64,000 nucleotides of DNA, taken from the NCBI RefSeq assembly GCF_015070875.1, contig NZ_JADDIV010000004.1:496001-560000 (forward strand). Reading direction: 5' to 3'. Numbering within the stretch: position 1 is the stretch's first letter; the number at the start of each line of letters is the position of its first letter. Shown here one piece after another: positions 1-64,000 of this stretch. Below the pieces are notes generated by a model. The model searched no databases, had not been told where the DNA came from, and was given only the letters and a program-made list of their open reading frames with translations. The DNA comes from Ramlibacter pallidus (GTDB lineage: Bacteria > Pseudomonadota > Gammaproteobacteria > Burkholderiales > Burkholderiaceae_C). The translations under genes and the position numbers were made by a program.

Positions 1-869
1 ATGGTCGCCGGCCGGTGCGTGGTGTTGTTCGCCATCAGCGGGCGCTGCAGGGCCACCTTCACCGGCCGCTTGACCATGCGGGCGCCGAGGGCCGCCAGCA
101 CGGCGTCGGCCCGCACGAAGAGCTTGCCGCCGAAGCCGCCGCCGATGAAGGGCGACACCAGGCGCACGTTCGCCTTCGGGATGCCCAGCGTCTTGGCCAT
201 GTCGCCGACGCTCCAGGCGATCATCTGGTTGGAGGTCCACACCGTCAGCTTGTCGCCCTTCCATGCGGCGATGGACGCGTGCGGCTCCATCATGGCGTGC
301 GTCTGGTCGGGCGTGGTGTAGGTCGCGTCGAACTGCACCGGCGCGCGTGCATAGGCGCCGGCGAAGTCGCCCACCTTCGATTCCGGGGGGCCGGCGAAGG
401 GCGTGGGCTTGGCCAGCTGCGCGCCGGCCTTCTCCGCCTCCAGGTCGAACTTGCCCGGGGAGCGTTCGTACGTGATGCGCACCAGCTGCGCGGCGGCACG
501 CGCCTGCTCGAAGGTGGTCGCCACCACCAGCGCGACGGCCTGGTGGTAATGGTCGATGGCCGGGCCGCCCAGGAGCTTTGCCGTGTTGAAGTCGCCCTTG
601 CCCAGCTTGCCTGCGTTGCGGGCCGTGACGATCGCCAGCACGCCCGGCGCCGCACGCGCCGCCTTCAGGTCCATGGAGGCGATCCGGCCCTTGGCGATGC
701 CGGCGCCGACGACATAGCCGTAGACGGCGTCGGGCGCGGCGTCGTGGCGCTCGTAGGCATACGGCGCGGTGCCGGTGGTCTTGAGCGGCCCGTCGACGCG
801 CTCGGTCGGCTTGCCGACGACCTTGAGCTGGTCGATCGGGTTGGTGGTGGCGGGGGTCGTGAATTTCAT
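1..869 (-). CDS. paoC: Molybdopterin-binding subunit of periplasmic aldehyde oxidoreductase (5' part)
   Basis: Large subunit of a xanthine-oxidase-family enzyme that oxidises aldehydes, aromatic ones in the E. coli PaoABC relative. About 289 N-terminal residues are present; the C-terminal part, with the catalytic Glu, lies beyond the left edge. The start MKFTTPATTNPIDQLKVVGK matches the opening I recall for E. coli PaoC (YagR), and the segment FIGGGFGGK is the family's glycine-rich molybdopterin motif. It has no signal peptide of its own, as expected if it is exported with the Tat-bearing small subunit. It begins 2 bases after the stop of the FAD subunit, as third gene of a leftward operon. 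Confidence 0.93.
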   Translation of the reverse strand, partial: MKFTTPATTNPIDQLKVVGKPTERVDGPLKTTGTAPYAYERHDAAPDAVYGYVVGAGIAKGRIASMDLKAARAAPGVLAIVTARNAGKLGKGDFNTAKLLGGPAIDHYHQAVALVVATTFEQARAAAQLVRITYERSPGKFDLEAEKAGAQLAKPTPFAGPPESKVGDFAGAYARAPVQFDATYTTPDQTHAMMEPHASIAAWKGDKLTVWTSNQMIAWSVGDMAKTLGIPKANVRLVSPFIGGGFGGKLFVRADAVLAALGARMVKRPVKVALQRPLMANNTTHRPAT

Positions 870-871
870 GC

Positions 872-1822
872 TCAGCTCCTCGCCTGCGCCAACGCGGCGG
901 CCAGCGTGCGTTCCACCAGGGGAACCTTGAAGGCGTTGTCGTCGGTGGGCCGGGCGTCCGCCAGCAGGCGGGTGGTCACGGCCCTGGCGCCCTGCGGCAG
1001 CGCCGCTTCGGCGGCGGCATCGCGCCAGGGCTTGTGCGCCACGCCGCCGAGGGCCACGCGGCCGGTGCCGTCCCGCTGCACGATGGCGGCCACGGACACC
1101 AGCGCGAAGGCGTAGGAGGCGCGGTCGCGCACCTTGCGGTAGACCTGCACGCCGCCCGCGGGACGCGGCAGCGTGACGGCGGTGATCAATTCGTCGCGCT
1201 GCAGCGTGGTGTCGATGTGCGGCGTGTCGCCCGGGAGGCGGTGGAAGTCGGCGATCGGGATCACGCGGCGGCTGCCATCCGGCTTCACCGTCTCGACGTT
1301 CGCGTCCAGCACGCGCATCGCCACGGCCATGTCGCTGGGATGCGTGGCGATGCAGGCGCTGCTGCTGCCGACGATGGCCAGCTGCCGGCTGAAGCCGCCG
1401 ATGGCGCTGCAGCCGCTGCCCGGCTGGCGCTTGTTGCACGGCTGGTCGGTGTCGTAGAAGTAGGGGCAGCGCGTGCGCTGCAGCAGGTTGCCGGCGGTGG
1501 TCGCGCGGTTGCGCAGTTGCCCCGAGGCGCCGGCGAGGAGGGCACGCGACAGCACCCCATAGTCGCGCCGCACGCGTTCGTCGGCCGCCAGTGCGGTGTT
1601 GCGGACCATCGCACCGATGCGCAGGCCGCCCTCCGGTGTCGCCTCGATCCGGTCGAGCGCCAGCGCGTTCACGTCCACGAGGTGGGTGGGCGCCTCGATC
1701 TGCAGCTTCATCAGGTCCAGCAGGTTGGTGCCGCCGGCGATGAACTTGGCCGAGGGGTTGCGTGCCACGGCAGCGGCGGCTTCGGCCGGCGTGTTCGCGC
1801 GTTCGTAGGTGAAGGGTTTCAT
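872..1822 (-). CDS. paoB: FAD-binding subunit of periplasmic aldehyde oxidoreductase
   Basis: Medium subunit (316 aa, normal length) that passes electrons between the Fe-S clusters and FAD. The FAD/PCMH motif [10 protein letters not shown] lies near residue 32 and the [16 protein letters not shown] region near 110. Unlike most xanthine-oxidase FAD subunits it has a cysteine-rich stretch ([19 protein letters not shown]); E. coli PaoB binds an extra 4Fe-4S cluster with such cysteines. Its ATG overlaps the stop of the Fe-S subunit gene (ATGA), which suggests translational coupling. Confidence 0.93.
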
Positions 1823-2478
1823 GTGCGCACCCCGCCCACTTCGGCCACGGCATCGACGATGTTCGAGTAGGCGCCGCAGCGGCAGATGTTGCCGCTCATG
1901 CGCTCGCGCAGTTCTTCCACCGACAGCAGCGGCCGGGCCGTGAGGTCCGCGGTGACGTGGCTGGGAACGCCGCGGCGGATCTCGTCCAGCGTGCCGACGG
2001 CGGAGCAGATCTGCCCGGGCGTGCAGTAGCCGCACTGGTAGCCGTCGTGCTTGACGAAGGCGGTCTGCATCGGGTGCATGCGCGTCGGCGTGCCGAGGCC
2101 TTCGATGGTGGTGACCTTCTGGTTGTGGGTCAGCAGGGCGAGCGTGAGGCAGGCGTTGATGCGCTCGCCGTTCACCAGGACGGTGCACGCGCCGCACTGC
2201 CCGTGGTCGCAGCCCTTCTTGGTGCCGGTCAGGTGCAGGTGCTCGCGCAGCGCATCGAGCAGCGTCGTGCGGTTGTCCAGCTCCAGCGTGCGCGGCGTGC
2301 CGTTCACTTCCATCGTGACGCGCGACGCCGGGGCGGCCCCGGGCTGCGGTTGCGGGACCTGCTGGGCGCCGGCTTCGCTGGGGAGGGCCACGGCGGCGGC
2401 GGTGGCCGCGCCGGCGACCAGCACTTCGCGCCGGGTGAGCGCGAGGTCGTCGGGGGTGTTCTCGTCGGGGTCGTTCAT
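1819..2478 (-). CDS. paoA: 2Fe-2S subunit of periplasmic aldehyde oxidoreductase, Tat-exported
   Basis: Small subunit (219 aa) carrying two 2Fe-2S clusters. A twin-arginine signal ([10 protein letters not shown], residues about 14-23) is followed by a hydrophobic stretch ending at EAGAQQ, so the complex should be folded in the cytoplasm and sent to the periplasm. The plant-ferredoxin cluster motif is [15 protein letters not shown]; the second cluster uses CGYC and CRCG. A good ribosome site (AAGGA) sits 8 bases before the ATG. First gene of the paoABC operon; a PaoD-type maturation factor is not in view and may lie beyond the left edge. Confidence 0.95.
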
Positions 2479-2497
2479 CGGGTGTCCTTGCTGGCGG

Positions 2498-3169
2498 ATG
2501 GCGCGCTGGAAGGCGCGAGCATGGGAGGCGGGCCGCCGCGGCCTTGTAGGCTGGCGACCGGCTCCCGCGTCGGCGACCGCCGACCAATTGCAGCAGCTCT
2601 TCGGGCCCGTGGGCGAAGCCTCGCTGCGCAAGGAAACGCCCGTCATCCCGCCGGTCTACCGCCGCTGGATCGAGGCGTCGCCCTTCCTCGTGCTCGCCAC
2701 GGCGGGGCCGGACGGCCTGGATGCGTCGCCGCGCGGCGACCCCGCCGGTTTCGTCGTGGTGGAGGACGAAAAGGCCCTGCTGCTGCCGGAACGCCGAGGC
2801 AACAACCGCGTCGACAGCCTGCGCAACATCCTGGCCGATCCGCGCGTGGCGCTGATCTTCTTCATCCCCGGCGTGGGCGAGACGCTGCGCGTGAACGGCC
2901 GCGCGGTGATCCGCACCGATCCCGACCTGCTGCAGCGCACCGCCATGGACGGCAAGCCGCCGCAATGCGTGCTGCGGATCGCGGTGGAAACGGTGTTCTT
3001 CCAGTGCGCCCGCGCGATGCAGCGCTCGCAGTTGTGGACCGGCGGGCGCGTGCGGCCGGCCGGCGTGCCGAGCCCGGGCGAGATGCTGCAGGCGCTCACC
3101 GCCGGCGGCATCGACGGGGAGCGCTACGACCAGGAACTGCCGGCGCGCCAGCGCAACACGCTGTACTGA
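2498..3169 (+). CDS. FMN-binding pyridoxamine-5'-phosphate-oxidase-like protein
   Basis: Member of the split-barrel PPOX/flavin-reductase-like superfamily, of the type annotated as MSMEG_1061-family FMN-dependent PPOX protein. Typical segments are [35 protein letters not shown] and [16 protein letters not shown], and FFQCARA near the C-terminus. The start is unsure. The only in-frame ATG is given here, but it overlaps the promoter and ribosome-site space of the divergent paoA gene and adds about 25 non-conserved residues. A TTG at 2588 would give the usual length of about 193-200 residues. The substrate is unknown. Confidence 0.8.
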
Positions 3170-3222
3170 CGCGCGCGGCGCCCGGGCCGGCTTGACCCCA
3201 TGCCGCGCCGGGCTTCTTTTCC

Positions 3223-3239
3223 GCAACTACATTCGTTGC
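3223..3239 (+). promoter_or_regulatory. Palindrome over a putative -10 box before the Rrf2 gene
   Basis: Perfect inverted repeat GCAAC-N7-GTTGC, ending at the base before the ATG of the Rrf2-type regulator. The spacer holds TACATT, a plausible -10 box whose distance to the ATG (6 bases) fits a leaderless transcript. A regulator bound here would block its own promoter. The palindrome is visible; the autoregulation is inferred. Confidence 0.5.
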
Positions 3240-3701
3240 ATGAAACGAGACAGCCGCCTTTCCGGCGTCCTGCACTGCCTGCTGCACATGGCCGAGCTTC
3301 GCGAGCCGGTCACCTCCGAATGGCTGGCGCAGGCCATGCAGACGAACCCGGTCGTGATCCGCCGGCTGATGGGCGGGCTGCGCGACGCCGGCTTCGTCGC
3401 ATCCGCCAAGGGACACGGCGGCGGCTGGGTGCTGACCTGTCCCATGGAACAGATCACCCTGCGCGACATCCACGAGGCCGTCGGCGCCCCTGCGCTGCTG
3501 GCCGTAGGCCACCGTGAAGAGAGTCCCGGCTGCCTGGTGGAGCAGGCGGTGAACGCCGCGCTGGAACACGCCTACCGCGACGCCGAGGCCTTGCTGCTCG
3601 AGCGGCTCGGGACGGTCACGCTCGCCGCGCTCTCGCGCGATTTCCACCGCCGGATGCTGGAGAGCGGCGGGTCACTGCACGAGGTCTCCCATGACGTTTG
3701 A
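3240..3701 (+). CDS. Rrf2-family transcriptional regulator
   Basis: A 153-residue DNA-binding protein with an N-terminal winged helix (TSEWLAQAMQTNPVVIRRLM as HTH, then GGWVLTCP wing) and the family's IHEAVG segment near residue 80. Cysteines occur only at 13, 67 and 98, so the three-Cys Fe-S site of IscR is absent; any sensing must use another chemistry. The end overlaps the start of the flavoprotein gene by 11 bases, so the two are probably one operon and the flavoprotein a likely target. No Shine-Dalgarno sequence is visible. Confidence 0.88.
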   Translation: MKRDSRLSGVLHCLLHMAELREPVTSEWLAQAMQTNPVVIRRLMGGLRDAGFVASAKGHGGGWVLTCPMEQITLRDIHEAVGAPALLAVGHREESPGCLVEQAVNAALEHAYRDAEALLLERLGTVTLAALSRDFHRRMLESGGSLHEVSHDV

Positions 3702-4590
3702 CATCGCCATCATCGGCGGCAGCTTCGCCGGCATCTCGGCGGCGCTGCCGCTGGCCCGCGCGCGCCGCCGCGTCGCCGTGTTCGACACGGGTCTGCGGCG
3801 CAACCGCTTCGCCTCCGCGTCGCACGGCTTCTTCTCGCAGGACGGCAAGCCGCCTGGCGACATCGTGGCCGGGGCGCGCGCGCAGCTCCTGGCCTATCCC
3901 ACGGTCACATGGATCGATGCGGCCGCGGAGGACATCGAAGGCAACGCCGCGTCGGGCTTCGCTGTGCGGGCGGGCGGGCAGGGCTGGACGGCGCAGCGCG
4001 TCCTGTTCGCCATGGGCGTGGTGGACGAGCTGCCGGCGATCCCCGGCCTGCAGGAGCGCTGGGGCCGCAGCGTCTTCCACTGCCCCTACTGCCATGGCTA
4101 CGAGCTGGACCGCGGCCGCATCGGCGTGATCGCCGCGGGGCCCCTGTCGGTGCACCAGGCCGCGTTGCTGCCGGAGTGGGGCGAGGTGACGTTCCTGCTG
4201 AACGGTGCGGCGCCGCCGGACCTGGAGCAGGCGCAGGACCTGCGCGCCCGCGGCGTGGCGGTCGAAGCGGCGCCCATCGAAGCCGTCGACGGCAATGCCG
4301 ATGTGCTGCTGCGGGACGGCCGCCGCCTGTCGTTCGACGGCCTCTTCACGGCCACGCGCACGCGGCCGGCGTCGCCGCTGGCGCAACGCCTCGGGTGCGA
4401 GATGGAGGACGGGCCCGCCGGCCAGCACGTCCGCACGAACGCGATGAAGGAAACTTCGGTACCGGGCGTCTTCGCCTGCGGCGACGTCGCGCGGGCCTTC
4501 GGCAACGTGGCCATGGCGGTCGGCGACGGCGCCTTCGCCGGCACTTCCATCCACCGCTCCCTGGTGTTCGGCCTGGAAACGCCGCACTGA
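3691..4590 (+). CDS. Thioredoxin-reductase-like NAD(P)/FAD oxidoreductase
   Basis: A 299-residue flavoprotein with an N-terminal FAD Rossmann motif (GGSFAG at 9-14), a CPYC redox pair at 131-134 where thioredoxin reductase has CATC, and a C-terminal FAD motif (VFACGDVARAFGNVAMAVGDG). It should reduce a disulfide or small oxidant with NAD(P)H, but the partner is unknown. The central nucleotide-binding domain looks degenerate (GVIAAGPLSVHQAALL lacks a clean GxGxxA), so coenzyme use is uncertain. Paired by overlap with the upstream Rrf2 regulator. Confidence 0.85.
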   Translation: MTFDIAIIGGSFAGISAALPLARARRRVAVFDTGLRRNRFASASHGFFSQDGKPPGDIVAGARAQLLAYPTVTWIDAAAEDIEGNAASGFAVRAGGQGWTAQRVLFAMGVVDELPAIPGLQERWGRSVFHCPYCHGYELDRGRIGVIAAGPLSVHQAALLPEWGEVTFLLNGAAPPDLEQAQDLRARGVAVEAAPIEAVDGNADVLLRDGRRLSFDGLFTATRTRPASPLAQRLGCEMEDGPAGQHVRTNAMKETSVPGVFACGDVARAFGNVAMAVGDGAFAGTSIHRSLVFGLETPH

Positions 4591-4670
4591 CGAGCCCGCG
4601 GTCGCGCTGGAACCGCCCCACGGCCGCGACGGCTTGCCGTATCCTGCAACGAACCCCTCGCAGGAAAGGA

Positions 4671-4925
4671 ATGGCCATGAAGGAAACGTCTTCGGACCCG
4701 CATCCGCTGAGCGACCTGGCGTACGACTGGATCACGCTGATCCAGAACAAGGCGCAGGCGCTGATCGCCTACGACCAGTACATCAAGGACGCGGAAGCCG
4801 CGAAGTCGCCGGAATGCGCGGCGTTCTTCCGCAAGGTGCACGACGCCGACAAGGCCTTCCTGGCCGAGGCGAAGCACCACCTCGTGGCCGTGCTGCAGGG
4901 CAAGATGGGCACCGGCGCGAAGTGA
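4671..4925 (+). CDS. Small helical protein of unknown function
   Basis: An 84-residue soluble, mostly helical, charged protein without signal peptide or membrane segment. I do not recognise the family. A purine-rich AGGAAAGGA stretch precedes two possible ATGs (4671 and 4677); either fits. Its stop overlaps the GTG of the next gene (GTGA), so the two are likely co-translated. Confidence 0.7.
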   Translation: MAMKETSSDPHPLSDLAYDWITLIQNKAQALIAYDQYIKDAEAAKSPECAAFFRKVHDADKAFLAEAKHHLVAVLQGKMGTGAK

Positions 4926-5296
4926 CCCTGGCGAAGGTGTCGGCGTCGGACGGGAACAAGGCCACGCTGCAGCAGGCCAATGCCGAGATCGTCCGCGGCA
5001 ACCCCGAAGGCTTCCTGTCCTTCTGCACGGAAGACATCGAATGGACCGCCGTCGGCGAGCTGCCGCTGCGCGGCAAGGAGGCCGTCCGGCAGTGGATGAA
5101 GACGGCCTACCGGGAGCCGCCGGAGTTCACGGTGACGCAGCTGGTCGCGGAGGGCGATTTCGTCGTCGCGCTCGGCGAGATCATGGTCAAGGGCGAGGAC
5201 GGCCGGGCGGCGCGCCACGCGTATTGCGACGTCTGGCGATTCCGCGACGGCAGGATGGCGCAGCTGAGCGCGTTCGTCGTGCGTCCGGCAGCGTAG
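4922..5296 (+). CDS. SnoaL/NTF2-like protein
   Basis: A 124-residue protein with the SnoaL-like pattern: N-terminal helix (NAEIVRGNPEGFLSFCTEDIEW), then LRGKEAVRQWM, then strands ending in YCDVWRFRDGRMAQL. Such cone-shaped folds serve as small isomerases, hydrolases or ligand binders; no specific function can be read. The GTG start overlaps the TGA of the preceding small gene. Confidence 0.75.
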   Translation: MTLAKVSASDGNKATLQQANAEIVRGNPEGFLSFCTEDIEWTAVGELPLRGKEAVRQWMKTAYREPPEFTVTQLVAEGDFVVALGEIMVKGEDGRAARHAYCDVWRFRDGRMAQLSAFVVRPAA

Positions 5297-5302
5297 GCGG
5301 CG

Positions 5303-5316
5303 CGCGAAGCTTCGCG
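5303..5316. terminator. Palindromic hairpin between convergent genes
   Basis: Perfect 14-base palindrome CGCGAAGCTTCGCG in the short gap between the SnoaL-like gene and the LysE-type gene, which are convergent. It could end transcription both ways, but no T-run follows on either strand, so an intrinsic terminator is only a guess. Confidence 0.3.
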
Positions 5317-5328
5317 TCGCGCTTTGCG

Positions 5329-5961
5329 CTAAGTGTTGGCCCGGCGGTAGAACGCCAGCGAGCCCGCCAGCGCCAGCAGGGTGCCGCCGCAGGCGCGGTC
5401 GAACCACTTCACGGCCGCTGCGTTGAACAGGCGGATCGCGCGGGCGCCCGTCACGGCGTAAGCCAGCATCACCAGGAAATCGAGCCCCGCGAACACGATG
5501 GCGATGACCACGTACTGCGGCGCCTGCGCGGCCTGCGGGTCGATGAACTGCGGCAGCAGCGCGGAGCAGAACAGGTAGCCCTTGGGGTTGGTGGCCGCCA
5601 CCAGGAAGGACTTCATGAAGATGGAACGCGCGGTGGGGGCGACCGGGGCGTCGCCGTCGGCCGGCACCTGGAGGCCGCCCTTGGAGCGCAGCAACATGAC
5701 GCCCAGCCAGGCGAGATAGAGCGCGCCCGCGTACTTGAGCACCGTGAACCAGAATTCGGAGGCCGCGAGCAGGGCGCCCAGGCCGATGGCGACCGCCCCG
5801 ACCAGGACGAAATCGGAGGTGACCGCCCCGAGCATGCCCGGGACCGCGCGCCGCACGCCCCAGCGCGATCCGTTGGCGAGCGCCAGCAGCACGGTGGGGC
5901 CGGGCGTGGCGATGGCGACGAGCGCGACGAGCGTGAAGACCAGGAGCGTGGAGGCAGTCAT
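5329..5961 (-). CDS. LysE/RhtB-family amino acid exporter
   Basis: A 210-residue inner-membrane protein with about six hydrophobic segments and the family signature near the N-terminus ([17 protein letters not shown], followed by [10 protein letters not shown]) and [10 protein letters not shown] in the middle. Relatives export amino acids such as threonine or homoserine lactone; the substrate cannot be told. The ATG chosen gives the usual family start and avoids a 44-residue basic extension. Confidence 0.88.
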
Positions 5962-6055
5962 GCGCGCGACGATAACGCAAGGCCGCGCGAGCCGCCATCC
6001 GCCTTTGGTAACCTGCGGCTCGCGCCAGCGCATGGCGCGAGCTGGAGGGTCCCCC

Positions 6056-6406
6056 ATGCCGGAGCACCGGATTTTCGCGATGCCGTTCGCCAAGGTCTAC
6101 CCGCTGTACGTGCAGAAGGCCGAGCGCAAGGGTCGCACGAAGGAAGAGGTCGACCAGGTCATCTGCTGGCTGACCGGTTACGACAAGGCCGGATTGCAGC
6201 AACAGGTCGATGCGGGCGTGGACTTTCGGACCTTCTTCGCCGAGGCCCCCGCCATGCACCCGAACACGGCCCTGATCCAGGGCCTGGTCTGCGGCGTCCG
6301 GGTCGAGGAGGTCGAGGACCCGCTGATGCAGAAGATCCGCTGGATGGACAAGCTGGTCGACGAGCTCGCCAAGGGCAAGACGATGGAGAAGATCCTGCGG
6401 GCGTGA
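6056..6406 (+). CDS. DUF2200-family protein
   Basis: A 116-residue cytoplasmic protein matching DUF2200, with the N-terminal [19 protein letters not shown] and the [15 protein letters not shown] segment. The family is widespread but uncharacterised. A GGAGGG ribosome site lies 6 bases before the ATG. Monocistronic here, in a divergent position to the LysE-type exporter. Confidence 0.85.
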
Positions 6407-6447
6407 TTCGCGTGAACCCGACTTTACCCAGGCAGGGATGGCTTTCC

Positions 6448-6490
6448 TAGAATGACGCCCATGGTCGTTTCCCTGGCTCGTCGCGCGTGA
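6448..6490 (+). promoter_or_regulatory. -10 box and leaderless 9-codon upstream ORF of the RlpA-like gene
   Basis: TAGAAT (6448-6453) is followed after 7 bases by ATG at 6461, so transcription probably starts on that ATG. The reading frame from it encodes only MVVSLARRA and stops at TGA 6488-6490, overlapping the GTG start of the next gene (GTGA). The layout suggests that translation of the short ORF feeds ribosomes to the GTG, which has no ribosome site of its own. Confidence 0.45.
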
Positions 6491-6930
6491 GGATCCGCTG
6501 GTTCCGCAGCCGCGCAGCGTGCGTGATCGGCGTCGCGTTCCTCGCGGCGACCACCGGCGTCCCTGCCTTCGCGCAAGATGCGCAAGACGCGCAGGATGGC
6601 GCCGTCCTGCCCGCCGTCGAAATGCGGCAGGCGCCCTTGCCCGAACTCGCGCGCGGGCGGGCGTCCTGGTACGGGCTGAAGTTCCACGGCCGGCGCACCG
6701 CCAGCGGCGAACCCTTCGACATGAACGAGCTGACCGCGGCGCACCAGACGCTGCCGTTCGGCACCCGCGTCCGCGTGCTCAACGTGGACAACGGCCGCGA
6801 GGTCGTGGTGCGCATCAACGACCGCGGCCCGCGCATCCGCGGCCGCATCATCGACCTGAGCAAGGCCGCGGCGGCGGCGCTCGGCTTCCAGCGGGCCGGT
6901 GAAGCGCGCGTCGTGCTGATCCCGCATTGA
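6487..6930 (+). CDS. RlpA-like double-psi beta-barrel protein, exported
   Basis: A 147-residue protein with a signal peptide (hydrophobic VIGVAFLAATTGVPAFAQ, cleavage expected near AFA-Q) and an RlpA double-psi barrel: RGRASWYGLKFHGRRTASGE, LTAAHQTLPFGTRVRVLN, VVVRINDRGPRIRGRIIDLS. Septal RlpA cleaves naked glycan strands; this copy lacks the SPOR domain that targets RlpA to the septum and lacks a lipobox, so it is a soluble periplasmic relative. The GTG start is chosen because it gives a full signal peptide. Confidence 0.85.
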   Translation: MRIRWFRSRAACVIGVAFLAATTGVPAFAQDAQDAQDGAVLPAVEMRQAPLPELARGRASWYGLKFHGRRTASGEPFDMNELTAAHQTLPFGTRVRVLNVDNGREVVVRINDRGPRIRGRIIDLSKAAAAALGFQRAGEARVVLIPH

Positions 6931-6945
6931 GCCGGGCGGCGGGCC

Positions 6946-7428
6946 CTACCGCAAGGCCGCCGGCAGGCCGCGAGGTTGCGGGGCCCGCAGGACCAGGGCC
7001 CAGATCCACCACAGGATGAACAGCTGCAAGGGGGCCCGCACCAGGAGGTAGGCCGGGCCCCAGGCATGGCCCCCCATGGGGGCGTGCGCGAACGCCGCAT
7101 ACACGTTCGCGGGAAAGAAGGCCACCAGCGCCGCGGCGGCGGCCCAGGCCGCGGCCGTGCGCGAGCGCCGGAAGAAGAGGGCGATCGCGATCGCGATCTC
7201 CAGCACGCCGGTGGCGTAGACCAGCGCCTCCCGCGCGGGCACCCACGCCGGCAGCATCTGCACCATGGCGGCGGTCTGCAGGAAGTGGCCACTGGCGGTG
7301 AAGAGGAACAGCAGCCCCAGGCCCGCCGCCGCCGCGTGCCGCGCGTCGTGCAGGGGCGCACGCCGGGCAAGGCGACTCGCAAGGGCGGGCAGGACGAGGA
7401 CCAGGACCATCAGCAAGGGCGTCAGCAT
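6946..7428 (-). CDS. DoxX-like membrane protein
   Basis: A 160-residue integral membrane protein with four to five hydrophobic helices. The pattern LFLFTASGHFLQTAAMVQMLPAWVP, then VYATGVLEIAIAIALFF, is that of DoxX/DUF4870-type small membrane proteins. Function in this family is poorly known (quinone-linked redox roles are proposed). AAGGAAA stands about 11 bases before the ATG. Confidence 0.78.
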   Translation of the reverse strand: MLTPLLMVLVLVLPALASRLARRAPLHDARHAAAAGLGLLFLFTASGHFLQTAAMVQMLPAWVPAREALVYATGVLEIAIAIALFFRRSRTAAAWAAAAALVAFFPANVYAAFAHAPMGGHAWGPAYLLVRAPLQLFILWWIWALVLRAPQPRGLPAALR

Positions 7429-7568
7429 TTCGTCGTTTCCTTTCTTCCGGCACGGACTTTGTCGCGCCCGGACGCCGCCGGCGAGCCCGGTGCGACGGGC
7501 CGCCGGATTCGCGGAGTGGAACGCCATGGCAGCGGCGTGGACCGCGGACCCGCGTGACAGAATCGGCC

Positions 7569-8165
7569 ATGCCCGCCGTCCACGTCGATCCGCGCAAGGT
7601 CCACGCGTTCGAGACCGCCGACGCCTTCGAGGCCTGGCTGCGCCGCCACCATGCGCGCGAGAGCGAAGTCTGGATCCAGCTGCACAAGAAGGCGTCGGGA
7701 CTGCCCTCCATCTCGCCCAAGGAAGCCATCGACGTCGCCCTCTGCTGGGGCTGGATCGACGCGGTCCGCAAGGCGCTGGATGCGACCAGCTACCTGCAGC
7801 GCTACACGCCGCGCACGCCGAAGAGCATCTGGAGCCGGATCAACGTCGCCAACGTGGAGCGCCTGGTCCGGGAGGGCCGCATGACCGAGCACGGCCTGCG
7901 GCAGGTGGAACTGGCGAAGGCCGACGGCCGCTGGGACCGCGCCTACGCGAGCGGGAAGGACATGGTGCTGCCCGAGGACCTGCTGGCCGCCATCGAGGCG
8001 GAGCCCAAGGCCAAGGCGATGCTGGCGCGGCTCAGCGCGCAGAACCGCTTCGCACTGGCCTTCCGGCTGCACCAACTGAAGACCGAGGCGGGGCGGAAGA
8101 AGCGGGTCGCGGCCTTCGTGGAGATGCTGAAGAGGGGCGAAACGCCCCATCCGCAGGCGCGCTGA
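7569..8165 (+). CDS. YdeI/OmpD-associated (OmdA) family protein
   Basis: A 198-residue cytoplasmic protein with the YdeI-family features: SEVWIQLHKKASGLPSIS, then EAIDVALCWGWIDAVRKALD and RYTPRTPKSIWSRINVANVE, and a C-terminal KKRVAAFVEML helix. The family is widespread, linked loosely to envelope stress and peptide resistance. The ATG is preceded by CAGAAT and 5 bases, fitting a leaderless start; a GTG 15 bases upstream is possible. Confidence 0.85.
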   Translation: MPAVHVDPRKVHAFETADAFEAWLRRHHARESEVWIQLHKKASGLPSISPKEAIDVALCWGWIDAVRKALDATSYLQRYTPRTPKSIWSRINVANVERLVREGRMTEHGLRQVELAKADGRWDRAYASGKDMVLPEDLLAAIEAEPKAKAMLARLSAQNRFALAFRLHQLKTEAGRKKRVAAFVEMLKRGETPHPQAR

Positions 8166-8172
8166 ACGCGCG

Positions 8173-9015
8173 TCAGCCGGCGGTCGTGCTCTTCGCCTGG
8201 CGGGCCAGTTCGGCGACGAGATCCTTCGCGGCCGCCACCCGCACCCCGCGCGCCGCCATGGCCTGCAGGAAGGCGGTGGCCTCGGCCTCGAACCCGGCGA
8301 CCGGGCTCATGCAGTCGGCCAGCAGCATCACCTTGCCCGCGCGGCCGGACGGCAGGCTTTCCACCAGGTGCTCGGTGGTCGCGCGCACGCAATGGCTGCT
8401 GGCCTCGCCGGCGACGACGACCAGGTCGGCCTCGTCCAGCCGCGCGACGAGGCGCCGGTTGAGCTCGGTTTCGGGATCCTGCGGATCGGGCACCTCGGCC
8501 TGCAGCGCGCTGTACATCTCGGTCCAGGCGTTCATCCCCTTGAACACCTTGCGCACCGGCTGCAGCGTCTCGCGCTCCCAGCGGTTGTAGGCGGCCCGCA
8601 GGTCCTCCTGCACGTTGTGCCCCCAGGTGCCGATCTCGCAGTGCACCGGCCACACCATCAGCCGGTAGCGTCCCCGCGCCTCCAGCGCGTCGAGGTAGGC
8701 GAGGGCCCGGTCCCGGCCGCCGGCGCCGCGCGGCACGAATTCGCCGGCGCGGACCTGGGCGGCGGAGACCTGCGTGAAAGGAGCCACGTCGCTGCCATCC
8801 GCCTTCTGCCAGAACGCGGGGCGCTCGATCCCCACGCTGTGGTGCGAGTCCAGCGTGAGCGTGATCCCGGAGATCGACGCGCCCGCCGCGTCGATGACGG
8901 CGGCCAGCCGGGCCATGTCGGCCATCGCGCCCGCCACGGGCAGGGCGGCGCCAGGGCGGTCCATGAAGTCGTTCTGCGGGTCGATGATCAGCAGCTGCAC
9001 GTTGCGGGCGGCCAT
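8173..9015 (-). CDS. Nicotinamidase-like cysteine hydrolase
   Basis: A 280-residue isochorismatase-fold hydrolase. Residues expected for a nicotinamidase are visible: Asp12 in IIDPQNDF, metal-binding Asp56/His58 in TLDSHHS, His125 in WPVHCEIGTWG, and nucleophile Cys209 in GEASSHCV. It would turn nicotinamide into nicotinate for NAD salvage. Divergent to nadE with a shared palindromic operator, which supports an NAD role. At 280 aa it is longer than E. coli PncA (about 213); the extra part is around residues 85-115. Strong AAGGAG before the ATG. Confidence 0.85.
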   Translation of the reverse strand: MAARNVQLLIIDPQNDFMDRPGAALPVAGAMADMARLAAVIDAAGASISGITLTLDSHHSVGIERPAFWQKADGSDVAPFTQVSAAQVRAGEFVPRGAGGRDRALAYLDALEARGRYRLMVWPVHCEIGTWGHNVQEDLRAAYNRWERETLQPVRKVFKGMNAWTEMYSALQAEVPDPQDPETELNRRLVARLDEADLVVVAGEASSHCVRATTEHLVESLPSGRAGKVMLLADCMSPVAGFEAEATAFLQAMAARGVRVAAAKDLVAELARQAKSTTAG

Positions 9016-9036
9016 CCGGTGCTCCTTGGGTTGATG

Positions 9037-9051
9037 GTTGTACTATACAAC
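9037..9051. promoter_or_regulatory. Perfect palindrome between nicotinamidase and nadE genes
   Basis: Inverted repeat GTTGTA-CTA-TACAAC, perfect over both 6-base arms, about 22 bases from the nicotinamidase ATG and 41 from the nadE ATG. It is AT-rich inside a very GC-rich window. The position fits an operator for both divergent genes, perhaps for an NAD-responsive repressor such as NrtR or a GntR-type protein; no such regulator gene is in the window. Confidence 0.6.
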
Positions 9052-9091
9052 TCAGTGCCGGCGGCGTGCTTCCGCGACATACTGTCACCCC

Positions 9092-9910
9092 ATGACCACC
9101 TCCTTTTCCGCCGCGCAGGTTGCCGCCGAGCTGTTCGTCTCGCCCACCTTCGACGCCGCCGCCGAGGCCGAGCGCCGCATCGCCTTCATCGCCGACTACC
9201 TCCCCGCCTCGGGGCTCCAAACCCTGGTGCTGGGCATCAGCGGCGGCATCGATTCCACGACCGCGGGCCGGCTGTGCCAGCTGGCCGCCGAACGCCTGCG
9301 CGCCGCCGGCCGTCCGGCCCGCTTCATCGCCATGCGGCTGCCGCACGGCCAGCAGCGCGACGAAGCGGATGCCCAGGCGGCGCTGCAGTTCATCCGTGCC
9401 GACGAGGTGCTGACCACCGACATCCGGCCGGCCGCCGAGGGCATGCTCGACAGCCTGAAGACCGGCCTCGCGTTCGAAAGCGCGGGGCAGCAGGACTTCG
9501 TGTTCGGCAACATCAAGGCGCGCCAGCGGATGGTCGCGCAGTACGCGGTCGCCGGCGCCCGCCGCGGCCTGGTGGTGGGCACGGACCACGCCGCCGAAGC
9601 GGTGATGGGCTTCTTCACCAAGTTCGGCGACGGTGCCTGCGATCTCGCGCCGCTGACCGGCCTGGTCAAGCGGCGGGTCCGCGCGATCGCCACCCACCTG
9701 GGCGCGCCGCAGTCGCTGGTGCAGAAGGTGCCGACGGCCGACCTGGAGGAACTGCGGCCGCAGCTGCCCGACGAAGCGGCGTACGGCGTCACCTACGAGC
9801 AGATCGACGACTTCCTCGAAGGCAAGCCGGTGGCGCCCGAAGCGGTGGAGGTGATCCGCCGTTTCTACATGGCGAGCCGCCACAAGCGCGAGCTGCCGGC
9901 GCATCCGTAG
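9092..9910 (+). CDS. nadE: Ammonia-dependent NAD+ synthetase
   Basis: A 272-residue N-type ATP pyrophosphatase that amidates nicotinate adenine dinucleotide to NAD+. The P-loop SGGIDS is at residues 50-55; later segments [31 protein letters not shown] and [20 protein letters not shown] are classic NadE. No glutaminase domain, so it uses free ammonia, as in E. coli (275 aa). The ATG follows CATACT and 8 bases, another leaderless-looking start. Confidence 0.95.
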
Positions 9911-9977
9911 CCCGCGGCGCGGCGATCCGGGCAAGATCGGGCCTGCCGCGCCGCCTTCGCCGCGCGCCGTCCCGTCC

Positions 9978-11420
9978 ATGCCCCTTCCTTCCCTCGCACG
10001 ATTCGCCGCCGACGCCATGCGCGCGCATGGCCTGCGGCCCGCCTTCAGCCCGCAGGCCCTGCAGGAGGCTGCCGCAGCCACGCCCCGCTCGCAGGCGGAC
10101 GTCCGCGACCTGCGTGAGCTGTGCTGGTTCTCGATCGACAACGACGACACGCGCGACCTCGACCAGCTGAGCGTGGCCGAGCCGGAGGCCGGGGGTGCGG
10201 TGCGGCTGCGCGTCGCGGTGGCCGACGTGGACGCGATGGTCCCGCCCGGCGGCGCCGTCGACGCCCACGCGGCGGCCAACACCACTTCCGTCTACACCGC
10301 GGCCGGCGTGTTCCCCATGCTGCCGGAGGTGCTGTCCACCGACCGCAGCTCGCTGCACGAGGGCCAGGAGCGGCTGGCGGTCGTCGTCGACCTGCGGGTG
10401 CAGGCGGACGGGAGCGTGACGGACTCCGTGCTGTACCGCGCGGCGGTGCGCAACCGGGCCAAGCTCACCTACACCCGCGTCTCGCAATGGCTGGATGCGG
10501 TGCCCGGCGCACTGCCGCAGCTGGCGGCCGTGCCCGGGCTGGAGCAGCAGCTGCGCGTGCACGATGCCGTGGCCACGCAGCTGCGCCAGTGGCGCCAGCG
10601 CCGCGGGGCCCTGAACGTCACCACCATCTCCGCGCGGCCGGTGTTCGAGGATGGCCGGCTGGTGGACCTGCAGCCGGACGCGAAGAACCGGGCCAAGGAC
10701 CTCATCGCCGACCTGATGATCGCGGCGAACGCCGCCACCGCCCGCTTCCTGGCGGAGCAGGGCTTCCCGTCGCTGCGGCGCTTCCTGCAGTCGCCGCGCC
10801 GCTGGGACCGCATCGAGGCGCTGGCCGCGGGCCATGGCGTCACGCTGCCGGAGCAACCCGACCCGGTGGCCCTGGACCGTTTCCTGTGCGAGCGGCGCCA
10901 GGCCGACCCCGCCGGCTTCGCCGACCTGTCGCTGCGCATCGTGAAGATGCTCGGCGCGGGCTCCTATGTCGCCGCCGCGCCGGGCGACCGGGCGCCCGGC
11001 CACTTCGGCCTGGCCGTGAGCGACTACGCGCATTCCACGGCGCCCAACCGGCGGTTTCCCGACCTGGTGACGCAGAGGCTGGTGAAGGCCGCGCTGGCGG
11101 GTGACCCGCCGCCGTATGCGCTCGACGTGCTGGAGCAGGTCGCCCGCCACTGCACCCTGCAGGAAGACCAGGCCAACAAGGTCGAGCGGCAGGTGCTGAA
11201 GGCGGCCGCGGCATGGCTGCTGCAGGACCGGATCGGCGCCGCCTTCGACGCGATCGTCACGGGCGCCTCGCCGAAGGGCACCTACGTGCGCATCGCCCAG
11301 CCGCTGGTGGAAGGACGGCTGGTGCGCGGGCAGGAGGGCGCGGACGTCGGCGACGCGCTGCGCGTGCGGCTGGTGTCCGTGGACGCGGGCCAGGGCTTCA
11401 TCGACTTCGAACGGGCCTGA
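9978..11420 (+). CDS. Stand-alone RNB-domain ribonuclease (RNase II/R family)
   Basis: A 480-residue protein holding an RNB exoribonuclease domain but neither the two N-terminal cold-shock domains of RNase II/R nor an obvious full S1 domain (only a short C-terminal barrel-like tail, TGASPKGTYVRIAQPLVEGR). The active-site motif SIDNDDTRDLDQ is at 52-63: Asp54, Asp60 and Asp62 match three of the four catalytic acidic residues of RNase II, but the fourth position is Gln63. HSTAPNRRFPDLVTQRL is the conserved RNA-clamping segment. Expected to degrade RNA 3'-5'; activity needs proof. Confidence 0.88.
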   Translation: MPLPSLARFAADAMRAHGLRPAFSPQALQEAAAATPRSQADVRDLRELCWFSIDNDDTRDLDQLSVAEPEAGGAVRLRVAVADVDAMVPPGGAVDAHAAANTTSVYTAAGVFPMLPEVLSTDRSSLHEGQERLAVVVDLRVQADGSVTDSVLYRAAVRNRAKLTYTRVSQWLDAVPGALPQLAAVPGLEQQLRVHDAVATQLRQWRQRRGALNVTTISARPVFEDGRLVDLQPDAKNRAKDLIADLMIAANAATARFLAEQGFPSLRRFLQSPRRWDRIEALAAGHGVTLPEQPDPVALDRFLCERRQADPAGFADLSLRIVKMLGAGSYVAAAPGDRAPGHFGLAVSDYAHSTAPNRRFPDLVTQRLVKAALAGDPPPYALDVLEQVARHCTLQEDQANKVERQVLKAAAAWLLQDRIGAAFDAIVTGASPKGTYVRIAQPLVEGRLVRGQEGADVGDALRVRLVSVDAGQGFIDFERA

Positions 11421-11548
11421 GCGGCGGCGCTTCGCGCGCGCCGGCCGCCGGTTCGCGCCGCGCCCGCGGCGTTTCGTCGCGGCCCGGTGGTGCGCGGTGG
11501 CCGGGCTGCGCACAGTGCGGGCTTCGCACCGTACCTGGAGAGAACCCC

Positions 11549-12097
11549 ATGCTGCTGCAGCTCGTCACCGACCATCCCGGAGCCATCGTCCCCATCCTGC
11601 GCAACACGCCGGCCTGGGTCTGGGTTCTGCTCGCCGGCCTCCTGGCGCTCGGCATCGGCCAGCTGCGCGACCGCACCGCCAGCCTGGCCCGGGTGTCCCT
11701 GCTCCCGGCGGCGATGACCGTGTTCTCGGTGTGGGGCACGTTCTCCGCCCTGGCCGCGTCGCCGCACGCGGCGGGTGCCGCCGCGGCCTGGCTGGGCGCG
11801 GCAGCGATCGCGTTCGGGCTGCTGGCCCCGGGCCGCGCCGCCGCGCAGTTCGACCCGGTGCGCCGCTCTTACCGACTGCCCGGCAGCGTGGTGCCCCTGC
11901 TGCTGATCGTCGGCATCTTCCTGGTCAAGTACGGGGTGGGCGTGGAACTCGCGATGGCGCCTCGTCGCATCGAGGAAGCGCCGTTCGCTTGGACCGTCGC
12001 GGCGCTGTACGGCGCATTCACCGGCCTGTTCGTCGGCCGCGCCTGGCGGCTGTGGCGCCTGGCCCTGCAGCCCGCCGCCGCCGGCGTCACGGCCTGA
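11549..12097 (+). CDS. DUF6622-like integral membrane protein
   Basis: A 182-residue protein with about five hydrophobic segments (LRNTPAWVWVLLAGLLALGI start, LPAAMTVFSVWGTFSALA, WLGAAAIAFGLLA, VPLLLIVGIFLVKYGVGV, ALYGAFTGLFVGRAW). The start and the MAPRR loop resemble proteins filed under DUF6622. No known function. TGGAGAG is placed properly before the ATG. Convergent with the following VOC gene. Confidence 0.75.
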   Translation: MLLQLVTDHPGAIVPILRNTPAWVWVLLAGLLALGIGQLRDRTASLARVSLLPAAMTVFSVWGTFSALAASPHAAGAAAAWLGAAAIAFGLLAPGRAAAQFDPVRRSYRLPGSVVPLLLIVGIFLVKYGVGVELAMAPRRIEEAPFAWTVAALYGAFTGLFVGRAWRLWRLALQPAAAGVTA

Positions 12098-12123
12098 AGG
12101 CGGCGACGGGCGCGCTCCGGCCG

Positions 12124-12525
12124 CTAGCGGCCGATCATCTTCCAGCCGTTGCCGGACGGATCGCGGAAGCTCGCGTCGGTGGCGCCGTAGCGGTCCACCG
12201 GTTCCTGCGTGAACTCCACGCCGAGTCCGCGCAGGCGCTCGTAGGAAGCGCGGCAGTCGGCGACGGCCAGCACGAGCGGCGGCATGGCTCCCTTGGCCAC
12301 CAGCGCCTGCAGCGCCTGCGCGGTCGCCGCGTCGACCACCGGCGGGCCGGGCTTGAACAGGCCAAGCTGGAAATCCGGCTGGTCCGCGGACTGCACGGTC
12401 AGCCAGCGGTAGTCGCCGTTGCGCACGTCCGTGTGCACGCGGAAGCCGAGCTTCCCGACGTAGAAAGCCAGCGCTTCGTCCTGGTCCCGCACGTACACGC
12501 CGACCGTTTCGACACCTCGATTCAT
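12124..12525 (-). CDS. VOC (glyoxalase-like) family protein
   Basis: A 133-residue protein of the vicinal-oxygen-chelate fold: GVYVRDQDEALAFYVGKLGF start, central DFQLGLFKPG, end YGATDASFRDPSGNGWKMI. Members are dioxygenases, glyoxalases or resistance proteins; the substrate is unknown. Its ATG overlaps the stop of the upstream AraC regulator (ATGA), so regulator and enzyme form one leftward unit, a pairing common in Proteobacteria. Confidence 0.87.
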   Translation of the reverse strand: MNRGVETVGVYVRDQDEALAFYVGKLGFRVHTDVRNGDYRWLTVQSADQPDFQLGLFKPGPPVVDAATAQALQALVAKGAMPPLVLAVADCRASYERLRGLGVEFTQEPVDRYGATDASFRDPSGNGWKMIGR

Positions 12526-13037
12526 GGCACCTCCTGTTGGAAGCCGCGATTCTGGTCGGCATCGCCCTGGCGCCGCTTCTCCGAAACCGCCATGGTGAGG
12601 TCGGGCCGCCGGCCCGCGCTCAGGTAGCAGGGGGGCACGCCGTCCAGCCCGCCCGCGAAAGCCTGCTCGCGTGCGCGGACGGCCCCCGGGCTCGCACCGG
12701 TGATGTCGCGGAAGATCCGGCCGAAGGTCCCGAGGCTGCGCCACCCGGTCTGGAAGGCGATGTCCGTGACGGGCAGGTTCGTTTCGCGCAACAGCGCCAC
12801 GGCGCGTTCGATGCGCCGCGTGAGCAGGTAGCGGTGCGGCGGCAACCCGAAGGCCTGCCGGAACGCGCGCGCGAAATGCGATGCGGACACGCAGGCGACG
12901 CCGGCCAGCCGTTCGACCGGCCAGTCCTCCTGCGAGGCCGCGTCCATCGCGTCCTTCGCGCGCAGCAGCCGGCGCAGGAGCGCGGGGTCCTGTGCGAGGG
13001 CGGGTGGGCTGCTGGCCGGGGTCCGGGGCGAAGGCAC
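12522..13037 (-). CDS. AraC-family transcriptional regulator (DNA-binding domain only)
   Basis: A 171-residue protein built around one AraC HTH pair: WPVERLAGVACVSASHFARA (first HTH) and LPVTDIAFQTGWRSLGTFGR (second, recognition) at about 39-110. There is no N-terminal ligand-binding domain, so it resembles short regulators of the SoxS type. GTG start without a visible ribosome site. It probably controls the VOC gene that it overlaps. Confidence 0.88.
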   Translation of the reverse strand: MPSPRTPASSPPALAQDPALLRRLLRAKDAMDAASQEDWPVERLAGVACVSASHFARAFRQAFGLPPHRYLLTRRIERAVALLRETNLPVTDIAFQTGWRSLGTFGRIFRDITGASPGAVRAREQAFAGGLDGVPPCYLSAGRRPDLTMAVSEKRRQGDADQNRGFQQEVP

Positions 13038-13193
13038 AGCCCGCGATTCTCGGTGAAGCAGGCACCGGTGCGTCGACGCGGCAGGTTGACGGGAAGCTGT
13101 CGGCTGCCCCAGCGGGCCAAGGGTTTACCCTTAGACTCCGGGCCTTCCCGGAGCGCCCTCCGGCCCCGGCCCCTTCATCCCTCCACTGCTTCC

Positions 13194-14102
13194 ATGCTCC
13201 ACACCCTTCGTCGCGCACTGCCGCTCGCCGCGTGCACCACGCTGGCCTTCGCTTCTTCCGCCTTCGCGCAGGCCCCGGCCGACACGCTGGCCCGCATCAA
13301 GGAAACCCGCGAGATCACCCTGGGCGTGCGCGAGTCCGCGCGCCCGTTCTCGTACCTCAACGAGCAGAAGCAGCCGGTCGGCTACTCGGTCGACCTGTGC
13401 CTGGCGGCGGTGGACGAGATCAAGCGCACGCTCAAGCTGCCCGAGCTGAAGGTGAACTACAAGGTCGTCAGCGGCCCCGAGCGCATCCCGAAGCTGGAGG
13501 GCGGCGAGATCGACCTGGAGTGCGGGTCGACCACCAACACCAAGGCGCGCCAGGAGAAGGTGGCCTTCAGCTACACGATCTTCGTGGCGGGCATCCGCGT
13601 GCTCGTGCCCAAGGGCACCAAGGTCGAATCGGTGAAGGACCTGGGCGGCCTGCCGGTGGCCCTGAGCAAGGGAACGACGTCCGAGAAGCTCTTCACCCAG
13701 CTCGCGGCCAGCGAAGTGAAGATGCAGCTGACGACCTTCTCCAGCAACGGCGAGGCGTACAAGGCGCTGAAGGAGGGCAAGGTGCGCGCCTTCCCGCAGG
13801 ACGATTCGCTGCTGGTCGGCATGGTGTCCCACGACAACGCGCAGGGCCAGATGGAACTGGGCAGCGTGGCGCTGTCGGTCGAGCCGTACGCGATCATGCT
13901 GCGCAAGGGCGACGCGGCGCTCGGCGCCGTGGTCGACCGCACGCTCGCGCGCCTGTACGCGGCAGGCGAGATCGAGGGCCTGTACCGCAAGTGGTTCGCC
14001 ACCGACCGCATCAACATCCAGATGGGCCGCCTCACGCGCGACAGCTTCACCCGCCCGAACAAGGAGCCGGGCGTGGCGATGCTGCTCGGCTACTCGCTCT
14101 GA
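13194..14102 (+). CDS. Periplasmic amino-acid ABC transporter binding protein
   Basis: A 302-residue solute-binding protein of the glutamate/aspartate (GltI) type. Signal peptide ends at SAFAQA; binding-protein signatures ITLGVRESARPFSYLNE, VGYSVDLC and IDLECGSTTNTKARQ (the last contacts the ligand carboxylate in GltI relatives) are clear. The permease and ATPase genes are not adjacent, so it is an orphan binding protein here. Confidence 0.88.
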   Translation: MLHTLRRALPLAACTTLAFASSAFAQAPADTLARIKETREITLGVRESARPFSYLNEQKQPVGYSVDLCLAAVDEIKRTLKLPELKVNYKVVSGPERIPKLEGGEIDLECGSTTNTKARQEKVAFSYTIFVAGIRVLVPKGTKVESVKDLGGLPVALSKGTTSEKLFTQLAASEVKMQLTTFSSNGEAYKALKEGKVRAFPQDDSLLVGMVSHDNAQGQMELGSVALSVEPYAIMLRKGDAALGAVVDRTLARLYAAGEIEGLYRKWFATDRINIQMGRLTRDSFTRPNKEPGVAMLLGYSL

Positions 14103-14143
14103 GCGTCCGGCCCGGCGTGGTCGCCTGCCGTGACAATCACGCC

Positions 14144-14638
14144 ATGGACGAACACGACACCGATGCCGGGCCCCTGTCGATTCACGAGCCGCGGCTGTGG
14201 CGCGACAACGGCTGGACCGCCCGCGTCATCAAGAACGAGGATGACGACGGCTGGGCCGTCGAGATGACGCCGGACGGCCAGGTCGAACCGGCGCTGGTCG
14301 GCCCCTGGACGATGGGCCGCGACAAGAAGAACCCCAAGCCGCTGGACACCGCCGCGTTCCACACGCTGGTGAAGACGGCGGCGGAGTTCGTGCGCCGGCA
14401 CGAGCAGCAGCTGCATGCCACGCTGCACCGGCAGGTCGACCTGCCGCGCGAAGGCGGCCGGGTGAGCGTGACGCTGGACATCGAGCCGGACGAAGACAAC
14501 CCCTCGGCCTTGCTGCGCGCCACCGATGCCGCGGGCGAAGTGCTCGGCGAAGCGCGCGTCTCGCCCGGCTTCCAGCTGACGCGGGCCAGTGCGCAGGCGT
14601 GGGCGGATGCGGAGTTCAGCCCGCGGGCGGTGCGGTGA
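14144..14638 (+). CDS. Conserved hypothetical protein
   Basis: A 164-residue acidic soluble protein. Visible pieces are WTARVIKNEDDDGWAVEMT, VGPWTMGRDKKNPKPLD and a long helix with HEQQLHATLHRQ. I do not recognise a named family. Start after GACAAT plus 7 bases, again leaderless in style. Its stop overlaps the GTG of the next small membrane gene. Confidence 0.72.
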   Translation: MDEHDTDAGPLSIHEPRLWRDNGWTARVIKNEDDDGWAVEMTPDGQVEPALVGPWTMGRDKKNPKPLDTAAFHTLVKTAAEFVRRHEQQLHATLHRQVDLPREGGRVSVTLDIEPDEDNPSALLRATDAAGEVLGEARVSPGFQLTRASAQAWADAEFSPRAVR

Positions 14639-14964
14639 AACCGGTCCGCTCCTGGATCGCAAGAGGGCCGAAGCGCGCGCTCGTGATCGGCAAGGCCCTG
14701 TTCCTGGCGGGCGCCGTCCTGGTGCTCGCCGCGGTGTTCGGGCGGGCGGGGCTCCTGGCGGTGAATGGGGAACGGGCCGACGCCGGCCTGCCTGCATTGC
14801 GCACGCTGGCGGAGGCGTTTCCGCAGTATCCGGCCTGGATCGTGCCGGAGGGCGCCGTCGGCTATACCGTTGCGGCGGTGCTGGTGCTGGCGGGGATGGT
14901 CCTCGTCGTAGAGGCGGAGAAAGCCGGCAGCGAACGGCGCGCGCGGGGCGGGAAGTGGTGGTGA
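14635..14964 (+). CDS. Small membrane protein of unknown function
   Basis: A 109-residue protein with two hydrophobic segments (ALFLAGAVLVLAAVFG and VGYTVAAVLVLAGMVLVV) separated by a soluble loop. GTG start overlaps the preceding stop (GTGA). No family recognised; function unknown. Confidence 0.6.
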   Translation: MKPVRSWIARGPKRALVIGKALFLAGAVLVLAAVFGRAGLLAVNGERADAGLPALRTLAEAFPQYPAWIVPEGAVGYTVAAVLVLAGMVLVVEAEKAGSERRARGGKWW

Positions 14965-15082
14965 AAGGCGGGCCGCACCCCTTCGTCGCGCGTTGCGGCT
15001 GAAGCGGCGTCGTACCTTGTGATGACGCGGCCCGCCGCAAGCGCGACTACGCTGGCCTCCCTGACAGTCAAGGGGGGATTCC

Positions 15083-16315
15083 ATGCGCATGCTTCAGGCG
15101 GTCTGCTTCGTGGGGCTGGTGGCGCTTTCCGGGTGCGCCAACCTCAACTCGATCCATCGCAACCTCGACCTGATCGGTCCCGGCGCGGCGCCGGAAGGCG
15201 TCGCGATCGACATCAAGCAGCGGGCCATCCTCACCAACACGCGACGCGGCGAAACGCCGGGCGCCCCCGGCTCGTACGTGGTCTGCGCCGAGCCCAGCCC
15301 CGACGCGCTGTCGGCCTATGTGGCCTCGCTGGGCGCCACCGGGATCCCGCTCCCGGCTCCAGCAGTGCCCGCCGGCCCGTCGCGCGACCCCTTCAACGTG
15401 GCTGGCGTGGCCGGGGAAACGTCCGCGTCGGTCGGGCTGCGCACGCAATCCATCCAGCTGCTGCGTGACCTGCTGTTCGCGAATTGCCTGACCTACCTGA
15501 ACGGCGCCAGCTCGCACGAACAGTACTACGCACTGCAGCGCCGCAGCCAGAACATCACGCTCGGCCTGCTGGCGATCGAGCAGCTCACCGGCGCGGTGAA
15601 GGCCGACCAGGCGTCGCTGAACATCTCCGGCAGCGCGGCGACCGGCGCGGACAACGTGGACAAGGAAACCGAAGCCCTGAAGGCGGCGCAATCGGACCTG
15701 GCGGCGGCGCGCAAGGCAGAAGACACCGCGGTGGCGGCCCTGAAGGCGGCCGCGAAGAACACGGGCGACCAGCGCAAGAAGGTGGTCGAGGCGCAGGCCG
15801 CCTACGACAAGGCGACGAGCGACGGGAAGAAGGCCGCGGAGGATGTGCTGAAGGCCGAGACGGTCACGTTGGACGGCTTGGTGGAGGACGAGGCCAAGGC
15901 GCAGATCGAGGTGGCCGATGCCCGCCGCCAGCTGCGCAACGCCGAGGCCTACGTCGCCGCGGCGCAGCGCACGCTGGCGGACGCCCAGCGGCGCGTGCGT
16001 GCTTCGGTCACCGCGACGGCGAGCCTGGGCGGCGGGAGCAATGCCAGCGGCAAGGCGCCGGAACACGTCTCGAAGGCAGTTGTCGAGATCGTGACCACCG
16101 TGCTGCAGTTCAGCAGCAGTGCCGAAGACTGCTCCGCGCTGATCGCCAAGGCCGGCGACCTCGCCCCGGATGGCCGGTTGCCCGCGCCGGCGTGGCTGGC
16201 GCTCCAGAACTGCCTGAAGACCAAGGACGAGCGCTCGGCGGTGGCCGAAGCGATCCGCATCCCGGAGACGGAGAAGAGCCTCTTCATCCAGGGGCAGAAG
16301 CCCCCGGTACGCTGA
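15083..16315 (+). CDS. Coiled-coil outer-envelope lipoprotein of unknown function
   Basis: A 410-residue lipoprotein: signal peptide with lipobox LSGC (Cys18). After a small globular part with VVCAEPSPDALSAYVAS, residues about 175-295 are an Ala/Lys/Glu-rich stretch with heptad-like spacing, predicted long helix or coiled coil (EALKAAQSDLAAARKAEDTA and similar). A Ser/Gly linker then leads to a C-terminal domain with two Cys. The residue after the lipid Cys is Ala, not Asp, which favours outer-membrane sorting. No family name can be given. Confidence 0.78.
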   Translation: MRMLQAVCFVGLVALSGCANLNSIHRNLDLIGPGAAPEGVAIDIKQRAILTNTRRGETPGAPGSYVVCAEPSPDALSAYVASLGATGIPLPAPAVPAGPSRDPFNVAGVAGETSASVGLRTQSIQLLRDLLFANCLTYLNGASSHEQYYALQRRSQNITLGLLAIEQLTGAVKADQASLNISGSAATGADNVDKETEALKAAQSDLAAARKAEDTAVAALKAAAKNTGDQRKKVVEAQAAYDKATSDGKKAAEDVLKAETVTLDGLVEDEAKAQIEVADARRQLRNAEAYVAAAQRTLADAQRRVRASVTATASLGGGSNASGKAPEHVSKAVVEIVTTVLQFSSSAEDCSALIAKAGDLAPDGRLPAPAWLALQNCLKTKDERSAVAEAIRIPETEKSLFIQGQKPPVR

Positions 16316-16326
16316 CGAAGGGCCGG

Positions 16327-17751
16327 CTAGTCCCCGAAGCCGACCAGCGCCTTCACCTCGAGGTATTCCTCGAAGCCGAAGACGCCGAACTCGCGCCCGT
16401 TGCCGGACTGCTTGTAGCCGCCGAAGGGCAGGCTGCGGTCGAAGGCCGCGCCGTTGACGTAGACACGGCCGGCGCGGATGCGGTTGGCCACCGCGCGGGC
16501 ACGGCGCAAGTCCTTCGATTGCACGAAGCCGGCCAGCCCGAAGGGCGTGTCGTTCGCCATCGCCACGGCCTCTTCTTCCGTGTCGTAGCAGAGGATGGAC
16601 AGCACCGGGCCGAAGATCTCCTCGCGGGAGATGCGCATGGCCGGCGTGACGTCGCCGAAGACCGTGGGGCGCGCGAAGTGGCCGCGCTCCACGCCGGGCG
16701 GCCGGCCCGTGCCGCCGGCCACGAGCGTGGCGCCTTCGTCGATGCCGGAGCGGATCAGGGCCTGCACCTTCTCGTACTGCATCGGGCTCACCAGCGGCCC
16801 CATCGTGGTGGCCGGATCCATCGGATCCCCGAGCTTGATCGTCTCCACCGCCTGGCGCGCGGCGGCGAAGGCGGCGTCGCGCTGCCGGCGCGGCACCAGC
16901 ATGCGCGTGGGCGACTGGCAGTTCTGGCCGGCGTTGGTGTAGCAGGCGTGCACGCCCTGCGTCACCGCGGCGGCGATGTCGGCGTCGTCCAGGATGATGT
17001 TGGCGGATTTGCCCCCGAGTTCCTGCGCGACGCGCTTGACCGTGTCGGCGGCGAGCTTCGCCACGCGGATGCCGGCCGCCGTCGACCCCGTGAAGGACAC
17101 CATGTCGATGCCGGGATGGGCGGCGATCGCTTCGCCCACCGTGGGACCGTCGCCGTTCACCAGGTTGAAGGCGCCGGGCGGCAGGCCCGCCGCGTGGACG
17201 ATCTCGGCGAACAGCGTCGCGCTCAGCGGCGCGATCTCGCTCGGCTTCAGGACCACGGTGCAACCGGTCGCGAGGGCCGGTGCCACCTTGGAGGCGACCT
17301 GGTTCAGCGGCCAGTTCCAGGGCGTGATCAGGCCGCAGACACCGATGGGCTCGCGGCGCACGATGCCGTGTCCCATGCGCTCCTCGAACGGGTATTCGGC
17401 CAGCACGCGCGCCGCTTCCTCGAAGTGGAACAGGGCGACGGTCGCCTGCCGCTCGGTGGAGAAGGTGATCGGCGAGCCCATCTCCAAGGTCATCGTGCGC
17501 GCCAGCTCCGGCAGCCGCGCGCGGAAGCCCTCGATGATGTGGCGCAGCCAGCCCAGGCGCTCCTTCACGCTCGCGGCCGAAGTCACCTCGAACGCGCGGC
17601 GCGCCGCGGCGACGGCGCGGTCCACGTCGGCCCGCGAGCCGAGGCTGATGCGCGCGAAGCTTTCCTCGGTCGCCGGGTTGGTGACGGCCAGGGTCGCCGG
17701 CACCGCCGGGTCGACCCATGCACCGTCGATGTAGAACTGCAGCTTGTCCAT
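16327..17751 (-). CDS. NAD(P)-dependent aldehyde dehydrogenase
   Basis: A 474-residue aldehyde dehydrogenase of ordinary length. Catalytic Cys278 in NAGQNCQSPTRML and general base Glu244 in ELGGKSANI are present; ITPWNWPLNQ and FTGSTAAG mark the coenzyme fold. Substrate unknown; it would oxidise an aldehyde to a carboxylate in the surrounding catabolic region. It lies 11 bases after the TctC gene on the same strand, probably co-transcribed with it. Confidence 0.93.
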   Translation of the reverse strand: MDKLQFYIDGAWVDPAVPATLAVTNPATEESFARISLGSRADVDRAVAAARRAFEVTSAASVKERLGWLRHIIEGFRARLPELARTMTLEMGSPITFSTERQATVALFHFEEAARVLAEYPFEERMGHGIVRREPIGVCGLITPWNWPLNQVASKVAPALATGCTVVLKPSEIAPLSATLFAEIVHAAGLPPGAFNLVNGDGPTVGEAIAAHPGIDMVSFTGSTAAGIRVAKLAADTVKRVAQELGGKSANIILDDADIAAAVTQGVHACYTNAGQNCQSPTRMLVPRRQRDAAFAAARQAVETIKLGDPMDPATTMGPLVSPMQYEKVQALIRSGIDEGATLVAGGTGRPPGVERGHFARPTVFGDVTPAMRISREEIFGPVLSILCYDTEEEAVAMANDTPFGLAGFVQSKDLRRARAVANRIRAGRVYVNGAAFDRSLPFGGYKQSGNGREFGVFGFEEYLEVKALVGFGD

Positions 17752-17762
17752 CGCCTCTTTCT

Positions 17763-18743
17763 TCAGTCCGCCGAGATGCCCGCGGATTCGACCACCGGTT
17801 TCCACTTGGCGGCCTCCGTGGCCATGAGCTTGCCCAGTTGCGCCGGCGTCGCCGATTGCGGCACCATGCCCAGCGCCGCGAGCCTGGCCTTGCCCTCGGC
17901 GGACTGGGTGTACTTGTTGATCTCGTCGTTCAGCGACTTGACGATGGCGGGCGGCACGCCGGCCGGTCCGACCAGCGCGCTCCAGACGCTCGCCTCGAGC
18001 GGGATGCCCTGTTCCGCCGCGGTGGGGACGTTGGGCAGGCCGGGGAAGCGCGCCTTCGATGCGACGGCCAGCGCCTTCAGCTTGCCGCCCTGGATGTTGG
18101 GCAGCAGCGCCGTGACCGGCGTGGAGACGGCGTCGACGACGCCCGCGATCGCGTCGGTCATGGCCGGCGAATCGCCCTTGTACGGCACGGAAGTGACCTT
18201 GGCGCCGGCATTGAAGCGCAGGTATTCGGAGGCCAGGTGCCCGATGGTGCCCTTGCCGGGGTTGGAGATGGTCAGTGCGTTCGGCGACGCCTTGCTCAGG
18301 GCGACGAACTCCTTCAGGTTGCCGGCCTTCACCGACGGGTTCGCCGCGATCACCAGCGGGATCTCGCCGACGAGCGCGATGGGTGTCAGGTCCTTCTCGG
18401 CGTCGAAGGGCATGGGCTTGTAAAGCCACTTGTTGTTGGCGAGCGGCCCGGAGGTGCCCAGGGCGAAGGTGTAGCCGTCCGGCGCCGCCTTGGCGACGTA
18501 GTCGACGCCGATGTTGCCGCCGGCGCCGACGCGGTTCTCCACGATGAACTGCTGCTTGTAGTGCGTGCTCAGGTGCTGCGCGATCTGCCGGGCCACGAGG
18601 TCGGAGCTGCCGCCCGGCGCGAAGATGGCGATGATCTTCACGGGCTTGCTGGGCCAGTCGCCTTGCGCGTGGGTGGTGGATGGCAGGGCCAGGAATCCCC
18701 CGGCGGCACAGGCGAGGGCCCGGGCGATGGTGGCGAACTTCAC
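17763..18743 (-). CDS. TctC/Bug-family periplasmic carboxylate-binding protein
   Basis: A 326-residue binding protein: signal peptide (LACAAGGFLALPSTTHAQG), then the Bug signature WPSKPVKIIAIFAPGGSSDL, VENRVGAGGNIG, AAPDGYTFALGTSG and VPYKGDSPAMTDAIAG. Such proteins bind carboxylates for TctAB transporters or signalling. No tctA/tctB is nearby. GTG start with GGAGA upstream. Cluster position suggests it captures the substrate or product of the adjacent aldehyde dehydrogenase pathway. Confidence 0.9.
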   Translation of the reverse strand: MKFATIARALACAAGGFLALPSTTHAQGDWPSKPVKIIAIFAPGGSSDLVARQIAQHLSTHYKQQFIVENRVGAGGNIGVDYVAKAAPDGYTFALGTSGPLANNKWLYKPMPFDAEKDLTPIALVGEIPLVIAANPSVKAGNLKEFVALSKASPNALTISNPGKGTIGHLASEYLRFNAGAKVTSVPYKGDSPAMTDAIAGVVDAVSTPVTALLPNIQGGKLKALAVASKARFPGLPNVPTAAEQGIPLEASVWSALVGPAGVPPAIVKSLNDEINKYTQSAEGKARLAALGMVPQSATPAQLGKLMATEAAKWKPVVESAGISAD

Positions 18744-18801
18744 TTTGTATGTCTCCAGCTGTTGGTCCGCGCAGTGTCCGGAAAGCGGCTCGCCGGGACA
18801 A

Positions 18802-18846
18802 CACGGAATTCCAAGCTTTCCGTGCAATGGAATCGTGCGGCCATTG
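18802..18846. promoter_or_regulatory. Two adjacent perfect inverted repeats in a divergent promoter region
   Basis: CACGGAA-N9-TTCCGTG (18802-18824) is followed at once by CAATGG-N10-CCATTG (18825-18846). Both sit in the 232-base gap between the leftward TctC/aldehyde dehydrogenase unit and the rightward MaoC/ligase/SDR unit. They look like operators of one or two regulators of the catabolic genes. The rest of the gap shows no gene. Confidence 0.55.
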
Positions 18847-18975
18847 TGAAGCGTCCGGGCGCGGCGGCATGGCCCGCGATTTCGCCCGGCGGAACGGGCG
18901 AACAATCCGCTTCGTTCCGCGGCCGCCATCGTGCATCCTGCGCGGCTCGAGCAGGGCCCCTGCCGCAAGAGGAAC

Positions 18976-19443
18976 ATGACCGCACGCTTTTTCGAGGACT
19001 TCCGCATCGGTGAATCGTGGGAGAGCGCTCCCGCCACCGTCACCGCCGAAGAGATCGTCGCCTTCGGGCGCGGCTTCGACCCGCAACCCATGCACACCGA
19101 TGCCGAACGCGCGGCCGCCGGCCCCTTCGGCGGACTGGTCGCCAGCGGCTGGCACGTCGCGGCGCTGTCGATGCGCCTCTTCGTCGAGGCCGGCGGCTAC
19201 GGCGACACGCCGATGGTGGGCCTCGGCATCGACGAACTGCGCTGGAAGGCGCCGGTGCGCGCCGGCGACACGCTCATCGTGCAGCGCGAGGTCGCGGAAC
19301 TGCGCCGCTCCGACTCCGACCCGCTCAAGGGCATCGTGCGCACGCGCGTCACCGTGCGCAACCAGCATGGCGCCGTCGTGATGTCGCTGGTCAGCGCCGG
19401 CCGCGTGCCGGCCCGGGCGGCACCCGCGGGAGAGGGCGCTTGA
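18976..19443 (+). CDS. MaoC-family (hot-dog) dehydratase
   Basis: A 155-residue single hot-dog domain with the hydratase-2 type signature FGRGFDPQPMHTDAERA followed by GPFGGLVASGWHVAALSMRL. It may hydrate an enoyl-CoA or dehydrate a hydroxyacyl-CoA. AGAGGAA precedes the ATG. First gene of a tightly overlapping rightward operon of two MaoC proteins, a ligase and an SDR. Confidence 0.88.
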   Translation: MTARFFEDFRIGESWESAPATVTAEEIVAFGRGFDPQPMHTDAERAAAGPFGGLVASGWHVAALSMRLFVEAGGYGDTPMVGLGIDELRWKAPVRAGDTLIVQREVAELRRSDSDPLKGIVRTRVTVRNQHGAVVMSLVSAGRVPARAAPAGEGA

Positions 19444-19904
19444 GCGTCGTCGTCGAGCATGCCGCCGACCTGGCGGTCCACGTCGGCGGGGCGCCGCTCG
19501 GCATCAGCGACTGGGTGACCGTGGACCAGGCGCAGGTCGATGCCTTCGCGGCGCTGACGGGCGACGACCACTGGATCCACGTGGACGTCGAGCGCGCCGC
19601 GCGCGAGATGCCGCAGGGCCGGACCATCGCGCATGGCTTCTTCGTGCTGTCGCTGATCCCCGCGCTCCAGCGCGGCATCTACACGATCCGGCAGCGCGGC
19701 AAGGGACTGAACTACGGCTGCAACCGCGTGCGCTTCACGGCGCCGGTGCCGGTCGGCGCGCGGGTGCGGCTGCGGCAGTCGCTCAAGGAATGCGTGCGGG
19801 TCGCGTCCGCCACTCGCCTCACCTTCGAATCCACCATCGAGATCGAGGGGCAGGAACGCCCCGCGCTCGTGGCCGAAACCCTCCTGCAGATCCTGGACCG
19901 CTAG
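19440..19904 (+). CDS. Second MaoC-family (R)-hydratase-like protein
   Basis: A 154-residue hot-dog protein with the R-hydratase motif AALTGDDHWIHVDVERA and GRTIAHGFFVLSLIP, and NYGCNRVRFTAPVPVGARVR at the interface strand. The TTG start overlaps the stop of the preceding MaoC gene (TTGA), implying coupled translation; the two may form a heterodimer, as paired MaoC proteins do in some steroid and fatty acid pathways. Confidence 0.88.
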   Translation: MSVVVEHAADLAVHVGGAPLGISDWVTVDQAQVDAFAALTGDDHWIHVDVERAAREMPQGRTIAHGFFVLSLIPALQRGIYTIRQRGKGLNYGCNRVRFTAPVPVGARVRLRQSLKECVRVASATRLTFESTIEIEGQERPALVAETLLQILDR

Positions 19905-19907
19905 CGC

Positions 19908-21488
19908 ATGACGAGCATCGAACACCCCGTGCCGGGGTTCACGCCCTTTTCCGACACCATCGCCGCGCACGCCGCGGCGCGCCCCGACGCGGTGGCCTTC
20001 CACGTCGAAGGACGGACGCTGGACTGGCGGACGCTGCACGCCCGCGTGGTGCAGGTGGCGCAGGCGCTCGTGGCCGGCGGTGTCGCGCCGGGTGACCGGG
20101 TGGCCGTGCTGGGCGGCGCGTCGCTCGCCTACGTCGAATGCCTCTTCGGCATCGTCGCCGCCCGCGCCTGCGTGGTGCCCTTGCCGGTCTCCGCCAGCGT
20201 CGAGACGCTGGAGGCGTTGCTGGCGGATTGCGATGCGCGGCTCTTGTTCCTGGACCCGGAGACCGGGGCGGCCGCGGCCGCGATGGCGGCGCGGTGGGCG
20301 GCCGGCACCGGGCGCGGCGTCGTGTCGCTGGACGACGAAGCCTTCGGCCCGTGGCGGTCCCGGGGCGACGCGGCCGCTGTCCTGCCGGCGGGCGACGCCG
20401 AAGACCCGTTCAACATCATCTACAGCTCCGGCACCACGGGGCTGCCCAAGGGCATCGTGCACCTGCACGGCATGCGCCAGCGGCAGGCCGCCCGCCGGGG
20501 CTTCTTCCGCCGGCACGCGCGCACCCTCCTGTCGACGCCGATGTACTCCAACACCACGCTGATGCCGCTGCTGGGCACGGTGGTGGCGGGCGGCACCTGC
20601 ATCCTGATGCGCAAGTTCGACGCCGGCCGCTTCCTGGCGCTGGCCGCCGGGCAGCGCGCCACCCACACGATGCTGGTGCCCGTGCAGTACAAGCGCCTGC
20701 TCGCGCATCCCGCGTTCGACGGCAGCGACCTGTCCTCGCTGGAACTGAGCCAGTCGACGGGCGCACCGATGGAGGTGGAGCTCAAGCGCGAGGTGCTGCG
20801 GCGCTGGCCGGGCCGCTTCCTGGAGGTCTACGGCCTCACCGAAGGCGGCGTGACCTGCCTGCTCGATGCGCGGCTGCATCCCGACAAGCTCGCCAGCGTC
20901 GGCCGGCCGGCGGCGGGGGGCGAGGTGTTCCTGATCGACGAGGCCGGCCGCCGCCTGCCCCAAGGCCAGCCGGACGTGATCGGCGAAGTCGTCGGCCGCT
21001 CGGAGTTCATGATGGCGGGGTACCACAACCGGCCGCAGGCGACGGCGGAGATCCGCTGGCACGATGCGCAGGGGCGCGTGTACCACCGCAGCGGCGACGT
21101 CGGCCGGTTCGACGCGGACGGCTTCCTCACCTTGCTGGACCGCATCAAGGACGTGATCATCTCGGGCGGCCACAACATCTACGCGGCCGACCTGGAGGCC
21201 GTGCTGGCCCGCCACGAAGGCGTGCTGGACGCGGCGGTCATCGGCGTGCCCAGCGCGGAGTGGGGCGAGACGCCGCTGGCCATCGTGATGCCGCGGCCGG
21301 GCGCACGCCTCGATGCGGCCGCCTTGCGCGACTGGGTCAACGCCCAGGTCGGCAAGACGCAGCGCCTGTCGGGCGTGGAGCTGCGCGACGAATTGCCCCG
21401 ATCGGCCCTGGGCAAGCTGTCGAAGAAGGAACTGCGGGCCCCGTACTGGCAAGTGAAGCAAGCGAAGGAATCCCATGAGCGCGCCTGA
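19908..21488 (+). CDS. Acyl-CoA ligase (class I adenylate-forming enzyme)
   Basis: A 526-residue AMP-forming ligase that activates a carboxylic acid to its CoA thioester. The ATP motif YSSGTTGLPKG is around residue 170, EVYGLTEGGV forms the A5 motif, and the C-terminal catalytic Lys lies in SALGKLSKKELR. The substrate pocket cannot be read, but the operon (hydratases, SDR) suggests an organic acid that then enters a beta-oxidation-like route. Its end overlaps the SDR gene by 14 bases. Confidence 0.9.
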   Translation: MTSIEHPVPGFTPFSDTIAAHAAARPDAVAFHVEGRTLDWRTLHARVVQVAQALVAGGVAPGDRVAVLGGASLAYVECLFGIVAARACVVPLPVSASVETLEALLADCDARLLFLDPETGAAAAAMAARWAAGTGRGVVSLDDEAFGPWRSRGDAAAVLPAGDAEDPFNIIYSSGTTGLPKGIVHLHGMRQRQAARRGFFRRHARTLLSTPMYSNTTLMPLLGTVVAGGTCILMRKFDAGRFLALAAGQRATHTMLVPVQYKRLLAHPAFDGSDLSSLELSQSTGAPMEVELKREVLRRWPGRFLEVYGLTEGGVTCLLDARLHPDKLASVGRPAAGGEVFLIDEAGRRLPQGQPDVIGEVVGRSEFMMAGYHNRPQATAEIRWHDAQGRVYHRSGDVGRFDADGFLTLLDRIKDVIISGGHNIYAADLEAVLARHEGVLDAAVIGVPSAEWGETPLAIVMPRPGARLDAAALRDWVNAQVGKTQRLSGVELRDELPRSALGKLSKKELRAPYWQVKQAKESHERA

Positions 21489-22254
21489 GAAGAGCAAGCC
21501 CGTCTGCATCGTCACCGGATCGTCGTCGGGCATCGGGGCGGCCACCGCCCTGCTGTTCGCGCAGCGCGGCTGGGACGTCGCGATCAACTATGCGAGCCAC
21601 GCGGAGGGCGCCGAGCGCGTGGCCGCGGCCTGCCGCGAAGCCGGCGCCGGCACGCTGGTGGTACGCGCCGACGTCGGCGAGGACGCGCAATGCCGCGCGC
21701 TCGCCGATCAGGTGAAGCAGCGTTGGGGCCGCGCCGACGCGCTGGTGAACAGCGCCGGCATCACCACCAAGTTCGCGGACCTGAAGGACCTGGAGGCGCT
21801 GGGCGCCGAGGACTTCGCGGCCATCTACCGCGTCAACGTGATCGGCACCTTCCAGATGTGCCGCGCCGTCGCGCCGCTGATGCGCAACGCGCCGTCGCCG
21901 GGCATCGTCAACATCTCGTCGATGGGGGGCCGCATGGGCACGGGGTCCTCCATCGCGTACGCGGCCTCGAAAGGCGCGGTCAACACGTTGACGCTTTCGC
22001 TGGCGCGCGCCCTGGCACCGGCCATCCGGGTCAACGCGATCCTGCCGGGCATGGTGGACGGCCAGTGGCTGCGCAAGGGACTCGGCGAGACGGTGTTCCA
22101 GGAACGGCGCAAGCGCTACGAGGCGCGCGCGCTGCTGGCGACGGTGGTGACGCCGGAAGACGTCGCGCGTGCGGCCTGGTCGCTCGCGGTCGACGCCACC
22201 AAGCAGACCGGCCAGCTGGTCGACCTGGAAGGCGGCTTCCTGCTGGGAGCCTGA
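21475..22254 (+). CDS. Short-chain dehydrogenase/reductase
   Basis: A 259-residue classical SDR. Coenzyme motif TGSSSGIG starts at residue 14, NSAG is at 92, and the catalytic Ser148/149, Tyr162 and Lys166 (YAASK) are present. Likely oxidises a hydroxyacyl intermediate made by the MaoC proteins, or reduces a ketone. The ribosome site AAGGAA lies inside the end of the ligase gene. Confidence 0.92.
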   Translation: MSAPEKSKPVCIVTGSSSGIGAATALLFAQRGWDVAINYASHAEGAERVAAACREAGAGTLVVRADVGEDAQCRALADQVKQRWGRADALVNSAGITTKFADLKDLEALGAEDFAAIYRVNVIGTFQMCRAVAPLMRNAPSPGIVNISSMGGRMGTGSSIAYAASKGAVNTLTLSLARALAPAIRVNAILPGMVDGQWLRKGLGETVFQERRKRYEARALLATVVTPEDVARAAWSLAVDATKQTGQLVDLEGGFLLGA

Positions 22255-22273
22255 GCGCGAGCGCTTCCAGGCG

Positions 22274-22358
22274 CCCTCCCCCTCTGGGGGAGGGCGGGGG
22301 TGGGGGCACGTTCGAGCGCCGCGGGCCCTCACCCCAACCCTCTCCCAGAGGGAGAGGG
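22274..22358. repeat. Inverted pair of palindromic G/C-rich repeat units
   Basis: Two mini-palindromes, CCCTCCCCC-TCT-GGGGGAGGG (22274-22294) and CCCTCTCCC-AGA-GGGAGAGGG (22338-22358). Each is joined to a GGGGTG/CACCCC tail, and the two 33-base units are inverted copies with few differences. They resemble the intergenic 'CCCTCTCCC...GGGAGAGGGTTGGGGTGAGGG' elements found in many Proteobacteria. Sits between the convergent SDR and hydratase genes, where it may also stop transcription. Confidence 0.75.
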
Positions 22359-22375
22359 AGCAGGACCGGGCGCCT

Positions 22376-23149
22376 CTAGAGCTGCACGCTCGCCGAGCCG
22401 ATGCCGGGGAACTCGGCGACCACGCGGTCGCCCTCGGCTGCGTCGAGCAGGCCGCACCAGGTGCCCGTGGTGACCACGGTGCCCGCGGGTACGCTGGCGC
22501 CGTGGCGCGTCAGGTGCCGGAGCCACTCGGGCAGCACCCAGGCCGGGTCGCCGATGCCGAGGCTGCCGCGGAACGCGCGCGCCTCGGCTGCGCCGATGCG
22601 GACGCGGCATTCCTGCTCCTCCCAGCGGCGCGACGCGAAGGGCACGAAGTCGCCGAGCACCAGCGCGCCGTGCACGACGAGGTCGGCCACCTTCAGCAGG
22701 GGCGGCGCGGACCGGCCGCCGGCCCAGCGCGTGTCGACCAGTTCGATCGACACGCACATCGCATCGACCACCGCATGCGCGTCGTGCGGCGTGACGCGCC
22801 GGGCGGCTTCGGGCGTAAGTTCGCGGGCGATGCGCAGCGCCACCTCGGCCTCGATCCAGCGGTGGCGCAGGTGCAGGCCTTCCACGCCCGACCCGGACGG
22901 CCGCACGCCGGCGACCGGCAGCGGCGCGTGCCGCATCGCGTCCGACCGGGTCGGCGCACCCGACTTCCAGTACGGTGCGACGCCCGGCGGATGGCCGAGC
23001 GCGGCATACAGGCCTTCCTGCACGGCGTAGGCCTCGTCCAGCGAGGTGACGTGGGGCAGGGCGGCGGTTTCGTCGGCCGCCGGCCCGCCCTGGTGGGCGC
23101 GGCGCAGGAGGTCGACGACGTTGGCGAGCGATGCGGGTTGTCCGGTCAT
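22376..23149 (-). CDS. 2-keto-4-pentenoate hydratase-like (fumarylacetoacetase-fold) protein
   Basis: A 257-residue member of the hydratase branch of the fumarylacetoacetate hydrolase superfamily (MhpD/HpaH size, about 260). Recognisable are PVAGVRPSG, the metal-ligand stretch WIEAEVALRIAREL, SIELVDTRW and VVTTGTWCGLLDA near the end. It probably adds water to a 2-oxo-4-enoate from ring-cleavage-type catabolism. Divergent from the IclR gene, 36 bases apart, which likely regulates it. Confidence 0.86.
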   Translation of the reverse strand: MTGQPASLANVVDLLRRAHQGGPAADETAALPHVTSLDEAYAVQEGLYAALGHPPGVAPYWKSGAPTRSDAMRHAPLPVAGVRPSGSGVEGLHLRHRWIEAEVALRIARELTPEAARRVTPHDAHAVVDAMCVSIELVDTRWAGGRSAPPLLKVADLVVHGALVLGDFVPFASRRWEEQECRVRIGAAEARAFRGSLGIGDPAWVLPEWLRHLTRHGASVPAGTVVTTGTWCGLLDAAEGDRVVAEFPGIGSASVQL

Positions 23150-23185
23150 GGGCGCGGATTCTTGCACGCTACACTGGACCTCACC

Positions 23186-23953
23186 ATGCCCACTCCCCGC
23201 CCGGTCAACGTGGTGCTCCGGGCGCTGCAGATCCTGCGCGCGCTGAACCGGCAGCCGGTCACCACGGTCGATGCGATCCACAAGCACACGGCCATCCCCA
23301 AGCCCACGATCGTGCGGCTGCTGCAGACGCTCGAGGCCGACGGCCTGGTGCGCCGCGCGCCGCAGTACGGCGCGTACTACCTGACCTCGGAGGTGAAGGC
23401 GCTGGCCAGCGGCTACCACAGCGAGCCGCGCGTGGTCGAGGCTTCCGCCGCGCCGGCCGAAGCGCTGACGCAGGAGCTGAAGTGGCCGGTGGCGGTGGCC
23501 GTGCACGACGGCGACGCCATGATCGTGCGCTACAGCACCATCCCGCATTCGCCGCTGTCGTTCTTCCACTCCACGATCAACATGCGGCTGAGCCTGGTCA
23601 CGCAGGCGCTCGGCCGCGCCTACCTGGCGTTCTGCAGCCCGACCGAGCAGGACGCGCTGCTGGAACTGCTGGCGCACAACAGCAGCGAGCCGATCGCGGG
23701 GCAGGAGCCCGCCATCCGCCGCATGCTGGCTGAGGTGCGCGAGCGCGGCTACGCGCTGCGCGACCCGCGCGTGCGGCCCGAGTCCTCCACCATTGGCGTG
23801 CCGATCTTCGACGGCGAGCGCGTGGTCGCCACCATGGGCATCACCTGGTTCAGCTCCGCGCTGGACACCGAACAGGCCGTCGCGCGCTTCCTGCCGCCGC
23901 TGCGCGACGCGTCCGCCGCCATCTCGCGCGCGCTGGCCACCACCGCCGGCTGA
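23186..23953 (+). CDS. IclR-family transcriptional regulator
   Basis: A 255-residue regulator with an N-terminal winged HTH (TTVDAIHKHTAIPKPTIVRL, about residues 26-45) and a C-terminal effector domain (LSLVTQALGRAYLAFCSPTE; later STIGVPIFDGERVVATMGIT). It resembles MhpR-like activators of aromatic-acid genes. Placed between the hydratase (divergent) and the amidohydrolase operon (downstream), so it is the obvious local regulator. Confidence 0.92.
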   Translation: MPTPRPVNVVLRALQILRALNRQPVTTVDAIHKHTAIPKPTIVRLLQTLEADGLVRRAPQYGAYYLTSEVKALASGYHSEPRVVEASAAPAEALTQELKWPVAVAVHDGDAMIVRYSTIPHSPLSFFHSTINMRLSLVTQALGRAYLAFCSPTEQDALLELLAHNSSEPIAGQEPAIRRMLAEVRERGYALRDPRVRPESSTIGVPIFDGERVVATMGITWFSSALDTEQAVARFLPPLRDASAAISRALATTAG

Positions 23954-24034
23954 AGGCGCCGCCGCGCTTTCCGCGTCGCGGAATCCGCTGAATCTCGGCT
24001 TGGCGCCCGCGGTGGCGCTGGGGATGATCGACGG

Positions 24035-24976
24035 ATGCCTTCGTCCCGTCCCCTGCTGTTCGACGCCCACGCGCACCTCGTCGCCCACGACCAGGTCCGC
24101 TATCCCCGCAACCCCATGCAGCGCGCGCCCGACGCGCCCTATCGCCCGCCCGGCGTGATCGGCCGCCCGGGCGGCCACCACGGCCCCAACCCGATCAACG
24201 AAGTGCCGGACGCCGAGCCGATGCTGCGGTGGATGCGGGAGGAGAACGTCGACGGTGCCGTCGCCGTGCAGAAGCGCATGGTCTACCGCTACGACAACAG
24301 CTACATCCTGGACTCTTCCGACAAGTACCCGGACGTCTTCTCCGCCGTCGTCATCCTCGATGCGGAAGACCCGGAGACCCCGGGAAAGGTGCGCGGCTGG
24401 ATCCGCGAGCACGGCCTCGCGGGGCTGCGCCTGTTCGGCGGCCGCAAGCCCGATGGCAGCATGCCGTGGCTCAACTCGCCGCAGGCGCTCGAGAGCTGGA
24501 AGGTGATCGACGAAGCCGGCCTGGTGATGGACCTCGAGGTGCTGGCGCAGGGCGGCGGCGGCCCTTCGATCCCCGCGATCCTGGAACTGTCGGAACGCTA
24601 CCCCAACGCCCGCATCGTGCTGGACCACCTGCTGGAGCCCGAGCTGCACGACGGCGAGCACTTCGGCCTGGACGCGCGCTGGGAGCAGCTCGCCGGCAAG
24701 CCGCGCATCTTCTTCAAGTTCACCTCCATCAACCTGGACCACTGCCGCGAGGAGGGCTTCCCGGCCAACAAGGTGCTGCGCCGCGCCGTCGACCTGTTCG
24801 GCGCGGACCACGTGATGTGGGGCTCCGACATCGGCACCTCCTCGGGCACCTACAAGGACATGGTGCAGCGGATGATCGACGCTTCCGACCTGCTGACGCA
24901 CCGCGAGCAGCAGGCCGTCTGGCACGACACGGGCAAGCGCGTGTTCGTCAAAGGCGGCCACAGGGCGCACCGGTGA
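24035..24976 (+). CDS. Amidohydrolase-2 (ACMSD-like) family hydrolase or decarboxylase
   Basis: A 313-residue metal-dependent TIM-barrel protein: HAH metal motif at the N-terminus (LLFDAHAHLV), IVLDHLLEPELH in the middle, and WGSDIGTSSG with the conserved Asp near 270. The family includes ACMS decarboxylase, LigW-type decarboxylases and lactone hydrolases; which reaction applies here is open. First gene of a four-gene chain linked by start/stop overlaps. Confidence 0.87.
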   Translation: MPSSRPLLFDAHAHLVAHDQVRYPRNPMQRAPDAPYRPPGVIGRPGGHHGPNPINEVPDAEPMLRWMREENVDGAVAVQKRMVYRYDNSYILDSSDKYPDVFSAVVILDAEDPETPGKVRGWIREHGLAGLRLFGGRKPDGSMPWLNSPQALESWKVIDEAGLVMDLEVLAQGGGGPSIPAILELSERYPNARIVLDHLLEPELHDGEHFGLDARWEQLAGKPRIFFKFTSINLDHCREEGFPANKVLRRAVDLFGADHVMWGSDIGTSSGTYKDMVQRMIDASDLLTHREQQAVWHDTGKRVFVKGGHRAHR

Positions 24977-25617
24977 GCCACCGCTACACCGCCGTGCCGA
25001 CGCAGGGCATGGACACGGCCACCGCCTACCGCCTGATCTGCGGCGTCGTGGTGCCGCGTCCCGTGGCCTGGATCACGACCGTCGACCGCGACGGCCGCGT
25101 CAACGCCGCGCCCTTCAGCTCCTACAACTACGTGGCGCACAGCCCGCCGATGGTGGCCGTCAACATCGGCACGCGCCAGGGCGTGCTGAAGGACACCGCG
25201 CGCAACATCCGCGAGACCGGCTGGTTCTGCGTCAACGTCGCGACCGAAGCCGTGATGGAAACCATGCACCTGTGCGGCGCCGACTACCCGCCGGAAGTGG
25301 GCGAGCCGGAGGCGCTGGGCATCGAACTGCTGCCCGGGACCGTCACCCCGGTGCCGCGGGTGGCGGCTTCCCCGATCCACATGGAGTGCAGGCTGGACCA
25401 GTCGGTGACGCTGGGACGCGGCCTCAACACGCTCTACATCGGCGAGGTCCTCGCCTTCCAGCTGTCCGACGCCGTCTACGACGGCCGCCACGTCGACAGC
25501 GTGAAGCTGCGGCCCATCGCCCGGCTGGGCGGCCCGTACTACGCGGCCCTCGGCGAGATCTTCCACCGTCCGGCGCTGCAGCGGCCGCCCGGCGAACCGG
25601 CCGCGGAGACGCCATGA
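24973..25617 (+). CDS. Flavin reductase-like FMN-binding protein
   Basis: A 214-residue protein with the flavin-reductase split barrel: VVPRPVAWITTVDRDGRVNA, PFSSYNYVAHSPPMVAVNIG, NIRETGWFCVNVATE. It may supply reduced FMN to a monooxygenase, but no such partner is in the cluster; some family members act alone. GTG start overlapping the stop of the amidohydrolase gene (GTGA). Confidence 0.86.
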   Translation: MSHRYTAVPTQGMDTATAYRLICGVVVPRPVAWITTVDRDGRVNAAPFSSYNYVAHSPPMVAVNIGTRQGVLKDTARNIRETGWFCVNVATEAVMETMHLCGADYPPEVGEPEALGIELLPGTVTPVPRVAASPIHMECRLDQSVTLGRGLNTLYIGEVLAFQLSDAVYDGRHVDSVKLRPIARLGGPYYAALGEIFHRPALQRPPGEPAAETP

Positions 25618-26366
25618 GCTACAGCCTTCCCACCGGCGCCGGCCATCACGTCGGCACTTTCGTCAAGACGACGTCGCCCCAGGTCATCGAGATCCTCGGC
25701 GGCAGCGGGCTCGATTTCGCGGTGCTCGACGCGGAGCACGCACCCTACGACCGGGCCGCGCTGGACCTCGCGATGCTCGCCGGCCGCGCCGCGGGCCTGC
25801 CGCTGTTCGTGCGCGTCGAGGACCGCAGTGCCGCCAGCCTGCTGTCGGTGCTGGACATGGGCGCGGCCGGCGTGCTGGTGCCGCACGTGGACACCGAGCA
25901 GGATGCCCGCGAGGTGGTCGCGCATTGCCGCTACGCCGGCGGCGACCGCGGCTACTCCAGCTCGCCGCGCGCGGCCGGCTACGGCACCCTGGGCATGAAG
26001 CAGGCGATCGCGCAGGGCGACCGCAACGTCGTCGCCTGCCAGATCGAAAGCGTGCCGGCCGTCGAGAACGCCGCGCGCATCGCCGCCGTGCCGGGCGTGG
26101 CGGTCCTCTTCGTCGGCCGCGCCGACCTCGCGCTCTCCATGGGCCTGGACAACGCGCAGGAGCCGCGCGTGCTCGAGGCCGCGGAGCACGTGGTGCGCGT
26201 GGCCCTCGCCGCCGGCAAGGCCGCCGGCATGTTCGTCGGCAGCGTCGCGGAGCGCGAGAAGTACCGCGCCCTCGGCGTCCGCTGGTTCATCCAGGGTTCG
26301 GACCAGTCGCTGCTGCGCCAGGCGGCGCAGGCGGCCGCCCGCGCCCGTTCTCCGGAGTCCGCATGA
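25614..26366 (+). CDS. HpcH/HpaI-family aldolase
   Basis: A 250-residue class II aldolase or citrate-lyase-like TIM barrel. Conserved pieces are VLDAEHAPYDR, VRVEDRSAASLLSVLDMGA, VPHVDTEQDAREVV, CQIESVPAVENA (metal Glu) and VLFVGRADLALSMG (metal Asp). It probably splits a 4-hydroxy-2-oxo acid to pyruvate and an aldehyde, which fits the hydratase and aldehyde dehydrogenase encoded nearby. Start overlaps the previous stop (ATGA). Confidence 0.92.
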   Translation: MSYSLPTGAGHHVGTFVKTTSPQVIEILGGSGLDFAVLDAEHAPYDRAALDLAMLAGRAAGLPLFVRVEDRSAASLLSVLDMGAAGVLVPHVDTEQDAREVVAHCRYAGGDRGYSSSPRAAGYGTLGMKQAIAQGDRNVVACQIESVPAVENAARIAAVPGVAVLFVGRADLALSMGLDNAQEPRVLEAAEHVVRVALAAGKAAGMFVGSVAEREKYRALGVRWFIQGSDQSLLRQAAQAAARARSPESA

Positions 26367-27211
26367 CCACCGTTTCCCCCCTTCGTCCCGCTTCCGTCGT
26401 GCGCTGGCACGACCAGGCCCCGCAACTGGAAGCCCCCGGCGCGCGCAGCTGGGTGGCGCGCGGCGCCAACTTCGTGGTAAGCCTCACCCAGGCGCAGGCC
26501 GGCGCGCGGCTGGAGCGCCGCGCGCAGCCCGACGAGTACATGGTGCTGCTGGTCGAGAGCGGCGCCACCATCCGCGCCGGCGCCGAGACCCTCGAGGCCG
26601 GCGCGGAGTCGGTGACCATCGTGCCGCCCGGGGACAGCGAGGTGGTCCTGCACGGCGCGGGGCAGGTCGTCCGCCTCTTCTCGCACCAGGCGGGCGACCT
26701 GCTGGCCGCGGCGGGCAACGCCGCCGACTACGCGCAGCCCGCGCCCGACGTCGCGCCCCTGGTGCCGTGGCCCACGCCCGCCGACGGCTTCAAGCTGCGC
26801 CACTACCCCCTGGCGCAGCACACGCAGGCGGACAGCAACATGCGCCTGTTCCGCAGCACCAACCTGATGCTGAACGTGATGACGCCCCGCATAGTCGCGC
26901 GCGACGTCGGCAAGCTCAGTCCGCACTCGCACGCCGACTTCGAACAGGGTTCGCTGTCCCTGCGCGGCACCTGGGTGCACCACCTGCGCTATCCGTGGGT
27001 ACCGGACATGAAGGCCTGGCGTGACGACGAACACCCGGAGGTCGGCAGCCCCTCGCTCACCGTGATCCCGCCCAGGGTGGTCCACACCAGCCGCAACCTG
27101 AACGACGGCGGCGCGTGGCTCCTGGACATCTTCGCGCCGCCGCGGATGGACTTCTCCGCCAAGCCCGGCAAGGTCGCCAACGAGAAGGACTACCCGCTGC
27201 CGCCGCAGTGA
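26363..27211 (+). CDS. Bicupin protein with one metal site
   Basis: A 282-residue two-cupin protein. The C-terminal cupin has a full metal motif: PHSHADFEQGSLSLRG gives His-x-His-x3-Glu-x6-Gly, and IPPRVVHTSRN gives the second-motif His and Asn. The N-terminal cupin (DEYMVLLVESGATIRAG) lacks the His ligands. Activity is unknown: isomerase, ring-opening dioxygenase and lactonase are all possible. Last gene of the ATGA-coupled chain after the aldolase. Confidence 0.78.
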   Translation: MTTVSPLRPASVVRWHDQAPQLEAPGARSWVARGANFVVSLTQAQAGARLERRAQPDEYMVLLVESGATIRAGAETLEAGAESVTIVPPGDSEVVLHGAGQVVRLFSHQAGDLLAAAGNAADYAQPAPDVAPLVPWPTPADGFKLRHYPLAQHTQADSNMRLFRSTNLMLNVMTPRIVARDVGKLSPHSHADFEQGSLSLRGTWVHHLRYPWVPDMKAWRDDEHPEVGSPSLTVIPPRVVHTSRNLNDGGAWLLDIFAPPRMDFSAKPGKVANEKDYPLPPQ

Positions 27212-27214
27212 AGG

Positions 27215-27237
27215 CGCGCGCCGAATTCCGGCGCGCG
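27215..27237. other. Strong GC hairpin after the catabolic operon
   Basis: CGCGCGCCG-AATTC-CGGCGCGCG, perfect 9-base arms, starting 4 bases after the cupin stop. Followed by AAAA rather than T, so it is not a normal intrinsic terminator for the rightward operon; it may stabilise the 3' end of the message. The rest of the 137-base gap holds only the porin ribosome site (AAGGAGA). Confidence 0.45.
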
Positions 27238-27348
27238 AAAAGCTCGCAAATACAGGCTGGGCCGGGGGCTTACCCGCAGAGCCACCGACGGGCTGCTCCA
27301 GAGAATCGCTCCCGTCGCAGACCACCCAACCTGAAGGAGAAGACACCC

Positions 27349-28518
27349 ATGAAGAAATGCATCGCAGTGCTGGCCGCGTTCGCGTCGGCAGGCACCTTCG
27401 CGCAATCGCGCGTCAGCCTCTCGGGACTGCTGGACACCGCGGTGACCCACGTGCGGACGGAAGCGGGCGGGCGCACCGTCAGCAAGACCGGCATGTTCGG
27501 CTCCGGCTTCCAGTCGAACTTCCTGCGCTTCGACGGGCGCGAGGACCTCGGCGACGGCTGGTACTCGACCTTCCGGCTCGAGGCCGGCCTGAACACGGAC
27601 TCCGGCCTGGGCATCGCTTCGAACAGCAACAACCAGCGCAGCGGCGCGGGCCCGGCCGCCTCGGCGATGACCTTCAACCGCTGGGCGTACGTGGGGCTGG
27701 GCAGCAACCGGTTCGGCGAGGTCCGCGTCGGCCGGGTCTACACGGCGGCCTTCGAGAACTTCACCCCGTACGACCCGTTCTTCACCAACGGCGTCGGAAG
27801 CAGCACGCCGGTCACGCTGCGCCTGGGCCTGCGCAACACGCAGACGGCCTTGAATGTGTCGAACGCGATCGAGTACCTCACCCCGGGTTACGGCCAGGGC
27901 TTCTTCGGCCGCGTGACGCTGGCGCTGGGCGAGAACCCGTCCGACGGCACGCTGGCTGCCGGCAATCCGCGGCACGCGGGGGACCATGGTGCCGTGCGCA
28001 TCGGCTATGCGAGCGGACCGTGGTCGGTCGCCTTCAGCGCCGGCCTGACGCAGAACACGGCCGGCGCGATCGGCGCGGTCAACAACCAGGGCGACTACCT
28101 GAACACCAACCTGTCGGCGCGCTACGACTTCGGCTGGGTCCGCGTGCAGGGACAGTACGTGACCGAGTCCCTGGAGGGCGCCACCGCGGCCGGCGGCGGC
28201 CTGACGGGCAACCCGGCGCACGAGGCGAAGACGCGCAGCCTGCTGCTGGGAGCGATCTTCCCCGTCGGGCCGGGAAACTTCAAGGTGAGCTACATCCACG
28301 GCCGGCTCACCGACAACATCGGCAACCCCGCGGAAAAGGGACAGCTGATCGCCGTCGGCTACGACTACAACCTGTCCAAGCGCACCGCCATCTACACGGT
28401 GTTCAGCCACATCGACAACAACGCGGTGGGCAACTACGGGTTCCCGGCGCAGTACGTGACGACGGGCCGCGGCGAATCGAGCCAGGGCTTCTCGGTGGGG
28501 ATGCGGCACATCTTCTGA
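27349..28518 (+). CDS. Gram-negative general porin
   Basis: A 389-residue outer-membrane porin of the Burkholderiales OmpC-like type. Signal peptide ends at GTFAQS; the first strand SRVSLSGLLDTAVTHV, the segment SNFLRFDGREDLGDGW, the eyelet-loop region FGEVRVGRVYTA and the terminal aromatic residue (MRHIF) are all typical of trimeric 16-strand barrels. Likely lets small acids enter for the upstream catabolic genes. Good AAGGAGA site. Confidence 0.95.
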   Translation: MKKCIAVLAAFASAGTFAQSRVSLSGLLDTAVTHVRTEAGGRTVSKTGMFGSGFQSNFLRFDGREDLGDGWYSTFRLEAGLNTDSGLGIASNSNNQRSGAGPAASAMTFNRWAYVGLGSNRFGEVRVGRVYTAAFENFTPYDPFFTNGVGSSTPVTLRLGLRNTQTALNVSNAIEYLTPGYGQGFFGRVTLALGENPSDGTLAAGNPRHAGDHGAVRIGYASGPWSVAFSAGLTQNTAGAIGAVNNQGDYLNTNLSARYDFGWVRVQGQYVTESLEGATAAGGGLTGNPAHEAKTRSLLLGAIFPVGPGNFKVSYIHGRLTDNIGNPAEKGQLIAVGYDYNLSKRTAIYTVFSHIDNNAVGNYGFPAQYVTTGRGESSQGFSVGMRHIF

Positions 28519-28542
28519 GGCCGCGGCGCCGCCCGGCGTGGA

Positions 28543-29259
28543 TCAGGCGAGCGCCCAGGAGCGCAGGGCGCCCGCCACCGCTCCGGGCTGCTCCATCGGC
28601 GCCATGTGGCCCGCGTGTTCGATCACGACGAGCTGCGAACGCGGCGCCAGCGCCCGCATCTCCTGGTGGCGCGCCAGCGGGCTCCATGCGTCCTCGCGGC
28701 CGCAAGCCAGCAGGGTGGGGCAGCGCAGCGTCGCCAGCACGTCCCGTGCATCGGGACGGGAAAGCAGGGCGCGGACCTGTGCCTCGAAGGCCTCCGGGTC
28801 GCTGCGTTCGATCATGCGCAGGATGGCTTCGAACACCGGCGTGCGGAGGTGGTCCGGGTGCACCATGCCCTGCGCCCAGCGTTCGCCCATCGCGCGCATG
28901 CCCTGGTCGCGCGCGAGCTGCACCAGCGCCCACCGCTGCCGCTCCTCCTCCGCGCCGGCTTCGCCCCCGGGTCGCGGCTGGAAGCCCGTGTCCAGCAGGG
29001 CGATGCGGTCGATCCGCTCCGGCGCCTGCCGCGCCATCTCCAATGCGATGCGCCCACCCATCGAATGGCCGGCCACGCGCAGGCCGCTGCCCGCCACCGA
29101 CGCCAGCACGTGGGCCGCCATGGCCGGGATGGCGTCGAGGCGACCGTAGCCGGCGACCCTGCAGTCGATGCCCGGCAGCGCCGCGATGACGCCGGACCAC
29201 GCGGCGGCGTCGCACAGCAGGCCGGGCAGCATCAGGACGGTGGCGGGCTCGGGTCGCAT
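28543..29259 (-). CDS. Alpha/beta-fold hydrolase
   Basis: A 238-residue hydrolase: LMLPGLLCDAAAWSG start, nucleophile motif GHSMGGRIAL (Ser near 66), acid in CGREDAWSP and His in IEHAGHMAPMEQP. It resembles small esterases or BioH-like enzymes; substrate unknown. Convergent with the porin; separated by 45 bases from the upstream efflux gene on the same strand. Confidence 0.88.
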   Translation of the reverse strand: MRPEPATVLMLPGLLCDAAAWSGVIAALPGIDCRVAGYGRLDAIPAMAAHVLASVAGSGLRVAGHSMGGRIALEMARQAPERIDRIALLDTGFQPRPGGEAGAEEERQRWALVQLARDQGMRAMGERWAQGMVHPDHLRTPVFEAILRMIERSDPEAFEAQVRALLSRPDARDVLATLRCPTLLACGREDAWSPLARHQEMRALAPRSQLVVIEHAGHMAPMEQPGAVAGALRSWALA

Positions 29260-29304
29260 GCGGCAAGCATCGCACGACGCGCAGGGCGCCGTCGCGCAGC
29301 CGTG

Positions 29305-30747
29305 TCAGTGCATCGATCCCGCGGCCTGCGCCTGCGGCGCGGCGCCGGTCTCCCGCAGCGCCAGCCAGCCCAGCAGGCCGGTGCCGGCGGCGAAGGCCGC
29401 GCCGATGGCGAACGCCAGCTGGTAGCCGGCGTTGAGCGCGGCGGCGTCGACCGCACCAGCGGCGCCGGCGCCGGTCGTCCGGGCGGCAGCGATGCTCGCG
29501 AGCACCGCAAGCCCCAGCGCACCGCCCATCATGAAGGAGGTGTTCACCACGCCCGACGCCAGGCCGGAGTCCTGCGGCGAGACGTCGTTCATGGCGGCCA
29601 GCAGCATGGGGTTGAAGGCGATGCCCGCGCCGATGCCGAGCAGCACCATGGCCGGCAGCACGTCGAGCACGAAGGTGCCGTCGACCGGCGCCCGCGCGAA
29701 CAGCGCGAGTCCCAGCGCCGCGATCCAGAGGCCGACGGCCAGCGGGCCGCGGATGCCCCAGCGCATCACGATGCGCGCCGACGCGCCGAGCGACATGAAC
29801 GCCATGATCAGGTTGCCGGGGAGGAAGGCCAGGCCGACCTGCAGTGGGGTGTAGCCCAGGACCAGCTGCATGTACAGCGCGGACATGAAGAACCACGCGA
29901 ACATGGCCGCCGCCCACAGCACGCCGGCCACGTTCGCCGTGGCGAGGTTGCGGTGGCGGAAGAGGCCCAGCGGCACCAGCGGTTGCGCCACGCGCCGTTC
30001 GATGGCGAGGAAGAGGGCGAACAGGGCGACCGCGGCGCCGAGCAGGCCGAGGGTCCGGGTGGACCGCCAGCCGGCCTCGTTGCCGTTGACGACCGCGTAC
30101 ACCGCCAGCAGCAGCGCCGCCGTGATGGTGATCGCACCGCCCCAGTCGAGGGACTGCCTGGCGCTGCGCTCCCCCGGCGCGATCAGCGCGCGGCACAGCA
30201 AGGCCACGGCGATGCCGATCGGCAGGTTGACCAGGAAGATCCAGTGCCAGCTGAGGAAGCTGGTGAGCACGCCGCCCAGCAGCACGCCCACGCTGCCGCC
30301 GCCCGCGCACACGAAACCATAGACCCCCATGGCCCGGGCCCGCTCGCCGGGTTCGGTGAACAGGTTCATGATGAGGGAGAGCGCCACGGCCGACACCACG
30401 GCGGCGCCGAGCCCCTGGATGGCCCGTGCCGCCACCAGCAGCCCCTGCGTGTTCGCCAGTCCGCAGGCCAGCGATGCCGCCGTGAACAGCGCCAGTCCGG
30501 CGAGGAAGGTGCGGCGATGGCCGAACAGGTCGCCCAGCCGGCCGCCCAGGAGCAGGAAGCCGCCGAAGGTGAGCATGTAGGCGTTGACCACCCACACCAG
30601 CCCCGTTTCGGTGAACTTCAGGTCGGTGCGGATGGAGGGCAGGGCGACGTTCACGATCGTCGTGTCCAGCACGATCATCAGCACGCCCAGGCACAGGACG
30701 TACAGCGCCCACCAGCGCCTGTTCCGGCCGGTTTCTTCGTTCTTCAT
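29305..30747 (-). CDS. MFS drug-efflux transporter, DHA2 (EmrB/QacA) type
   Basis: A 480-residue inner-membrane transporter with about 14 helices. Motif A is seen as GGRLGDLFGHRRTF, and the helix-1 motif LDTTIVNVALPSI is characteristic of 14-helix drug/H+ antiporters, as is motif C (GGVLTSFLSWHWIFLVNLPIG). No EmrA-like partner is adjacent. AAAGGCA precedes the ATG. The 172-base gap on its 5' side holds no gene, only short direct repeats (ATGCCCGGT and GTGTTGCAT, each twice, around 30850-30890). Confidence 0.92.
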   Translation of the reverse strand: MKNEETGRNRRWWALYVLCLGVLMIVLDTTIVNVALPSIRTDLKFTETGLVWVVNAYMLTFGGFLLLGGRLGDLFGHRRTFLAGLALFTAASLACGLANTQGLLVAARAIQGLGAAVVSAVALSLIMNLFTEPGERARAMGVYGFVCAGGGSVGVLLGGVLTSFLSWHWIFLVNLPIGIAVALLCRALIAPGERSARQSLDWGGAITITAALLLAVYAVVNGNEAGWRSTRTLGLLGAAVALFALFLAIERRVAQPLVPLGLFRHRNLATANVAGVLWAAAMFAWFFMSALYMQLVLGYTPLQVGLAFLPGNLIMAFMSLGASARIVMRWGIRGPLAVGLWIAALGLALFARAPVDGTFVLDVLPAMVLLGIGAGIAFNPMLLAAMNDVSPQDSGLASGVVNTSFMMGGALGLAVLASIAAARTTGAGAAGAVDAAALNAGYQLAFAIGAAFAAGTGLLGWLALRETGAAPQAQAAGSMH

Positions 30748-30919
30748 TGTTGTTGCCTTTCTGCGTGGATCCGCGATGCCCCGGAGGGCTCCTCCCCCAT
30801 GACGAACGGGGCGGACCGGAATCGACAAGCCGCGCATTGTGCCCATGTGATGCCCGGTTACCCGTGTTGCATGCCCGGTGTTGCATTGCAGCGCTGCGCG
30901 ACTTCTACTCGGTGCACCG

Positions 30920-31168
30920 ATGAGGAACAGCAACAAGCAAGATGCGCGTGCCCGGGCCGACGACAAGGACCGCAGCACCCGCGCGGGCGAGTCCAGTTCG
31001 CTGCTGCAACGGCTGATGCAGAAGATCGCAGGGGCCGGCGAACCGGAGCGCGGGGACGGCCGTGCCCGCCCGCTCGAGCCGGCGGGACGCCGCAGCGGCA
31101 AGGGCGCCGAGAGCGTGGCGCCTTACCTGGACGAGAAGCGCAACACCCAGCCCGGTCCGCTGGAATGA
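30920..31168 (+). CDS. Small hydrophilic protein of unknown function
   Basis: An 82-residue, very polar and Arg/Lys/Asp-rich protein, probably disordered apart from a short helix (SSLLQRLMQKIAG). No signal or membrane segment. Third codon positions are GC-rich as in real genes of this genome, but there is no ribosome site and no family match that I recognise, so it is tentative. Confidence 0.45.
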   Translation: MRNSNKQDARARADDKDRSTRAGESSSLLQRLMQKIAGAGEPERGDGRARPLEPAGRRSGKGAESVAPYLDEKRNTQPGPLE

Positions 31169-31196
31169 GCGGCGCCGCCGGGCACCTGCTCGGCGC

Positions 31197-32036
31197 CTAG
31201 GGCGCGAAGCGCGCCAGGGCCTCCTCGAAGGCGGGCAGGTCGGCCCCGACGTGCGTCGTCGCGTACTGTGCTTTCACCAGGGTCAGGCCGGCGTGCGCGT
31301 GGGCAGTCATCTGCGCATGCAGCGGGTCGACGACGGCGGTGCCGTTGAAGCCGGGCGCGCCCGCGAGGAAGAGGGTGGCGGGGGCGGGGCGACCGGAAGC
31401 ATCCAGTTGCTTTTCGAACTCCAGGAACCCTGCCGTGTTGCCGTGGCCGCCAAAGCTGGCCTCGGTCGACAGGTAGTGCGAGAAGCTCGGGGTTCCGGCG
31501 GAGGCTTCCAGCACCAGCGCCGCCACCACGAAGTAGCCGCCGTGCGACAGGCCCGAGAGCATCCGTTTCGCCGCATCGGCCCGGTACTGCCGCTCGATCT
31601 GCGGCGCCAGGTCCTTCGCGATGAAGTCGAGGTAGTGCGCCGCGCCCGGCAGCAGGAAGTCCGTGTTGCGGCGGGCGGTGCCGTGGATGCCGACCAGGAT
31701 GGCCTGGGTGCCCCGGCGCTGCATGACGCCCTTGAAGGCGTCGAAACGCGATTGCTGCCCGTTCGCCCCGTACATCGCGTCGGCCTCGGTCACGTAGATG
31801 GCTGGCAGCCGGGTGCTGCCGGCGGCATAGGATGCGGGCAGGAAGGTCTGGACGGTATAGACCTGGCCGCTGGCGGTGGCCTTCACCGTGGAGAAGACCA
31901 CCTCGCCGCCGACCCCGCCGGGAGCCCCGGCGTCCGGGGCTTCATCCCCGCCGCCGCCTCCGCCGCCGCAGGAGGAAAGCCCCGCGGACAGGGCGAGCAG
32001 GAAGGCGAGCAGGGTCCGGCGGCGCGTGGGGATCAA
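31197..32036 (-). CDS. Alpha/beta-hydrolase lipoprotein (esterase)
   Basis: A 279-residue lipoprotein hydrolase: basic N-terminus, hydrophobic segment and lipobox LSSC, followed by a Gly-rich linker. The hydrolase domain contains the nucleophile motif GLSHGGYF and resembles Fes/esterase-D type carboxylesterases (LPAIYVTEADAMYG, ILVGIHGTARRNTDFLLPG). TTG start chosen because GGAG lies 10 bases before it and it gives a complete signal peptide. Probably acts on esters in the periplasm or at the outer membrane. Confidence 0.83.
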   Translation of the reverse strand: MIPTRRRTLLAFLLALSAGLSSCGGGGGGGDEAPDAGAPGGVGGEVVFSTVKATASGQVYTVQTFLPASYAAGSTRLPAIYVTEADAMYGANGQQSRFDAFKGVMQRRGTQAILVGIHGTARRNTDFLLPGAAHYLDFIAKDLAPQIERQYRADAAKRMLSGLSHGGYFVVAALVLEASAGTPSFSHYLSTEASFGGHGNTAGFLEFEKQLDASGRPAPATLFLAGAPGFNGTAVVDPLHAQMTAHAHAGLTLVKAQYATTHVGADLPAFEEALARFAP

Positions 32037-32143
32037 GGCGGGTTCTCCGTCGTGGGTCGGCCGTGGGCATGCTACAGGACAGGGTCCTGGAAGCACAGCC
32101 GTCCGTTGGGAGGGCGCCGCACCGCAGTATCCTTTCGCCACCG

Positions 32144-32557
32144 ATGGCCGCCGAACCCCAGCGCCTCCGCCCCGACACCACGCCGACACTGCGCATCGGC
32201 GAGCTCGCGCGCCTGTCCGGCCGCAGCGTGCACACGATCCGGTGGTACGAAGCGCAACGCCTGATGCCGGGCGCCGCCCGTGACGCCGCGGGCCGCCGGA
32301 TGTTCAGCCAGGCGCATGTCGAGTGGCTGGGGCTGATCGACCGCCTGCGCACCTCCGGCATGAGCATCCGCGACATGCAGGCCTACGCGCGGCTGATGCG
32401 CCAGGGCAAGGGGACGCTCGCCGAATGCCGCGCGCTGTTGCTGGCGCACCGCGAGAAGGTGCGCCAGCGCGCCGACGACCTGCAGCAGGCCGCCGCGCTG
32501 CTGGATCGCAAGATCGCGCTGTACGACGACTGGCTGTCCCGCCGCTCAGGCGGCTGA
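32144..32557 (+). CDS. MerR-family transcriptional regulator
   Basis: A 137-residue regulator with the MerR winged helix (RIGELARLSGRSVHTIRWYE, then LMPGAARDAAGRRMFSQAHV) and a dimerising coiled coil (CRALLLAHREKVRQRADDLQ). The short C-terminus lacks metal-binding Cys, so the signal is likely organic or redox. Its 3' end overlaps the convergent NTF2-like gene by 12 bases. Confidence 0.9.
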   Translation: MAAEPQRLRPDTTPTLRIGELARLSGRSVHTIRWYEAQRLMPGAARDAAGRRMFSQAHVEWLGLIDRLRTSGMSIRDMQAYARLMRQGKGTLAECRALLLAHREKVRQRADDLQQAAALLDRKIALYDDWLSRRSGG

Positions 32558-32968
32558 GGGCGGCTCCAGCACGTCGGCCACCAGCTGCGTGTCCATGTAC
32601 TCCACCAGTTCGTGCAGCAGGCCGTCGTCGCCGAAGCGGCAGACGTAGCAGTACGTGTTGTCGTACGCCTTGCCCTTGCGGGTCATGACATGGCCGCGGC
32701 ATTCCACCACCACCACGTTCCCTTCCGCGATGAAGCGCGTGGCGGTGTTGGTGTAGGTGCCGGTGAACTGCCGGAAGAGGGGCTGGAACAGGCGTTCCCG
32801 GACGGTGTCGCGCCCTTCGTAGCGCCCGCTCCAGGCATTGCGGCCGGGCAGGATCCAGGTGAAGTCCTCGGCCAGGGCCTCGCCGAACGGCCGCCGGTCG
32901 CCCCGCTCGAGTGCGGCCATGATGGCCTGCATCCGGGCCTTGTGCGGATTGCTTTCGTCTGCATGCAT
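32546..32968 (-). CDS. SnoaL/NTF2-like protein
   Basis: A 140-residue cone-fold protein: helix RMQAIMAALERGDRRPFGEA, then LAEDFTWILPG and RYEGRDTVRERLFQPLF, end YVCRFGDDGLLHELVEYMDT. Likely a small ketosteroid-isomerase-type enzyme or binder; MerR genes with such neighbours are common, and it may be the MerR target although the two genes are convergent. AAGGAGA before the ATG. Confidence 0.82.
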   Translation of the reverse strand: MHADESNPHKARMQAIMAALERGDRRPFGEALAEDFTWILPGRNAWSGRYEGRDTVRERLFQPLFRQFTGTYTNTATRFIAEGNVVVVECRGHVMTRKGKAYDNTYCYVCRFGDDGLLHELVEYMDTQLVADVLEPPSAA

Positions 32969-33135
32969 GGGTTCTCCTTGGAAAGAACCGCGATTGCACC
33001 GGCTAGAGCGCACTCGAAGTCAAGCGCCGGAAATCGGCGGGTAGGCCGGCGCCTACGCCGGCTCGTAGCGCCCGCCCACCGCACGCGGCCGGGGCCGCGG
33101 CCGAACATGGCTTTCCCTGCACCGAAGGAGACGCC

Positions 33136-33312
33136 ATGCCGACCGAGATCAATCGAGGCCGAGAGGCCGACAACGACCCCACCCGCCACGAGGATGCGCC
33201 GATCCCATCCGCCTCCGACGACGAAGTGCTGGACGAGACGGTGCGCCTGGCCCGCGAAGGCCGCAAGGAAAGGGACGCCGACCCCCGGGAACCGAAATCC
33301 ACGAAAGAGTGA
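33136..33312 (+). CDS. Small acidic hydrophilic protein of unknown function
   Basis: A 58-residue charged protein (MPTEINRGREADNDPTRHED start, then a short helix DDEVLDETVRLAREGRKERD). A strong AAGGAG lies 5 bases before the ATG, and its codon use suits this genome, which makes it more believable than most short frames. Probably disordered; family not recognised. Short enough to be missed by length cut-offs of 60 residues. Confidence 0.6.
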   Translation: MPTEINRGREADNDPTRHEDAPIPSASDDEVLDETVRLAREGRKERDADPREPKSTKE

Positions 33313-33317
33313 ACACC

Positions 33318-33333
33318 GTTCAGGTTCGGTTCA
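33318..33333 (+). promoter_or_regulatory. Tandem GTTC direct repeats before the PXPV-repeat gene
   Basis: GTTCA, GTTC and GTTCA occur in one direction at 33318, 33324 and 33329, with spacing of 5-6 bases, about 45 bases upstream of the secreted repeat protein. Direct repeats at such spacing are typical of sites for OmpR-type response regulators. Suggestive only. Confidence 0.3.
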
Positions 33334-33378
33334 TCTGAGCCGGCAGATCATGGAGGCACCTTCACCAAGGAGCCCTCC

Positions 33379-33795
33379 ATGAACCGCTTCGCCAAACCCC
33401 TCCTGGTCGCCGTCGCCGCCTTCGGCGCGCTGGCCGCCACGTCCGCGGCGCAAGCCCGCTCGGACATCCACGTGTCGATCGGCGTGCAGCCGCCGGTGCG
33501 CTACGTGCAGCCGGCCCCCGTGTACGTTCAGCCGCAGCCGGTGTACGTGCAGCCGAGGCCTGTCTACGTGCAGCCGCAGCCGGTGTACCACGGCCATGGC
33601 CATGGCTACGGCCGGGGTCGCGGTGGCCCGTGGGGCGACGGGGATCGCGACGGCGTGCCGAACCTGTACGACCGCGACTCGCGCTTCTACGACCACGACG
33701 CCGCCCGCCACGCGCGCCGCGCGCATCGCGACGCGGACCGCGACGGCGTGCCGAACCGCTACGACAACGCCCCGCACAACCCCTACTACCGCTAA
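33379..33795 (+). CDS. Secreted PXPV-repeat protein with calcium-loop motifs
   Basis: A 138-residue exported protein. Signal peptide cleaves near AQA-RS (about residue 27). Residues 43-70 are four VQPxPVY repeats of the PXPV type. A His/Gly/Arg-rich stretch follows, then two thrombospondin-3-like loops, DGDRDGVPN (87-95) and DADRDGVPN (118-126), which normally bind Ca2+. Function of PXPV proteins is unknown. AAGGAG ribosome site. Confidence 0.82.
   Translation: MNRFAKPLLVAVAAFGALAATSAAQARSDIHVSIGVQPPVRYVQPAPVYVQPQPVYVQPRPVYVQPQPVYHGHGHGYGRGRGGPWGDGDRDGVPNLYDRDSRFYDHDAARHARRAHRDADRDGVPNRYDNAPHNPYYR
33505..33588 (+). repeat. Four 21-base tandem repeats encoding VQPxPVY
   Basis: Four in-frame 21-base units inside the PXPV-repeat gene, varying mainly at the fourth codon (Ala, Gln, Arg, Gln). 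The variation is conservative, so the copies are an old duplication kept at protein level, not a recent slippage product. Confidence 0.8.
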
Positions 33796-33846
33796 GCTCG
33801 CGGGAGCGGGCGCCGCCGGGGTCGCGGCGCCCCGTCCTCCCCACGC

Positions 33847-34683
33847 ATGGTCATCGACCTCATCGACGGCACGTACGAGCTGTTCCGCCACTTCCACGGG
33901 CTGCGGCGCTTCACCAAGGGCGAAGACCGTCCGTACGGCGCCGTCGCCGGCGTGCTGAACGGCGTGCTGCAGATGGTGGAGGGCGGCGCCACCCACCTCG
34001 GCGTGGCGACCGACCACGTGATCGAGTCCTTCCGCAACGCTTTGTGGGCCGGCTACAAGACCGGCGCCGGCATCGAGCCCGCCTTGCGGGCGCAGTTCCA
34101 CCCGCTCGAGGAAGGCCTGGCGCTCATGGGCGTGGCCGTGTGGCCGATGACCGAGCTGGAGGCCGACGACGCGCTCGCCTCGGCGGCGCACCTGGCGGAC
34201 CGCGACGCGCGGGTCGAGAAGGTGCTGGTCTGGACGCCGGACAAGGACCTGGCGCAGTGCGTGCGCGGCGACCGCGTGCTGCAGGTGGACCGAAAAGGCA
34301 AGAAGATCCGCGCCGAGAGCGACATCCGCGCGAAGTTCGGCGTGGTGCCGGCACTGATCCCGGACTTCCTCGCGCTGGTCGGCGACGCGGCGGACGGTTA
34401 TCCGGGCATCGAAGGGATCGGGCGCGTCGGCGCGGCGCGGCTCCTGAACCAGCACGGGCCGATCGAGGCTTTTCCGCCCCAGGTGCTGGCCGGACGGCGC
34501 GAGGAGGCCCTGTTGTTCAAGACGCTGGCCACGCTGCGCACCGACGCCAGCCTGTTCCAGGACGTGGAGGAGCTGCGCTGGCGCGGGCCGAAGCGCGGCT
34601 TCCGGCCGTGGGCCGAGTCCATCGGCGCTCCCGGGCTGGCGGAACGCTGCCTGAAGGCGCAGTCGAAGCTGGAAGGCGCCTGA
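33847..34683 (+). CDS. 5'-3' exonuclease / flap-endonuclease-like protein
   Basis: A 278-residue protein homologous to the 5'-nuclease domain of DNA polymerase I: metal-binding acids in MVIDLIDGTYELFRH, TELEADDALASAA and VWTPDKDLAQCV, and the helix-3-turn-helix LVGDAADGYPGIEGIGRVGA that holds duplex DNA. No polymerase domain. Could process flaps, primers or repair intermediates, like the stand-alone ExoIX/Xni group. No clear ribosome site. Confidence 0.88.
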   Translation: MVIDLIDGTYELFRHFHGLRRFTKGEDRPYGAVAGVLNGVLQMVEGGATHLGVATDHVIESFRNALWAGYKTGAGIEPALRAQFHPLEEGLALMGVAVWPMTELEADDALASAAHLADRDARVEKVLVWTPDKDLAQCVRGDRVLQVDRKGKKIRAESDIRAKFGVVPALIPDFLALVGDAADGYPGIEGIGRVGAARLLNQHGPIEAFPPQVLAGRREEALLFKTLATLRTDASLFQDVEELRWRGPKRGFRPWAESIGAPGLAERCLKAQSKLEGA

Positions 34684-34696
34684 GGAAGAACCCGGC

Positions 34697-35257
34697 CTAG
34701 GGCTTGGCCGCGCCTTCGGGCAGCTTGCAGTTCTTCTGCAGGAAAAGGCCGACCAGGTGGTCGTTGCGGGCCTGGGCGTGGGCCAGCTGCTCCTGCACCT
34801 GGGCCACGCGCTGGTAGGACGCCGTCATCTTGGCCGTGCCGTCCTGCATCGCGGACATCTGCGACGACATGGCGGCTTGCGCGGCCATGCCGCTGATCAG
34901 GCTGCCGCCGGGGATCATGCCGAGCAGGCCGGATGCCATCGGCATGGCCATGCTGCCGGAGGCGCGCGACATCATCGCCTGCTGCGCCTGGTTGGCTTCC
35001 GCCTGGGCGACATCGGACGCGGCGCGGTGCCGGACCATCGCTTCCTCCAGGCTGCGCGACTCCGCATGGATCTGCTCGCAGGTGAGCGAGCCGTCGGTGA
35101 TCTTGCGCACGCCCGCGGGCGGCGCCATGGGTGCCATCGGCATGGCGGGCAGGGGCAGGTCCGCGTCGTCGGCCCCCATGGCGGGCATCACCTGCGCATG
35201 GGCGGGAACGAGGAGGGCGGCGGCAAGGAGCGCCCCGGCGGCAAAGCGGTACTTCAT
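34697..35257 (-). CDS. Exported Met/Ala-rich protein of unknown function
   Basis: A 186-residue protein with a signal peptide (LLAAALLVPAHAQ) and a low-complexity Met/Pro segment (residues about 22-50). The region TDGSLTCEQIHAESRSLEEA leads into a hydrophobic, Gly/Met-rich middle (GLLGMIPGGSLISGMAAQ) and a helical C-terminus (YQRVAQVQEQLAHAQARND). Two Cys could form a disulfide. No named family recognised. AGGAGCG site. Confidence 0.7.
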   Translation of the reverse strand: MKYRFAAGALLAAALLVPAHAQVMPAMGADDADLPLPAMPMAPMAPPAGVRKITDGSLTCEQIHAESRSLEEAMVRHRAASDVAQAEANQAQQAMMSRASGSMAMPMASGLLGMIPGGSLISGMAAQAAMSSQMSAMQDGTAKMTASYQRVAQVQEQLAHAQARNDHLVGLFLQKNCKLPEGAAKP

Positions 35258-35361
35258 GGCATCTCGCGGTGGGACGAAGCGGCCGAGTATCGGCCGGGGT
35301 GGGAAGGGGCCCAATGAACGATTTCACGGAAGCGCTCCGGCCGGCCGGGCGCCGGCGGGGA

Positions 35362-35397
35362 CGTGACTGCGGTCACAAATGCGGCCGCCGGCGCGTC
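35362..35397 (+). promoter_or_regulatory. CRP-like palindrome overlapping an ECF41-type promoter before the AhpD-like gene
   Basis: CGTGA-N6-TCACA (35362-35377) fits the CRP/FNR half-site pattern. In the same place GGTCACA-N16-CGTC (35371-35397) matches the published ECF41 promoter motif TGTCACA-N16-CGTC in all but the first base. The expected transcript would start near 35404 and leave a leader of about 48 bases. Confidence 0.5.
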
Positions 35398-35451
35398 TAA
35401 GGGGGACGGACGCGCGGTCCGGCGCCTTTTCCCGTTTCCAAAGGAGATCCC

Positions 35452-35910
35452 ATGAACCCCCGCATCGACTTCCATGCCGCCGCTCCCAAGGCCGCGCGTG
35501 CCCTTGGCCAGCTTTCCCACGCCGCCGGCAGTGCGCTGGACAAGCGCCTGAAGGAACTGGTGAACCTGCGCATCAGCCAGATCAACGGCTGCGCCTTCTG
35601 CATCGACATGCACTGGGCCGACCTGCTCCAGCAGGGCGTGGACGCGCGGCACGTGAACGCCGTGGCCGGCTGGCGCGAGGCGCACCGCTTCTTCGACGCC
35701 CGCGACCGCGCCGCGTTCGCCTGGGCCGAAGCCGTCAATGCCGTGCCGCATCGCACGCCCACGGACGCCGAGTTCGAGGCGGTGAAGCAGCACTTCAGCG
35801 AGGCGGAGATCGCCGACCTGAGCTTCAGCGTGGTCGCGATCCGCGGCTGGAACATGCTCAATGCGAGCTTCCACATGCCCGTGCCCGAGACACCCTACGT
35901 GGCAGGCTAG
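35452..35910 (+). CDS. AhpD-like carboxymuconolactone decarboxylase family protein
   Basis: A 152-residue helical protein with the peroxidase CxxC pair Cys47/Cys50 and His54 (NGCAFCIDMHWADL), followed by RFFDARDRAAFAWAEAVNAV. AhpD-like CMD proteins reduce peroxides or act as redox partners. This protein class is the classic target ('COE' gene) of ECF41 sigma factors, and an ECF41-like promoter lies upstream; the sigma gene itself is 3.9 kb further on. AAGGAGAT site. Convergent with the LysR gene, 4-base overlap. Confidence 0.92.
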   Translation: MNPRIDFHAAAPKAARALGQLSHAAGSALDKRLKELVNLRISQINGCAFCIDMHWADLLQQGVDARHVNAVAGWREAHRFFDARDRAAFAWAEAVNAVPHRTPTDAEFEAVKQHFSEAEIADLSFSVVAIRGWNMLNASFHMPVPETPYVAG

Positions 35911-36887
35911 CCCGGCGCGACGAGCTCCCGCGCCGCCGCCTTGACGCACTCCCGCAGCACGGCCAGCTGCGGCAGGGCCCGGGCGTGCCGGCGCGTGACG
36001 ATCGCGTAGGGCGGTGGCGAGATGCGCAGCGGCGACTCGACGACCGCGAGGCGCCGGCGCCAGGCGGGCCGCGCGAGCTCCGTGCGCGGCGCCACGGTGA
36101 GCAGCCCCGCGGACGCGGCGATGCCCATCATGTTCAGGATGCCGCGGCACTCCACTGCCGGCACCAGGGGCGGGCGCCCGAGGTCGAACACCGCGGTGTC
36201 GACGAGGGTGCGGATGTGCGAGCTGGCATGCGGCAGGACCCATGGTCCCGCGAGCACGGCATCGAGCGTCGCGCGCGGCCTGCCCTGCAGCGCATGGCCC
36301 TTGCCGGCCACGACGGACATCGGCTCCACGCCGAGGAAGTCCGCCTCCAGGTCCACCGCGCGGGCCAGCAGGGCACGGTCGGCGCTCCCGAGCAGGGCGT
36401 CGAGCCGCCCCGCGGCGAGTTCGTCGACCAGGGTGTCCAGCGTGCCCTCGCGCACGTCGACCACCGTGCCGGGCAGCTGTTCCCGCAGCGCCGCCAGCAG
36501 CTGCGGGAGCAGGGCGCTGATCAGGTAGGGCGAGGCGCCCAGCCGCAGCCGCCCGCCGCCGGACGCGGCGCGCACGGCGGCGTCGCGCGCCTGGCCCATC
36601 TCCTCGATCGCGACCCGGGCGCGCGCGACCACGCCGTGCGCCGCCGGCGTCAGGGTGGCGCCCGTGCGAGCGCGCTTGACCAGCCGCACGCCGAAGGCAT
36701 GTTCCAGGTCGTCGACCAGCACCACCGCCGCCGGCTGCGCGATGCCCAGTTCGACGGCCGCGCGGCGCAGCGACCCGAGCCGTTCAAGGGCGTCGAGCAG
36801 CTGCAGGTGGCGCAGCCGCAGGCGGCCGAACGCGGCCGGCAGGGATGGCGGCGTGCCGGGGGCGGACGCGGTTCGGGAGGCGGGCAA
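35907..36887 (-). CDS. LysR-family transcriptional regulator
   Basis: A 326-residue LysR regulator: HTH around 25-75 (LRHLQLLDALERLGSLRRAA, GIAQPAAVVLVDDLEHAFGV) and a periplasmic-binding-like effector domain. The TTG start has a good AGGAAAG 7 bases upstream. It is divergent from the lactonase/TctC/amidohydrolase operon with a perfect palindrome between them, so it most likely controls that operon and itself. Confidence 0.92.
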   Translation of the reverse strand: MPASRTASAPGTPPSLPAAFGRLRLRHLQLLDALERLGSLRRAAVELGIAQPAAVVLVDDLEHAFGVRLVKRARTGATLTPAAHGVVARARVAIEEMGQARDAAVRAASGGGRLRLGASPYLISALLPQLLAALREQLPGTVVDVREGTLDTLVDELAAGRLDALLGSADRALLARAVDLEADFLGVEPMSVVAGKGHALQGRPRATLDAVLAGPWVLPHASSHIRTLVDTAVFDLGRPPLVPAVECRGILNMMGIAASAGLLTVAPRTELARPAWRRRLAVVESPLRISPPPYAIVTRRHARALPQLAVLRECVKAAARELVAPG

Positions 36888-36902
36888 GCGGGCTTTCCTG
36901 GG

Positions 36903-36921
36903 TGAAACGGAATCCGTTTCA
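36903..36921. promoter_or_regulatory. Perfect 19-base palindrome between LysR and lactonase genes
   Basis: TGAAACGGA-A-TCCGTTTCA, two perfect 9-base arms around one base, 16 bases from the LysR start and 77 from the lactonase start. AT-rich for this genome. A strong candidate operator for the LysR protein or another dimeric regulator of the divergent unit. Confidence 0.6.
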
Positions 36922-36997
36922 GCTGCACCGGATTCTATGGCTACCCTGATCGCCCCCGGCCTCCTAGACTGGCCCGTCCGACCACAGGAACTGCCGC

Positions 36998-37804
36998 ATG
37001 AAGACTGCCCAGGCCAACGGAGCCCGGATCGCCTACCGCATCGATGGACCGGAGGGTGCGCCGGCCGTGATGCTGTCCAACAGCCTGATGTCCACCCACG
37101 CGATGTGGGACCCGCAGGTCGCCGCCCTGACGGAACGCTTCCGCGTGCTGCGCTACGACACGCGCGGCCACGGCCGGTCCGAGGTGACGCCGGGCCCGTA
37201 CACCATCGAACTGCTCGCGGACGACGCGGCCGCGCTGGTCGAGGCGACCGGCCTGGGCGCCGTGCATTTCGTCGGCCTGTCCATGGGCGGCATGATCGGC
37301 CAGCAGCTGGCGGTGCGGCATCCGCGCCGCGTGCTGTCCCTGTCCTTGTGCGACACGGCCAGCGAGATGCCGCCGCGGTCGATGTGGGAGGGGCGCTTCG
37401 AGACCGCCCGCAGGCAGGGCATCGCCGGGCTGGTGGACAGCACCATCCAGCGCTGGTTCGTGCCGTCCTTCATCGCGCGGGAGCCGGACGCGATCGCGTG
37501 GGTGCGCAGCATGATCCTGGAGACCACGCCCGAGGGCTACATCGCCTGCGCCAGCGCGGTGCGCGACATGTCGCAGACGCACATCCTGCGGCAGATCCGC
37601 GTGCCGACGCAGGTGATCGTGGGCCGCGACGACCCGGCCTGCACGCTGGCGGCCTCGCAGCTGCTGCACGCCGAGATCGCCGGATCCACGCTGCACGTCA
37701 TCGACGATGCGGCGCACCTGTCGAACATCGAGAAGCCGGAGCAGTTCACCCGGCTGCTGCTGGACTTCCTCACCGCGCAGGCCGCCGCCGCCCCGCCACG
37801 CTGA
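36998..37804 (+). CDS. 3-oxoadipate enol-lactonase-like alpha/beta hydrolase
   Basis: A 268-residue hydrolase close to PcaD in size and motifs: YDTRGHGRSEVTPGPYTIE, nucleophile Ser95 in GLSMGGMIG, VRDMSQTHILRQIRVPT and the His in DDAAHLSNIEKPEQF. It would open an enol-lactone. There are no other beta-ketoadipate genes next to it, so the true lactone may differ. First gene of a three-gene rightward operon with TctC and an amidohydrolase. Confidence 0.85.
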   Translation: MKTAQANGARIAYRIDGPEGAPAVMLSNSLMSTHAMWDPQVAALTERFRVLRYDTRGHGRSEVTPGPYTIELLADDAAALVEATGLGAVHFVGLSMGGMIGQQLAVRHPRRVLSLSLCDTASEMPPRSMWEGRFETARRQGIAGLVDSTIQRWFVPSFIAREPDAIAWVRSMILETTPEGYIACASAVRDMSQTHILRQIRVPTQVIVGRDDPACTLAASQLLHAEIAGSTLHVIDDAAHLSNIEKPEQFTRLLLDFLTAQAAAAPPR

Positions 37805-37850
37805 GCCTCCGGCCGGTCCGCACGCACGAAACACAAGCAAGGAGACAAAC

Positions 37851-38828
37851 ATGGAACGTCGAAGCTGGGTGCTGCGGGTGGCGGCGCTGGCGGCCTTTGC
37901 CGCACTTTCCGCCGGCCCCGCGGCCGCGCAGGCCTGGCCCACCAAGCCCGTGAAGCTGGTGGTGCCGCTCACGCCCGGCTCGGGTGCGGACATCGTCGCC
38001 CGCATCCTGGGGCGCAAGCTGCAGGACCTGTGGGGCCAGCCCGTGGTGGTGGACAACAAGCCGGGCGCGGGCGGCCAGATCGGCACCCGCGAGGTGGTGC
38101 GGGCAGACCCCGACGGCCACACGCTGCTGGTGCAGAGCGCCTCGCACGCGGCCAACGTCGCCATGTACAAGTCGCTGCCGTACGACCCGCTGAAGGACCT
38201 GGTGGACGTGGCGCTGCTCGCCAAGACGCCCTACGTCATGGTCGCGTCGGCGACCGGACCGTACAAGTCGGTCAAGGAGGTGGTGGAGCGCGCGAAGGTC
38301 CGCCAACCCGGCGTCTTCTTCGCCTCGGCCGGCGTCGGCACCTCGACCCACCTGACGGCGGAACTGTTCGCCGACAAGGCCGGCGTGCAGATGACGCACG
38401 TGCCCTTCAAGGGCTCGCCGGACGCGATCAACGACGTCGCCGGCGGCAACAGCGCGTTCTACATGGCGCCGCTGCCCACGGTGGCGGGCATGCTGAAGGA
38501 CGGGCGGCTGGTGCCGATCGGGGTCACCTCGGGCAAGCGCGTCGCCAGCCTGCCGCAGGTGCCGACGATCGCCGAGTCCGGGTATCCCGGCTTCGAGGCG
38601 GAACTCTGGGTCGGCCTCTGGGCACCGGCGGGCGTGCCGCCGGCCGTGCTGGAGAAGCTGGCCGCCGACGTGGCGAAGGCGCTGCAGTCGCCCGAGGTCG
38701 TCGAGCAGTTCGCCAAGGGCGGCAACGAGCCCGGCACGCTGGGCCCTGCCGCCTTCGCGAAGTTCGTGCGCAGCGAGGTGGAGACCAACCGCTCGCTGGT
38801 GCGCAAGGCCAACATCCCGGTGCAGTGA
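37851..38828 (+). CDS. TctC/Bug-family periplasmic carboxylate-binding protein
   Basis: A 325-residue binding protein with signal peptide (LAAFAALSAGPAAAQA) and Bug signatures WPTKPVKLVVPLTPGSGAD, VVVDNKPGAGGQIG, DPDGHTLLVQS and VPFKGSPDAINDVAGG. Probably captures an aromatic or dicarboxylic acid that the neighbouring lactonase and amidohydrolase degrade. No tctA/tctB near. AAGGAG site. Confidence 0.92.
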   Translation: MERRSWVLRVAALAAFAALSAGPAAAQAWPTKPVKLVVPLTPGSGADIVARILGRKLQDLWGQPVVVDNKPGAGGQIGTREVVRADPDGHTLLVQSASHAANVAMYKSLPYDPLKDLVDVALLAKTPYVMVASATGPYKSVKEVVERAKVRQPGVFFASAGVGTSTHLTAELFADKAGVQMTHVPFKGSPDAINDVAGGNSAFYMAPLPTVAGMLKDGRLVPIGVTSGKRVASLPQVPTIAESGYPGFEAELWVGLWAPAGVPPAVLEKLAADVAKALQSPEVVEQFAKGGNEPGTLGPAAFAKFVRSEVETNRSLVRKANIPVQ

Positions 38829-39721
38829 GCCGCCACGACGCGCTGGCGCCGCCCTGCGCACCGCCCGACTTCGCCGTGCGCCCGCCGCGCCTGTCCCTGC
38901 CGCCGCTCTCCTGCGACTGCCATGCGCACGTGATCGGGCCCGCGCGGCAGTACCCCTTCATTCCCGAGCGGGTCTACACGCCGCCCGACTGCCTGCCCGA
39001 CGACTACGAGCGCATGCGCGCGGTGCTGGGACTGCAGCGGGCCGTGCTGGTCCAGCCCAGCGTCTACGGCAGCGACAACCGGCTGCTGCTCGATGCGCTG
39101 GCGCAGGATCCGGTCCACATGCGCGGGGTCGCCGTGTTGCCGGCCGACGTGGCCGATGGAGACCTGGAGCGCCTGCACGCCGCCGGCGTGCGCGGCCTGC
39201 GCGTGAACCTGGTCGACCGGCACGATGCCGGCGGTCCCTTGCCGATGGACCGGCTGGCGCGGCTCGCCCGCCGCATCTCGCCCCTGGGCTGGCACCTCGA
39301 ACTGCTGGTCCACGCCGACCAGCATGCCGGCGAACTGCCGCGGCTGGCGGACCTCGGCGTGCCCGTGGTGCTGGGCCACTTCGGCTACCTGGCGATCGGC
39401 GCCGGGCCGGAGCATGCCGGTTTCCAGGCCTTGCTGCGCCTGCTGGCGGGGGGCAGCGTGTGGGTCAAGCTGACCGGCCCCTACCGGCTCACCCGCCAGC
39501 CCCTGCCGTACCCCGACTGCGATGCCCTGGCGCAGGCCCTGCGCGAGACCGCGCCGCAGCGCCTGCTGTGGGGCTCGGACTGGCCGCACGTGATGCTGAA
39601 GGGGCGCATGCCCAACGACGCCGACCTGGTCGACCTGCTGGAGCGCTGGCTGCCCGGCGCGGACCTGCGGGAGCAGGTGCTGGTGCGCAACCCGCAGGCG
39701 CTCTACGGCTTCGGCGACTGA
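38825..39721 (+). CDS. Amidohydrolase related to 2-pyrone-4,6-dicarboxylate hydrolase
   Basis: A 298-residue TIM-barrel hydrolase: CDCHAHVIGPARQYPF, RAVLVQPSVYGSDN, VVLGHFGYLA and LLWGSDWPHVML carry the metal-binding His and Asp residues. This layout recalls LigI, which opens the PDC lactone in the protocatechuate 4,5-cleavage pathway. LigA/LigB homologues lie 10 kb away. GTG start overlaps the TctC stop (GTGA). Confidence 0.85.
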   Translation: MSRHDALAPPCAPPDFAVRPPRLSLPPLSCDCHAHVIGPARQYPFIPERVYTPPDCLPDDYERMRAVLGLQRAVLVQPSVYGSDNRLLLDALAQDPVHMRGVAVLPADVADGDLERLHAAGVRGLRVNLVDRHDAGGPLPMDRLARLARRISPLGWHLELLVHADQHAGELPRLADLGVPVVLGHFGYLAIGAGPEHAGFQALLRLLAGGSVWVKLTGPYRLTRQPLPYPDCDALAQALRETAPQRLLWGSDWPHVMLKGRMPNDADLVDLLERWLPGADLREQVLVRNPQALYGFGD

Positions 39722-39742
39722 GGCGGATGGGTCCGCCGGCCC

Positions 39743-39769
39743 TGTCACGGAACGGAGGGCACGTCCGTC
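39743..39769 (+). promoter_or_regulatory. ECF41-type promoter before the sigma factor gene
   Basis: TGTCACG-N16-CGTC matches the known ECF41 consensus TGTCACA-N16-CGTC except for the last -35 base, with exact spacing. It is 19 bases upstream of the sigma gene start, as expected for an autoregulated ECF41 factor. Confidence 0.65.
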
Positions 39770-39770
39770 T

Positions 39771-39787
39771 GGGAGTCATAGACTCCC
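39771..39787 (+). promoter_or_regulatory. Perfect palindrome touching the sigma factor start codon
   Basis: GGGAGTC-ATA-GACTCCC, two perfect 7-base arms, one base before the ATG. The predicted transcription start falls inside it, so it may be an operator rather than an RNA hairpin. No ribosome site is present. Confidence 0.5.
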
Positions 39788-39788
39788 G

Positions 39789-40679
39789 ATGCGCCGCATG
39801 ACTTCGTCCACCGCTCCCACACCTTCCGCCACCTTCCAGGCCCTGCGCCCACGCCTGTTCGGCATCGCCTACCGCATGCTCGGGGTGCGCGCGGATGCCG
39901 AGGACGTGCTGCAGGACGCCTGGCTGCGCTGGCGCGACGCCGACCATGGCGCCTTGCAGTCGGCGGAGGCCTGGCTGGTCACGGTGGTCACGCGCCTGGC
40001 CATCGACCGCCTGCGCGCGCTGCGCGCCGAACGCGAGGCCTACGTCGGCAACTGGCTGCCCGAGCCGCTGGTCGAAGCGGACGAACGCACGCCCGAGTCG
40101 CTGGCCGAGCTCGCCAGCGACGTCTCGGTGGCCTTCCTGCACGTGCTGGAGCGGCTGGCGCCCGAGGAGCGCGCCGCCTTCCTGCTGCGGCAGGTGTTCG
40201 ACTACGACTACGACGAGATCGCCGGCATGCTGGGCAAGCGCGGGACAGCCGTGCGGCAGATGGTGCACCGGGCGGCCGAGCGCGTGCGGCAGGAGCGGCC
40301 GCGGTTCGAGGTGCCGCCCGAGATCCATCGCGACCTGCTGCAGAAGTTCATGCTGGCGGCCCGGAGCGGCGAGCGGGCCGCGATCCGGGCGCTGCTGGCC
40401 GACGACGTGCTCACCATCGGCGATGGCGGAGGCAAGGTGCCTTCGGTGGCCGGCGGACTGCGCGGCGGCGAGCGCGTCACCAACCTGTACTGGGCGCACG
40501 CGCTGCGGCTGGGCTCCCGGCTGCAGTACCGGATCGCGACCATCAACGGCGAGCCCGGGCTGCTGCGCTTCATCGACGGCCGGCTGGAGTCGGCCAATGC
40601 GGTCGTCACCGATGGCTCCCGCATCGTGGCGATCTACGCGGTGCGCAACCCGGACAAGCTGGAGAACGTGCGGGCCTGA
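39789..40679 (+). CDS. ECF41-family RNA polymerase sigma factor (SigJ-like)
   Basis: A 296-residue sigma factor with sigma-2 (FGIAYRMLGVRADAEDVLQD) and sigma-4 (LAPEERAAFLLRQVFDYDYD, TAVRQMVHRAAERVRQ) domains plus a C-terminal SnoaL-like domain that replaces an anti-sigma factor. The ECF41 hallmarks are all present: WLPEPL (89-94) in the linker, DGGGK (212-216) and NPDKL (287-291) near the C-terminus. The usual partner gene is not adjacent; an AhpD-like gene 3.9 kb upstream has a matching promoter. An ATG 9 bases downstream is an alternative start. Confidence 0.93.
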   Translation: MRRMTSSTAPTPSATFQALRPRLFGIAYRMLGVRADAEDVLQDAWLRWRDADHGALQSAEAWLVTVVTRLAIDRLRALRAEREAYVGNWLPEPLVEADERTPESLAELASDVSVAFLHVLERLAPEERAAFLLRQVFDYDYDEIAGMLGKRGTAVRQMVHRAAERVRQERPRFEVPPEIHRDLLQKFMLAARSGERAAIRALLADDVLTIGDGGGKVPSVAGGLRGGERVTNLYWAHALRLGSRLQYRIATINGEPGLLRFIDGRLESANAVVTDGSRIVAIYAVRNPDKLENVRA

Positions 40680-40748
40680 TCCCGTCGCGACGGCGACAGC
40701 CGCGCGGCGCGAAGGAATTCACGCCCGCGGGCTCCGCGTGCGGCGGCA

Positions 40749-40764
40749 CGTGACTGGAGTCACT
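40749..40764 (+). promoter_or_regulatory. CRP-like palindrome before the patatin gene
   Basis: CGTGA-N6-TCACT, with inner palindrome GTGAC-TGGA-GTCAC. It is almost the same as the site at 35362 (GTGAC-TGCG-GTCAC). Likely bound by a CRP/FNR-type protein and placed to control the patatin gene. Confidence 0.45.
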
Positions 40765-40802
40765 CCGGCGCGGCATGGCCGCAGGGAATACTCCCGGGCT
40801 TG

Positions 40803-40831
40803 GCGGCGATCTGCGGATCGCCGCAGTTTTT
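40803..40831 (+). terminator. Intrinsic terminator in the leader of the patatin gene
   Basis: GCGGCGATC-TGCG-GATCGCCGC, perfect 9-base arms, then AG and TTTTT. It is 124 bases after the sigma gene stop and only 35 bases before the patatin ATG. It could simply end sigma-gene transcripts, but no room is left for a promoter after it, so it may be an attenuator for patatin expression. Confidence 0.65.
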
Positions 40832-40865
40832 CCCCCTGATCCCCGCAGTCCCACGAGAGGAATCC

Positions 40866-42815
40866 ATGCACGTCGCCACCGGCGCACCGCTGCTCCATGC
40901 CCACCGGGAAATGCTGATGGACGGCCTGAAAAGGGTCTTCGGCGATTTCGACGACACGATGCTCGAGCGGGTGCTGCCCATGCTGGAATGGGTCCAGATC
41001 GGCGGCGGCGAGGCCCTGCTGGAACAGGGCAGCCAGGACGAGAGCCTGTACTTCGTGATCAGCGGCCGGCTGCGCGCGGTGGCCACGGCCGCCGATGGCA
41101 CCCGGACGGTGCTCGGCGAGGTGGCGCGCGGCGAAACCGTGGGCGAGATGGCGTTCTTCACCCGCGAGCCGCGCACGGCCACCGTCGTCGCCGTGCGTGA
41201 AAGCGTGCTGGTGCGGTTCTCGCGGGACGCGTTCCGCGAGGTGCTGCTGGCGTATCCGCTGGTGTCGCTGAACATGTCGCGGCTGGTGATCGAGCGCCTG
41301 AAGCGGGCTTCGGTCGGCACGGCCGTCGCGCGGCCGGTGGCCATCGGCATTGCCGCGATCTCCGCCGACGCGCATGCGCTGGGCGTGGCGTCCATGCTGC
41401 AGGAGGTGCTCGCCCCGGCGGGCCGCTGCGTGGTGATCGATTCGGCCTGGATCGACCAGCGCCTGGGCGCCGGCTCGGCCTGCGTGCCCACCACCGACGC
41501 CGCGGCCTCGCGCCGCATCGCCCACCTGCTGGAACAGGTGGAGTCCGAGCACGAGTTCGTGCTTTTCGTGGCCGACGCGGCGGCGACGGGCTGGACGCGC
41601 CGCTGCCTGCGCCATTGCGACGAGGTCATCCTGGTGGCGGACGCCGACGCGCCGGTGGAACGGCACCCGATCGAGCGGGAGTGCCTGCCGCAGGGCGACA
41701 GCGGGCGCGGCGAGATCCAGCAGACGCTGCTGCTGCTGCACGACGATGCGAAGCTGTCGCCGTGCGGCACCGGACGCTGGCTGGCCGGCCGCACGATCGC
41801 GCGCCATCTCCACGTCCGCCGCGGGCGCCTCAAGGACTGGCAGCGCGTGGGGCGCATCCTCAGCGGCACGGCGGTCGGGCTGGTGCTCTCCGGCGGCGGC
41901 GCGCGCGGCTTCGCGCACCTGGGCGTGCTGTGCGCGCTGGAGGAGCAGGGCATCGAGGTCGACATGGTCGGCGGGACCAGCATCGGCGCCGTGATGGGCG
42001 CCTTCGCGGCGATGGACCTGCCCTCGGCGGACGTGGTGCAGCGCGCCCGCTCGGCCTTCCGCTCCAATCCCACGCGCGACTTCAATCCGGTGCCGCTGCT
42101 GTCGCTGATCGGCGGGGCCCGGCTGAAGCACGTCATCGACCAGGCGGTCGCCGAGTCCTGCGGCCGCGACGCCGGCATCGAGGATCTCTGGAAGCCGTTC
42201 TTCTGCGTCAGCAGCAACTATTCCGCCGCGCGGGAAGCCGTGCACGTGCGGGGCCCGCTGGCGCGCTCCATCCGCGCCAGCGTCTCCATCCCGGGCGCGC
42301 TGCCACCCGTGATCCTGGGCGGCGAGCTGCACATCGACGGCGGCACCTTCAACAACTTCCCCGCGGACGTGATGCGCCGCATGGGTGCGGCGCGCATCGT
42401 CGGCGTGAACCTGCTGCGCGACCGCAACGTGCGCTACGAGCTCGAGGAGATCCCCGGGCCGTTCTCGCTGCTGCGCGACAAGCTGCTCGGGCGCCGGCAC
42501 CGGCTGCCCTCCATCACCTCGCTGCTGCTCAACGCCAGCATGATGAACAGCTACGCGCGCCAGAAGGAAGTGCAGGCGCTGGTGGACCTGTACTTCGCGC
42601 CCGACGTGCACCGCTATGGCATGCTGGAGTGGGGCGCCTTCGACAAGGTGGTGCAGGCCGGCTATGCGCACGCGCAGCAGGTGCTCGCCGAGGCGCCGCC
42701 CGCGCAGCTGGCGTCGTTCCCCTCCGGACGCCGTCCCGCGGAAGCCCGGCCCCTGCCGCGCGCGCAGGTGTCGCCCCCGGCCAACGATGCCGGTCCGCTG
42801 GCGCATGCCGCATGA
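40866..42815 (+). CDS. NTE-like patatin phospholipase with cyclic-nucleotide-binding domain
   Basis: A 649-residue protein. Residues about 20-135 form a CAP_ED/cNMP-binding domain (EALLEQGSQDESLYFVISGR, GEVARGETVGEMAFFTREPR). A middle region (about 160-330) follows, then the patatin domain: oxyanion GGGARG (about 342), nucleophile Ser in GTSIG (about 370) and catalytic Asp in DGG (about 491). This order is that of eukaryotic neuropathy target esterase and bacterial relatives that hydrolyse lysophospholipids. No membrane helix is obvious. GAGAGGAA site. The response regulator gene starts 20 bases after it. Confidence 0.92.
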   Translation: MHVATGAPLLHAHREMLMDGLKRVFGDFDDTMLERVLPMLEWVQIGGGEALLEQGSQDESLYFVISGRLRAVATAADGTRTVLGEVARGETVGEMAFFTREPRTATVVAVRESVLVRFSRDAFREVLLAYPLVSLNMSRLVIERLKRASVGTAVARPVAIGIAAISADAHALGVASMLQEVLAPAGRCVVIDSAWIDQRLGAGSACVPTTDAAASRRIAHLLEQVESEHEFVLFVADAAATGWTRRCLRHCDEVILVADADAPVERHPIERECLPQGDSGRGEIQQTLLLLHDDAKLSPCGTGRWLAGRTIARHLHVRRGRLKDWQRVGRILSGTAVGLVLSGGGARGFAHLGVLCALEEQGIEVDMVGGTSIGAVMGAFAAMDLPSADVVQRARSAFRSNPTRDFNPVPLLSLIGGARLKHVIDQAVAESCGRDAGIEDLWKPFFCVSSNYSAAREAVHVRGPLARSIRASVSIPGALPPVILGGELHIDGGTFNNFPADVMRRMGAARIVGVNLLRDRNVRYELEEIPGPFSLLRDKLLGRRHRLPSITSLLLNASMMNSYARQKEVQALVDLYFAPDVHRYGMLEWGAFDKVVQAGYAHAQQVLAEAPPAQLASFPSGRRPAEARPLPRAQVSPPANDAGPLAHAA

Positions 42816-42834
42816 AGCGGTTTAATCTCGGCGC

Positions 42835-43500
42835 ATGAAGGAGGAGGACGATTTCACCGTGCGGGCCCTGCCGGGGACCCGCCGCACCATCCTCGTGGTC
42901 GACGACCACGAGCTGGTGCGCATCGGCATGCGCATCACCATCCGCGAGCGCTTCGGCGACCGTTTCGCCGTCACCGAGGCGGCAACGCTGGAGGACGCGC
43001 TCGTGTTCCTCAACGCCCATGCCGGCGAGACCGCGCTGCTGCTGCTGGACCTGCAGCTGGACGACAGCCGCGGCCTCACGGGCCTGCACGTCATGCGCCG
43101 GTCCTTCCCGGACCTGCCGGTCGTGATCGTCTCGGGCTCCGACGACCCGCGCATCCGCAGCGAAGCCGCCCTGCACGGCGCGGCGGCCTACGTGCCCAAG
43201 GACGGCGGGCCGGGCGGCGTGACGCGGCTGATGGAGACGATCGCCTCCATCGCGGCGGGCGAGCCGCGCCCGGCCGCACCGGCCGTGCCGGCGCGCCACG
43301 CCGCGGGCCGCGCCGCGGGACTGCGCCTGACGGACCGCCAGGTCCAGGTGCTGGAGCTGGTGCTGGCCGGCTACGACAACCGCGCCATCGCGGAGGAAAC
43401 CGGGCTCGCCGTCGGCACGGTGAAGAACTGCGTCTCCGCCGTGTTCCTGGCCTTCAACGTCAGCTCGCGCGCCGAACTCATCGCGATGTTCGCGAGCTGA
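42835..43500 (+). CDS. NarL/FixJ-family response regulator
   Basis: A 221-residue regulator: receiver domain with VVDDHELVRIG start, phospho-acceptor Asp72 in LLLDLQLDD, VSGSDDPR and the YVPKDGG Lys. A C-terminal LuxR-type HTH (LRLTDRQVQVLELVLAGYDN, IAEETGLAVGTVKNCVSAVF) follows. The convergent hybrid kinase is the likely partner. TTTAAT with 8 bases to the ATG suggests its own leaderless start. Confidence 0.93.
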   Translation: MKEEDDFTVRALPGTRRTILVVDDHELVRIGMRITIRERFGDRFAVTEAATLEDALVFLNAHAGETALLLLDLQLDDSRGLTGLHVMRRSFPDLPVVIVSGSDDPRIRSEAALHGAAAYVPKDGGPGGVTRLMETIASIAAGEPRPAAPAVPARHAAGRAAGLRLTDRQVQVLELVLAGYDNRAIAEETGLAVGTVKNCVSAVFLAFNVSSRAELIAMFAS

Positions 43501-43521
43501 GCCCGCCCGGCGAGGCGGCGG

Positions 43522-45312
43522 TCATTCCGCCAGCGCGTCGAGCAGCTGCGGCGCACGCACCGGCTTGTAGAGGCAGGGCACCCCGCTCGCGCGGATGGCC
43601 GTGATGCGCTGCGGCGCGGTCTCGCCCGTCACCAGCAGGGTGCGGATCTGCGGCGATTGCGAGCGCAACGCCACCAGGAAATCCAGGCCGCTGCGTTCGC
43701 CGGGCAGGCGGAAGTCGGCGATCACGGCCTGCACGGTCTCGTGCCGCAGGATGTCCTCGGCCTGGGGCAGGCTGCCGGCCGTGCTGACGGCGCAGCCATG
43801 CGACGCCAGCCAGGTGGCCATGGCCTGGCGGCTGTCGACCTCGTCGTCGATCACCAGCACGTGCTTCGGCAGCTTGTCCGCGGACGGTTCCCGGGCGGCC
43901 TCCGGCCGGGCGGCGTCGGGCGCCTGCAGCGCCGGCGCGGTGGATTGCGGCACGCGCACGGTGAAGCGCGTGCCCCGGCCGGGACGGGAAGCCAGGGTGA
44001 CCGGATGCACCAGCAGTTCCGACAGGCGCCGGACGATCGACAGGCCGATGCCGAGGCCCATGCGGCGGTCGCGCTGCGCGTTCCCCACCTGGTAGAACTC
44101 GTCGAAGATCCGCGCGTGCTGGTCGGGCGGGATGCCGATGCCCGTGTCGAGGATCTCGAAGCAGACCTGCATCGGGTGCGTCGAGGGGGCGACGCGCGCG
44201 GCCACGAGCACCCCGCCCGAGGCCGTGTACTTGATGGCGTTGTCCACGAGGTTGGCCAGCAGGCGTTCCAGCAGCAGCCGGTCGCTGAGGACGGCCAGGG
44301 GGCCGGGGGCGCGCATCCGCAGGTGCAGTCCCTTTTCCTGCGCGCGCCCCTCGAACGTGTTCTGGAGCGAGACGAACAGCTCGTGCACGGGCACCACCTC
44401 GAAGGCCGGCTGCACCGCCCCGGCGTCGAGGCGCGAGACGTCGAGCATGGCGTCGAGCGAATGGGCCAGCGCCTGGACCGAGTTGGACAGCTGGCCCACC
44501 GTCTGGGCCTCGCCGTCGGCCAGCCGGGCCCGCTCCAGCGACGAGATGAAGAGCGAGATCGCGTGCAGCGGCTGCCGCAGGTCGTGGCTGGCGGCGGCGA
44601 AGAAGCGGGTCTTCTCGCGATTGGCGGCCTCGAACAGCTCCACCTGGTGGGCCAGCCGCCGCGCCAGGTCTTCCTTCTCGAAGCGCACCACCAGCGACTC
44701 CTGCAGCAGGTCGGCCTGCTGGAAGGCCCAGCCGAGCGTGACCACCACGAACAACGCGCCGCACGAAGCGATCAGCCAGCCCACGGGACCGCCGAACGAC
44801 GCGCACGCGCTGACCATCCCGATGCCGGCGGGGATGCTGAAGGCGGCGATCGCCTGGCGATGCGTCGTGACGATCATCGACCCGATGGAAACGGCACCGA
44901 CGACGAACAGCGCGTTGAGCGTCAGGTAGGCGACGTCGCCGTGCGGGTCCAGCATCCACGGCGCCAGGCCCCACATCGCGCCGAGCAGGAAGATGTCCTC
45001 CGTCCGCCGCCGCAGCACGGCGGGGATGTCGGCATCGCGGATGCCCTCGTCCCGGTCCAGCTTCATGCGGCGCACGAAGCACCAGCCGCAGGCCAGCACG
45101 AACAGCAGCGCCCAGGCGAGCGGGGCGAAGGAGTTCCAGGTCTGGTGGAACACCACCGCCAGCGGGATGGCGAAGGGGACCGGGGACAGCAGGCGGAACG
45201 GGTCGGTCTTCTGCAGCAGCAGGTGCACCTGCACCCGTTGCACCGCGAGCGGCAAGGTCGACGCCGGGGGGCCTGCGAGCAGGTGGCGGACGGCGGCTAG
45301 GCTGGACGGCAT
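43522..45312 (-). CDS. Hybrid sensor histidine kinase with receiver domain
   Basis: A 596-residue inner-membrane kinase. Five to six hydrophobic segments (about 45-80, 107-120, 130-150, 155-195) form the sensor part. HisKA with phospho-His243 (ASHDLRQPLH), ATPase boxes LLANLVDNAIKYT and DTGIGIPPDQHARIF, and a C-terminal receiver (VLVIDDE; acceptor Asp533 in IADFRLPGERSG; Lys in LYKPV) follow. Its HisKA motif with DLRQPLHA is of the type found in RpfC-like and Burkholderiales hybrid kinases. Signal unknown; convergent to its probable regulator. Confidence 0.93.
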   Translation of the reverse strand: MPSSLAAVRHLLAGPPASTLPLAVQRVQVHLLLQKTDPFRLLSPVPFAIPLAVVFHQTWNSFAPLAWALLFVLACGWCFVRRMKLDRDEGIRDADIPAVLRRRTEDIFLLGAMWGLAPWMLDPHGDVAYLTLNALFVVGAVSIGSMIVTTHRQAIAAFSIPAGIGMVSACASFGGPVGWLIASCGALFVVVTLGWAFQQADLLQESLVVRFEKEDLARRLAHQVELFEAANREKTRFFAAASHDLRQPLHAISLFISSLERARLADGEAQTVGQLSNSVQALAHSLDAMLDVSRLDAGAVQPAFEVVPVHELFVSLQNTFEGRAQEKGLHLRMRAPGPLAVLSDRLLLERLLANLVDNAIKYTASGGVLVAARVAPSTHPMQVCFEILDTGIGIPPDQHARIFDEFYQVGNAQRDRRMGLGIGLSIVRRLSELLVHPVTLASRPGRGTRFTVRVPQSTAPALQAPDAARPEAAREPSADKLPKHVLVIDDEVDSRQAMATWLASHGCAVSTAGSLPQAEDILRHETVQAVIADFRLPGERSGLDFLVALRSQSPQIRTLLVTGETAPQRITAIRASGVPCLYKPVRAPQLLDALAE

Positions 45313-45421
45313 GGGACCTCGGCGTTCGGGGGCAACCGGTGAGTATCTGGCATGGCCGAGTCACATCTCCCGGAATCATTTCACGGTCCACCGCGCTTGG
45401 GCCGGATGCCAGAATAGGACC

Positions 45422-46429
45422 ATGCACCAGAGAAAACTCGGTCCCTTCACGGTCAGCGCCATCGGCCTGGGCTGCATGAACCTCAGCCACGCCTACGGGA
45501 CGCCGCCCCCGGCGGAGCAGGGGGAAAAGGTCCTGCGCGCCGCGCTCGATGCCGGCGTGACGCTGTTCGACACCGCCGCCCTGTACGGCTTTGGTTCCAA
45601 CGAAAAGCTGGTCGGGCCCGTGCTGAAGTCCCGCCGCGGCGAGATCACCCTGTGCAGCAAGGGCGGCATGGCCGGCGTGACCGGCGACGACGGCGCAATG
45701 AAGCGCGTGATCGACGGCCGCCCGGAAGCCATCGTCCGCAACTGCGAGGACAGCCTGCGCCGCCTCCAGACGGACGTGATCGACCTCTACTACCTCCACC
45801 GCTGGGACAAGAAGGTGCCGATCGAGGACAGCGTCGGCGCGATGAGCCGGCTGGTGGAGCAGGGCAAGGTGCGGACGATCGGGCTGTCCGAAGTGTCGGC
45901 GCCGACGATCCGCAAGGCGCACCGGGTGCATCCCCTCACCGCGGTGCAGACCGAGTACTCGCTGTGGACGCGCAACCCCGAGATCGCCGTGATCGACGCC
46001 TGCCGCGAACTCGGCATCGCCTTCGTGGCCTTCAGCCCGGTGGCGCGCGGCTTCCTCTGCGACGCGGTGCCGGACGTCGCCACGCTGGATGCGAAAGACA
46101 TCCGCAAGTCGATGCCGCGCTTCGCCCCGGAGCACCACGCGCGCAACCTGAAGCTGCTGCCGCCGTACCGAGCGCTGGCACGCGAGGCGGGCTGCACGCC
46201 CGCGCAACTGGCGCTGGCCTGGCTGCTGCACAAGGGCGGCGACATCCTCCCGATCCCGGGCACGACGAGCGTCGAGCACCTGCGCGAGGATCTCGCGGCG
46301 GCCGACGTGAAGCTGGACGCCGGCCTGGTCGCGCGGCTGGAGGACCTGGTCAACGAGAGGACGGTGTCCGGCAACCGCTACGGGGAACAGGCCAACCGCG
46401 AAGTCGACACCGAGACCTTCCCCGCCTGA
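45422..46429 (+). CDS. Aldo/keto reductase
   Basis: A 335-residue NADPH-dependent TIM-barrel reductase: GLGCMNLSHAYGTPPP, FDTAALYGFGSNEKLVG (Asp and Tyr of the tetrad), LCSKGGM (Lys), DLYYLHRWD (His), and PIPGTTSVEHLREDLAA for the NADP phosphate. Substrate unknown. CAGAAT and 6 bases precede the ATG, in leaderless style. It heads a rightward run with a CoA transferase and crotonase, starting 21 bases before the former. Confidence 0.93.
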   Translation: MHQRKLGPFTVSAIGLGCMNLSHAYGTPPPAEQGEKVLRAALDAGVTLFDTAALYGFGSNEKLVGPVLKSRRGEITLCSKGGMAGVTGDDGAMKRVIDGRPEAIVRNCEDSLRRLQTDVIDLYYLHRWDKKVPIEDSVGAMSRLVEQGKVRTIGLSEVSAPTIRKAHRVHPLTAVQTEYSLWTRNPEIAVIDACRELGIAFVAFSPVARGFLCDAVPDVATLDAKDIRKSMPRFAPEHHARNLKLLPPYRALAREAGCTPAQLALAWLLHKGGDILPIPGTTSVEHLREDLAAADVKLDAGLVARLEDLVNERTVSGNRYGEQANREVDTETFPA

Positions 46430-46450
46430 GCGACGAGAGGAACACAGCCC

Positions 46451-47647
46451 ATGCCCCTGCCCCTGGAAGGCGTCCGCGTCCTCGACCTCACCAACGTGAT
46501 GGCCGGTCCCTACTGCAGCATGGTGCTGGGCGACCTGGGCGCCGAGGTGGTGAAGATCGAGAGCCTGGAAGGCGACACCACGCGCAGCTTCGAGCCGAAG
46601 GTGAACGACGAGTCGTACTGCTTCGCCGTCCTGAACCGCAACAAGAGGAGCCTTTCGGCCGACCTGAAGTCCGCGCAGGGCCGGGAGATCGTCCTGCGGC
46701 TGGCGGCACGCAGCGACATCGTGCTGGAGAATTTCCGTCCCGGCGTGGTGAAGAAGCTGGGCATCGACCACGAGGCCTTGCGGCAGGTGAACCCCGGGCT
46801 CATCTACGCGTCGATGTCGGGCTTCGGGCAGACCGGGCCGTATGGCCGCAAGGGCGGCTTCGACATCATCGCGCAGGGCATGTCCGGGATCATGATGATG
46901 ACCGGCCACCCCGGCGGACGTCCCGCCAAGGTCGGCATCGCGATGAACGACATCGCGTGCGGCGTCACCACGCTGTACGGCATCCTGGGCGCCTACATCG
47001 GCAAGCTGCGCCACGGGACCGGGCAGTACCTCGAATCCTCGCTGCTGGAAGCGGGCCTGGCCTGGAGCATCTGGGAGTTCGGCGCGTACTTCGGGAGCGG
47101 CGAGCAGCCGACCGCCACCGGCACGCGCCACCGCCGCTCCGCGCCGTACCAGGCCTTCCGCTCCGGCGACGGCTACGTCACCGTCGGTGCCAGCGGCGAG
47201 AAGCTCTGGCGCGCCTTCGCGCTGCAGGTGTGCGAAAAGCCGGAGTGGGTGGAGGACGCGCGCTTTCGCACCAACGCGCTGCGCGTGCGCAACGTCGATG
47301 CCCTGGAGGCGGAGGTCGAGCAGGTGCTGGGCTGCCACCCCACCGCGTACTGGGTCGAGCGGCTCGATGCGGCGGGCGTCCCGGGCGGGCCGGTCTACAC
47401 CTTCGACCAGGCGCTGGCCGACCCGCAGGTGAAGGCGCGCCGGATGGTAGTCGACATGGAGCACCCCCGCATCGGCCCCATGAAGATGCTGGGGCTGCCG
47501 GTCAAGTCCGACGGCGCCCTCACGGAGATCCGCCAGCCGGCACCGCTGCTCGGCCAGCACACCCGCGAGGTGTTGCGGGAGCTGGGCTTCCAGGACTCCG
47601 AAGCGGCGGCCATGCTCGCCGCCGGCGTGGTGAAGGCCCAGGCATGA
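46451..47647 (+). CDS. CaiB/BaiF-family (class III) CoA transferase
   Basis: A 398-residue CoA transferase: RVLDLTNVMAGPYCSMVLGD start, catalytic Asp167 in IAMNDIACG (the position of Asp169 in formyl-CoA transferase), and LRELGFQDSEAAAMLAAGVV end. It moves CoA between organic acids; substrates unknown. AGAGGAA site. Its stop overlaps the crotonase start (ATGA). Confidence 0.92.
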   Translation: MPLPLEGVRVLDLTNVMAGPYCSMVLGDLGAEVVKIESLEGDTTRSFEPKVNDESYCFAVLNRNKRSLSADLKSAQGREIVLRLAARSDIVLENFRPGVVKKLGIDHEALRQVNPGLIYASMSGFGQTGPYGRKGGFDIIAQGMSGIMMMTGHPGGRPAKVGIAMNDIACGVTTLYGILGAYIGKLRHGTGQYLESSLLEAGLAWSIWEFGAYFGSGEQPTATGTRHRRSAPYQAFRSGDGYVTVGASGEKLWRAFALQVCEKPEWVEDARFRTNALRVRNVDALEAEVEQVLGCHPTAYWVERLDAAGVPGGPVYTFDQALADPQVKARRMVVDMEHPRIGPMKMLGLPVKSDGALTEIRQPAPLLGQHTREVLRELGFQDSEAAAMLAAGVVKAQA

Positions 47648-48441
47648 CGGCGCTCGGCACGGACAAGATGCTCGCGCACAAGGAAGGCGCGATCGGCTGG
47701 ATCACCTTCAACAACCCGGGCCGGCACAACGCGGTGGCGCTGGAGATGTGGCAAGGCCTGCACGATGCGGTCGCCGCGTTCGCGCAGGACGACGAGGTGC
47801 GGGTGCTGGTGCTGCGCGGCGCGGGCGGGAAGGCCTTCGTTTCCGGCGCTGACATCTCCGAGTTCGAGGACCGGCGTTCCAGCACGCGCACCATCGCGGA
47901 CTACGACGCGATCGCCGCGCGGGCCAGCACCGCGCTGCGCGAGGTGAACAAGCCGACGGTGGCGATGATCCGCGGCTACTGCGTCGGTGCCGGCGTGGCG
48001 CTGGCGCTGAACTGCGACCTGCGGATGGCGGCCGACGACGCGAGGTTCGCGGTGCCCGCAGCGAAACTGGGGCTCGGCTACGAATTCGAGGGCGTGCGCC
48101 GCCTGGTGCAGGTGGTGGGCCCGGCGTTCGCGCAGGAGATCTTCTTCACGGCGCGGCAGTTCAGCGCGGCGGAAGCGCTGGCGATGGGACTGGTCAACCG
48201 CGTGGTGCCGGCCGACGGCCTGGAGGACTTCGTGCGCGACCACGCCGCGATGATCGCCGGCAACGCGCCGCTGACCGTCGCTTCGATCAAGACGCTGGTG
48301 GCCCAGGCCCTGAAGGACGAGGCCGACCGGGACCCGGCGCTGTGCCGCGAGGTGGTGGCGCGCTGCTTCGCCAGCGCCGACTACGTCGAAGGCCGGCGGG
48401 CCTTCATGGAAAAGCGCAAGCCGGTGTTCCGCGGCCGCTAG
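47644..48441 (+). CDS. Enoyl-CoA hydratase/isomerase family protein lacking both catalytic Glu
   Basis: A 265-residue crotonase-fold protein. Oxyanion-hole segments SGADISEF (about 67-74) and GYCVGAGVAL (111-120) are kept, so it should bind and polarise an acyl-CoA. The two hydratase glutamates of rat mitochondrial enoyl-CoA hydratase (Glu144 and Glu164) align with Ala119 and Ala139, so normal hydration is unlikely. Other crotonase reactions (isomerase, decarboxylase, hydrolase) are possible. Coupled by ATGA to the CoA transferase, whose product it may use. Confidence 0.87.
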   Translation: MTALGTDKMLAHKEGAIGWITFNNPGRHNAVALEMWQGLHDAVAAFAQDDEVRVLVLRGAGGKAFVSGADISEFEDRRSSTRTIADYDAIAARASTALREVNKPTVAMIRGYCVGAGVALALNCDLRMAADDARFAVPAAKLGLGYEFEGVRRLVQVVGPAFAQEIFFTARQFSAAEALAMGLVNRVVPADGLEDFVRDHAAMIAGNAPLTVASIKTLVAQALKDEADRDPALCREVVARCFASADYVEGRRAFMEKRKPVFRGR

Positions 48442-48443
48442 CC

Positions 48444-49355
48444 TCAGTCCTGGATCGGCTCCAGCTCCGGCCGCGGCCGGCTGCGCTCGTCGTGCAGCAC
48501 GTACAGCCCCGCACCCACCAGCAGCGCGATGCCGGCCCAGGCGATGCCGTTCGGCACGTCGCCCCAGACGAGGTACCCCAGCACGAGCGCGAACAGCAGC
48601 CCCGTGTAGCGGAAGGGCGCGACGAGGCTCATCTCGCCGCCCCGCATGCTGACGGTGAGCAGGAAGTAGCCGCCGCTCAGGAACACGCTGGCCGTCGCGA
48701 GCAACGCGAGTTGCTGCCAGGTGACCGGCTTCCAGTCGGTGAACAGGCTCCACACGCCGGCCAGCAGCGTCACGGCGACCGCGGTGCTGACGGTGACCAG
48801 GATGGAGGGAATGGACCTGTCGATCACCCGCGTCATCAGGTCGCGGCTGGCGTGCAGCAGCGTGCCGCCCAGGCACAGCAGCGCGTACGCGTTGAACGCG
48901 GCGCCGGTCGGCTGCACCACCAGCAGCACGCCCGCGAAGCCGGTGAGGATCGCCAGCCAGCGGGCCGCGCCGACCCGTTCCTGGAAGGCCAGCACCGCGA
49001 ACAGCGTGATGAACAGGGGCGTTGCCATGTTGATCGCGGTGGCGTTTCCGATCGGCAGGTGGAACAGCGAGGTCAGGTAGGTGACGGTGGCGAAGGCGTC
49101 GAACGCCGCCCGCGCCACGACCTTGCGGTCGGCCAGGGAGCGCAGCTGGCCCAGGGTCCCCATGCCGTGGGCGATGGCCAGCAGCAGGAGCGTGGCGAAG
49201 ACCCCCCGCAGGAAGATCAGCTGGCTGGCGGGCAGCGACTGGCTCACGAACTTGACCAAGGCGTCGTTGCTGACGAAGCTGGCCATGCCGGCCGACATCG
49301 CGAGCACGCCGCGCCGGTTGGCCGCGCGCAGCGCGTCGTGGGAAGAAGGGGTCAT
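48444..49355 (-). CDS. EamA/DMT-superfamily transporter
   Basis: A 303-residue membrane protein of about ten helices in two EamA repeats: FVSNDALVKFVSQSLPASQL near the start, PLFITLFAVLAFQERVGAAR ending repeat one and FRYTGLLFALVLGYLVWGD in repeat two. Exports or imports small metabolites; substrate unknown. Convergent with the crotonase gene (2-base gap), divergent from ligA. Confidence 0.9.
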   Translation of the reverse strand: MTPSSHDALRAANRRGVLAMSAGMASFVSNDALVKFVSQSLPASQLIFLRGVFATLLLLAIAHGMGTLGQLRSLADRKVVARAAFDAFATVTYLTSLFHLPIGNATAINMATPLFITLFAVLAFQERVGAARWLAILTGFAGVLLVVQPTGAAFNAYALLCLGGTLLHASRDLMTRVIDRSIPSILVTVSTAVAVTLLAGVWSLFTDWKPVTWQQLALLATASVFLSGGYFLLTVSMRGGEMSLVAPFRYTGLLFALVLGYLVWGDVPNGIAWAGIALLVGAGLYVLHDERSRPRPELEPIQD

Positions 49356-49458
49356 CGGCGGCGATCTTAAGGTGGGCGCCGGCCGCGAAGCTGTTCCTTG
49401 ACTTTCGTCAGCCGCGCGGCCGCGGCAGTTGGCCATACTCCCGCGCAAGGAGCCCCGC

Positions 49459-49821
49459 ATGCAGCAGCGACCCATCCCCGGCACCATCCTCTTCGACGGC
49501 GCGCAGGCCATGAAGGGCTATGCGCTCAACCGCATGTGCTTCTCGTTCAACGACGCCGTCAACCGGGCCGCGTTCAAGGCGGACGAGGAGGCCTACATGC
49601 AGCACTACGCGCTGTCGCCCGGACAGGCCGATGCCATCCGGCGGCGCGACGTGCTGGGGCTGCTGGCGGCGGGCGGCAACGTCTACTACCTCGCCAAGTT
49701 CGCCGGCATCCTCGGCCTGGACGTGCAGGACCTCGGTGCCGCGCAGACCGGCCTGACCAAGGCGGAATTCAAGGAGCGGCTGCTGCGCCACCAGACGCAG
49801 CCAGCCGCGGCCCACCCCTGA
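49459..49821 (+). CDS. ligA: Extradiol dioxygenase small (alpha) subunit, LigA-like
   Basis: A 120-residue helical protein like the alpha subunit of protocatechuate 4,5-dioxygenase: GYALNRMCFSFNDAVNRAAF, then LSPGQADAIRRRDVLGLLAA and GGNVYYLAKFAGI. In LigAB this subunit caps the active site. AAGGAG ribosome site. It is 13 bases before the catalytic subunit gene. Whether the substrate is protocatechuate, gallate or another catechol cannot be told. Confidence 0.9.
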   Translation: MQQRPIPGTILFDGAQAMKGYALNRMCFSFNDAVNRAAFKADEEAYMQHYALSPGQADAIRRRDVLGLLAAGGNVYYLAKFAGILGLDVQDLGAAQTGLTKAEFKERLLRHQTQPAAAHP

Positions 49822-49834
49822 AGGAGACGCCAGC

Positions 49835-50668
49835 ATGGCCAGGATCGTCGGTGGGCTGACCACCTCCCACGTGCCCGCCATCGGCGGCGCCATCGCCAAG
49901 GGGCTGCAGGGCGAGCCCTACTGGAAGCCGTTCTTCGACGGCTTCCTGCCGGTGCACCGCTGGCTGGACGAGGTGAAGCCCGAAGTGGCCGTCGTCTTCT
50001 ACAACGACCACGGCCTGAATTTCTTCCTGGACAAGATGCCGACCTTCGCGGTCGGTGCCGCTCCGGAGTACCGCAACGCCGACGAAGGCTGGGGGATCCC
50101 GACGCTGCCCCCGTTCCAGGGCCAGCCGGACCTGTCGTGGCACATCATTGAGCACCTGGTGGAGCGCGAGTTCGACGTGACCACCTGCCAGGAGATGCTG
50201 GTGGACCACGCGTTCACGCTGCCGCTCAAGCTGTTCTGGCCCCAGGGCGTGCCGGTGACGACCGTGCCGGTCTGCATCAACACCGTGCAGTTCCCGCTGC
50301 CGAGCGCCCGCCGCTGCTACGCGCTCGGCCAGGCCGTCGGCGAGGCGATCCGCTCATGGGACAGCGACAAGCGCGTCGTCGTGATCGGCACGGGCGGCCT
50401 GTCGCACCAGCTCGATGGCGAGCGGGCGGGCTTCATCAACAAGCCCTTCGACCTGAAGTTCATGGACAGCCTGGTGAACGATCCCGAGTGGGCGACCCAG
50501 TACAGCATCCACGAGCTGGTGGAAAAGACCGGCACCCAGGGCGTGGAACTGCTGATGTGGCTGGCCACGCGCGGCGCCGTCCCGGGCCGGGTGCGCAAGG
50601 TGCACACCAACTACCACATCCCCATCTCGAACACCGCCGCGGGGATGATGGCGCTGGAAGCCCTCTAG
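49835..50668 (+). CDS. ligB: Class III extradiol dioxygenase catalytic (beta) subunit, LigB-like
   Basis: A 277-residue non-haem Fe(II) dioxygenase subunit. Iron ligands His12 (TTSHVPAIG), His59 (YNDHGLNFF) and Glu238 (GVELLMW), and base His191 (GGLSHQLDG), match LigB His12, His61, Glu242 and His195. It should cleave a catechol carboxylate meta to the hydroxyls using O2. AAGGAGA site. The pathway's following enzymes are not adjacent; a LigI-like hydrolase is 10 kb away. Convergent with the LysR gene. Confidence 0.93.
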   Translation: MARIVGGLTTSHVPAIGGAIAKGLQGEPYWKPFFDGFLPVHRWLDEVKPEVAVVFYNDHGLNFFLDKMPTFAVGAAPEYRNADEGWGIPTLPPFQGQPDLSWHIIEHLVEREFDVTTCQEMLVDHAFTLPLKLFWPQGVPVTTVPVCINTVQFPLPSARRCYALGQAVGEAIRSWDSDKRVVVIGTGGLSHQLDGERAGFINKPFDLKFMDSLVNDPEWATQYSIHELVEKTGTQGVELLMWLATRGAVPGRVRKVHTNYHIPISNTAAGMMALEAL

Positions 50669-51555
50669 GGCCGGGCCTGCAGCTGGTCGCGCGCCGCCTC
50701 GACGAAGGCGGCCACCAGCGGGGAGCCGCGTTCGCCGTTCCACGCCATGACGGCCGCCGCCGTCGCACCCGCGCCGCGGATCGGCACCAGGCGCGCCCCC
50801 GCGATGCCCGCCTGCACCAGGGATGCAGGCACCAATGCCACGCCCGTCCCGGCCGCGACCAGCGCCACGATGCTGAGCCACTGGCGCGCGGCGTGCCGCG
50901 TGCGCGGGTGCACGCCCGCCCGGCTCAGGACGGCGACGACGTTGTCGTGGTTCGCCGGCGCGACGTCGCGCGCGAACATCACGAACACCTCGTCGGCCAG
51001 CTCGCGCAGGTCGACGTCCGCGTGCGCCGCGAGCCGGTGCGCGGCGGGGAGGCAGCACACCAGCGTGTCGTCGGCCAGCGGCAGGGCGGACAGCGGCGGC
51101 GGCACCGTGGCCGCGTTGACGAAGCCCACGTCCAGCTGCCCGTGCAACAGGGCCTCGACCTGCTCGCTGGACGACAGCTCGCGCAGCTGCACCTCGATGT
51201 CCGGCAGCCGGGCGCTGAAACCGGCCACGATGCGCGGGACTTCGCGGTAGATCATCGAGCCGGTGAAGCCCACCTCGAGCCGCCCGCGCTTGCCGGCGGC
51301 GACCGCGCGCGCCGTCTCGCTCGCGGAGGCCACCCGTTCCAGCACCAGCCGGGCCTCCTTCAGGAAGGCCGCGCCCGCCGGCGTCAGCGCGACGTGCTTG
51401 CTGCTGCGTTCCAGCAACTGCACGCCCAGTTCGTCTTCCAGCGCCTTGATGGCGGAGCTCAGGGGCGGCTGGGTGATGGACAGGCGCTGCGCCGCGCGGC
51501 CGAAGTGCAGCTCCTCGGCCAGCACGACGAAGTAGCGCAGCAGGTGGGTCTTCAT
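50665..51555 (-). CDS. LysR-family transcriptional regulator (CatR/BenM-like type)
   Basis: A 296-residue LysR regulator: HTH at 4-60 (LRYFVVLAEELHFGRAAQRL, SITQPPLSSAIKALEDELG) of the type seen in aromatic regulators, and an effector domain (RLEVGFTGSMIYREVPRIVA). It follows the acyl-CoA dehydrogenase by 36 bases on the same strand, so it may be the last gene of the TctC/CoA-transferase operon. It also faces ligB tail to tail; either set may be its target. Confidence 0.92.
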   Translation of the reverse strand: MKTHLLRYFVVLAEELHFGRAAQRLSITQPPLSSAIKALEDELGVQLLERSSKHVALTPAGAAFLKEARLVLERVASASETARAVAAGKRGRLEVGFTGSMIYREVPRIVAGFSARLPDIEVQLRELSSSEQVEALLHGQLDVGFVNAATVPPPLSALPLADDTLVCCLPAAHRLAAHADVDLRELADEVFVMFARDVAPANHDNVVAVLSRAGVHPRTRHAARQWLSIVALVAAGTGVALVPASLVQAGIAGARLVPIRGAGATAAAVMAWNGERGSPLVAAFVEAARDQLQARP

Positions 51556-51591
51556 GCCGCCATGATTGCATGGGCGGCCGCGCCAAGCGGC

Positions 51592-52755
51592 TCAATACGA
51601 CTTCGGCAGGCCCAGCACCTTCTCGGCGATGTAGCAGAGGATCAGCTGCGGGCTGACGGGGGCCAGGCGCGGGATCCAGGCTTCGCGCAGGTAGCGCTCC
51701 ACGTGGTACTCGCGCGCATAGCCCATGCCGCCGTAAGTGAAGATCGCGTTCTCGCAGGCGCGGTAGCACGCCTCCGCGGCGAGGTACTTGGCCGCGTTCG
51801 CTTCCGCGGCGCAGGGCCGGCCCTGGTCGTACAGCGTGGCGGCCTTGAACACCATGAGCTGCGCGGCCTCGAGCTCGATCCAGGAGCGGGCCAGCGGATG
51901 CTGGATGCCCTGGTTCATGCCGATCGGGCGGTCGAAGACGACGCGCTCGCCGGCATACTGCGCGGCCCGCCGCAAGGCCGCCTGGCCCAGCCCCACGGCT
52001 TCGGCGGCGATCAGGATGCGTTCGGGATTCAGGCCGTGCAGGATGTAGCCGAAGCCCTGGCCCTCCTCGCCGATGCGGTCTTCCACGGGCACGCGCAGCC
52101 CGTCGAAGAACACCTGGTTGGAGTCCACGGCCTTGCGGCCCATCTTCTCGATTTCGCGCACCTCGACGCGGCTGCGGTCCAGGTCGGTGTAGAACAGGCT
52201 CAGGCCTTCGGTGCCGCGGCACGCCTCCACCGGCGTCGTGCGCGCCAGCAGCAGGATCTTGTTGGCGACCTGGGCGGTGGAGATCCACACCTTCTGCCCG
52301 GACACCACGTAGTGGTCGCCGTCACGCACCGCGCGCGTCTTCAGCTTCAGGGTGTTGAGGCCCGTGTTCGGCTCGGTCACGCCGAAGCAGGCACGGTCCT
52401 GTCCCTGGATCAGGCGCGGCAGCCAGCGGGCCTTCTGCGCGTCGCTGCCGAAGACGACGGCGGGGTGCAGGCCGAAGATGTTCATGTGCACGGCCGACGC
52501 GCCGGACAGGCCGGCGCCGGTCGCCGAAATGGCGTGCATCATCACCGCGGCTTCGGTGATGCCGAGACCGCTTCCACCGAAGGCCTCCGGCATCGCGATG
52601 CCCAGCCAGCCTGCCTGCGCGAGCGCCGCGTGGAAATCGGCCGGGAAGCCGCCTTCGCGTTCGCGCTGCAGCCAGTAGTCGGCATCGAAGGGCGCGCACA
52701 CGCGCTCCACCGCGTCCCGGATCTGCTCCTGCTGCGGGCTGAGCGAGAAGTCCAT
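51592..52755 (-). CDS. Acyl-CoA dehydrogenase
   Basis: A 387-residue FAD enzyme: GWLGIAMPEAFGGSGLGITE, RACFGVTEPNTGLNTLKLKT (FAD-contacting), KVWISTAQVANK, and C-terminal ENAIFTYGGMGYAREYHVER. It dehydrogenates an acyl-CoA at C2-C3, passing electrons to ETF. Works in the same operon as a CoA transferase, so activation is probably by CoA transfer. Starts 2 bases after the cupin stop. Confidence 0.93.
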   Translation of the reverse strand: MDFSLSPQQEQIRDAVERVCAPFDADYWLQREREGGFPADFHAALAQAGWLGIAMPEAFGGSGLGITEAAVMMHAISATGAGLSGASAVHMNIFGLHPAVVFGSDAQKARWLPRLIQGQDRACFGVTEPNTGLNTLKLKTRAVRDGDHYVVSGQKVWISTAQVANKILLLARTTPVEACRGTEGLSLFYTDLDRSRVEVREIEKMGRKAVDSNQVFFDGLRVPVEDRIGEEGQGFGYILHGLNPERILIAAEAVGLGQAALRRAAQYAGERVVFDRPIGMNQGIQHPLARSWIELEAAQLMVFKAATLYDQGRPCAAEANAAKYLAAEACYRACENAIFTYGGMGYAREYHVERYLREAWIPRLAPVSPQLILCYIAEKVLGLPKSY

Positions 52756-52757
52756 GC

Positions 52758-53141
52758 TCAGGCCGCCTCGCGGACGACCCTTGCGGGGTCTTCGAGGTAG
52801 GGCGGCGTGTACACCACCAGCACCTTGGCGGGTTGCTCGCTGGTGACGGTGAACACGTGCGGCTCGCCGGCCGGGAAGAAGCAGGCGTCGCCCGGCGCCA
52901 TGTCGAAGCTGGCGCCACCGACCTGCGCCCGCGCCGTGCCCTGCAGCAGGTAGCAGGCCTGCTCGATGCCAGGGTGCGCGTGGGGCAGGGCGCCCCCGCC
53001 GCGGGCGATGGTGCCGAGCACGATCTCCATGTGCCGCGCTCCGTTGGCCGGGCCGATGAGCCGCTGGTTGCGGGTGTGCTCGTGGTTGGCGGGGGCGTAG
53101 GCGGGCACCTCGGCGCCGCGCACGAAGTACTTCGGGTTCAT
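52758..53141 (-). CDS. Single-domain cupin protein
   Basis: A 127-residue cupin: LPHAHPGIEQACYLLQGTAR holds the His-x-His-x3-Glu metal site pattern and MAPGDACFFPAGEPHVFTV the second-motif His. Probably metal-binding; may be an enzyme or a sensor of the pathway intermediate. Its ATG overlaps the stop of the CoA transferase (ATGA). Confidence 0.87.
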   Translation of the reverse strand: MNPKYFVRGAEVPAYAPANHEHTRNQRLIGPANGARHMEIVLGTIARGGGALPHAHPGIEQACYLLQGTARAQVGGASFDMAPGDACFFPAGEPHVFTVTSEQPAKVLVVYTPPYLEDPARVVREAA

Positions 53142-54370
53142 GGCGTGTCCTCCTGGCGGGCGGCGCCGGTGGCCAGCATCCCCGCGATGTCGGTGGCGGT
53201 GAAGCCCAGTTCGCGCAGGACCTCGGTGGAGTGCTGTCCGAGGCGCGGTGCCGGCGCGGGGTCCCAGTCGCCGAGTCCGTGCCAGCGCGTCGGGCGGCCC
53301 GTGGCGCGCAGGCGGCCTTCGCTCGGATGGTCGACGGTGCGCACGAAGCCGGTGGCTGCGTGGTGCAGGTCGTCCAGCAGGTCCCCGGGCGCGTTCATCG
53401 GCATGTTGGGCACGTCGGCCGCATCGAGCAGCGCGCGCCAGTCCGCCGTCGTGCGTTCGCGCAGGATGCGCGCCACTTCCCCGTAGACGGCATCGATGTT
53501 CTGCGCGCGGGCGCCATGGCTCGCGAAGCGCGGATCGTCCATGCGCTGCGGCTGCCCGATCGCCTCGAAGAAGCTGCGCCAGTGCTTGTCGTTGTAGGCC
53601 AGCATGCAGAGGTGGCCGTCCCGCGTGCGGTAGGGCCGGCGGTGCGCCGTCAGCAGGCGGGCATAGCCGGCTTCGCCGAGCGGCGGGTCGAAAGCGAGGC
53701 CGGAGAGATGGTCGCCCAGCACGAACTGCGTCATCGCCTCGAACATCGGCACGACCACCGCCTGCGCTTCGCCGGTCCGCTCGCGGGCGAACAGGGCGGA
53801 GGTCACGGCGTAAACGGCATGGAGGCCGGTCACGCGGTCGGCCAGGGTGACCGGGGCGTAGCAGGGCGCCTCGCTGCCGTACTGCTGCATCAGCCAGGGG
53901 ATGCCGGTGGCGCCCTGGATCAGGTCGTCGTAGGCCGGGCGCGCGGCGTAAGGGCCCTGCTGGTCGAAGCCGCAGCAGCTGACGTGCACGATGCGCGGAT
54001 GGCGCGCGCGCACGCTCTCGAAGTCGAGTCCGAGCCGCCGCAACGCCTGCGGCCGCACGTTGCTGACCAGCACGTCGCTCGCTTCGGCCAGCCGCAGCGC
54101 GGCCTCGCGCGCCGCGGGCTGCTTCAGGTCCAGCACCACGCTGCGCTTGCCCTCGTTGGCATTCAGGAAGATGTGGCCCATGCCGGGGTGGCGCATGGGG
54201 CCGACGTGCCGCATGTTGTCGCCCTCCGGCGACTCCACCTTGGTGACCTCCGCGCCCAGCGACGCGAGGATCTGCGTGGCGAACGGACCCATGATGACCG
54301 AGGTGAGGTCCAGCACCCGCACCCCGGCCAGGGGGCCGCGGCTCGCGCCTGCTTGCTGCGGCTTCGTCAC
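53138..54370 (-). CDS. CaiB/BaiF-family (class III) CoA transferase
   Basis: A 410-residue CoA transferase: RVLDLTSVIMGPFATQILAS, then FLNANEGKRSVVLDLKQPAA and LVSNVRPQALRRLG, with the likely catalytic Asp178 in APVTLADRVTG. GTG start, overlapping the stop of the TctC gene (GTGA). The chain TctC - CoA transferase - cupin - acyl-CoA dehydrogenase suggests capture, CoA activation and dehydrogenation of one acid. Confidence 0.92.
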   Translation of the reverse strand: MTKPQQAGASRGPLAGVRVLDLTSVIMGPFATQILASLGAEVTKVESPEGDNMRHVGPMRHPGMGHIFLNANEGKRSVVLDLKQPAAREAALRLAEASDVLVSNVRPQALRRLGLDFESVRARHPRIVHVSCCGFDQQGPYAARPAYDDLIQGATGIPWLMQQYGSEAPCYAPVTLADRVTGLHAVYAVTSALFARERTGEAQAVVVPMFEAMTQFVLGDHLSGLAFDPPLGEAGYARLLTAHRRPYRTRDGHLCMLAYNDKHWRSFFEAIGQPQRMDDPRFASHGARAQNIDAVYGEVARILRERTTADWRALLDAADVPNMPMNAPGDLLDDLHHAATGFVRTVDHPSEGRLRATGRPTRWHGLGDWDPAPAPRLGQHSTEVLRELGFTATDIAGMLATGAARQEDTP

Positions 54371-55326
54371 TCCGGCTTGATCCCCGCCTGCTGGATGAGG
54401 CGCGTCCAGTGCACCAGCTGGTCCGCCACGTACTTCGTGAACTCCTCCGGCGTGCGCGAAGGCCAGACCTGGAAGCCGATGCCGGCCAGCTTGTCCTGCA
54501 CCTCCTTGTCGGCGAGGACGGCCTGCATCTCGGCGTGGATGCGGTCGACCACCGGCCGCGGCAGGCCCGCAGGGCCCAGGATGCCGTTCCACGAGGTCAG
54601 GTCGAAGTCCTTCACCGTGCGCCCGATCGGCGGCACCCCCGGCAGCATCTGCGACTCGTGCGCGGTCGTGACGCCGAGCGTGCGGATGCGGTCCGTCCTG
54701 AGCATCGCCATGCCGGAGCCGAAGTCGGTGACGTACACCTGCACCGTGCCGGCGATCAGGTCCGTCATCGCCTGCGGGCTGGACTTGTACGGCACCGCCT
54801 GGATGTCCACGCCGGCGATCCGCTTGATGCTCTCCATCGCGACCAGCGAGGTGCTGTTCGGGGTGGCGTAGGACAGCTTGCCGGGATTCGCCCTGGCGTG
54901 GGCGATCAGCTCCTGCATCGTGCGCGCCGGCACCGAAGGATGCACGGCCAGCGCGAACGGCAACTCGCCCACGCGCACGATCGGCGTGAAGTCCTTGATG
55001 GGGTCGTAGCGCAGGTCCTTGAAGAGGCTGGGGTTGGCCGAATGCGAGGTGTTCGTCGTCATGAACAGCGTGTAGCCGTCCGGCTTCGCCTTGGCGACGT
55101 ACTGCGCGCCGAGCTGCGCGCTGGCGCCGGGCTTGTTGTCCACCAGCACGGGCTGCTTGAGGCGCTCCGACAGCTTCTGCGCCACGGTGCGCGCGACGGC
55201 ATCGGTGCCGCTGCCCGCCGCGAACGGCACGACCAGGGTGACCGGCTGGGTGGGATAGCCCTGGGCCAGGGCCGGGGCGGCGGCACCAGCGGCCAGCGCC
55301 AGAACCAGCGGAACAAGGATGCGCAT
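54367..55326 (-). CDS. TctC/Bug-family periplasmic carboxylate-binding protein
   Basis: A 319-residue binding protein with a signal peptide (LALAAGAAAPALAQG), YPTQPVTLVVPFAAGSGTDA, LVDNKPGASAQLGAQYVA, KPDGYTLFMTTNTSHSANP and VPYKSSPQAMTDLIAG. First gene of the leftward operon. No transporter membrane subunits nearby. AGGAGACAG ribosome site. Confidence 0.92.
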   Translation of the reverse strand: MRILVPLVLALAAGAAAPALAQGYPTQPVTLVVPFAAGSGTDAVARTVAQKLSERLKQPVLVDNKPGASAQLGAQYVAKAKPDGYTLFMTTNTSHSANPSLFKDLRYDPIKDFTPIVRVGELPFALAVHPSVPARTMQELIAHARANPGKLSYATPNSTSLVAMESIKRIAGVDIQAVPYKSSPQAMTDLIAGTVQVYVTDFGSGMAMLRTDRIRTLGVTTAHESQMLPGVPPIGRTVKDFDLTSWNGILGPAGLPRPVVDRIHAEMQAVLADKEVQDKLAGIGFQVWPSRTPEEFTKYVADQLVHWTRLIQQAGIKPE

Positions 55327-55492
55327 CGTCTGTCTCCTGTCGCCGCTTCTGCTGCGGGCGTGAGCGGCATCCTCGGCGCGGCGCCGGCGGCTGTCCAATT
55401 CGGATTTCGGCTCGCTTCATACGCGCCGCGAATCCTTGTCCCGGGCCGGAGGCGGGCGCATACTGGAAGCGTCCCGGCCAGAGGAGGGACGC

Positions 55493-55735
55493 ATGGGCCA
55501 AGCGCAGCGGCCGGCACCGCCCGGCCAGGAAAGTTTCGACCGGTCGTGCGCCTACTGCGGCGCGCGCTTCCGCGTGCGCATCGCGCACGGCCCGTTCGCG
55601 GACCATGCGGAGGAATACGCCTGTCCCGAGTGCGGCAAGCGCTACGAGACAGGCGCGGCACACGCCCCCGTGGTCGAGCTCGTGCAGCCCCGGCAGGACG
55701 GCAAGACCGACCGCTACCAGGACACCCTGTTCTGA
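55493..55735 (+). CDS. Small zinc-ribbon protein
   Basis: An 80-residue protein with two Cys pairs, CAYC near residue 18 and CPEC near 43, which form a zinc ribbon. Otherwise polar, with no signal or membrane segment. Role unknown; such short ribbons often bind nucleic acid or another protein. A strong GAGGAGGG ribosome site supports it. Convergent with the FAD oxidoreductase, one base apart. Confidence 0.75.
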   Translation: MGQAQRPAPPGQESFDRSCAYCGARFRVRIAHGPFADHAEEYACPECGKRYETGAAHAPVVELVQPRQDGKTDRYQDTLF

Positions 55736-55736
55736 A

Positions 55737-56927
<1,191 letters not shown>

Positions 56928-57365
56928 TCAGCGGTAGCGGCGATCGTTCGGCCAGCGGTCCTGGGCGTCGGCCACGCCGTCGCCGTCACGGTCCCAGGTG
57001 CGCCCGGCGTACCCGTAGGTCGTGGTGCTGTAGGTGGTGGTGCCGTACACCGGACGACCCCACTGGTCGTAGCCGATCACGCCGTGGTTGCCGGCGTTCG
57101 GCTGCACCAGGACCTGGCGGCCGTAAGGGTCGACCATGACCTGCCGTCCGTACGGGTCGACGTGGACCTGTCCGCCGTAGCTGCCCTGCGGGTACGGATA
57201 GTTGTTGTGGTTGCCGTAGGCGCCGTAAGGCTGGGCGCCCGCCACGACCGCCGGGATGGGCGCGCTGTAGCCGGGATACCCGTAGCCGCCGTAGTACTGC
57301 GCCGAGGCGGCGCCAGCGAAGGCCAGCGCGCCGGCCGCCGCTGTCGCAAGGATGAACTTCTTCAT
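56928..57365 (-). CDS. Secreted Tyr/Gly-rich protein with calcium-loop motif
   Basis: A 145-residue exported protein: signal peptide ends at GAASAQ; then Tyr/Gly-rich sequence, a duplicated VDPYGRQV unit (69-83), and a C-terminal thrombospondin-3-like loop DRDGDGVADAQDRWPND (about 125-141) likely to bind Ca2+. It resembles in layout the secreted protein at 33379, although the repeats differ. Function unknown. AGGAGAT site. Confidence 0.8.
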   Translation of the reverse strand: MKKFILATAAAGALAFAGAASAQYYGGYGYPGYSAPIPAVVAGAQPYGAYGNHNNYPYPQGSYGGQVHVDPYGRQVMVDPYGRQVLVQPNAGNHGVIGYDQWGRPVYGTTTYSTTTYGYAGRTWDRDGDGVADAQDRWPNDRRYR

Positions 57366-57518
57366 GGGGGATCTCCTGTTGAGGGGCGAAGCTCTCGCTC
57401 CGCATGGCTTCATTGCACGCGGGATTGCGGAGCGGTCCGGGCGGCGCCCATGCGGTCCCCGCGTGCGCCTTGCCCGACAGTTGGCGTAGGCGCTGGCTGC
57501 TCAGCGGCGGCAGGCATG

Positions 57519-57540
57519 AAAAAAGGCCCCGAAGGGCCTT
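57519..57540 (-). terminator. Intrinsic terminator of rpoD
   Basis: On the minus strand AAGGCCC-TTCG-GGGCCTT is followed by TTTT, i.e. a 7-base stem with a stable tetraloop and a T-run, 16 bases after the rpoD stop. Confidence 0.88.
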
Positions 57541-57555
57541 GGCGGAACGTGCTTT

Positions 57556-59946
57556 TTACAGCGTGTCGATGAACGACCGCAGCTTGTCCGACCGGCTCGG
57601 GTGCTTCAGCTTGCGCAGCGCCTTCGCCTCGATCTGGCGGATCCGCTCGCGGGTGACGTCGAACTGCTTGCCGACTTCCTCGAGCGTGTGGTCCGTGCTC
57701 ATCTCGATGCCGAAGCGCATGCGCAGCACCTTGGCCTCGCGCGGGGTGAGCGAGTCGAGGATGTCCTTCACCACGTCGCGCAGGCCGGCCTGCATGGCGG
57801 CCTCGATCGGCGCGGTGTTGCCGGTGTCCTCGATGAAATCGCCCAGGTGGGAATCGTCGTCGTCCCCGATCGGCGTCTCCATGGAGATCGGCTCCTTGGC
57901 GATCTTCATGATCTTGCGGATCTTGTCTTCCGGGATCTCCATCTTGGCCGCCAGGATGCTGGCGTCCGGCTCGAAGCCGAACTCCTGCAGGTGCTGGCGC
58001 GAGATGCGGTTCATCTTGTTGATCGTCTCGATCATGTGAACCGGGATGCGGATCGTGCGGGCCTGGTCCGCGATCGAACGCGTGATGGCCTGGCGGATCC
58101 ACCACGTCGCATAGGTCGAGAACTTGTAGCCGCGGCGGTATTCGAACTTGTCCACCGCCTTCATCAGGCCGATGTTGCCTTCCTGGATCAGGTCCAGGAA
58201 CTGCAGGCCGCGGTTGGTGTACTTCTTGGCGATGGAGATCACGAGGCGCAGGTTGGCCTCGATCATTTCCTTCTTCGCCTCGCGCGACGAGGCCTCGCCC
58301 TCGTTCATGCGCTTGTTGATCTCCTTGAGCTCGGCGAGCGGCACCACCACGCGCGACTGCAGGTCGGCCAGCTTCTGCTGCAGTTCCTGGATGGCGGGCA
58401 CGTTGCGGCCGATGATCGAGCTCCACGGCTTGCCGGCGGCGGCCTGTTTCTCCACCCACTTCTGGTTCAGCAGGTTGGGCGGGAATTCCTTGATGAAGGT
58501 TTCCTGCGGCATGCCGCACTTGTCCACGATGATGCGGCGCAGCTCGCGTTCCTTCTTGCGCACGTCGTCGACCTGGCCGCGCACCATGTCGCACAGCTTC
58601 TCGATGGTCTTGGCCGTGAAGCGGATGGTCATCAGCTCCTCGGACAGGGCGTGCTGCGCCTTCTGGTAGGCGGGCGTGCCCCAGCCTTCCTTGTCGTAGA
58701 TCTTGTGGACCTTCTCGAACAGGGTGGCGATGCGGTCGAAGCGCTCCAGCGCCTGCGCCTTCAGTTCCTCCAGCTTTTTGGTCAGCGCCTTGGAGCCGCC
58801 CGAGCCGTCGTCGTCGTCGTCCGCGTCGAACTCGTCGAAGTCTTCCTCGGCGACGTAGTCGTCGGCTTCGTTCGGGTTGGAGAAGCCGTCCACCACCGTG
58901 GAGATGACGATCTTGCCTTCGCGGATCTCCTGCGCCATGCGCAGGATCTCGGCGATGGTGGCGGGCGAGGCGGAGATCGCCTCCATCATCGCCATCAGGC
59001 CGCCTTCGATGCGCTTGGCGATCTCGATCTCGCCCTCGCGCGTGAGCAGTTCCACGGTGCCCATCTCGCGCATGTACATGCGCACGGGGTCGGTGGTGCG
59101 GCCGAACTCGCTGTCGACGGTGGACAGGGCGGCTTCGGCTTCCTCTTCGGCTTCTTCCTCCGTCGCGGCGGTGGGGCCGGTGTTCGTCAGCAGCAGCGTC
59201 TCGGCGTCGGGCGTCTGTTCGTAGACGGCCACGCCCATGTCGTTGAGCATCGAGACGACGACTTCCAGCGTCTCGGCGTCGACCAGCTTCTCGGGCAGGT
59301 GGTCGGTGATCTCGGCGTGCGTCAGGTAGCCGCGCGTCTTGCCCAGCTTGATCAGGCTCTTCAGGCGCTGGCGGCGCTTGAGCATTTCCTCTTCGGTCAG
59401 GACGGTCTCGTCCAGGCCGAATTCCTTCATCAGCGCGCGTTCCTTCGCCTTGCTGATCTTCATGCGCAGCGGCTTGGCCTTTTCGGCCACCGCGGCGACT
59501 TCCTCGACGATCGGCTCGCCGTCCTCGAGGTCGGCCTCGACGTCGCCCAGGTCGACGTCGTCCTCGGCGGCGGGGCCCTTCGGGTCGGCTGCCTTCGGCT
59601 TGCGCCCGCGCTTGGCACCCGCCTTGGGCGGCGTGTCCACTTCGGCGCTCGCCTTGGGCGGGCGGCCGGGCTTCTTCTTCGCCGGTTCGTCGGCGACGGC
59701 GGTCGTCTTGGCGACCTTCTTGGGTTCTTCCTTGGCAGAGGCCTTCTCGGCCTTGGCGGGGGACTTGGTGGGCACGGGCTGGGCTACTTTCGTTGCGGGC
59801 TTCGCGGCGGCCTTGGCAGCCTGCTTCGGGTCGTTGCGGACGACCTTCAGCGGGGCCTTGGCGGCAGACTTGGAGGACGGTTGGACTGGCTTTCGGTCGG
59901 CGGGTTTCGCGGCAGGGGACGCCTTGGCGGACTTTTGAACGGGCAT
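57556..59946 (-). CDS. rpoD: Housekeeping RNA polymerase sigma-70 factor
   Basis: A 796-residue primary sigma factor, about 180 longer than E. coli RpoD (613). The extra part is an N-terminal Lys/Ala/Pro-rich tail (about 1-160) with two AT-hook-like cores, PGRPP (93-97) and RGRKP (113-117), then an acidic stretch. Region 1.1 ([20 protein letters not shown]), 1.2 ([20 protein letters not shown]), 2 ([20 protein letters not shown]) and 4.2 ([20 protein letters not shown]) are intact. Downstream of dnaG with its own -10 box between them and a terminator after it. Confidence 0.97.
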
Positions 59947-60161
59947 AAGACCTCGGAACAGAAGCAGAAAAAAGCGCCACGACAACCCGGCGCGGGTGAG
60001 ACGGGCCGACCTGGGGCCCTCAGCGGCAAGATGGGTGGGCGAACATTTGGTGTGCAGTCCTTGCGGTGATGTGGCCTGCCCGCTTGGTGGGGCTCCGCGC
60101 GTGTGCACGGCTGGCCGGTCCGGAGGTGCTGCTGTCGCTCTTGCCGCGTAGCAAACCCTAC

Positions 60162-60167
60162 ATTATA
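60162..60167 (-). promoter_or_regulatory. Consensus -10 box for rpoD
   Basis: TATAAT on the minus strand, 17 bases past the end of dnaG and about 215 bases before the rpoD ATG, inside the small palindrome CCCTA-CATTA-TAGGG (60156-60170). TTGAAA lies upstream but only 14 bases away, so the -35 is weak. It would let rpoD be transcribed apart from dnaG. The remaining leader shows no gene. Confidence 0.6.
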
Positions 60168-60183
60168 GGGTTGTCGGCCGATT

Positions 60184-62034
60184 TCAAGCCTTGGGGCCCG
60201 TGATTTGGGCTTGCTGCAACGCCTGTTGCCTCCGGGTGAGGCTGTAGAGCTGCTCCATCCGGGTGGGCTCCGTGGCCGGCAGCCGGGCCACCCGGGCGAT
60301 CTCCTCGGCCACCGCGTCGAGGTGGATGCCGATCATCGCCCGGCGCAGGTCCCAGGCGCCGATCTCCTCGAAGTCGTGCGCCTTGCCGCTGGGCTGCATG
60401 TCGTCCAGCGTGACCAGGCGGGCGGCGAGGTCGCGGAATTCCTGGCCTTCCAGCGCCAGCTGCAGGACGGCCCAGGGCTCCGCCCCATGGTCGTGGTGGC
60501 GGTTGTCCAGCCAGGAGAAGAGGTCGCCATGGGGCGGCTGCAGCTCGCACAGCAGGTGGTGGTCCTCGTTGGTCAGGGCTTCCCATGCCTGCGAGTTGCG
60601 AAGCACGGCCCGTGCGATCAGCTCCGCCAGGGCGACCGATTTCGGCTTGATGACCTGGCGGCGGCCCGTGCCGTAGGCGCGCTCCTTGTACGGCGAGTCG
60701 TTGCGGCGCCGCTGCTCGCGCGGGGGCGCGGCGGGGCGCCCCAGGCCCCAGACGTCCAGCAGGTCCGTCGGGCCCAGTTCGGCCCGCTGGGCGATATCGG
60801 CCAGGATCTGCTTCTTGAGCGCGCCTTCGGGAAGCAGCTTCCACAGCGGGCCCGCGTTGCTGACCATGCGCGAGCGCCCTTCGGCCGTGGCCAGGTCGCA
60901 GTCCTCCGAGGCCGCCTCCAGCAGGAACTGGCTCAGGGGCACGGCCTGGCGCACGAAGCGGGCGAAGGCGTCGGTTCCGTGCTCGCGGATGTAGCTGTCC
61001 GGGTCGTGCTCGGGCGGCAGGAACAGGAACTTCACCGTGCGCACGTCGCTGGCATAGGGCAGGGCGCCGTCCAGCGCCTTGCGGGCCGCCCGCCGGCCGG
61101 CGGCGTCGCCGTCGAAGCTGAAGACCACGCTGTCGGTGAAGCGGAACAGCTTCTGCACGTGCTCGGTGGTGCACGCCGTGCCCAGCGTCGCCACGGCGTT
61201 GGGGAAGCCGAGCTGGGCCAAGGCGACGACGTCCATGTAGCCCTCGGTCACCAGCACGAAGCCGTGCTCGCGCAGGGCGTTGCGCGCCTCGAACAGGCCG
61301 TAGAGCTCGCGGCCCTTGCTGAAGACGGGCGTCTCCGGCGAGTTGAGGTACTTCGGCTTCTCGTCGCCCAGCACCCGGCCGCCGAAGCCGATGCACTCGC
61401 CCTTGACGTTGCGGATCGGGAACATCACCCGGTCGCGGAAGCGGTCGTAGCGCTTGTCGTCCTCCTCGTTGACGATCACCAGGCCGCTTTCGGCCAGCAG
61501 GGGATCGTCGTAGTTCGGGAACACGCCGGCCAGCGTGCGCCAGCCTTCCGGGGCGTAGCCCAGACCGAACTGCTTCGCGATCTCGCCCGAGACCCCGCGC
61601 CGCTTGAAGTAGTCGATGGCGCGCGGCGAGGTTTTCAGGTGCTTGCGGTAGGCGGCGCCGGCCTTTTCCAGCACGTCGGACAGCGTGGACTGCTTCTGGC
61701 GCTGCTCCTGCTGGCGCGCGCGCTCGGCCGGCGAGAGGTCGTCCTCGGGCACCTGCATGCCGTACTGGCCGGCCAGGTCCTTCACGGCCTCGACGAAATT
61801 CATGCCGGCGTAGTCGATCAGGAAGCCGATGGCATTGCCGTTCTTGCCGCAGCCGAAGCAGTGGTAGAACTGCTTGGACGGGCTCACGGTGAAGGAGGGC
61901 GACTTCTCCGTGTGGAAGGGGCAGAGGCCGGAGAAGTTGGCGCCGGTCTTCTTCAGCTGCACGTGGCGGCCGACGATCTCGACGACGTCGGCGCGCGCCA
62001 GCAGTTCCTGGATGAAGTTCTGGGGGATCGCCAC
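60184..62034 (-). CDS. dnaG: DNA primase
   Basis: A 616-residue primase that lays RNA primers at replication forks. N-terminal CHC2 zinc ribbon (CPFHTEKSPSF, then HCFGCGKNGNAIGF), the catalytic TOPRIM core (VTEGYMDVVALAQLG, FSFDGDAAGRRAARK) and a C-terminal helicase-binding domain are present. Two GTG starts are possible: 62034, chosen because the family begins (M)AIPQNFIQELL, and 62064. Upstream lies a divergent acyl-CoA synthetase instead of rpsU. Confidence 0.96.
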   Translation of the reverse strand: MAIPQNFIQELLARADVVEIVGRHVQLKKTGANFSGLCPFHTEKSPSFTVSPSKQFYHCFGCGKNGNAIGFLIDYAGMNFVEAVKDLAGQYGMQVPEDDLSPAERARQQEQRQKQSTLSDVLEKAGAAYRKHLKTSPRAIDYFKRRGVSGEIAKQFGLGYAPEGWRTLAGVFPNYDDPLLAESGLVIVNEEDDKRYDRFRDRVMFPIRNVKGECIGFGGRVLGDEKPKYLNSPETPVFSKGRELYGLFEARNALREHGFVLVTEGYMDVVALAQLGFPNAVATLGTACTTEHVQKLFRFTDSVVFSFDGDAAGRRAARKALDGALPYASDVRTVKFLFLPPEHDPDSYIREHGTDAFARFVRQAVPLSQFLLEAASEDCDLATAEGRSRMVSNAGPLWKLLPEGALKKQILADIAQRAELGPTDLLDVWGLGRPAAPPREQRRRNDSPYKERAYGTGRRQVIKPKSVALAELIARAVLRNSQAWEALTNEDHHLLCELQPPHGDLFSWLDNRHHDHGAEPWAVLQLALEGQEFRDLAARLVTLDDMQPSGKAHDFEEIGAWDLRRAMIGIHLDAVAEEIARVARLPATEPTRMEQLYSLTRRQQALQQAQITGPKA

Positions 62035-62112
62035 GGGGGTGAGGTTAACTCCGAACGCTTCCACCCCCGGGAGGGGCTAACCTTCGGGAGGCAAGAACCG
62101 GAGACAAGAACG

Positions 62113-63759
62113 ATGACGTCCATTTTCGACCAGGACCTCCCCCGCGACGCGGCGAACTTCGCGCCGATCTCGCCGCTGTCCTTCCTGGAGCGTGCCGCCG
62201 ACGTCTACCCGCAACGCGTCGCCGTGGTCCACGGCCCGCTGCGGCGCACCTGGGCCGAGGTGGACGCCCGCTGCCGGCAGCTGGCGAGCGCCTTGCAGCG
62301 GGCCGGCCTGGGCAAGGGCGACACCGTGGCCGTGATGCTGCCGAACGTCCCGGCCATGGTCGAGGCGCACTTCGGCGTGCCCATGGCCGGCGCGGTGCTG
62401 AACACCCTGAACACGCGGCTGGACCCCGAGGCGATCGCCTTCATGCTGGACCACGGCGAGGCGAAGGCGGTGATCGTGGACCCGGAGTTCGCCCCCGCCA
62501 TGCAGAAGGCGATCGCCCTGCGCCGGGACGCGCGGCCGCTGCTGGTCGTCGACGCCGAGGACGCGCTGTTCACCGGCGCCGCGCAGCGCATCGGCACCAC
62601 CACCTACGAAGCGTTCCTCGCGGGCGGCGACCCGGCGTTCGCCTGGGAACTGCCGGCCGACGAATGGGACGCCATCGCCCTGAACTACACCAGCGGCACG
62701 ACCGGCAACCCGAAGGGCGTGGTCTACCACCACCGCGGCGCCGCGATCAACGCGATCTCCAACATCCTCGAGTGGGACATGCCGAAGCACCCGGTGTACC
62801 TGTGGACGCTGCCCATGTTCCATTGCAACGGCTGGTGCTTCCCCTGGACGATCGCGGCGCGGGCCGGCATCAACGTGTGCCTGCGCAAGGTGGAGGCGAA
62901 GGCCATGGCCGACGCCATCCGCGAGCACGGCGTGACGCACTACTGCGGCGCGCCGATCGTGCACGGCCTGCTGGTCAACGCGCCGGACGGACTGAAGAGC
63001 GGGCTGCCGCGCGGCGTGAAAGCGATGGTGGCGGGCGCCGCGCCGCCCGCCTCGCTGATCGAGGGCATGGAGACGCTGGGCTTCGACCTCACCCACGTCT
63101 ACGGCCTGACGGAGGTGTACGGCCCGGCCACCGCTTGCGCGAAGCACGCCGAGTGGGACGGGCTGGACATCGGCGAACGCGCCCGCCTGAACGCCCGGCA
63201 GGGCGTGCGCTACCACCTGCAGCGCAGCGCCCGCGTGCTGGACCCGCAGACGATGGCGCCGGTGCCATGGGACGGCGAGACCATGGGCGAGATCATGTTC
63301 CGCGGCAACATCACGATGAAGGGCTACCTGAAGAACGCGAAGGCGACGCAGGAAGCCTTCGCCGGCGGCTGGTACCACACCGGCGACCTCGCGGTGCAGT
63401 ACCCCGACGGCTACATCAAGATCAAGGACCGCAGCAAGGACATCATCATCTCGGGCGGCGAGAACATCTCCTCGATCGAAGTCGAGGACGTCCTGTATCG
63501 CCATCCCGACGTGCTGGCGGCGGCCGTCGTCGCCAGGCCGGACCCGAAATGGGGCGAGACGCCTTGCGCCTTCGTGGAGCTGAAAGTTGGCGCGAAGCTC
63601 ACCGCCGAGGAGGTCGTTGCGCATTGCCGCAAGCACCTGGCCGGCTTCAAGGTGCCGCGCGCCGTGGTGTTCGGCGAGCTGCCGAAGACGTCCACCGGCA
63701 AGATCCAGAAGTTCGAGCTGCGCAAGCAGGCCGGCTCGGCCGCCGCCATCGACGTCTGA
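62113..63759 (+). CDS. Medium/long-chain acyl-CoA synthetase
   Basis: A 548-residue AMP-forming ligase: ATP motif YTSGTTGNPKG (about 196-206), VYGLTEVYGP, GGWYHTGDLAV, IKDRSKDIIISGGENI and catalytic Lys in TSTGKIQKFELR. The sequence LPMFHCNGWCFPWT is typical of the acyl-CoA synthetase group annotated as 'long-chain fatty acid-CoA ligase, DmdB/FadD3-like'. Substrate not certain. 78 bases separate it from dnaG, which is divergent. Confidence 0.93.
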   Translation: MTSIFDQDLPRDAANFAPISPLSFLERAADVYPQRVAVVHGPLRRTWAEVDARCRQLASALQRAGLGKGDTVAVMLPNVPAMVEAHFGVPMAGAVLNTLNTRLDPEAIAFMLDHGEAKAVIVDPEFAPAMQKAIALRRDARPLLVVDAEDALFTGAAQRIGTTTYEAFLAGGDPAFAWELPADEWDAIALNYTSGTTGNPKGVVYHHRGAAINAISNILEWDMPKHPVYLWTLPMFHCNGWCFPWTIAARAGINVCLRKVEAKAMADAIREHGVTHYCGAPIVHGLLVNAPDGLKSGLPRGVKAMVAGAAPPASLIEGMETLGFDLTHVYGLTEVYGPATACAKHAEWDGLDIGERARLNARQGVRYHLQRSARVLDPQTMAPVPWDGETMGEIMFRGNITMKGYLKNAKATQEAFAGGWYHTGDLAVQYPDGYIKIKDRSKDIIISGGENISSIEVEDVLYRHPDVLAAAVVARPDPKWGETPCAFVELKVGAKLTAEEVVAHCRKHLAGFKVPRAVVFGELPKTSTGKIQKFELRKQAGSAAAIDV

Positions 63760-63840
63760 GCGCGCCTCCCCGAACAAGGGGGGGCGCCAAGGACGCCGGG
63801 CCGGTAGATTCCACGGCTTCGACACACCCGGGAGCGCGCG

Positions 63841-64000
63841 ATGCGAAGCGATGCAAGCGTGGGATCGTCCGCCATCCGGCGCCTGCTGCTGGCCGGTGCG
63901 CTGCTGCTGCTCGCCTCCTGCGGCGGCAGCGGCAGCGGCGGCGGCTCCGCGGCGGGCGCACAGCCGCCCAACATCCTGTTCGTCATCATGGACGACGTCG
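63841..64000 (+). CDS. Sulfatase-like lipoprotein (5' fragment)
   Basis: Only 53 residues are in view; the gene runs past the right edge. A basic N-terminus, a hydrophobic core (LLLAGALLLL) and lipobox LASC mark a lipoprotein, followed by a Ser/Gly linker. PPNILFVIMDDV is the opening strand of the sulfatase/alkaline-phosphatase fold, with the first metal-binding Asp pair. Could be an arylsulfatase or phosphodiesterase; the Cys/Ser formylglycine site is not visible. Confidence 0.8.
   Translation, partial: MRSDASVGSSAIRRLLLAGALLLLASCGGSGSGGGSAAGAQPPNILFVIMDDV

Follow-up and report, generated by a model that had tools for sequence, protein, structure and literature searches.

ECF41 sigma factors generally control a single target gene or operon, according to the sections of Wecke et al. 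(2012, PMC3426412) considered here, and are themselves controlled by a fused C-terminal domain, starting transcription at promoters of the form TGTCACA-N16-CGTC (PMC3426412; PMC8999054, both considered in part). In the former survey 34% of 373 ECF41 genes stood alone, and the same sections name no targets for them. Which gene a sigma factor of this group serves when no partner adjoins it is the question raised by a locus of Ramlibacter pallidus. The window, meaning the whole stretch of DNA analyzed, comprises 64,000 nucleotides (C4:496001-560000) of a 4.31-Mb genome that is 99.99% complete; it carries an ECF41 sigma gene and an AhpD-like gene of the carboxymuconolactone decarboxylase (CMD) family, and the features of the locus are summarized in Table 1.

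Table 1. Features of the ECF41 locus, with positions counted from the first letter of the window.
Feature	Position	Strand	Basis or remark
Inverted repeat GTGACTGCGGTCAC, overlapping the -35 of the CMD promoter	35363..35376	.	possible operator of another regulator
ECF41-type promoter of the CMD gene, GGTCACA-N16-CGTC	35371..35397	+	sequence; relatives' promoters exact TGTCACA-N16-CGTC
Ribosome-binding site AAGGAG of the CMD gene	35441..35446	+	sequence
AhpD-like carboxymuconolactone decarboxylase family gene (CMD), 152 aa	35452..35910	+	PF02627, TIGR00778 over cut-off
LysR-type regulator, divergent to the pcaD cluster	35907..36887	-	PF00126, PF03466
3-oxoadipate enol-lactonase (pcaD-like)	36998..37804	+	TIGR02427 275 bits, cut-off 256
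TctC-type solute-binding protein (start chosen by eye)	37851..38828	+	PF03401
Amidohydrolase, 4-sulfomuconolactone hydrolase-like (start uncertain)	38848..39721	+	PF04909; NF042924 below cut-off
ECF41-type promoter of the sigma gene, TGTCACG-N16-CGTC	39743..39769	+	1 mismatch off consensus
ECF41 (SigJ-like) sigma factor gene, 296 aa	39789..40679	+	TIGR02957 333.6 bits; SigJ 5xe7 E 2.5e-48
Second inverted repeat GTGACTGGAGTCAC, between the sigma gene and the patatin-like gene	40750..40763	.	sequence
Terminator-like hairpin and T-run after the sigma gene	40803..40824	+	4 such sites in the stretch vs 1.4 expected

The assignment of the sigma factor to the ECF41 group, made in a preliminary description of the locus, holds: the protein has the sigma2 and sigma4 domains (PF04542, PF08281), its residues 15-294 match TIGR02957 (SigJ/SigX4, a model that includes the C-terminal extension) above the cut-off of 323.25 bits, and both the WLPEP linker motif (as WLPEPL) and the C-terminal extension are present. 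DGGGK and NPDKL, which we take to be hallmarks of ECF41, are common to the protein and its relatives. Its best solved relative is SigJ of M. tuberculosis, aligned over residues 13-291, and it is the only ECF41 factor of its genome, the next TIGR02957 match scoring 64.5 bits vs 333.4. The preliminary description was also right that the sigma gene lacks its usual neighbor, a CMD/oxidoreductase/epimerase (COE) gene: its direct neighbors, named by domain, are the amidohydrolase and the patatin-like gene, neither of the COE kind, and the CMD gene ends 3.9 kb upstream. No anti-sigma gene was found among the flanking genes named by domain match. The patatin-like gene (window 40866-42815) joins cyclic-nucleotide-binding, P-loop-like and patatin domains in one gene.

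The CMD protein scores 75 bits with PF02627 (cut-off 23) and 60 bits with TIGR00778 ahpD_dom (cut-off 27.8), and its translation contains the AhpD-type site E-x11-CxxC-x3-H (ELVNLRISQINGCAFCIDMH). Its solved relatives are AhpD-like PA0269 (2o4d, E 1.8e-23) and Atu0492 (2gmy, E 4.1e-25). An identity as gamma-carboxymuconolactone decarboxylase proper (PcaC) was rejected, as no PcaC model is found among the six NCBIfam matches of the protein at E<=0.001. The protein is probably a CxxC redox enzyme.

Exactly where the preliminary description had placed it, and at the distance of about 4.3 kb it had given from the promoter of the sigma gene, lies the sequence GGTCACA-AATGCGGCCGCCGGCG-CGTC on the + strand, with a spacer of 16, one mismatch from the published consensus TGTCACA-N16-CGTC and with the ATG of the CMD gene 54 nt downstream. 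The number of such sites was dropped as evidence: at up to one mismatch the window holds two, the CMD and sigma promoters, vs 1.01 expected, and 24 of 100 shuffles of the window reach two matches at one mismatch, so that the count is not beyond chance. Position decides instead, because both sites are directly upstream of the two expected genes and on the right strand. Relaxed to KGTCAC-N17-CGTC, the pattern has 36 matches across the 4.31-Mb genome vs 17 for the reversed control, GGTCACA-N16-CGTC being found once among the 36, and a whole-genome search returned no exact TGTCACA-N16-CGTC. A GC3 test that took in 30 of these 36 matches placed 25 inside coding ORFs and left five outside, including both window promoters; two matches first taken as intergenic, L004 and L005, are probably coding too, each falling within a long open frame. 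A third intergenic-looking site in this genome, TGTCACG-N16-CGTC (L027, G000:C4:314972-314998), begins about 75-80 nt ahead of a solute-binding-protein-like gene and lies 50 nt from the first possible start of that gene. A search of positions 34500-41000 found no sigma-70-like promoter, which is uninformative since 0.1 was expected.

Both window promoters are one mismatch off, whereas the CMD promoters of relatives are mostly exact. Changes of this kind are not unheard of, since the sigma promoters of relatives are more variable: 19 of 23 relatives' sigma genes have the motif upstream at zero or one mismatch with a spacer of 15-16, the first base being changed in G025 (GGTCACA), G029 and G033 and the last in G350 (TGTCACG, as in the window) and G272. 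In the sigma promoters of L102, L103, L105 and L111 the first ATG follows 7-8 nt past CGTC, so these mRNAs may be leaderless. The sigma protein deviates as well, in region 4: residue 152 (40242-40244), which by alignment with E. coli sigma-E we take to be the start of the -35-reading helix, is G here and E in 39 of the 40 other ECF41 sigmas compared.

The co-occurrence of promoter, CMD gene and sigma factor was analyzed in 80 genomes (the own genome, 47 congeners and 32 others of the order), accepting CMD matches at E<=1e-30 and scoring a genome as ECF41-positive on a TIGR02957 match at E<=1e-60. Among 28 CMD matches in 79 genomes, counts uncorrected for kinship in relatives that are not independent samples and in many cases drafts, exact TGTCACA-N16-CGTC stands within 250 nt upstream of 19 of the 21 in ECF41-positive genomes, the remaining two being second copies (G009, G046), and of none of the seven in ECF41-negative genomes, even at one mismatch. 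That relatives might lack the motif before their CMD genes, the prospect which the preliminary description held against its own proposal, is thus not what these genomes present. The regions fetched for the sigma or the CMD agree, with the exact promoter before 40 of 41 relatives' CMD genes, and CMD genes at E<=1e-44 (at least 53% identical) occur in 16 of the 80 genomes, including the own, all 16 belonging to the 22 that bear the sigma. Among the 47 congeners, exact sites number 46 in the 19 ECF41-positive genomes (reversed control 5) and 12 in the 28 ECF41-negative ones (reversed control 15). Most of the 46 are accounted for by the module itself, 33 lying no more than 250 nt ahead of one of the listed CMD or sigma genes and four more directly behind a sigma gene, ahead of CMD homologues of weaker similarity (G025, G029, G047, G009; at G009 site 308688 the CMD is just a 38-residue match); the leftover nine compare with about eight expected from the rate in ECF41-negative genomes (12/28 per genome). 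One of the 12 sites in genomes scored as negative, in G042 (L216, C78:113431-113457), precedes a 48-residue remnant of a sigma N-terminus (E 1.4e-7), a decayed ECF41 module.

We therefore consider the CMD gene to be the target of the sigma factor, the two forming an ECF41 module whose parts have come apart, with a probability of about 0.83. In such a module an ECF41 promoter would drive expression of the sigma factor itself, which would be kept inactive by the C-terminal domain fused to it, in line with reports on the group, until a signal frees it; RNA polymerase carrying it would then start at GGTCACA-N16-CGTC and give rise to the AhpD-like protein, a putative CxxC redox enzyme whose substrates are probably peroxides or small reactive molecules of other kinds. 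Regulation would act in trans over 4 kb, for which adjacency is not needed, and the separation may have arisen by rearrangement or by loss of an adjacent CMD copy whose role a detached one took over. Counted against this reading are the two off-consensus promoters, G152, the inverted repeat on the -35, the chance-level motif count, the motif-less second CMD copies of G009 and G046, and the place of the CMD gene in the DNA tree (see below). The promoters, G152 and the repeat could reflect changed specificity, added control or slow decay.

How the two genes came to be apart can be approached through gene order. The 42 fetched ECF41 sigma loci, to which these counts apply (and which do not extend to some further sigmas, among them the 66% identical ones of G453 and G396), comprise 35 with the order >ECF>>CMD>, two divergent pairs, one >CMD>>ECF> and four without a CMD within 3 kb, the CMD of L093 being counted on a 38-residue match. 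Every one of the 22 fetched sigmas at least 65% identical to that of the window, scored on up to five candidates per genome so that paralogues may be missed, has a CMD within 3 kb; the sigma of L212 (64-65% identical) has none, but its contig ends 1.1 kb away. In the tree the window sigma groups with those of G017, G035 and G039 (96/91), all of which have the order >ECF>>CMD> and CMDs 73-77% identical to that of the window. The proposed tie between the AhpD-like gene and the sigma factor is supported by these homologues, which adjoin ECF41 sigmas behind an exact ECF41 promoter.

The window itself has the order >CMD>...>ECF>, with the CMD upstream of the sigma gene instead of downstream as in the nearest relatives, and in G017 the sigma, the CMD and two other genes are followed by matches to the window at 45.4, 48.5 and 55.5 kb, with order and orientation preserved. 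A simple insertion would not produce this arrangement, in which the sigma gene keeps one flank yet the CMD sits on the opposite side. The split ECF41 module of the preliminary description is thus upheld insofar as the parts are separated and the CMD is of the kind that adjoins the sigma in relatives, and is not supported as regards its cause, an insertion between neighbors, which is at odds with the reversed order and with a right flank in G017 that partly matches that of the window. The genes in between, described there as three unrelated operons, are actually one LysR gene and one pcaD-tctC-amidohydrolase cluster, together resembling a single catabolic cluster and its regulator. No match to the amidohydrolase at E<=1e-70 exists in the 79 other genomes, so that the cluster may have been acquired late. 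An empty-site search through the amidohydrolase, the left-hand exonuclease and the patatin gene did not lead to the rearrangement: the exonuclease is matched in 20 further genomes, where its 1.5-kb flanks showed no copy of the CMD gene or of the 205-aa gene adjoining it in the window, and the patatin gene has relatives at E<=1e-100 in seven of 80 genomes including its own, none of the six others being ECF41-positive.

It is possible, at odds clearly below even, that the CMD gene was never the neighbor of the sigma gene, the adjacent partner having been lost and the present gene being a detached second target, a reading that overlaps with the one preferred here. The window CMD belongs to a 100/100 clade of 18 CMDs, of which 12 are sigma-adjacent and six, itself included, are detached, a term that covers genes on another contig or beyond the fetched stretch, many of the genomes being drafts. 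Such an origin is favored by same-clade detached CMDs that have an exact ECF41 promoter, which in G017 (C52) and G047 (C38) have no sigma nearby, in Variovorax sp. DXTD-1 (G363, L120/L200) coexist with a sigma on another contig that has its own 42% CMD, and in a Hydrogenophaga MAG (L121) lie on an 85-kb contig, the sigma, accompanied by a 39% CMD of its own, being on another of 32.8 kb; the fifth detached copy, in G009 at 4076723, is without the motif. It is also favored by the places of the window in the CMD and sigma trees, which do not match: the window CMD stands outside the clade of adjacent copies of G017, G035 and G039 in the DNA tree (95/95). Forcing it to join these copies nevertheless costs 0.19 log units and is not rejected (p 0.49; p 0.28 with the adjacent copy of G017 alone), whereas tying it solely to the detached copies of G017 (C52) and Variovorax is rejected (p 0.003). 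That rejection, and the tenable grouping with the adjacent copies of the nearest sigmas, speak against a detached origin; a grouping with a larger five-row set including the copies of G009 is not rejected (p 0.137). The gene trees do not decide whether the CMD is the original partner.

Four other genomes have detached CMDs behind exact promoters, so that targets need not be neighbors. Exact ECF41 sites are also located directly before NAD(P)-binding NmrA/epimerase-type genes, a class like that of other COE genes, on contigs other than that of the sigma (L217, G015:C3:69504-69530; L218, G020:C106:40433-40459); they are leads only, because they were picked after the fact from the nine leftover sites. 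In L092, a gene with an isochorismatase domain, preceded by an exact ECF41 promoter of its own (G009:C1:4084219-4084245), lies between a divergent CMD and sigma, and a further exact site (G009:C1:4088373-4088399) stands about 2.5 kb past the sigma gene, before an open frame. The literature searched, which largely lacked subscription papers, yielded no non-adjacent ECF41 targets. An ECF41 sigma of Azospirillum reportedly controls lateral flagella, to go by a title, and the regulon may be wider. A bolder proposal, which we regard as unlikely, is that ECF41 in Comamonadaceae is not a strictly local one-target switch and reaches scattered CMD and NmrA/epimerase targets in trans, E152G and the two off-consensus promoters having here drifted together towards a changed specificity. 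It has to contend with the same two -35 deviations before the sigma genes of G025 and G350, the sigma of G025 keeping E152.

We hold it very unlikely that the module is a decaying relic whose sigma and promoter ceased to cooperate once the parts had separated. The off-consensus promoters, E152G and the lost adjacency would fit such a course, and the sigma remnant near an intact promoter in G042 indicates that the module can decay. Both genes are intact, however, and their pairwise dN/dS against relatives (0.20-0.34 for the CMD, 0.24-0.40 for the sigma, hence 0.20-0.40 overall) speaks for two working genes; moreover, the end branch of the sigma (0.11) is shorter than that of G017 (0.15), and the -35 deviations recur before sigma genes elsewhere (GGTCACA in G025, TGTCACG in G350).

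The inverted repeats suggest a further reading, in which the GTCAC of the CMD promoter is the right half of GTGACTGCGGTCAC, bound by another regulator, and the ECF41 match a by-product; we judge it very improbable. GTGACTGCGGTCAC, which overlaps the -35, resembles what we take to be a CRP-type GTGA-N6-TCAC site, and the 4.3-Mb genome has the pattern GTGACTNNNGTCAC just twice, each time in the window (reversed control 0). The two copies are intergenic and 5.4 kb apart, bracketing the stretch from the CMD promoter to the sigma gene, and suggest either a shared operator or a trace of rearrangement. As a conserved operator the repeat was rejected: none of the 41 fetched relative regions contains GTGACTNNAGTCAC at up to one mismatch, TGTCACA-N16-CGTC being kept before the CMD, and none of the six relatives of the patatin gene has the repeat upstream (in two of the six the match starts within the gene). 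The same findings argue against another regulator, as do the -10 CGTC and following TAAG of the CMD promoter, which agree with several relatives' promoters, and the fact that the repeat pair was noticed after the fact. The idea that the motif arose purely by chance ahead of an unrelated CMD gene, for which the two matches vs 1.0 expected in 64 kb at the same stringency might be cited, deserves next to no credence in view of position, strand and the promoters of relatives (19/21 vs 0/7).

Compared with the ECF41-COE modules in the sections of Wecke et al. considered (PMC3426412), the locus has in common the WLPEP linker, the long C-terminal extension and a putative CMD/AhpD-like target. The promoter TGTCACA-N16-CGTC, which stands there before the target and often before the sigma gene, is approached by the window copies to one mismatch each. 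The locus differs in that no target was detected there other than the COE gene adjoining the sigma, whereas the CMD of the window is 4 kb off with genes between, in an order reversed to that of its nearest relatives and with both promoters one base off. RpoE9 and SMb20029 of Sinorhizobium meliloti, as described in the parts of PMC6180224 considered, are likewise an ECF41 sigma with a single CxxC CMD target; they differ from the window in being adjacent, the CMD upstream of the sigma gene and likely cotranscribed with it. The locus hints at a variant of the known ECF41 module and at ECF41 targets that can be unlinked. Together with its relatives it suggests a way of searching for targets, by scanning the rest of the genome for CMD or NmrA/epimerase-like genes preceded by an ECF41 promoter, which would serve the ECF41 genes without a linked COE (34% of 373 in the part of PMC3426412 cited above). 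If confirmed, it would qualify the published view of the ECF41 sigma factor as controlling one adjoining gene or operon.
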